DNA from: a virus
Strand: one strand, 5' to 3'
Length of the DNA: 20,716 nt
Virus record (IMG/VR): IMGVR_UViG_3300020171_000148
Coordinates: 1 to 20,716 of that record
Shown: positions 1 to 20,716 of the stretch, one piece after another
How the letters are laid out: the number at the start of each line of letters is the position of its first letter
Numbering within the stretch: position 1 is the stretch's first letter
The notes under the pieces: generated by a model
Database searches by the model: none
Told to the model about the DNA's origin: nothing
Seen by the model: the letters and a program-made list of their open reading frames with translations, nothing else
Made by a program: the position numbers and the translations under genes

Positions 1-4
1 AATT

Positions 5-265
5 ATGAAATCATTTAATTCGCTATTAGAACAACAAGCCAAACTAACAGCCGAACTAACGTGGAAAGTCTGCAAAGCCGATACCTATAGGGAGATCGGA
101 GAGTGGCTAGAGAAACGGTTTGCATTAGAACGGTGCGACCCCGATGTGATGGCTTATTTTGAGGATTATTATTGGATGCCTAAAGATATATTCAGACAGT
201 TTATAGCCAATCTCAAGCAAGGCAAATCCCCACAGGAGATTAAAGATGAAACTATTAGAAGTTGA
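5..265 (+). CDS. Small hypothetical phage protein, paralogous module with next gene
   Basis: An 86-residue acidic/charged protein without a family I recognise. Its middle (ADTYREIGEWLEKRF, about residues 26-40) and its end (IANLKQGKSPQE, about 67-78) recur in the next gene as ADTYREIGKCLRQNF and IANLEQGKSPRE, so the two share a duplicated helical module. The ATG lies only 4 bases from the window edge, so its ribosome binding site and any upstream in-frame extension cannot be judged. Its end overlaps the next gene by 20 bp, suggesting translational coupling. No signal peptide or membrane segment is apparent. Confidence 0.6.
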   Translation: MKSFNSLLEQQAKLTAELTWKVCKADTYREIGEWLEKRFALERCDPDVMAYFEDYYWMPKDIFRQFIANLKQGKSPQEIKDETIRS

Positions 266-761
266 AATCAAGAATTGTGTCCGGTGTCCTTATGGCAGTA
301 GGGATTCTCGTTCGGCTTTCTTGTTCTGTTCAAAGGCTTGTGGTTATATAAAGGATACAAATGCTATCCCTGATTGGTGTCCCTTACCTGATAAATCTGA
401 ATCCAAAGCCGATACCTACCGGGAGATTGGGAAATGTCTACGTCAGAACTTCAAAGAAAAGGATTCTGTAGCATTAGAATGGATGATAGCTAATTTAGAG
501 CAAGGCAAATCCCCAAGGGAACCATCTGGATTATCAGTAACACAAACACTTGATACACAGGAGAAGTCTGAATGTCCGAAAGAAGACAGCGATAGGATAT
601 ACCCATGTATTGAGTGCGGGAAATTACGCACTAGAGATGAGGGTGGAACTACATTTACTCTGTGTGATAAATGTTGGGATAAACACTATAAATCTAAGCC
701 TGAAGTCTATCACGAATGTTGCGGGCAGAAAGAATCCGAATGTAATTGCAGGAGGGAATAA
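246..761 (+). CDS. Cysteine-rich putative zinc-binding phage protein
   Basis: 171 residues in three parts. Residues about 10-45 have spaced cysteines (CVRCPYG, CSKACG, PDWCPLP), a pattern common in small phage zinc-binding proteins. The middle repeats the ADTYREIG...ANLEQGKSP module of the preceding gene. The C-terminal third (about 120-171) is a second cysteine cluster: CIECGKL, CDKCWDKHY, then HECCGQKESECNC. Zinc binding is inferred from these CxxC pairs; the biological role is unknown. It overlaps the previous gene, and its TAA shares a base with the next ATG (TAATG), so it is part of a tightly coupled operon. Confidence 0.65.
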   Translation: MKLLEVEIKNCVRCPYGSRDSRSAFLFCSKACGYIKDTNAIPDWCPLPDKSESKADTYREIGKCLRQNFKEKDSVALEWMIANLEQGKSPREPSGLSVTQTLDTQEKSECPKEDSDRIYPCIECGKLRTRDEGGTTFTLCDKCWDKHYKSKPEVYHECCGQKESECNCRRE

Positions 762-892
762 TGGAATTTGAAGAGTTAGTCGAACAGTTCTGTATGGAAG
801 CTGGCTATTCAGGTAATCCATACACTAAAGTACCAGTAAACATTTTAAGATGGGCAGAAAATAAAGCACAAGACATATTAGAGGGGGAATAA
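761..892 (+). CDS. 43-residue hypothetical protein
   Basis: A short acidic ORF starting at ATG 761 behind a strong purine-rich site (GGAGGGAATA). Its stop is shared with the next gene's ATG as TAATG. The product ends in a helical stretch (ILRWAENKAQDILEGE). No family is recognised. The same start/stop overlap at both ends and good Shine-Dalgarno sites before and after it support a real gene rather than a chance ORF. Confidence 0.5.
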   Translation: MEFEELVEQFCMEAGYSGNPYTKVPVNILRWAENKAQDILEGE

Positions 893-1356
893 TGTTACAT
901 ACTACATTCCATGAATTACAAGAAAAAGGAGCGTGTACCGATGGTTATAAAAAGCTCGCTAAGTCAATGGGGGGAGTTCGTTCGTACGGTAAAAACGAAC
1001 CTATCCCACTAGATAAGGTATTACAATCTAACGGTTTAAGCGATACTATCTGGTCTTTCCGTGCAACGCTTGAGCCATCAGGGAACTTATTAATTGAGTT
1101 TGCTTGCTGTTGCGCTGAACACGTATTGCATATCTTTGAAGAAGCATACCCTGATGATAAGAGACCACGTTTGGCGATTGTGGCTGCTAAACGGTTCTTG
1201 TCAGAAAAAAATCCAGCTGCTGGGGCTGCTGCTAGTGCTGCTACTTGGGTTGCCGCTTGGGCTGCTATTTGGGATGCCGCTTGGGCTGCTGGGGCTGCTG
1301 CTAGTGAAGAACAATGGCAATCTGCCACGTTATTAAAATTATTGGAGGGAGCATAA
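892..1356 (+). CDS. Protein with Ala/Trp-rich repeat tail (Imm5-like phage repeat type)
   Basis: 154 residues. The N-terminal about 105 residues look globular, with a CCC run (EFACCCAEHVLHIFEEAYP) followed by a basic helix. The C-terminal part (about 108-138) is a low-complexity Ala/Trp repeat (SAATWVAAWAAIWDAAWAAG). Proteins with such Ala-aromatic repeats after a conserved N-terminal region are common in phages and are often annotated as putative immunity-like (Imm5-like) proteins; that assignment is from memory and weak. At DNA level a 22-bp segment is repeated exactly at 1216-1237 and 1285-1306, so the tract grows by in-frame repeat copying. GGGGG precedes the ATG. Function is unknown. Confidence 0.6.
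   Translation: MLHTTFHELQEKGACTDGYKKLAKSMGGVRSYGKNEPIPLDKVLQSNGLSDTIWSFRATLEPSGNLLIEFACCCAEHVLHIFEEAYPDDKRPRLAIVAAKRFLSEKNPAAGAAASAATWVAAWAAIWDAAWAAGAAASEEQWQSATLLKLLEGA
1216..1306 (+). repeat. In-frame Ala/Trp coding repeat
   Basis: Within the Ala/Trp-rich gene, a 22-bp segment occurs identically at 1216-1237 and 1285-1306, 69 bp (23 codons) apart. A 15-bp segment GCCGCTTGGGCTGCT occurs at 1252-1266 and 1276-1290, 24 bp apart. All spacings are multiples of three, so length changes by slippage would stay in frame. Confidence 0.8.
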
Positions 1357-1994
1357 TGGAAGAATCGACTCATTACTGTGACGAGCATGAATGTACCTAC
1401 AAGAAGTTTGAGAAGGAAGGGAAGGTTTGGTATGCGCATAAAAATGGTGACTATTGGTGTAACGAAGCCAAGAAAAAGGGCAATCCCGAATCTGACTTCG
1501 ATAAATCAACTACTTCAAAAGCCAAGGCCATCTCTGATAATGAGATGACTAAGGGAGATTGGGCAGAAAAAGACCGGGTAAAGCAACTGAGCATTGAATC
1601 GCAACAGGCAGCAGAATACACAACGGAATTATGGATAGCTGGTAAATTACAAGACGGTGAACCTGAAATAGTTGGTTTGCGTGATTGGATAAGGGATAGG
1701 TTATGTGCCAAACTAATACCAGAAGCCGTACAATCCAAATCTACGCCACCTAGTGCCCCAAGTAGTACAAAGACATACTCCATAACTAAACTGGCTGAGA
1801 TGTTGAAGTCCGGTATTGCTCAGAAGTTACCAGGTTGGGAGAATGTAATAATCCGAACAGCCTTAGAAGAGTTGGGCGCAGAAGGTAAGACGTTAAACGA
1901 TTTACTGGTAAGCCTAACTCCTGAGAACTACCAAGTTTACTGCGATAGAATACGGCCATTTGAAGATAAACTAACACCTAAAGAATCATTTTAA
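1356..1994 (+). CDS. Hypothetical phage protein with N-terminal zinc-ribbon-like motif
   Basis: 212 residues from the ATG at 1356, which follows GGAGGGAGCATA and shares a base with the previous stop. An upstream in-frame start at 1314 lacks a comparable site and would overlap the previous gene. Residues about 8-35 carry C/H residues in the arrangement CDEHEC...AHKNGDYWCNE, resembling the small zinc ribbon appended to several phage proteins. The middle is charged; a Ser/Thr/Pro linker (SKSTPPSAPSSTKT) separates a C-terminal domain of about 80 residues (ITKLAEMLKSG...). No enzyme motif is seen. It could be a DNA-binding or single-strand-binding accessory protein, but that is a guess. Confidence 0.6.
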   Translation: MEESTHYCDEHECTYKKFEKEGKVWYAHKNGDYWCNEAKKKGNPESDFDKSTTSKAKAISDNEMTKGDWAEKDRVKQLSIESQQAAEYTTELWIAGKLQDGEPEIVGLRDWIRDRLCAKLIPEAVQSKSTPPSAPSSTKTYSITKLAEMLKSGIAQKLPGWENVIIRTALEELGAEGKTLNDLLVSLTPENYQVYCDRIRPFEDKLTPKESF

Positions 1995-2021
1995 AGGGGG
2001 AGTAAAAAGAATAGAGTTGTA

Positions 2022-2155
2022 TGTCTGGTGGTCATGTTGTGTGGCAGTCGACAGGCGCTGTACCCTGACTAAACGTGGCATGATTCTGATAGAAGATGAG
2101 AAGGTGACAAGCGTACAGCCCTAAACCATACTGAGTTCAAATCTTAGCCAGACAA
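2022..2155 (+). ncRNA. tRNA-like element with extended central arm
   Basis: A perfect 7-bp acceptor-like helix (TGTCTGG 2022-2028 with CCAGACA 2148-2154) is followed by TG at the usual positions 8-9. Directly before the 3' acceptor strand lies a canonical T-arm: CTGAG, loop TTCAAAT, CTTAG (2131-2147). A possible short D-stem is GTC/GAC (2031-2033, 2050-2052). In place of a normal anticodon arm there is a long stem AGG.C.GCTGTAC with GTACAGC.CCT (2054-2063 with 2113-2122) and about 49 bases at its tip. The 133-nt length is far above a normal tRNA. It may be a disrupted or intron-bearing tRNA, or the tRNA-like part of a larger RNA. No anticodon can be assigned. Confidence 0.45.
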
Positions 2156-2160
2156 AGTAG

Positions 2161-2450
2161 TTTGGAGTGGCGGAATAAGGAGTATATATGCGGATAAAAA
2201 TGAATGATTATGAACGAAGGTGGGACAATTCGACTAGACGGTGGATTTATAAACACCGTGAGATGATGGAAAATCATTTGGGCAGGAAACTATTATTCAC
2301 TGAACACATCCATCATAAAAATGGGAACGTATTAGATAATCGTTTAGAAAATCTCGAATTAACGGATTTGCCTCATCACATGGTAATTCATTCGCCAGTG
2401 TATAAACGAATTAATCGCCCAGTACTAGGGTGCAAATCCCTAGCTCCAAG
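2161..2450 (+). pseudogene. tRNA-Leu-like shell interrupted by an HNH gene
   Basis: The 5' part TTTGGAG plus TGGCGGAAT resembles the start of bacterial tRNA-Leu (acceptor strand, then the characteristic TGGCGGAAT). The 3' part has TAGGG, loop TGCAAAT, CCCTA (2426-2442), then CTCCAAG (2444-2450), which pairs with TTTGGAG (2161-2167; first pair is U-G). Between the two lies the HNH ORF, and no anticodon arm is recognisable. The layout fits an HNH gene inserted in a tRNA-type gene, or a tRNA-like domain of a larger RNA. The T-loop has G at the usual second T, and the T stem could be read as 6 bp, so this is tentative. Confidence 0.35.
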
Positions 2451-2514
2451 CAACGCCAGCCACCCTCTAGGTAACGAAAGGGCAAGCGGAAAAGAGGACA
2501 AATTGGATGCCTAG
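2188..2514 (+). CDS. HNH homing-type endonuclease
   Basis: 108 residues starting at ATG 2188, with AAGGAG five bases upstream. Residues about 40-58 carry the HNH_3-type core HIHHKNGNVLDNRLENLEL, with the paired histidines and the D-N-R...N-L-E tail. A short N-terminal arm (NDYERRWDNSTRRWIYKHR) precedes it. Such proteins cut DNA, usually to spread themselves between phages. From about residue 80 on, the reading frame runs through the T-arm-like segment and non-coding RNA sequence, so the last roughly 29 residues may not be a conserved part of the enzyme. It could be free-standing or part of an intron, but no splice signals or intron core are recognised. Confidence 0.75.
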   Translation: MRIKMNDYERRWDNSTRRWIYKHREMMENHLGRKLLFTEHIHHKNGNVLDNRLENLELTDLPHHMVIHSPVYKRINRPVLGCKSLAPSNASHPLGNERASGKEDKLDA

Positions 2515-2552
2515 TCTCAATCACAGGTTGAGTTACATGGTATCTGCTGGTC

Positions 2553-2636
2553 ACTGGCTGGTAAACAGGATTGGAGAGGGGTAAAGGATAACTCGTATGG
2601 GTTAGACGCCGATAAGGGTAACTGAAGCGGAAAGTA
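2553..2636 (+). repeat. 84-bp direct repeat, copy 1
   Basis: Begins ACTGGCTGGTAAACAGG and ends GCGGAAAGTA. It matches 2795-2877 apart from one substitution and one single-base deletion; the period is 242 bp. It contains a hairpin TAACTC-GTAT-GGGTTA (2589-2604). Its left end (TGGCTGG, 2555-2561) pairs with CCAGCCA (2652-2658) just beyond the repeat, and GGGG (2578-2581) can pair with CCCC (2638-2641). It is not translated by any plausible gene. Confidence 0.9.
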
Positions 2637-2705
2637 GCCCCAAGCTCGAAGCCAGCCACCCGAAAGAAACATTGGGCTAAGGAAGGATTGGGAACTAATC
2701 ACAGG

Positions 2706-2774
2706 GTTACATGAGGGACTATCGTGTTCGGGCGACGTGAAATTCGTCGTGAACCAGCGACCAATAGATGTAAC
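2706..2774 (+). ncRNA. Nested-helix RNA domain between the direct repeats
   Basis: A 69-nt segment closed by a perfect 7-bp helix (GTTACAT 2706-2712 with ATGTAAC 2768-2774). Inside it are GTTC/GAAC (2726-2729 with 2751-2754) and a 5-bp hairpin CGACG-TGAAATT-CGTCG (2733-2749). The size and the 5-bp stem with 7-base loop recall a tRNA, but there is no T-arm and the loop has no T before a possible anticodon. It is best read as a helical domain of the surrounding structured locus. Confidence 0.4.
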
Positions 2775-2794
2775 GATTTTGAGGCAAACTACCT

Positions 2795-2877
2795 ACTGGC
2801 TGGTAAACAGGATTGGAGAGGGGCAAGGATAACTCGTATGGGTTAGACGCCGATAAGGGTAACTGAAGCGGAAAGTA
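2795..2877 (+). repeat. 84-bp direct repeat, copy 2 (83 bp)
   Basis: Second copy of the element at 2553-2636. The internal hairpin TAACTC-GTAT-GGGTTA is fully retained. Its outer closing pair differs: ACTGG (2795-2799) pairs with CCAGT (2886-2890). GGGC can pair with GCCC to the right, following a T-to-C change relative to copy 1 and a changed right flank, so pairing potential appears kept despite sequence change. It lies immediately upstream of the next gene's ribosome binding site. Confidence 0.9.
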
Positions 2878-2912
2878 AGCCCTCCCCAGTCCCAATAAAG
2901 AGGAGTCTAAAG

Positions 2913-3047
2913 ATGGCAGATAAACTAGATGAATTAGAAAAACGAATTGAGCGACTTGAAAAGCATATACACTATACAAGAGATGCTTTAGGATGTACTG
3001 AATTACCTGTTTATTCACTACCAGATAAGGAGCCTAAAGATGGATAA
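2913..3047 (+). CDS. 44-residue coiled-coil-like hypothetical protein
   Basis: Starts at ATG 2913 behind AGAGGAG. The first 20 residues (DKLDELEKRIERLEKHIH) form a strong heptad-like amphipathic helix; the rest is short and Pro/Asp-containing. It overlaps the next gene by 8 bp. It may be an oligomerising small phage protein; no family is recognised. The good ribosome site and the overlap support it. Confidence 0.5.
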   Translation: MADKLDELEKRIERLEKHIHYTRDALGCTELPVYSLPDKEPKDG

Positions 3048-3408
3048 AGATTGTAAAAATATGGGGAGTTCGTGGTGTGCTGACTTTGAGTGTGTTGACT
3101 GTCCTGTTAGGGATACCGAACAAAAGCAGATGGATAACACATTGAGAGGGCAGATAGCAAGGGAAGTAGGACAACACGCAGAGAATTGTCCCTATGAGGA
3201 TTGCACTGCATCTGAAAAGGATTCATCTATTAGGTCAGCAGAGTTTATCCTATCCCTATTCAAAACCTACCTTGAGGGGATAGAGCTGACGGATGAGGAA
3301 ATGGTTGAAGCGGTTAATAAATATGGATTTAACTATGGTACGTATGTTCCTAGAGGCACTATTATTTCCAAAGCCCAAATAGCCAAAGCAAAGGAGGGGT
3401 TGGGATGA
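3040..3408 (+). CDS. Hypothetical phage protein, Cys-rich N-terminus
   Basis: 122 residues. The N-terminal third has cysteines (WCADFECVDCPV, then CPYEDCTAS) suggesting a metal site. The C-terminal part (ELTDEEMVEAVNKYG...SKAQIAKAKEGLG) is an all-helical stretch seen in small phage proteins of unknown role. Its end encodes the AGGAGGGG Shine-Dalgarno site of the next gene, with a 4-bp ATGA overlap. No enzymatic motif is visible. Confidence 0.6.
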   Translation: MDKDCKNMGSSWCADFECVDCPVRDTEQKQMDNTLRGQIAREVGQHAENCPYEDCTASEKDSSIRSAEFILSLFKTYLEGIELTDEEMVEAVNKYGFNYGTYVPRGTIISKAQIAKAKEGLG

Positions 3409-3647
3409 AAGTATTGTATCTGACTCTCCATAAAAAATGGTTCGATATGATAGCCGGTTGCGAAAAGACAGAGGAATACCGAGACCGTAAACCATATTGG
3501 ATAAAACGATTAAGAGGAAAGCGCTTTGATGTTATCCACTTCCGAAATGGTTACAGACCAACATCAAGAATAATGATGGTTGAGTGTTTGGGGATAGAAG
3601 AAAACGGTGGTGAGTTCGTTATTAAACTAGGGGAGATTTTAAAATGA
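3405..3647 (+). CDS. ASCH-domain protein
   Basis: 80 residues matching the short phage form of ASCH proteins from memory: MKVLYLTLHKKWFDMI at the start, a charged EKTEEYRDRKPYW, the FDVIHFRNGY strand, then VECLGIEE and FVIKLGEIL at the end. ASCH domains are PUA-like small beta-barrels thought to bind RNA or modified nucleotides; some are nucleases or amidohydrolases. The conserved Lys and Glu around residues 20-25 fit the family. The gene starts in an ATGA overlap with AGGAGGGG upstream and ends in another 4-bp overlap. The substrate here is unknown. Confidence 0.75.
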   Translation: MKVLYLTLHKKWFDMIAGCEKTEEYRDRKPYWIKRLRGKRFDVIHFRNGYRPTSRIMMVECLGIEENGGEFVIKLGEILK

Positions 3648-3961
3648 AACAGTGTGAATTTAGAGCTGTGACACTTAATGGAGACATCATCAGCAATATT
3701 GGTTGTGTAGAGTTTTTTGTTGACGGGCAAATCATAGTAAATGGCGAAATCCCCTGCAAGTCGATTATGCAATTAAATGATGGTATAGAATATGGTAATC
3801 AGCAAGCGTATGAATGTGGTGTCTATAATGGGCATGCAGAAGGTTTAGCGGAAGGTATCAAAGAAGTAGTGGATTGGATAAATAAAAGAAGTGACGATTA
3901 TTTTTATATAACAATACCTCAAGATGAATGGCAAGCCAAGTTAAAGGAGTGGGGCATTTAA
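3644..3961 (+). CDS. Hypothetical protein with KEVVDW...AKLKEWG C-terminal module
   Basis: 105 residues. The N-terminal half is beta-rich (TLNGDIISNIG, FFVDGQIIVNGE). The C-terminal half has EGIKEVVDWINKR and ends WQAKLKEWGI, a module found again at the ends of the genes at 7651 and 7956. The codons for K-E-W contain AAAGGAG, the likely ribosome site for the next gene, whose ATG overlaps this stop by one base. Function is unknown; shared ends point to a family of related small phage proteins. Confidence 0.6.
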   Translation: MKQCEFRAVTLNGDIISNIGCVEFFVDGQIIVNGEIPCKSIMQLNDGIEYGNQQAYECGVYNGHAEGLAEGIKEVVDWINKRSDDYFYITIPQDEWQAKLKEWGI

Positions 3962-4323
3962 TGAAAGATATAATTACTATATCGGGAACCGCAAATCAGG
4001 GTATGACAAAATTCCTTGTCTTTAAATCTCTAAAGGAATACCAGGAGGATATCGTTAAGCGATTCCACAATGACATGAGATTTAATTGGGGCAGGAAAAG
4101 ACCCCAATCTTGTAGAGATAGATACTATAGCTTTGAAGCGATAGACAGGGAAAATGCACAAACTGCGGAAGTTGTGAACATTGAAACCGAAGATGTGCAT
4201 GAACCGCCCATAGAACAGGATTTGAACAATAAGGTTTTAATGGAAATGAGGGGCAGGTTTAAGTACTTGGATAACAAGCTAAAAGACCTCCAAAAGAAAA
4301 AGGGTAAAAGTAAGTATGATTAG
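3961..4323 (+). CDS. Hypothetical phage protein
   Basis: 120 residues from the ATG at 3961 (TAATG overlap with the previous stop; AAAGGAG 11 bases upstream). An upstream ATG at 3928 lies within the previous gene and is less likely. The N-terminal half is basic with aromatics (RFHNDMRFNWGRKRP), the middle acidic, and the end a Lys-rich helix (KLKDLQKKKGKSK) that may bind nucleic acid. No family is recognised. It is the last gene before the repeat cluster that precedes the ATPase. Confidence 0.6.
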   Translation: MKDIITISGTANQGMTKFLVFKSLKEYQEDIVKRFHNDMRFNWGRKRPQSCRDRYYSFEAIDRENAQTAEVVNIETEDVHEPPIEQDLNNKVLMEMRGRFKYLDNKLKDLQKKKGKSKYD

Positions 4324-4325
4324 CC

Positions 4326-4408
4326 ATAGTTGTATCGGTTTTAGCCTCAAAATAGGGTGTTTTACAACTATCACAAATAAAAGACAACTATACAACTATT
4401 ACAACTAT
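4326..4408. repeat. Iteron-like cluster of ACAACTAT repeats
   Basis: Four direct copies of ACAACTAT at 4364-4371, 4384-4391, 4392-4399 and 4401-4408, and one inverted copy ATAGTTGT at 4326-4333, in a 96-bp AT-rich gap. Two copies are contiguous and a third follows after one base. The position directly in front of a RecA/DnaB-like ATPase gene suggests a replication origin iteron set, or operators for a repressor of that gene. No classical sigma70 promoter is evident in the gap. Confidence 0.75.
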
Positions 4409-4419
4409 AAAGGTGTTAA

Positions 4420-5406
4420 ATGGCTGAAATAACGACTTCCGAAATAAGAGAGTATCTTCTAAAGAAGCAAGGCAGAGAAGTAAACCTTAACGGTATAAGG
4501 TCAGACCTCAATATTGTTAAGGGTTCTAAGTCTTGGGATGCCATTAGGAATATCCTGTACCAACTAGAGGTATCGAGGGTAGTACGGCAGTCTGGTAAAA
4601 GAGATGGTGTATATAAGGTTGTTACACAGGTTAAACCTGTATCCGTATTCGGTAAGGAGCGCCGGCCGCCAATCAGTGTTAATTTCCCTTGTGACTCAGA
4701 GACAAGAATGCCTATGCCTTGGGAGGAAGATATTGTGATGAGGGAAGGCGATTTAATATTAATAGCAGGACAATCTAATTATGGTAAAACCACATTGGCT
4801 ATGAATATCGCTGGTGAGAATATAGACAGTAACCCCGTCCTAATGGGGAATGAATATACAACAGTAGACGGTGAACCAACACCTAGATTCCTTAACAGAA
4901 TAGATGCTATGGACTGGGTAAAATGGTACGACGAAGATGGTGATAGGTTTACACTATTACCTGTTAGGGATGATTACGTTGAGCATATTGTCAAGGATAG
5001 AATGAATATCATTGACTGGATAAATATACCAGACGAGTTATACCTAATCTCTAGGTTATCAGAGGATATGAAAAGAGCTGTAGGCAAGGGTGTTATTGTA
5101 GCAGTTATACAGAAGTCGAGTGGTTCTAGTTCTGGTAGGGGTGGACAGTTTACTAAAGACTTCACTGACTTGGAAATACTATTAGACCCGTTGCCCGAAT
5201 CATCTGTTGATGAGGTTCTATTAACACTAGGTAAGATAAAGGAATCAAGGGCAAGGGTGATGGGTAGAAGTTTCGCCTATGGCATACGTAATGGAGTAAA
5301 AATTATCAATCTTAGAGAAGTCTATAAGTGTAAGGCTTGCTTCGGGAAGGGTTGGCGGTATCAGAAACCCTGTACTGAGTGTAACCGTAGTGGGTATATT
5401 GAATGA
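4420..5406 (+). CDS. RecA/DnaB-like ATPase with winged-helix and zinc-finger ends
   Basis: 328 residues. Residues 1-70 look like a winged helix-turn-helix (ITTSEIREYLLKKQGREVN...YQLEVSRVVRQSG...GVYKVV). The core has a Walker A loop GQSNYGKT (117-124), a candidate Walker B strand near NIIDWI (about 196-201) and the strand VIVAVIQKSSG (about 225-235) with Gln placed as in RecA/DnaB sensor motifs. The C-terminus (304-328) is a DnaJ-like four-cysteine finger (CKACFGKGW, CTECNRSGY). It is shorter than a full DnaB helicase and lacks a DnaB N-terminal domain. Likely roles are helicase, loader or recombination ATPase of the phage. It lies just after the ACAACTAT repeats. Confidence 0.75.
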   Translation: MAEITTSEIREYLLKKQGREVNLNGIRSDLNIVKGSKSWDAIRNILYQLEVSRVVRQSGKRDGVYKVVTQVKPVSVFGKERRPPISVNFPCDSETRMPMPWEEDIVMREGDLILIAGQSNYGKTTLAMNIAGENIDSNPVLMGNEYTTVDGEPTPRFLNRIDAMDWVKWYDEDGDRFTLLPVRDDYVEHIVKDRMNIIDWINIPDELYLISRLSEDMKRAVGKGVIVAVIQKSSGSSSGRGGQFTKDFTDLEILLDPLPESSVDEVLLTLGKIKESRARVMGRSFAYGIRNGVKIINLREVYKCKACFGKGWRYQKPCTECNRSGYIE

Positions 5407-5418
5407 AAGTGAGGTATT

Positions 5419-5859
5419 ATGAGAAAGATTAAGTTTAGGGTTTGGGATACTGGCGAAGAAATAATGTACCCCGTATCCCAGTTGTCATGGGATGAACACG
5501 ATGATGGAGTATTAAGACTTCATTTCTGTGGAAGTCTGGACAAGAGATTACTGGGTAGTTTCGGTGTTCATAGTGGGTTTGGTAATGTTGACGGTTCAGA
5601 GGAAACTGGATGGGTTCTCATGCAATTTACTGGCTTGCTCGACAAACAAGGCAAGGAAATATATGAGGGGGATATTGTTAGGTATGTTAATGAATACCTA
5701 GACCACCCTATAGATTTTAACGTGGTTTTCTATGATGGGCAGTTTTGCCAAGACAAATCTGCCGATAAACGCTATACGCCAGACATTTGGTACGATTGGA
5801 ACATGGTTGAAGTCATCGGCAACATCTATGAAAACCCTGAATTATTGGAGGCAAAATGA
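5419..5859 (+). CDS. YopX-family phage protein
   Basis: 146 residues with the family hallmarks as I know them: IKFRVWDTGEEIMYPV at the start, LMQFTGLLDKQGKEIYEGD in the middle (a small beta-barrel), and VIGNIYENPELL at the end. YopX-like proteins are common in Gram-positive phages and their role is not established. It begins behind GAGG, 12 bp after the ATPase gene, and ends in an ATGA overlap with the next gene. Length is typical. Confidence 0.85.
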   Translation: MRKIKFRVWDTGEEIMYPVSQLSWDEHDDGVLRLHFCGSLDKRLLGSFGVHSGFGNVDGSEETGWVLMQFTGLLDKQGKEIYEGDIVRYVNEYLDHPIDFNVVFYDGQFCQDKSADKRYTPDIWYDWNMVEVIGNIYENPELLEAK

Positions 5860-6059
5860 AAGCAGTATTAGATTTTGAATCGTTAAGGCCATATAGTATG
5901 AACATAACCAATATTGCTAAATTCGAGAAGAGCGGGCGCAAGTGTTTAATGTGCGGGCAACCTCTATCCATTATAGACTTTCAGGGTGATGATAGACTGC
6001 AATGCCATAATATCAGATGTACCTTGAATCATGGTAAATTCCAGATGGGGTTAAGATGA
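5856..6059 (+). CDS. Small putative zinc-ribbon protein
   Basis: 67 residues with CLMCG (about 31-35) and a second pair in CHNIRCTLNH (about 51-60), together a plausible zinc ribbon. It is coupled at both ends by ATGA overlaps (TTGGAGG upstream of its start). No specific function is recognised. Confidence 0.6.
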   Translation: MKAVLDFESLRPYSMNITNIAKFEKSGRKCLMCGQPLSIIDFQGDDRLQCHNIRCTLNHGKFQMGLR

Positions 6060-6091
6060 AAGCTAGATTACTTGATTTATTCTGTGGTGCT
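6056..6091 (+). pseudogene. Broken 5' stub of a C5 cytosine methyltransferase gene
   Basis: The ATG at 6056 (ATGA overlap with the previous stop) opens a frame encoding MKARLLDLFCGA, the usual start and motif I beginning of phage C5 methyltransferases (LLDLFCGAGG). After GA the expected glycine-rich loop is lost and the frame reads VAILNSLC with no further similarity, entering an HNH gene in another frame. An intact motif I reappears 600 bp on at 6681. The open frame runs on to 6484 but that part is a shadow of the HNH gene. Confidence 0.55.
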
Positions 6092-6092
6092 G

Positions 6093-6121
6093 TTGCAATA
6101 CTAAATAGTTTGTGCTATAAT
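6093..6121 (+). promoter_or_regulatory. Extended -10 sigma70-type promoter for the HNH gene
   Basis: TTGCAA (6093-6098), a 17-bp spacer and a perfect TATAAT (6116-6121) preceded by TG (TGCTATAAT). Only five bases separate the -10 box from the HNH ATG at 6127, so transcription would start at or within one base of the start codon and the message would lack a leader. No Shine-Dalgarno site precedes the ATG, which agrees with this. Confidence 0.65.
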
Positions 6122-6126
6122 AAAGT

Positions 6127-6690
6127 ATGGATAAAATTAAATGTTTGTATTGTGGCAAAGAAGTTGAGGCTCAACGTAAGACAAAGAAAGTATGCTCAAC
6201 TAGGTTTGAGCAAAGGTTGCGACTGGGCTTATCTAAAGAGAGGAATTGCTTACTTTGTGGAAAGACGTTCCCTCTTGGCAAGGGTGATAATAACCGGCGA
6301 TATTGCTCTCAGTCTTGTGCCAAGAAAGCGATTGTTAAAAAGACATTGGCTTGGCATGAAGCCCACCCAGAGGCTATGGAGAAATATAACAAGAATCGTC
6401 TGGTCAAAAACACTGGTATATGGCGAGATAAGCACCATAACGAAAGGCTGGAAGCTATACGAATATTGGGGGGCAAATGCATAGTATGCGGAGTGAACAA
6501 TCCGAACTGGCTGCACATAGACTATATCCCGACAACGAGAGGGAAGCCCTATCGCCACCCTCGGCACCTGAAATACATTCAAGAAAACGCATCAGACTTC
6601 CGTCTTCTCTGTGCAAACCATCATTACGAACTTACTTTGACTGGGATGATTCAGGGAACGAAGATTACGCAAAACGCCCAGTCCTCTTAG
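6127..6690 (+). CDS. HNH endonuclease with N-terminal zinc fingers
   Basis: 187 residues. The N-terminus has a zinc-finger-like CLYCG (6-10, partner Cys near 23) and a second finger CLLCG...YCSQSC (41-64). The C-terminal HNH core has CIVCG (118-122), HID (130-132) and LLCANHHYELTLTG (160-173). Such proteins are free-standing homing-type nucleases. It has its own promoter and no ribosome site at the ATG. Its last 200 bp overlap, in another frame, the ORF that carries the cytosine methyltransferase, and it follows a broken methyltransferase start, so it most likely invaded that gene. Confidence 0.8.
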   Translation: MDKIKCLYCGKEVEAQRKTKKVCSTRFEQRLRLGLSKERNCLLCGKTFPLGKGDNNRRYCSQSCAKKAIVKKTLAWHEAHPEAMEKYNKNRLVKNTGIWRDKHHNERLEAIRILGGKCIVCGVNNPNWLHIDYIPTTRGKPYRHPRHLKYIQENASDFRLLCANHHYELTLTGMIQGTKITQNAQSS

Positions 6691-7292
6691 ACCTTTTTGC
6701 CGGAGGCGGTGGGGCAGGAATGGGATACTACCTAGCCGGATTCCGTGTTGTTGGAGTAGATATTAAACCGCAACCACATTTTCCATTTGAGTTTCACCAG
6801 GCTGATGCTCTTACATATCCCCTTGAGGGGTTTGACGCTTACCATGCTAGTCCGCCATGTCAGGCATATAGCAAAAACTGTCGGTATTGGCGGAAGATTG
6901 GTTATAAATACCCTGATTTAATTGAGCCGATTAGATTGAGATTGCAAGATACTGGTAAGTCTTGGGTTATAGAGAACGTGAAGAACTCGCCCCTTGTAAA
7001 TCCGTATCTATTAAACGGTGCTATGTTTGGGTTGTATTTACAAAAGACAAGGTTATTTGAAGTGAATTTTAATTTACCCTTTAAGTTGCTTCCGCAAAAT
7101 CAGAAACCAGTACGAGTAGGTAGGCCAGTAAAGTCCGGGCAAGTAATAAGCCCAGTGGGTCATTTCCCGAATCGTAAATATGCTGAAGAACAAATGGGAA
7201 TAGATTGGATGACAAAGCAAGAATTAACCCAAGCCATTCCGCCGGCATACACAGAATACATAGGTAAATATCTTATGGAAGTAATGATATGA
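6477..7292 (+). CDS. C5 cytosine DNA methyltransferase (compact phage type)
   Basis: The methyltransferase region is residues about 68-271: motif I LLDLFAGGGGAGMGY, the SAM-binding GVDIKPQ, catalytic motif IV SPPCQAYS (Cys128), ENV motif VI (166-168), QKTRLF (189-194) and PPAYTEYIGKYL near the end. It would methylate cytosine C5 using SAM, perhaps to shield phage DNA. The segment between motif VIII and the end is short, so the target-recognition part is small. The first 67 residues are a second-frame reading of the HNH gene and have no visible homology; the ATGs at 6477 and 6486 are the only usual in-frame starts before motif I, so the true start is uncertain. Confidence 0.8.
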   Translation: MHSMRSEQSELAAHRLYPDNEREALSPPSAPEIHSRKRIRLPSSLCKPSLRTYFDWDDSGNEDYAKRPVLLDLFAGGGGAGMGYYLAGFRVVGVDIKPQPHFPFEFHQADALTYPLEGFDAYHASPPCQAYSKNCRYWRKIGYKYPDLIEPIRLRLQDTGKSWVIENVKNSPLVNPYLLNGAMFGLYLQKTRLFEVNFNLPFKLLPQNQKPVRVGRPVKSGQVISPVGHFPNRKYAEEQMGIDWMTKQELTQAIPPAYTEYIGKYLMEVMI

Positions 7293-7345
7293 AAGCTAGA
7301 TTATTGGGTGCGGTAGTAGGGTTGTGTTTAAATGAAAATCATTAG
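7289..7345 (+). pseudogene. 18-codon remnant frame after the methyltransferase
   Basis: The ATG at 7289 overlaps the methyltransferase stop (ATGA) and encodes MKARLLGAVVGLCLNENH. Its first six residues match the stub at 6056. It is more likely a leftover gene start than a functional peptide. Confidence 0.35.
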
Positions 7346-7357
7346 GGTGTTTCCAAG

Positions 7358-7654
7358 ATGAACAAAGACAGTGAAGAATACAAGCGAGCGGTAGAGAGTA
7401 CTGCAATATGGTTATTCAGTACCTATGAATTTGCTGAGTTAGGGCGTACATGGTTGCAATTAGAAGAAGCTGATAAGGATGTTTTTAGAGAACAGGCCGG
7501 AAAATACTTAAATTACATGGCAGACAAAGGGTTGGCTGTGTTGAATAATGACCAGGGCTTAGAATATTCACCGGATACGTCAACCGGTTCAATATACTCA
7601 ATGGATGATAGTAAAAGAGCCATGGCAAAAGCCAATTTCAGGAGGATAGTATGA
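7358..7654 (+). CDS. Hypothetical acidic phage protein
   Basis: 98 residues, helical at the N-terminus (KRAVESTAIWLFSTYEFAELGRTW would be one amphipathic stretch) and low-complexity acidic toward the end. No family or motif is recognised. Its end contains AGGAGG, the ribosome site for the next gene, with an ATGA overlap; its own ribosome site is weak. Confidence 0.55.
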   Translation: MNKDSEEYKRAVESTAIWLFSTYEFAELGRTWLQLEEADKDVFREQAGKYLNYMADKGLAVLNNDQGLEYSPDTSTGSIYSMDDSKRAMAKANFRRIV

Positions 7655-7845
7655 AAGCCGAAGAAATAGTTGAAAGTGAGGTAAAAAGGCAAGCCGAATT
7701 TGGATATGAACCAAGCTTTGAGGACATGGTTATAGCCGGAATCCAACAAGGCAGAAAGGAAGTAGTGGATTTTATAGGTGGATATGATAAACCATTCCCT
7801 AATCAAAGAGATTGGAAAACCAAATTAAAGGAGTGGAAATTATGA
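7651..7845 (+). CDS. Small paralog with KEVVDF...KLKEW C-terminal module
   Basis: 64 residues. GRKEVVDFIGGYD and DWKTKLKEWKL match the ends of the proteins at 3644 and 7956. It starts in an ATGA overlap behind AGGAGG, and its final codons contain AAAGGAG, eight bases before the next ATG. No function is known. Confidence 0.6.
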   Translation: MKAEEIVESEVKRQAEFGYEPSFEDMVIAGIQQGRKEVVDFIGGYDKPFPNQRDWKTKLKEWKL

Positions 7846-7943
7846 ACTGGTTTGAAGTGGGGATATGTATATGTATCTGCACAACTGTTTACACTCTACT
7901 GGATTTATGGCTTGGAGATGGAGAAGGAAATGAAGTTCGTTAG
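7842..7943 (+). CDS. 33-residue single-span membrane peptide
   Basis: Starts at ATG 7842 in an ATGA overlap with a strong AAAGGAG upstream. Residues about 5-24 (EVGICICICTTVYTLLDLWL) are hydrophobic and cysteine-containing and could span a membrane once; the tail is acidic. Possible small inner-membrane phage protein; no family is recognised. Confidence 0.45.
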   Translation: MNWFEVGICICICTTVYTLLDLWLGDGEGNEVR

Positions 7944-7955
7944 TAAGGAGGAAAC

Positions 7956-8198
7956 ATGGATAAAATAATAGCGGAATGTATCAGATTGTCACTAGCCGAG
8001 GAAGACCAGAACTTGGGTGATTACATATGGACGGTAACTGATGCGGATAGGGCTATATTCAAGGCTGGCATCAAGGAAGTAGTGGACTGGGTAGGAAGCG
8101 TCCCGCCCGTCTCCAAATTACCAGAAGGTACAATGAAGCATTACGCTATTTCTACGGAACAGTGGCAAGCCAAGTTAAAGGAGTGGGGGATAAAATGA
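7956..8198 (+). CDS. Small paralog with KEVVDW...QAKLKEWG C-terminal module
   Basis: 80 residues, preceded by AAGGAGG. AGIKEVVDWVG and EQWQAKLKEWGIK repeat the ends of the 3644 and 7651 products. The DNA coding for the end is identical over 26 bp to that at 3929-3954 and holds AAAGGAG, 11 bases before the next gene's ATG at 8195. The N-terminal part differs from the other two, suggesting a shared C-terminal domain on varied N-termini. Confidence 0.6.
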   Translation: MDKIIAECIRLSLAEEDQNLGDYIWTVTDADRAIFKAGIKEVVDWVGSVPPVSKLPEGTMKHYAISTEQWQAKLKEWGIK

Positions 8199-8677
8199 AC
8201 TGGGATGAGGAAGAATTACAACAGAAACTAAAGGATAATCCAGACTTGAAGATTGGAGGAATACCGTTTAACAGTGACTTAACGACCATGAAACCTGCCA
8301 AGGAATTAATGAAACTTACTAAAGTCCACAAGTACAACGTATCGGCTAAAGAAGACAGAACCTATAAAGGCATTACATACGACTCAAAGAAGGAAATGTT
8401 ATACGCACAAGAACTGGACAATAGGATCATAGCTGGCGAGATTGACTTCTGGATTAGGCAAGTACCTTTCATTGTGGGGAATGACCCGGTAACTACCTAT
8501 AAGGCTGATTTTATGACATATACATTAGATGTAATGGTGGATGCTGAAACGGGCAAAGAAGTAAACTATTGGATTGTCGCAGTCATAGAGGTCAAAGGAA
8601 CGTGGACAGCAGAAGCCAAGCGCAAGGTTAAACTCTTTAGAAAACGGTATCCAAATCTAACACTTGAGGTAGTATAA
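8195..8677 (+). CDS. DUF1064-type PD-(D/E)xK nuclease
   Basis: 160 residues from ATG 8195 (AAAGGAG upstream, ATGA overlap); an in-frame ATG at 8162 lies in the preceding gene. Residues 57-75 (YKGITYDSKKEMLYAQELD), Asp105 in YKADF, and 131-135 (IEVKG) form the acid...D...ExK pattern of the PD-(D/E)xK fold as arranged in DUF1064, a phage family usually considered a Holliday-junction-resolvase-like nuclease. The C-terminal AKRKVKLFRKRYP is also typical. It fits a DNA processing role in replication or recombination. Confidence 0.8.
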   Translation: MNWDEEELQQKLKDNPDLKIGGIPFNSDLTTMKPAKELMKLTKVHKYNVSAKEDRTYKGITYDSKKEMLYAQELDNRIIAGEIDFWIRQVPFIVGNDPVTTYKADFMTYTLDVMVDAETGKEVNYWIVAVIEVKGTWTAEAKRKVKLFRKRYPNLTLEVV

Positions 8678-8679
8678 AT

Positions 8680-8952
8680 ATGAGGATATATAAACGGGCT
8701 AAGATACCTAATGCTATGATTACGAGGTGCGACATCAACTGCCTCGGTAGTATCACCCTCGGTAGCGAGATAATGAAACGATATGGCATTGAGAATAATG
8801 AACAGGTTCACGTGCTGGGTGTTACTACCAAAGAACGGGCGGTTACTTATGTCATAGAGGGAGAAGGTGCTGAGATTTGCTGTAACGGCGGCATGGCTAA
8901 CATCTTTAAGGTGGGCGACACAGTAAATATCGTAGCGTATGAAATCATATAA
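8680..8952 (+). CDS. panD: PanD-like pyruvoyl aspartate 1-decarboxylase homolog
   Basis: 90 residues that align by eye with bacterial PanD, which makes beta-alanine from aspartate for pantothenate/CoA. Kept features, with E. coli numbering from memory: Lys8 (K9), Gly23-Ser24 (the G24-S25 self-cleavage pair that yields the pyruvoyl group) in LGSITLGSE, Arg53 (R54), Thr56-Tyr57 (T57-Y58) in KERAVTYVIEG, and Asn69 (N72) in CCNGGMA; then VGDTVNIVAYEII. Differences: Pro replaces His11, Cys replaces Tyr22, two residues are missing before the Asn, and the C-terminal extension of PanD (about 126 aa) is absent. It may be an active auxiliary metabolic enzyme or a re-used PanD fold. Confidence 0.65.
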   Translation: MRIYKRAKIPNAMITRCDINCLGSITLGSEIMKRYGIENNEQVHVLGVTTKERAVTYVIEGEGAEICCNGGMANIFKVGDTVNIVAYEII

Positions 8953-8962
8953 AGGAGAGGAA

Positions 8963-9247
8963 ATGAAAAAGAAATACCGGATAATAGTTGATGAACTGAA
9001 TGTCATTGTGCAAGAACGGAAGTTCAATAAGAAAAAGGATGATGAGGAATATTGGGTTAGTCTTGCATACTACGGAACAATCGAGGGTGCGTTGGATTTT
9101 GTTGTCGATCGTAAGATTAAGGATGCTTGGGTAGACGACCTAAAGCAAATGGTTGTTGAAATTCAGAACATCCATAAAGACCTCAAGGGATGGTCTAAGT
9201 CTATCACTGAATCTCGTACGAGCCATAAGGAAGCCATTGAAGTATAA
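8963..9247 (+). CDS. Hypothetical phage protein
   Basis: 94 residues from ATG 8963, chosen because AAAGGAGAGG lies directly upstream; the in-frame ATG at 8939 is inside the PanD-like gene. KYRIIVDELNVIVQERKF, EYWVSLAYYGTIEGAL and a C-terminal helix DLKQMVVEIQNIHKDL resemble small phage proteins (DUF5405-like) of unknown role. No catalytic motif is seen. Confidence 0.55.
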   Translation: MKKKYRIIVDELNVIVQERKFNKKKDDEEYWVSLAYYGTIEGALDFVVDRKIKDAWVDDLKQMVVEIQNIHKDLKGWSKSITESRTSHKEAIEV

Positions 9248-9262
9248 AACTAGGGGAATTAT

Positions 9263-9403
9263 ATGAACATAGAGAATCTAACCGATAAGGTACATAAGAG
9301 AGTCAATGAGACATATAAAGAGAAGGGGTACGCAGAAACCGTACCAAGATTGACTGTTAAAGCAGTATTAGAAGCTGTGGTAGAAGTAAGGAGGCGGAAA
9401 TGA
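9263..9403 (+). CDS. 46-residue hypothetical protein
   Basis: ATG 9263 follows AGGGGAATTAT. A basic, helical peptide (NLTDKVHKRVNETYKEKGY...VKAVLEAVVEVRRRK with breaks). It ends in an ATGA overlap with the next gene and its last codons supply AGGAGG for it. No family is recognised. Confidence 0.5.
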   Translation: MNIENLTDKVHKRVNETYKEKGYAETVPRLTVKAVLEAVVEVRRRK

Positions 9404-9801
9404 AAAGACAGATAGTGTTTATCAGCGGGAAGTACAGAGCGAGAACTAAACTGGGGGTGCTCTGGAACATCTACAAGGCAAGAAGGGCGGCAATTAAACT
9501 ATGGCAACGGGGGTACGCCACGATATGCCCACATTTGAACTCCGCCTTAATGCCTGGCAATCCAGACTTATTCTTAAAGGGTGACTTAAAGATACTCGCC
9601 AAGTGCCACATTATCTATATGCTGAAGAACTGGGAATACTCCGATGGTGCTTGTCTGGAGAGATTAGAGGCACAAAGGCGTGGACTTACTGTCTGGTATG
9701 AAGATAAACCAGTTGAGATTGTGGCGATGTACGACCCATGCGAATACAAAGTCGAACCAATCACATCCTTAGAACTACAGGAAGCAGGAGTGATAAAATG
9801 A
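9400..9801 (+). CDS. DUF4406-family, deoxyribosyltransferase-like protein
   Basis: 133 residues. VFISGKYR (5-12), an amphipathic helix with AAIKLWQRGYATICPHLN (about 30-47), LKGDLKILAKCHIIYML (59-75) and WEYSDGACLERLEAQRRG (77-94) match DUF4406, a family with the fold of nucleoside 2-deoxyribosyltransferases. In that superfamily the late Glu (ACLE) is catalytic. A role in nucleotide salvage or base exchange is possible but not established. It is coupled to both neighbours by 4-bp overlaps. Confidence 0.75.
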   Translation: MKRQIVFISGKYRARTKLGVLWNIYKARRAAIKLWQRGYATICPHLNSALMPGNPDLFLKGDLKILAKCHIIYMLKNWEYSDGACLERLEAQRRGLTVWYEDKPVEIVAMYDPCEYKVEPITSLELQEAGVIK

Positions 9802-10145
9802 ACAGCCTACGGCATAGACTAAGTGATAGTAGGAGGCATAAAAGGTTTAGAGATAAACATAAAGTGTTAGGGTTATGCCACGACTGTTCTAGGCCTGTAC
9901 TAAACGGGATGTCATTATGCATAGTTCATTATGCTAAACATATTGTGAGGTGCAGGAAATATAAAGAAACTCATAGAGAAGAATATGCTTTAAGGAATGC
10001 AGAACAGAGAAAACAAGCGTTACTTAATCATTTGTGTTACAAGTGCTTAAGCCCACTAATAGAGGATGAAGGAAAGTATTGCTTCGCTTGCCAATCGGGA
10101 ACTCATAAAAAGGGAGGGGTATTACATTATGCGACTATTAACTAA
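9798..10145 (+). CDS. Double zinc-knuckle phage protein
   Basis: 115 residues from ATG 9798 (ATGA overlap; GGAG upstream). An in-frame ATG at 9738 lies within the previous gene. Two cysteine sites: CHDCSRP...CIVHY (about 27-44) and CYKCLSP...CFAC (about 80-98), separated by a very basic helix (RCRKYKETHREEYALRN). It is likely a nucleic-acid-binding protein; this type is often found next to HNH genes, and one follows directly here. Confidence 0.6.
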   Translation: MNSLRHRLSDSRRHKRFRDKHKVLGLCHDCSRPVLNGMSLCIVHYAKHIVRCRKYKETHREEYALRNAEQRKQALLNHLCYKCLSPLIEDEGKYCFACQSGTHKKGGVLHYATIN

Positions 10146-10695
10146 ACAGTTACCAGAAATAGGAACAGTAGCAAGTGCTGTTGATATAGGAAGAATCGGA
10201 AGGAACAGGTACACGTGGCAAGCTTGCGTTGATTGTGGTAAGGAGAGATGGGTATCGGTAACAGGGAGAAATGGACAGAGCAAATATAAAAGGTGTCTTA
10301 GTTGTGGACTAAAGGCTATACATCTTTATGGAGAAAAGAGTTCTCATTGGAAAGGTGGCAGGTCTTATCACAAGTCAGGTTATATTCTTATTACTATCCA
10401 GCCCAATGACTTCTTTCATCCTATGGTAAGTAAGGGAGGGCAAGTATTGGAGCATCGGCTTGTAATGGCAAAACATATACAACGATGTTTACTTCCATGG
10501 GAAGTTGTCCACCACAAAAATGGTATCAAGGACGATAATAGAATTGAAAACTTGGAACTACTATCATCCCAGCGTAAACATTTTACAAATGGCGGTTTAA
10601 TTAAGAGGTTACGTTGCTTGGAAAGGCAGGTTGCTACTCTCGAAGAAAAGAATAGGATACTAGAATCTAAACTGGGGGGTGTAAAGTGCAGTTAA
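10129..10695 (+). CDS. HNH endonuclease with zinc ribbon and coiled-coil tail
   Basis: 188 residues from ATG 10129, behind GGGAGGGG; an earlier in-frame ATG (10066) lies in the preceding gene. Residues 30-60 are a zinc ribbon (QACVDCGKERWV, then RCLSCG). The HNH core is at 108-144: EHRLVMAKH, then VVHHKNGIKDDNRIENLEL. A C-terminal leucine-rich coiled coil (CLERQVATLEEKNRILESK) follows. This is a common free-standing phage HNH architecture. Its end overlaps the phosphoesterase gene by 10 bp. Confidence 0.85.
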   Translation: MRLLTKQLPEIGTVASAVDIGRIGRNRYTWQACVDCGKERWVSVTGRNGQSKYKRCLSCGLKAIHLYGEKSSHWKGGRSYHKSGYILITIQPNDFFHPMVSKGGQVLEHRLVMAKHIQRCLLPWEVVHHKNGIKDDNRIENLELLSSQRKHFTNGGLIKRLRCLERQVATLEEKNRILESKLGGVKCS

Positions 10696-11540
10696 TAACC
10701 AAAGAGCTTCCTGATTCGCACAATTTATTTCTGTTCGGAGATGAACACAGAGGTTCGGCCTTATTTACAAAGACAGGATGGAATCAACTTATACACATGA
10801 TGCTACATAAATATGATGGTTGTAAAAACAATTACGGCATTGATGGAGGTGATGCCATTGAGGCTATCTGTGCTGATGATAAAAGGTTCTCTCCTGAGAA
10901 ATTAAGTGAACCGTTACCGTTAGAGCAAGTTAAGCAAGCAGAAGCCGATAGACAACTTATCAAACATTTACTGTTGTATATGCTGATGGGGAACCATGAA
11001 AGGTCTTTATGGAGGTTCGGTGATTTAACTGAAGAACTATGCAAACGGTTATGCGTTGATTACGGAACCTATACTGCAAAACTAACAGTAGTAGATAAGA
11101 AAGGCAATCAAATGTATAAGTTGTTTGATACACACGGCAGAAAGAATATCACTTCTACGGCTGACGATCCTAAAAGAAGATATACCAATCTACAGTTAAC
11201 ACTCAAAAGACACCTTAAATTCAAGGCAGGTGATTGTGCTGTGATGATCAAGCATCATACCCACAAATTATTAGTATGTAAACCTGAATCGGAGTTGTAT
11301 CTCACGGATAACGGTAAACAGATTCAACAGGCATACACAGGATACGAACAGAATGGGGAGTATATTCATCCTGACGCTAGGTGGTATGGTAATGCAGGTT
11401 CTTTTCTAAGATTATACGGTGATGGTATATCAGGTTATGCTGAGATTGGAGAGTACGACCCTGTTGAGTTGGGATTCTTAGTTCTTAAAGTGAGAGACAA
11501 GAGGATTATTGGTTTAGAATCAGTAAGGTTAAATATATAA
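10686..11540 (+). CDS. Calcineurin-type metallophosphoesterase
   Basis: 284 residues with a GTG start (10686) preceded by GGGGGGTG. Metal-binding motifs in the family order: GDEH (18-21), GGD (54-56), GNHE (102-105) and the late histidines KHHTH (189-193), with DTHGRK (about 148-153) in between. These place it in the calcineurin-like phosphoesterases, two-metal hydrolases acting on phosphodiesters; in phages they are thought to be nucleases or phosphatases linked to DNA metabolism. Its stop shares a base with a following ATG (TAATG). The specific substrate is unknown. Confidence 0.85.
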   Translation: MQLITKELPDSHNLFLFGDEHRGSALFTKTGWNQLIHMMLHKYDGCKNNYGIDGGDAIEAICADDKRFSPEKLSEPLPLEQVKQAEADRQLIKHLLLYMLMGNHERSLWRFGDLTEELCKRLCVDYGTYTAKLTVVDKKGNQMYKLFDTHGRKNITSTADDPKRRYTNLQLTLKRHLKFKAGDCAVMIKHHTHKLLVCKPESELYLTDNGKQIQQAYTGYEQNGEYIHPDARWYGNAGSFLRLYGDGISGYAEIGEYDPVELGFLVLKVRDKRIIGLESVRLNI

Positions 11541-11611
11541 TGACAGACTTCAACAACGACATGAGTTGTGATGAGAGTTGCAGGATACAGATATTCCTAG
11601 GAGGGAACTAA
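11540..11611 (+). CDS. Possible 23-residue coupled peptide
   Basis: ATG 11540 overlaps the phosphoesterase stop as TAATG and opens a 23-codon frame (MTDFNNDMSCDESCR, then IQIFLGGN). Its end contains AGGAGGGAA, the ribosome site for the next gene. It may only be a coupling leader; no similarity is recognised. Confidence 0.35.
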   Translation: MTDFNNDMSCDESCRIQIFLGGN

Positions 11612-11615
11612 CGAA

Positions 11616-11909
11616 ATGAAAGTTAAAATACCAGAGACACTAAAGTGCGGTTCAATAACATATCAATTTAAGCAAGTTGAAGGATTACTGATTGAGAGGG
11701 ATAGGGCAGGCGAATATCGCCCTCATCAATCGGAAATAGTTATTGACCGTAAACTAAGTAAGCAAGCTAAAACTGCGACTCTAATACATGAGTATCTCCA
11801 TGCAGTTGATAGAAACTACCACATAGGTTTTGATGATGACACTATGGACAGGATAGCAAACGGCATGGCGGAACTACTTGAATGCTTGGGTATAGAGATA
11901 GAGTGGTAG
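11616..11909 (+). CDS. Small HExxH metalloprotein, ImmA/IrrE-like
   Basis: 97 residues. HEYLH at 58-62 gives the zinc-binding HExxH helix; a downstream Glu (Glu86 in NGMAELLE) could be the third ligand. The N-terminal strands (IPETLKCGSITYQF, SEIVIDRKLS) match small phage metallopeptidase-like proteins. ImmA/IrrE relatives cleave repressors in some phages, but there is no adjacent repressor gene here, so the target is unknown. AGGAGGGAACTAACGAA precedes the ATG. Confidence 0.7.
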   Translation: MKVKIPETLKCGSITYQFKQVEGLLIERDRAGEYRPHQSEIVIDRKLSKQAKTATLIHEYLHAVDRNYHIGFDDDTMDRIANGMAELLECLGIEIEW

Positions 11910-11971
11910 AATCTATAGGGTAAATTGTTTAGGGAATTCATCGTTGACTACAGAGCGTTACAGGAGTGAAT
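11910..11971. other. Short intergenic gap
   Basis: 62 bp. It holds the AGGAG ribosome site (11962-11966) for the next gene. I see no promoter-like boxes or hairpin in it. Confidence 0.5.
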
Positions 11972-12193
11972 ATGATGATAGATGATGTTGATATTGTGGA
12001 AGTTATTAGTAAATATATAAAACTCAGAATAGATGATGGTCAATTTTATGGGATTTGCCCTATTTGCAAAGAAAGAATGTTTGTAGACCCAACAACGCAG
12101 ACGGTAATCTGTATGGTGGATAGTGGAAGTAAATTAAAAAGAAATGTTTATGAGTATGCAAAGCATATAGTGGATAACAGGAAAACCCCCTAG
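11972..12193 (+). CDS. Stand-alone primase-type (CHC2-like) zinc finger protein
   Basis: 73 residues from ATG 11972, five bases after AGGAG; an upstream GTG (11966) overlaps that site. VDIVEVISKYIKLRIDDGQFYGICPICKE... follows the layout of the DnaG N-terminal zinc domain (helix, basic strand, CPxC pair, then a strand with Cys in TQTVICMV, then a helix VYEYAKHI). Only three Cys are present and the usual CxxC at the second site is degenerate, so metal binding is uncertain. A role in priming or DNA binding is inferred. It is the last plus-strand gene of the early region; its stop lies within a terminator-like hairpin. Confidence 0.55.
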   Translation: MMIDDVDIVEVISKYIKLRIDDGQFYGICPICKERMFVDPTTQTVICMVDSGSKLKRNVYEYAKHIVDNRKTP

Positions 12194-12213
12194 CAGGGAG
12201 GTACTAGGGGGTT
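12184..12213 (-). terminator. Terminator hairpin, best oriented for the minus (late) operon
   Basis: A perfect 10-bp stem AACCCCCTAG/CTAGGGGGTT with a 10-base loop. On the minus strand it is followed by TTTT (GGGGGTTTTCC), so it would end late transcripts; on the plus strand the T-run is weaker. The stop codon of the last plus gene is inside the stem. Confidence 0.7.
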
Positions 12214-12223
12214 GGTTGTAATC

Positions 12224-12316
12224 TTATTTAAGACCTAATCGTTTGCGCTTTCTCTTCATCATGCGCTTGATTAGGTTTTTTATATTCCTATCGGTAGCTA
12301 TCTTAAAAATGCCCAT
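12224..12316 (-). CDS. Possible 30-residue highly basic peptide
   Basis: ATG at 12316 overlaps the end of the XhlA-like gene in another frame. It encodes MGIFKIATDRNIKNLIKRMM followed by KRKRKRLGLK. It is strongly cationic and amphipathic. The ribosome site is weak, and the gene overlaps the plus-strand terminator stem, so it may be a chance ORF. If real it would be the last gene of the late operon, next to the lysis-type membrane proteins. Confidence 0.35.
   Translation of the reverse strand: MGIFKIATDRNIKNLIKRMMKRKRKRLGLK
12233..12281 (+). terminator. Rho-independent terminator of the plus-strand genes
   Basis: Stem ACCTAATC (12233-12240) with GATTAGGT (12269-12276), an inner GCGC/GCGC pair (12245-12248 with 12263-12266) and a run of six T (12276-12281). 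This is a classic intrinsic terminator for early transcripts arriving from the left, and it lies just inside the end of the convergent late region. Confidence 0.8.
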
Positions 12317-12516
12317 AGACTGCTACCTAAAACACCGCTACCGCAGAGGAAAGCGACTAGTATGTAGAAGTTCCGCTTTAACTTGTTATGGTCATTGGTA
12401 ATAAACTCTACCCTGCCCTTTAATTCCTTAACATCTGATTGGGTTTCATTTGTTTGCTGCGCAGTCAATAGCAATAATTCTCTATCTGTTTTAGCCTCTA
12501 AATTCAAAGCAGTCAT
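12298..12516 (-). CDS. XhlA-like membrane protein (lysis accessory)
   Basis: 72 residues: a charged, Q/N-rich helical N-terminus (TDRELLLLTAQQTNETQSDV) with coiled-coil character, then a hydrophobic segment near the end (FYILVAFLCGSGVLGSSLWAFL, about 50-71). This is the layout of haemolysin XhlA proteins, small phage membrane proteins that work with holins in host lysis. It lies 15 bp downstream of a holin-like gene, which fits. AGGAG (from AAGGAGTGC) precedes its ATG. Confidence 0.65.
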   Translation of the reverse strand: MTALNLEAKTDRELLLLTAQQTNETQSDVKELKGRVEFITNDHNKLKRNFYILVAFLCGSGVLGSSLWAFLR

Positions 12517-12531
12517 TTTGCACTCCTTATC

Positions 12532-12717
12532 CTATTTTGTTAGAGAATCACTAGTCAAGAATCTTACGAGACCATTGAGTATAGCCAGGATAAGTACTTG
12601 TAACTCCAGATCGAACCACGCCTCACCCGACAGAGTTTGAATGACAGCAATAATACAAGCACAGACATTCAGCCATAAAGTCTTAGATGTTAGAACTTTC
12701 CCCCATTCGATTTTCAT
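12532..12717 (-). CDS. Holin-like small membrane protein
   Basis: 61 residues with a short cytoplasmic-type start (MKIEWGKVLTSKTLW), a hydrophobic helix at about 15-30 (NVCACIIAVIQTL) and a second at about 39-55 (LQVLILAILNGLVRFL). Short two-span proteins of this pattern beside XhlA-like genes are commonly holins, which open the inner membrane at the end of infection. GGGGGAT lies just upstream of the ATG. No direct family signature is available, so the call rests on topology and neighbourhood. Confidence 0.55.
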   Translation of the reverse strand: MKIEWGKVLTSKTLWLNVCACIIAVIQTLSGEAWFDLELQVLILAILNGLVRFLTSDSLTK

Positions 12718-12727
12718 ATAATCCCCC

Positions 12728-12844
12728 TTAAAATAACTTCGGGTAATGCGGTATTATCAATGATATCTCTACGGGCGGTTCGGACGGAATCACTACCACT
12801 AGAGGCTTCTTAAATAGTGCTGCTAGGATAGCTTTTAGACACAT
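12728..12844 (-). CDS. 38-residue hydrophobic/proline-rich peptide
   Basis: Begins at ATG 12844 inside the end of the preceding minus-strand gene, with GAGGT seven bases upstream. Sequence: a hydrophobic start (MCLKAILAALFKKPLVVVIP) then SEPPVEISLIIPHYPKLF. It fills an otherwise empty gap before the holin-like gene and ends 10 bp before that ATG. Possibly a small membrane peptide of the lysis cluster; no family is recognised. Confidence 0.45.
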   Translation of the reverse strand: MCLKAILAALFKKPLVVVIPSEPPVEISLIIPHYPKLF

Positions 12845-13046
12845 TACTTTTTACCTCATACCCAATTAGTCTCATCTCTACTTCAAGCTTTGATTTGTCA
12901 GTAGATGATAATTTGCCACTTTGGGCAATAACAGTTATAACATCTTCTGGAGACTTTTCAATAGCTAACCCAGAAGTGTCAAACACCTTAGATAGTTTCT
13001 CCATGATGTCGTGAGACTCTAATCCCCTAGAAAACTCATATTCCAT
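12810..13046 (-). CDS. Small hypothetical late protein
   Basis: 78 residues, charged, likely all-helical (RGLESHDIMEKLSKVFD, SPEDVITVIAQSGKLS, KSKLEVEMRLIGYEVK). AGGGGTAAC precedes its start and it lies 10 bp after the preceding structural gene, in the tail-tip to lysis interval. No family is recognised. Confidence 0.55.
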   Translation of the reverse strand: MEYEFSRGLESHDIMEKLSKVFDTSGLAIEKSPEDVITVIAQSGKLSSTDKSKLEVEMRLIGYEVKSNVSKSYPSSTI

Positions 13047-13056
13047 TTGTTACCCC

Positions 13057-13734
13057 TTAATTACTCGCCTGCCAAATTATAGGCATATCCATAATGGACA
13101 GGTATACTGTAGCGTTGTCAGCTTGATTATCTATTGAGAATGATAGTCTGGGGTTTGATATGTCTCCTAACGGGATATTGGCAGCTACCGTATGCGAGAC
13201 TTTCAATACTCCGTTAACATAAAAGTACACGCCAACAGCAGGTTTATGTATGATGTCTATTGTGTAAGGGACAGTAGTAACCATTGTAATTCCCGTAGTA
13301 GTTTCTGCCCTTCCTGTACCATAACTCTCGGCGAAGATTTCATAATTTTTAATCAATATGCCAATACCAACAGCCCCTAAATCGGCTTCCGTATGACCAT
13401 TCTTAATCTGCATCCTAGCGAATATATTGGCGCTTGAAGATATACGGCTTATAACCGCCCTTAATCTTAATTCTAAATCCCAACTTAAGGTATCTGTGGC
13501 AACATCACTAAGTAAATAAAGTGTTCTATAACCATAACCCCTGCCTGCGGCAGTGGCGCCAGTCCCTAAAAGCATATAATTCGCTTGAGTAGCCGTGCCT
13601 GTACCCTCCACCCCCACGGTAAAATCACTCACAATACAAGGGTGTATTTTAGTGCCCTGAGAATATAAGGGAGAGTAAGTGCCTAATTCTAAAACATCTG
13701 CCGCCTTACCTTGTTGTCCTATAGCTATTGCCAT
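13057..13734 (-). CDS. Tail-tip/fibre protein, lectin-like fold likely
   Basis: 225 residues, almost entirely predicted beta: repeated short strands with aromatic and Thr/Val (DTLSWDLELRLRAVIS, PYTIDIIHKPAVGVYFYVNG, RLSFSIDNQADNATVYLSIMDM). The ending -FYVNGVLKVSH...LSFSI resembles concanavalin-type sandwich domains of phage tail fibres that touch the host surface. It lies directly after the tail-hub genes, where receptor-binding proteins usually are. GGAGAG precedes the ATG. Assignment is by fold feel and position, not by a known motif. Confidence 0.6.
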   Translation of the reverse strand: MAIAIGQQGKAADVLELGTYSPLYSQGTKIHPCIVSDFTVGVEGTGTATQANYMLLGTGATAAGRGYGYRTLYLLSDVATDTLSWDLELRLRAVISRISSSANIFARMQIKNGHTEADLGAVGIGILIKNYEIFAESYGTGRAETTTGITMVTTVPYTIDIIHKPAVGVYFYVNGVLKVSHTVAANIPLGDISNPRLSFSIDNQADNATVYLSIMDMPIIWQASN

Positions 13735-13743
13735 AAATCTCTC

Positions 13744-14334
13744 CTATCCTGTCGTGAGAACATAATCTAGTGTAATGTCATAGAGGCCACCCGTATTGTC
13801 AAAACTCACCAGCCAATGTGAGAATAAAACACCACTATTTGCCGCCGCCGTCGCTGTTGAATGACCGAACATTCCCGCCTCTTTTATAAAATAAGTGGAT
13901 TCACCTGCTGTGAAAAAGGTGGAATAGGTTATTTCGTTATTAACTCTGGTCTTGGATGTTACCGCCTTCCTGGCTGATTCTACCGTTAGAGTCGTATCCC
14001 CTAAGACTGGAGCGGTATTATTCGAGCCAATCGCCTGATAAGTTAATCCAGTATCATAACCCGCCTCATCAATTAACATTCTGCAAACTAGATATTTACC
14101 CACATTGACTATGAGATTATGTCCTTCTTTGACTATAATCTCACCAGTTTTAATATGTCTGGCGGTGAGTTTCCAATTTTCCTTAAGTGGTAATTGTTCA
14201 AATTCAAAAAGTCTTTTTAACCACCGACCTAATCCCATAACAAGAATATTATGGGCATATTCTTCCCCCCTTTTGAAATCTCTATACCATAACCAATAGA
14301 GAAAAACAATCAATGCATAAACAATTCGTTTCAT
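13744..14334 (-). CDS. Tail-associated structural protein with N-terminal hydrophobic segment
   Basis: 196 residues from ATG 14334, chosen because AGGAGAAAAT lies just upstream; an earlier in-frame ATG at 14367 is within the hub gene. The N-terminus MKRIVYALIVFLYWLWYRD is a hydrophobic stretch, odd for a virion protein, and may be a membrane anchor or signal. The remainder (HNLIVNVGKYLVCRML, then IGSNNTAPVLGDTTL and FIKEAGMFG) is a pattern I know from tail-tip proteins of many siphoviruses. It could be a host-surface or adsorption protein. Confidence 0.6.
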   Translation of the reverse strand: MKRIVYALIVFLYWLWYRDFKRGEEYAHNILVMGLGRWLKRLFEFEQLPLKENWKLTARHIKTGEIIVKEGHNLIVNVGKYLVCRMLIDEAGYDTGLTYQAIGSNNTAPVLGDTTLTVESARKAVTSKTRVNNEITYSTFFTAGESTYFIKEAGMFGHSTATAAANSGVLFSHWLVSFDNTGGLYDITLDYVLTTG

Positions 14335-14342
14335 ATTTTCTC

Positions 14343-15905
14343 CTAAGCCCATGTGAAAAAGTCCCATCTCATATCAGGGTCATCCCAATAATAATCCTCT
14401 GTATCATGGCTGTCTATTGCTGTAACTTCTGCTAATGCTAAGGCCTCGTGTGCAACGTGATGTCCTGCGCCTTGTGCGGGCGGGGTAGCTATCCATCTAT
14501 AAACATCAGGCGGGAAGGCATCGGTATGAATATTGGTAGCCTCAGTTAATGGTAGGATTTCTACCTGTTGAAGTAATACTAAAAGCAATTCATCCCCGAT
14601 CTGAATTGTTTTATCCTGTCTAGTGAGAATTCTAGTGAATAATCTCACCCAAGACCCAAAAGCCACCCCCGAAACACACGTAACATCATAGTAAATTGTT
14701 TCACCTGATGGTGTAATTGTGATTGACTCAATAAGCATCTCTTCGGCAGTCAATCCGTATTTAGTATCGGTTATCTTTTGTAGTTGTCCGACCCGTAAAC
14801 CAGTTTCATAAGTTTGATAGATGTATTTGTCCGATTCTTGACAATAGGTTGTAAGCGTGGCTTTAGCAGATTCTAATATAGCAGCCTGGGAATCATGTTG
14901 TGCCTCATAAGCGATCTCTTCTACGATTCCGCTTGATCCTTCCACTGCTTGTCTATCTAGCACTGCCCCGTAATTAACTGCACGAGCGATTAACGGATAC
15001 TGACCGTAGTATTGAACTTCAATATCTAATCCGCCCCCCGGTGCGACATCGAATGTTATAGTAGCATCGCCTTTATTCCAATAGCAAGTATAAGGAAGTC
15101 CCGAATCAATACCCTTAATTCCAACTGTCTGGGCAACAGCATCTACCCAGACATCAGGGACCCGTGCTATTGGGAAACCAACCGTAAAAGCCTTAACAGT
15201 AGCATCGCCTGTAAAATGCTCAGTCTGTAATAAGGTAACGCCTTTCCCACCCCGTTTATATTGTGTATTCCTATAGAGTGGATTACCAGATACTAAATAA
15301 GAACTACCCTTGATTGGGTGATGTGTAACCATGTCTATATCCCAATCAGATGTATAAGTTGCTCTCTCGATAAAGAACAGTTGCTTTAATTCATCAATAA
15401 ACCAGGTATAACCAGATAATTCCTTCAGTGAGTCAAAACATTCAGAGACTCTAACATAATTAAAGATAGCCGTATCAATAGTCGGTCCCGTCTGGATAGA
15501 TCCGATAGTAATCCCCTCTGCTTGTAAATAATCAGTCCAAATATCATTGACTATGAAGGCTAATGTCTGACTCGAATAGGCTTTAACGACCAGTCTTTTG
15601 TCAATTAGATAGTGATTGTCCATGCAGATTATTTCATGTAAAAGCCCAGAAGTTGGAGAGAGTCTGGTTTTAGTAACTGTGTCAATGAAGCCTGCAAACT
15701 CTACTACAAAGAACGGCGGTAGCCCCCACGGGCGGGTTATCATTATAGGCATACCACGAGTAAAAGTCTCCGTACCATTCCCGTCCACGATAATAAATGA
15801 GGCGGTTGACCGTTCCTCGACTTGCTTGCCGATAAAGATAGAATCTCTCTGGGTATATAACGGGGATGAAATCCAAATCCCGTTAATAAATACTGACATG
15901 GACAT
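14343..15905 (-). CDS. Tail hub/baseplate protein
   Basis: 520 residues directly downstream of the tape measure gene (TAATG overlap), where siphoviruses place the distal tail or tail-hub proteins. The N-terminal part is beta-rich with an ISSPLYTQRDSIFIG-type start, and FVVEFAGFIDTVTKTRL and EIICMDNHYLIDKRLV resemble hub domains of Gp27/Gp44-like tail proteins. The C-terminal 100 residues differ (HTDAFPPDVYRWIAT, GAGHHVAHEALALAE, DYYWDDPDMRWDFFTWA) and may be a baseplate contact region. A second in-frame ATG lies two codons in. No peptidase motif is recognised. Confidence 0.7.
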   Translation of the reverse strand: MSMSVFINGIWISSPLYTQRDSIFIGKQVEERSTASFIIVDGNGTETFTRGMPIMITRPWGLPPFFVVEFAGFIDTVTKTRLSPTSGLLHEIICMDNHYLIDKRLVVKAYSSQTLAFIVNDIWTDYLQAEGITIGSIQTGPTIDTAIFNYVRVSECFDSLKELSGYTWFIDELKQLFFIERATYTSDWDIDMVTHHPIKGSSYLVSGNPLYRNTQYKRGGKGVTLLQTEHFTGDATVKAFTVGFPIARVPDVWVDAVAQTVGIKGIDSGLPYTCYWNKGDATITFDVAPGGGLDIEVQYYGQYPLIARAVNYGAVLDRQAVEGSSGIVEEIAYEAQHDSQAAILESAKATLTTYCQESDKYIYQTYETGLRVGQLQKITDTKYGLTAEEMLIESITITPSGETIYYDVTCVSGVAFGSWVRLFTRILTRQDKTIQIGDELLLVLLQQVEILPLTEATNIHTDAFPPDVYRWIATPPAQGAGHHVAHEALALAEVTAIDSHDTEDYYWDDPDMRWDFFTWA

Positions 15906-18061
15906 TATATTCTCACTCCGGTTCTAACCCGTATCTCATCTACTAACGGTTGCCCTATTGCCTTCCCGATTGTTCTCCCGTCCAACATAACTATAATATT
16001 GGCCGTCTGTGGGCTTGACATGGGTGATACCCTTTCCCTGCCTGACTCCCCTGCGATGGCATAAGGTAGCCCAGTTTTCATAGAAGATAACAAGGTAGGC
16101 TCTGATATAATGCCCCCATTAGCCCATCCTGTCATCGTTTCAGGATCATAAGTACCTCCCTCTATTCCGTAAGGTTCTTGCGGAGGTGCCGGAGTTATAT
16201 GAAAAGGTCCGGTTTTAATACGACCTTCTTCTATCGCCTCAAGTTCTTGCATCCTAGTTGCTCTTTCTTGTTCTGCTATATAAATTGCATTCTCAGCAGC
16301 AATAATCGACTGCGCTATTGACTTAATAGATGAAGCTATTGTCTTATTCAGGTCGTCGATACTGGTTTGATAAGCATTTACTTCTGTAGTTAAATCTTTG
16401 ACATTTGCAGTCTGGTCAATGAGACTTTGATTCTGTTCCAATAAGGCGGCTTGCGCACTGGATAACCCTCTCCCCAATATCCCTTCAGGACTGATCATCA
16501 TCCCTAATTCTGCGATTCTATCCATCACAGTCTGGGGAGCCGTCTCGACATTCATCCCTTGTATGGTCTCTACCGCTTCACGTGCCGAGCGAATCATGGG
16601 GTCAAACTTAATCTCGCTTTGTAACTGGAGTATGTCCCTTTGCTTTTCTAATTTATCTATCTGTTCATCAAGCGCAGGAGTATCGCCACCTATTAGTAGT
16701 TTTTCGAGTCTTAATTTGTTAATTTGTTGATCTATGTCAAAAATCTGATTTTCAAATTCCTGCATACCCTCAAGTCGTGGGGAGGTCAATTTTGTTAATT
16801 CACGGTTAGCATCTGCTATCTGTTGCTCGAAGCCTGCGACGGCTTTCTCTGCCAAAGTGAATGATTCCTGAATCTTACCCAATTCAGTTTCAGCTTTCTC
16901 CAGGTCGGTTTTGTGAGTTTCCAGTTCTTCATTTAACTCTTCTAACTCATCCTTGAAGCCAGCACTATTGCGAGTAGCATTTGATTGTTCAGACTGTAAT
17001 TCTTGGAGACGGTCATTAAGTGCGTTAATTCTATCATCAAAGACGCTAACCAGAGCTTTAGCTTTTTGGTACTCGGCATTTTGTTCCAGCATTGCCGCTT
17101 TATGTTTCTTGGCAGCTTCAGTAGCTTTATCCTGCGAGTTCGCCATAAGTAAAAATACCGTTATCAATGCGCTTATAGCTAGTGTAACAAGTCCAATCGG
17201 TCCCAATGCTGTGTGCATGGCAGCACCTATTAGTCGGGCTGCTATGGCTAATTTGGGGGCTATTAAAATATAAGTTCCAAATGCTATAAGCAAAGCTCCT
17301 AAAACACCCGTAACCAGGACGATAACCTTAGTTAGAGCAGGATGTGCCCCTGTCCATTTCTTGATACTTTCTATAATAGGCATAATCTTATCAAACAGAG
17401 ATTTAACTATAGGGATAAGTACGCCTCCAATGGCCTCACTAACATCACCTAGATTGTTCTTGAGCAGTTCCATTTGCCCTGCCATTGTTTTACCATAGGC
17501 TTCCGCTTGTCCACCTGCTTTCTGCTGGATCTCTGCTAAAGCCTCTACTGCAGTTGCCCCTTCCTTAACGATGATTCCATACCGCTTCAACATTCCCATA
17601 TCACCGGCATAGACCTTCATCAGTAAATCACTGGCAGTAGCAAGATCAACTTTCTTCCATCGGGCAACATCCATAGCAGTATTCAGGAGACCTTGAGATT
17701 TATTTAAATCCTTTGTCAGTACAACCAAATTAGATAGACTGTCACGTTGTTTGTCATCAGCAAAGGCTGTTGACTGCTGTTGTGCGTTTATCCATTTTTC
17801 AAGGCTTTCACCACTTTTGTCATAGGAGAGGCCAACATTCCCCATAGCTATCCGAAGTCTACTAATCCCCGCTTCTTCTTCAGCGGCGGCTTTAAGTGCC
17901 ATAGCGAGTCCACCGGCTATAGCAGCACCCATAGCAACCATACCAATAGCAATAGCTTTTTGGTGTTGTTTGATTTGGTCGCCAATCGACTTCATGTCCT
18001 TATCGAAATTACCCTTATCTATTCCCAACTTAAGAAGGGCATCGCCAATCGTAATCGCCAT
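15905..18061 (-). CDS. Tail tape measure protein
   Basis: 718 residues, the longest gene here. N-terminus GDALLKLGIDKGNFDKDMKS is typical of tape measure proteins, followed by an Ala/Gly hydrophobic stretch (about 38-58), two more hydrophobic segments (about 243-310), a long coiled coil (about 330-480) and the common end pattern (WANGGIISEPTLL, LPYAIAGESGRERVSP). It sets tail length and is ejected with DNA; at the usual 0.15 nm per residue the tail would be about 108 nm. It starts directly after the frameshifted chaperone (TAAATG), with AGAGGA upstream. Confidence 0.9.
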   Translation of the reverse strand: MAITIGDALLKLGIDKGNFDKDMKSIGDQIKQHQKAIAIGMVAMGAAIAGGLAMALKAAAEEEAGISRLRIAMGNVGLSYDKSGESLEKWINAQQQSTAFADDKQRDSLSNLVVLTKDLNKSQGLLNTAMDVARWKKVDLATASDLLMKVYAGDMGMLKRYGIIVKEGATAVEALAEIQQKAGGQAEAYGKTMAGQMELLKNNLGDVSEAIGGVLIPIVKSLFDKIMPIIESIKKWTGAHPALTKVIVLVTGVLGALLIAFGTYILIAPKLAIAARLIGAAMHTALGPIGLVTLAISALITVFLLMANSQDKATEAAKKHKAAMLEQNAEYQKAKALVSVFDDRINALNDRLQELQSEQSNATRNSAGFKDELEELNEELETHKTDLEKAETELGKIQESFTLAEKAVAGFEQQIADANRELTKLTSPRLEGMQEFENQIFDIDQQINKLRLEKLLIGGDTPALDEQIDKLEKQRDILQLQSEIKFDPMIRSAREAVETIQGMNVETAPQTVMDRIAELGMMISPEGILGRGLSSAQAALLEQNQSLIDQTANVKDLTTEVNAYQTSIDDLNKTIASSIKSIAQSIIAAENAIYIAEQERATRMQELEAIEEGRIKTGPFHITPAPPQEPYGIEGGTYDPETMTGWANGGIISEPTLLSSMKTGLPYAIAGESGRERVSPMSSPQTANIIVMLDGRTIGKAIGQPLVDEIRVRTGVRI

Positions 18062-18684
18062 TTATTTATTCCTCTTAATCTTTCTGCCTAGTTGATTAAA
18101 TAGAGCCTCGTCCGATACAACACGATCATTACTAATAGACTTAGGTGCATTACCAGAAAGTGCTTGATTGATTTTCTCCTTACGCTCCACGAGTTTATCA
18201 ACCATAACCTCTAGTAACTCATTTGACCAGTTGTTAGAAATGTAATCAGGCGTAATATGCCATTCAGCTAATAGGAATTCAAACAGTTGCCCTATTGTTG
18301 CGTCGCCATCTTGCTTGCGCTTCGGATTGCCCAGCCGAAAAAACGTGACTCGAATTCCTTAACAGCTTCAAAGGCATCCATTATCTCACCCAGTGAAGCC
18401 GTCTCCATAATCTCGTCTTTGTTCAAATCCCTGGCGTACTCAAAGAATAAGTCTACCAGTTTTTCAGGTCTCTCAATTAAGAGATCATTCATAGCGGCAT
18501 CAAATCTTTCAGGAGATTCCGAAGTCACATTGGCATTTGCCATTAACCCCGTGATAGTCGCCTTGATAACAGACTTACACCAAGGCAATGCATATTTAAT
18601 CGGTAAGGGTTTAATTTCGTATTCCTTACCTCCAAGAATGACCTTAACCGGAGATTGTAAAACCTTCTCTTCTTCTGTTCTCAT
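18062..18684 (-). CDS. Tail assembly chaperone, -1 frameshifted long form (GT-like)
   Basis: Translation starting at 18684 can slip back one base at T_TTT_TTC (18343-18337) and continue as RLGNPKRKQDGDATIGQLFE in the -1 frame to a TAA at 18064-18062, directly before the tape measure ATG. The long product would have 116 residues from the first frame plus 91. This is the conserved arrangement of lambda gpG/gpGT-type chaperones, which coat the tape measure protein during tail building. The -1 frame is open over its whole length and has no plausible start of its own. Confidence 0.85.
18292..18684 (-). CDS. Tail assembly chaperone, short form (gpG-like)
   Basis: 130 residues, ending at the TAG beyond the slippery site. 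The start at 18684 follows AGAGG; an upstream in-frame ATG (18714) would begin inside the intergenic hairpin. KVILGGKEYEIKPLPIKYAL is the usual first strand/helix pattern of siphovirus tail chaperones, and the rest is helical (ERPEKLVDLFFEYARDLNK, LGEIMDAFEAVKEFESRFFG). The position between major tail protein and tape measure is standard. Confidence 0.85.
   Translation of the reverse strand: MRTEEEKVLQSPVKVILGGKEYEIKPLPIKYALPWCKSVIKATITGLMANANVTSESPERFDAAMNDLLIERPEKLVDLFFEYARDLNKDEIMETASLGEIMDAFEAVKEFESRFFGWAIRSASKMATQQ
18337..18343 (-). promoter_or_regulatory. Programmed -1 frameshift site T_TTT_TTC
   Basis: A six-T run followed by C, in the frame CGT TTT TTC of the short chaperone. It matches the X_XXY_YYZ heptamer rule. 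The overlap of the two frames extends from here to the short form's TAG at 18294-18292. I did not find an obvious strong downstream hairpin by eye. Confidence 0.85.
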
Positions 18685-18700
18685 ATAACCTCTTTTATTA

Positions 18701-18726
18701 GGGAGGGGTAACATAGCACCCCTCCC
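18701..18726 (-). terminator. Intergenic hairpin between major tail protein and chaperone genes
   Basis: A perfect 9-bp GC-rich stem GGGAGGGGT/ACCCCTCCC with an 8-base loop. In the minus (transcription) direction it is followed by TAATAAAA rather than a T run, so it is at best a partial terminator or mRNA-stabilising hairpin. It would lower expression of downstream genes relative to the abundant major tail protein. Confidence 0.6.
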
Positions 18727-18758
18727 CTTTTGATAGTCTAATTTTGCATCCTAGTGCG

Positions 18759-19832
18759 TTACACTACGTTATCAACCATTCTGAAAGCTACGCCATTATC
18801 GTCCAGCAAAGCCCTGAAAGTTATGGGGACTATGGTTTTCACCCCTTTCCTGTAGGACATACTGACAGTTCCGGATGAGATGACTTTCGGGAAGTGGAAA
18901 GCTCGTAACTTACCGTCTGGTGTAATTCCCTCGATTTTGATGTTCGACTTCTTATTTCTACCACCACCGAGCGTGATGATATTTCCGGCTAACGAAGCTC
19001 CTGCCATAGCATTATTGATATTCGTTAAGGAACTTTCCGCCATATTACAAGTGACTGAAACCCCCTCTTTGGTGATGACATTATCTACTGGAAAAGTCTC
19101 TTCTTCGACTTCAATATCTGCCTGATCTACTGAGTATTCCATAGTTACACCGTCTTCGGTATAACCAACTTCCTCAAAAGGAGAACTCAAAGACATGGCA
19201 GGTGCGGTTCCTCCGGGTTCTACTGTGTAGGTCACACCCATAATTTTCACGGTGTCGACATAAGCAGTCCTGGCAGATGTTGCTTCCCAAAGCTCAAGCC
19301 GGACTCTGGTTAAAATCCAATCTTCAGGAGCACAAGCACCCCCATCCAGTGCCGAGATAGCAGCTTCGATAGCATTACCTGCTGTAGCTAATCCCCACAC
19401 AAAGAATGGAGTATCAAGTTCAGTACGTCCGCCATAACCATAAGTTAAATCGGCGGGAACCAGTGTTTCTTGAGTCCATATATCAGTACCCAAGTGAGCC
19501 TGCATGGGAACGGCTGTAATTTCAGCCCATGCGGTACTATTCGGATCTTCAAATCTGAACTCCATCTGGATAAAGTTCGCAGTTACAACCGAGCATTTAT
19601 GCCAGAAGCTGTTGTTAGCTATGCCCGCTGTCCACAATGTCATGGTCGTACCAGCCGGAGGGATAATTTCAAGATGTGTACTCCCATCATTCCCTGACCC
19701 GTCTTTATAGAGTTTGACTGAGTAATCCCCGAGATGATACTGTGTGCTTGACCACTCTGCTATTGCATCATTGGGTTGACGAACATAAAGAGTGGCCACC
19801 CCTGTTAGTATATTTGCGATTGTTTTTGCCAT
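18759..19832 (-). CDS. Major tail protein with large N-terminal insertion domain
   Basis: 357 residues, about twice the usual siphovirus tail tube protein. The first residues (KTIANILTGVATLYVR) and the C-terminal half from about 200 (EEVGYTEDGVTMEYSV, then FPVDNVITKEGVSVTCNMAE, NINNAMAGAS, MSYRKGVKTIVPITFRAL) match tail tube proteins. In between (about 20-195) lies an extra beta-rich domain with many Trp/Phe (LWTAGIANNSFWHKCSVV) like a carbohydrate-binding or jelly-roll domain. Each of the many tube subunits would then display this domain. GAGGAAATT precedes the ATG. Confidence 0.75.
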   Translation of the reverse strand: MAKTIANILTGVATLYVRQPNDAIAEWSSTQYHLGDYSVKLYKDGSGNDGSTHLEIIPPAGTTMTLWTAGIANNSFWHKCSVVTANFIQMEFRFEDPNSTAWAEITAVPMQAHLGTDIWTQETLVPADLTYGYGGRTELDTPFFVWGLATAGNAIEAAISALDGGACAPEDWILTRVRLELWEATSARTAYVDTVKIMGVTYTVEPGGTAPAMSLSSPFEEVGYTEDGVTMEYSVDQADIEVEEETFPVDNVITKEGVSVTCNMAESSLTNINNAMAGASLAGNIITLGGGRNKKSNIKIEGITPDGKLRAFHFPKVISSGTVSMSYRKGVKTIVPITFRALLDDNGVAFRMVDNVV

Positions 19833-19841
19833 AATTTCCTC

Positions 19842-20291
19842 CTACCTAAACATAAATTTGAAAAAGGTTAATACTCTGAATCTGCCCGGAATATCTGTAT
19901 CTACCAAATCCTGCCCCTGTACTTCCTCAATAGCCGATAAAATCACATACGGAGTACCTCCAATTGTTACTGAAATGTTTTGTATACCCTGTAAACTATC
20001 ATATAAAGCCCGGTATATTCTCCTAGCTATTATGTTCCCCAATTCTGTGGCTGATGATTTTGCCCAGCAGTCGAATTGAATGCTAGGTTCCGGCATATCC
20101 GGAATGTAAGGCGTAGAAGTCCCGCCCCTGGTAAAGAATGTAATGTTGGGCAAAGCGGCGTTCTCAGGCGCACGAGGACAATAGATTCTAGTCACAGTTC
20201 CAGTCTTTACTAATGCCAATAAGGGATTAGTCGCAGGAGAAGCGGTAGTTAGATATTTATAAATAACTGCATTGGTATCCGGTAAACTCAT
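19842..20291 (-). CDS. Tail terminator/completion-type protein (DUF3168-like)
   Basis: 149 residues, between an HK97-gp10-like gene and the major tail protein, the usual place of the tail terminator. IYKYLTTASPATNPLLALV at the start, FTRGGTSTPYIP, IQFDCWAKSSATELGNIIARRIYRALY and the final strand RFRVLTFFKFMF fit the small alpha/beta proteins that cap the tail tube. Preceded by GAGGTAATTT. Called from position and pattern. Confidence 0.65.
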   Translation of the reverse strand: MSLPDTNAVIYKYLTTASPATNPLLALVKTGTVTRIYCPRAPENAALPNITFFTRGGTSTPYIPDMPEPSIQFDCWAKSSATELGNIIARRIYRALYDSLQGIQNISVTIGGTPYVILSAIEEVQGQDLVDTDIPGRFRVLTFFKFMFR

Positions 20292-20333
20292 AAATTACCT
20301 CAAAAATATTTATTGAAAGTCTCGTAAAAACAC

Positions 20334-20362
20334 TTGACATTTGATGATATTTGTTTTATAAT
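20334..20362 (+). promoter_or_regulatory. Consensus sigma70-type promoter of a lone plus-strand gene
   Basis: Exact TTGACA (20334-20339), a 17-bp spacer and exact TATAAT (20357-20362). The ATG at 20369 begins six bases after the -10 box, i.e. at the expected transcription start, and no Shine-Dalgarno site lies between. A host-recognised promoter independent of phage timing is likely. Confidence 0.8.
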
Positions 20363-20368
20363 AAGATT

Positions 20369-20548
20369 ATGAAAGTTTATTACGAATTACGCAAGACTAA
20401 TATTAAGAATTTTTCTATTGATTACCGTGTAATTAAAAAAGATGATTATTTCATCAGCCAATTCAAACTTCTAGGTGATAACCGATGGGCAAGACTTTAT
20501 TCACATATTTCCCTGGAAAGTGCAATTAGAAGAATTAACGAACCTTAA
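20369..20548 (+). CDS. Moron-like small protein, leaderless gene
   Basis: 59 residues from ATG 20369 (an in-frame TTG at 20351 lies within the promoter). Basic, with strands YYELRKTNIKNFSIDYRVIK and QFKLLGDNRWARLY followed by a short helix. No family is recognised. It is the only plus-strand gene in the late region, has its own promoter, and its stop codon overlaps the stop of the convergent HK97-gp10-like gene (TTAA). Such isolated promoter-gene units in late regions are often lysogeny-expressed morons affecting the host, for example exclusion of other phages; that is inference. Confidence 0.65.
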   Translation: MKVYYELRKTNIKNFSIDYRVIKKDDYFISQFKLLGDNRWARLYSHISLESAIRRINEP

Positions 20549-20716
20549 TCGCATTTCAGATATTCCTTAACTTTATTGGCATACTTTTCTTGAGTGAAAT
20601 TCATATCTAAGGCTGGCTTGAAATAGGGTCTAGCAGGCATTTTAGAAGTTCCAGTTTCAAGATAACCGCCATAACCTGAAGTTGAGTAAACAGCCCCCTC
20701 AATCCTGTTATCATCT
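20545..20716 (-). CDS. HK97-gp10-like head-tail protein (C-terminal part, cut by window edge)
   Basis: An open frame from the right edge to TAA at 20547-20545, about 56 residues. GYGGYLETGTSKMPARPYFK followed by PALD is the signature end of the HK97 gp10 family, a head-tail joining/neck component. The gene's start lies outside the window. It is followed on the minus strand by the tail terminator-like gene, in the standard order. Confidence 0.8.
   Translation of the reverse strand, partial: DDNRIEGAVYSTSGYGGYLETGTSKMPARPYFKPALDMNFTQEKYANKVKEYLKCD

Follow-up and report, generated by a model that had tools for sequence, protein, structure and literature searches.

A phage-borne gene for a lidless PanD-family protein, a predicted self-processing pyruvoyl enzyme

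PanD is a self-processing pyruvoyl enzyme that makes beta-alanine; it stands at the gate to CoA and is the target of pyrazinamide. What would a phage do with such an enzyme, and could a much shortened one still work? The question is raised by a virus fragment from IMG/VR (IMGVR_UViG_3300020171_000148), of which we analysed the whole 20,716 nt (20.7 kb, here called the window; the remainder of the phage genome lies outside it). On its plus strand, positions 8680-8952 form a 90-aa ORF from ATG to TAA, with the product MRIYKRAKIPNAMITRCDINCLGSITLGSEIMKRYGIENNEQVHVLGVTTKERAVTYVIEGEGAEICCNGGMANIFKVGDTVNIVAYEII. A preliminary description had taken this product for a PanD-like protein serving either as an auxiliary metabolic enzyme or as a pyruvoyl enzyme with a new substrate.

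Family membership and predicted fold

In a profile search, the window protein matched PF02261 (Asp_decarbox) with E=4.2e-21 and 75.4 bits, about three times the curated cut-off of 25 bits. The best solved relative by sequence was the Francisella PanD 3oug (2.5e-12). The PanD-like character proposed for the 90-residue product is therefore not a chance resemblance, and the profile search, named beforehand as a possible refutation, matched the PanD family instead. With TIGR00223, the NCBIfam equivalog model for PanD, the score was 58.5 bits and thus below the cut-off of 106 bits. Part of this shortfall arises because the profile has 126 positions, ~35 of which are without counterpart in the window protein. 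The name PanD is thus unproven for the product, though it lies within PF02261. No informative PHROG matched it in a PHROG search. An antisense ORF at 8566-9027 was set aside, since it lies on the strand opposite to the PanD match.

We built an AlphaFold model of the window protein with 26 relatives (mean pLDDT 95.9, pTM 0.85). The comparison with PanD that had been proposed as a check gave Z 17.0 against 3oug in VIA-align (0.7 A over 88 residues) and TM 0.93-0.95 against PanD chains in Foldseek. Full-length PanD chains as a whole aligned at Z 15-17 and 0.7-1.4 A over 88-90 residues, and the first non-PanD fold followed at Z 10. The window protein is accordingly predicted to be a PanD double-psi barrel. 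Its score over the cut-off, this predicted fold and the presence of Gly23-Ser24 and Thr56 place it in PF02261.

Active-site residues kept and lost

The gene and the codons of the residues considered here are as follows (residue equivalents in E. coli PanD numbering).

8680..8952, plus strand: panD-like gene, PF02261 Asp_decarbox; predicted self-processing pyruvoyl decarboxylase, from profile and structure-model evidence
8701..8703, plus strand: codon of Lys8, equivalent by alignment to Lys9, the partner of a substrate carboxylate (role per PMC3314653)
8746..8751, plus strand: codons of Gly23-Ser24, equivalent to the Gly24-Ser25 cleavage pair, invariant in the alignment (mechanism per PMC3975893)
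8836..8850, plus strand: codons of Arg53 to Tyr57, with the equivalents of Arg54, Thr57 and Tyr58 (alignment; PMC3975893, PMC3314653)
8884..8886, plus strand: codon of Asn69, equivalent by alignment to Asn72, which hydrogen-bonds to Ser25 in the zymogen

Our alignment agreed with the residue assignments of the preliminary description: Gly23-Ser24 (G24-S25), K8 (K9), R53 (R54), T56-Y57 (T57-Y58) and N69 (N72) are retained, H11 is replaced by P10 and Y22 by C21. The C-terminal extension is lost as well: just three residues lie beyond position 90, and the chain ends directly after the barrel. Gly73 is also kept, and that description leaves out four further replacements, of Asp29 by Gly, Gly52 by Lys, Ala75 by Met and Ile86 by Asn.

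Compared with bacterial PanD (E. coli, M. tuberculosis, Francisella 3oug), the window protein shares the predicted fold, the Gly-Ser pair, Lys9, Arg54, Thr57, Tyr58, Asn72 and Gly73. It differs in its size (90 aa versus ~114-139), in its sequence (28-39% identity, with His11, Tyr22, Ala75 and Ile86 changed, and a score under the TIGR00223 cut-off) and in being without the C-terminal alpha-chain lid and the tail bound by PanZ in enteric bacteria.

Eighteen positions within the aligned span are at least 90% conserved among 14 PanD-type sequences. The window protein keeps nine of these, including all seven that contact the substrate or form the pyruvoyl group. If nine were drawn from 18, all seven functional residues would be kept with a chance of ~0.001, or ~0.03 counting His11 and Tyr22, both figures being hand calculations on residue sets picked post hoc. 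The published list of strictly conserved PanD residues (K9, H11, Y22, G24, S25, R54, T57, Y58, G73, A74, A75, I86 and N112; PMC3314653) is matched in part: K9, G24, S25, R54, T57, Y58 and G73 are kept, the residues at H11, Y22, A74, A75 and I86 are now P, C, G, M and N, respectively, and N112 is absent. Gly24, Ser25 and Thr57 were invariant in 46 of 46 aligned rows (duplicates counted). The Gly-Ser pair, whose conservation among phage homologs had been suggested as a test, was present in every viral relative found.

In E. coli PanD, Thr57 alone proved necessary for activation, and processing persists in mutants at Tyr22, Trp47, Tyr58, Ile60, Ser70 and Ile86 (PMC3975893). The Tyr22 and Ile86 changes of the window protein therefore need not block cleavage. 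As to catalysis, specificity is assigned to Arg54, pairing with a substrate carboxylate to Lys9 and proton donation to Tyr58, whereas Tyr22 has no clear role (PMC3314653). The title of 1pt1, the structure of E. coli His11Ala, calls it unprocessed, and the wild type was also crystallised unprocessed (1ppy); an Asn72Ala variant crystallised in the processed state (3tm7). In M. tuberculosis PanD the site is covered by a lid made of loops 20-24 and 119-126, and the Arg54Ala mutant has no activity (PMC6969166). The C-terminal tail of E. coli PanD, which PanZ binds (PMC4410942), is absent from the window protein. In the literature we found no assay of a PanD without the C-terminal active-site loop. 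Judged from the alignment, the window protein thus retains the residues for the chemistry, in an active site that loss of the lid would leave uncovered.

Gene neighbourhood and phage relatives

The neighbouring genes to which the text refers are these.

8195..8677, plus strand: DUF1064 / Holliday-junction-resolvase-like nuclease, upstream neighbour (PF06356, 1.3e-9; phrog_190, 1.3e-17)
8963..9247, plus strand: phrog_154, annotated replication initiation protein, downstream neighbour (DUF5405-like below cut-off)
9400..9801, plus strand: DUF4406, nucleoside 2-deoxyribosyltransferase-like (PF14359, 2.2e-8; phrog_355, 1.4e-20)

The PF06356 match bears out the DUF1064-type nuclease gene that had been placed beside the panD-like ORF. 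The latter begins 2 nt after the nuclease gene, whose stop ends at 8677, and 10 nt separate its own stop from the next ATG (8963), in a tight run of plus-strand genes. The ribosome-binding site is strong at the 8963 gene and weaker at the panD-like gene (GAGG, ten bases from the ATG), which makes coupled translation of the panD-like gene likely. Elsewhere on the plus strand are a YopX gene, HNH genes, a DnaG-type zinc-ribbon ORF, a phosphoesterase-like ORF and a DNA methyltransferase, and the minus strand carries a tail terminator, a major tail protein, a tape measure protein and a weak baseplate-hub match. PanC was sought across the 20.7 kb and not found, nor did any other pantothenate family appear among the window ORFs scanned, in keeping with the reported absence of nearby pantothenate genes. 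AGGAGG-type ribosome-binding sites, 41% G+C and the YopX gene hint at a Bacillota host; the tail proteins gave remote matches only, to phages of several phyla.

The methyltransferase-like gene (6600-7292, plus strand) resembles DNA cytosine methyltransferases (phrog_363, 2e-33; ~50% identical to mycobacteriophage methylases), and no Pfam model was reported for it at E 0.01. Three small plus-strand ORFs (3644-3961, 7651-7845 and 7956-8198) have similar C-terminal ends (KEVVDW/F ... WQAKLKEWGI or DWKTKLKEWKL), which suggests a duplicated small-protein domain.

A single-sequence scan of viral contigs detected no close relative of the window protein, and an alignment-based genome scan for close relatives returned only an ordinary bacterial PanD (L026). 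In a collection of named phages, convincing PanDs occurred only in the Rhodococcus/Gordonia phage Jace (gp87) and in Achromobacter phage 2-1 (panD). The other matches there, which were the majority (MT839897, CAKLQF020000011, OR844989 and OR848154), were rejected as phage PanDs, being flanked by panB, panC or other chromosomal genes; they are bacterial DNA under phage names and would mislead counts of phage panD genes. Scans of IMG/VR gave ~40 PanD-like loci, among them bacterial or prophage-edge cases such as L010 (with panB and panC) and L012/L013. A PanD-like gene in a phage is thus not singular but recurrent, and had been annotated earlier in Jace and Achromobacter phage 2-1. We found no study of phage PanDs in the open-access literature, to which the search was confined (subscription papers lay outside it).

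The phage PanDs fall into three types. In the first, Arg54 to His and Trp47 to Asn occur together in ~16 distinct phage sequences (L003, L020, L021, L037-L047, L049, L051 and L052), with both changes in every member, Ala74-Ala75 mostly replaced by Pro-Pro, and Gly24, Ser25 and Thr57 kept; these residues suggest that a change of substrate is likely in this group. Its named representative is the panD of Achromobacter phage 2-1 (OQ974181), which, with related IMG/VR genes, resembles the window gene in being phage-borne, in PF02261 and in Gly24-Ser25-Thr57. It has His at Arg54, Asn at Trp47 and Pro-Pro at Ala74-Ala75, whereas the window protein has Arg at position 54.

The second type is a clade with the motif GGGARLG. 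In seven records, an ABC-GNAT fusion (phrog_11143) lies just upstream of its panD, and in six of these seven the sequence just downstream matches CoA-transferase III over its N-terminal part; two of the seven records look like one phage. The cassette loci are given below.

L002, 2347-5112: cassette locus
L022, 2311-4895: cassette locus
L023, 1018-3638: cassette locus
L028, L030, L031 and L035: further cassette loci

The order is a ParB-like gene, the ABC-ATPase/GNAT fusion, the GGGARLG PanD and a short CoA-transferase-III-like ORF, and the cassette often adjoins terminase. It looks like an uncharacterised modification system using CoA or an acyl donor. Jace gp87 (NC_047974), annotated as aspartate decarboxylase, sits in this ParB / ABC-GNAT / CoA-transferase-like cassette. 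Like the window protein it is a PF02261 member of a tailed phage with the same cleavage site and substrate residues; unlike it, gp87 is full length with a C-terminal region and keeps His11 and Tyr22. The window is without the cassette, and phrog_11143, sought there, had no match. ORFs with an SGGxD motif lie at or near some phage panD genes (L041, 4222-5971; L047, 5132-6001; L033, 9215-10156) and by eye resemble PP-loop ATPases or asparagine synthetases.

The third type comprises the shortened forms, namely the window protein and L008 (IMGVR_UViG_3300020171_000350). Both lie on phage contigs, end in YEII-stop and have lost His11, and they are 41% identical, but L008 keeps Tyr22 and has Arg for Lys9. 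The L008 contig encodes a head-tail adaptor, a head completion protein, a tail-terminator-like protein and a major tail protein; its panD-like gene lies between the tail-terminator-like and major tail genes, whereas the window gene lies in a nuclease/replication-type region. A common lineage for the two phages was rejected, as none of the other window proteins matches L008. Four further phage lineages have lost His11 with Gly24, Ser25 and Thr57 intact. In the tree, the window protein forms the longest branch and no supported set contains it; neither a grouping with L008 nor one with L051/L052 gained support, and neither could be rejected (p-AU 0.46 and 0.28).

Proposed reaction and alternative readings

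The window gene encodes a phage-borne, lidless member of PF02261. We consider it more likely than not, from sequence and model, that this product cleaves itself and converts aspartate to beta-alanine. That the protein self-cleaves to a pyruvoyl enzyme, whatever its substrate, is held with good confidence; that aspartate is in addition the main substrate is held with moderate confidence. The 90-aa chain would fold as the PanD double-psi barrel and presumably assemble into a tetramer. Thr56 would hold the carbonyl of Gly23, and attack by Ser24 on the Gly23-Ser24 bond would yield a beta chain of 23 aa and an alpha chain of 67 aa, with Ser24 converted into a pyruvoyl group at the N-terminus of the latter. 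An imine could then form between this group and L-aspartate, which Lys8 and Arg53 would hold in place; CO2 would leave, and Tyr57 would reprotonate the product to beta-alanine. The most likely benefit to the phage would be beta-alanine, and hence CoA, during infection, a supply that we infer for a fragment carrying no other pantothenate gene. Such a supply is useful only where the host has the remaining pantothenate pathway.

Several observations point against this reading: the longest branch, 58.5 versus 106 bits, the loss of His11 and Tyr22, the title of 1pt1 as unprocessed and the absence of the Mtb-type C-terminal loop. Some of them would suit a non-catalytic remnant, in which the barrel serves as a binding partner or mixes into the host PanD tetramer with no pyruvoyl chemistry. 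This would account for the branch length and for changes at nine of 18 conserved positions (including His11, Tyr22, Ala75 and Ile86); the E. coli His11Ala structure, unprocessed by its title, points the same way. However, the processing and substrate residues have all been kept while others drifted, which is unlike decay, and the four other phage lineages without His11 retain Gly24, Ser25 and Thr57, so we regard a remnant as improbable. The pattern of kept and lost residues favours a working self-processing enzyme, altered as it probably is, over a relic. Least probable by far is that the ORF is no phage gene or is unrelated to PanD. Contamination does occur, since several apparent phage matches in the public phage collection come from bacterial DNA (panB or panC adjoins some of them), but here tape measure, major tail protein and tail terminator genes share the 20.7 kb contig, a second phage contig has a similar shortened gene among virion genes, and the matches to PF02261 (E=4e-21) and to PanD structures (Z 17) speak against chance.

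The substrate is the harder matter, as Arg54 and Lys9 are kept while Tyr22, Ala75, Ile86 and the C-terminal lid are lost. Of the preliminary description's alternative, the PanD family (profile, fold), the phage origin and the intact self-processing site (Gly24-Ser25-Thr57) stood; between an auxiliary metabolic gene and a new substrate the sequence does not decide. The retention of Lys9 and Arg54, which bind its carboxylates, makes aspartate the simplest reading. A serious alternative, less likely than aspartate but more so than a remnant, is a self-processing enzyme whose pocket is opened by loss of the alpha-chain lid and of Tyr22 in the beta-chain lid. It would serve some phage-specific purpose by decarboxylating an aspartate-like compound that is larger or different, perhaps one joined to a nucleotide, peptide or sugar. 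This has to be considered on account of the missing lid and of the changed pockets or non-pantothenate surroundings of other phage PanDs: the equivalents of the Mtb lid loops (20-24, 119-126; PMC6969166) are altered and missing in the window protein, ~16 distinct phage sequences combine the Arg54 and Trp47 changes, another clade sits in the fixed ABC-GNAT/CoA-transferase-like cassette and not with pantothenate genes, and only virion genes surround the shortened PanD of L008. Yet the window has no ABC-GNAT gene, and the window gene's neighbours point to no candidate substrate. In a bolder and rather doubtful form, PanD would have given rise in phages to a set of pyruvoyl enzymes with new substrates, of which the window protein is a minimal, lidless one, its open pyruvoyl site acting on an aspartate-like group of a larger molecule. 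By analogy with the Arg54-to-His clade and the cassette PanDs, such a set might possibly decorate phage DNA or another macromolecule.

Phage panD genes had already been annotated; in the searchable literature, neither the shortened lidless form nor the wider set of altered phage PanDs seems to have been studied. A natural 90-residue PanD without the C-terminal region would reveal the minimal self-processing barrel and would tell whether activity or specificity depends on the lid. Should it make beta-alanine, then phages add to host CoA at the PanD step; if it does not, phages hold unexplored pyruvoyl enzymes with changed pockets.
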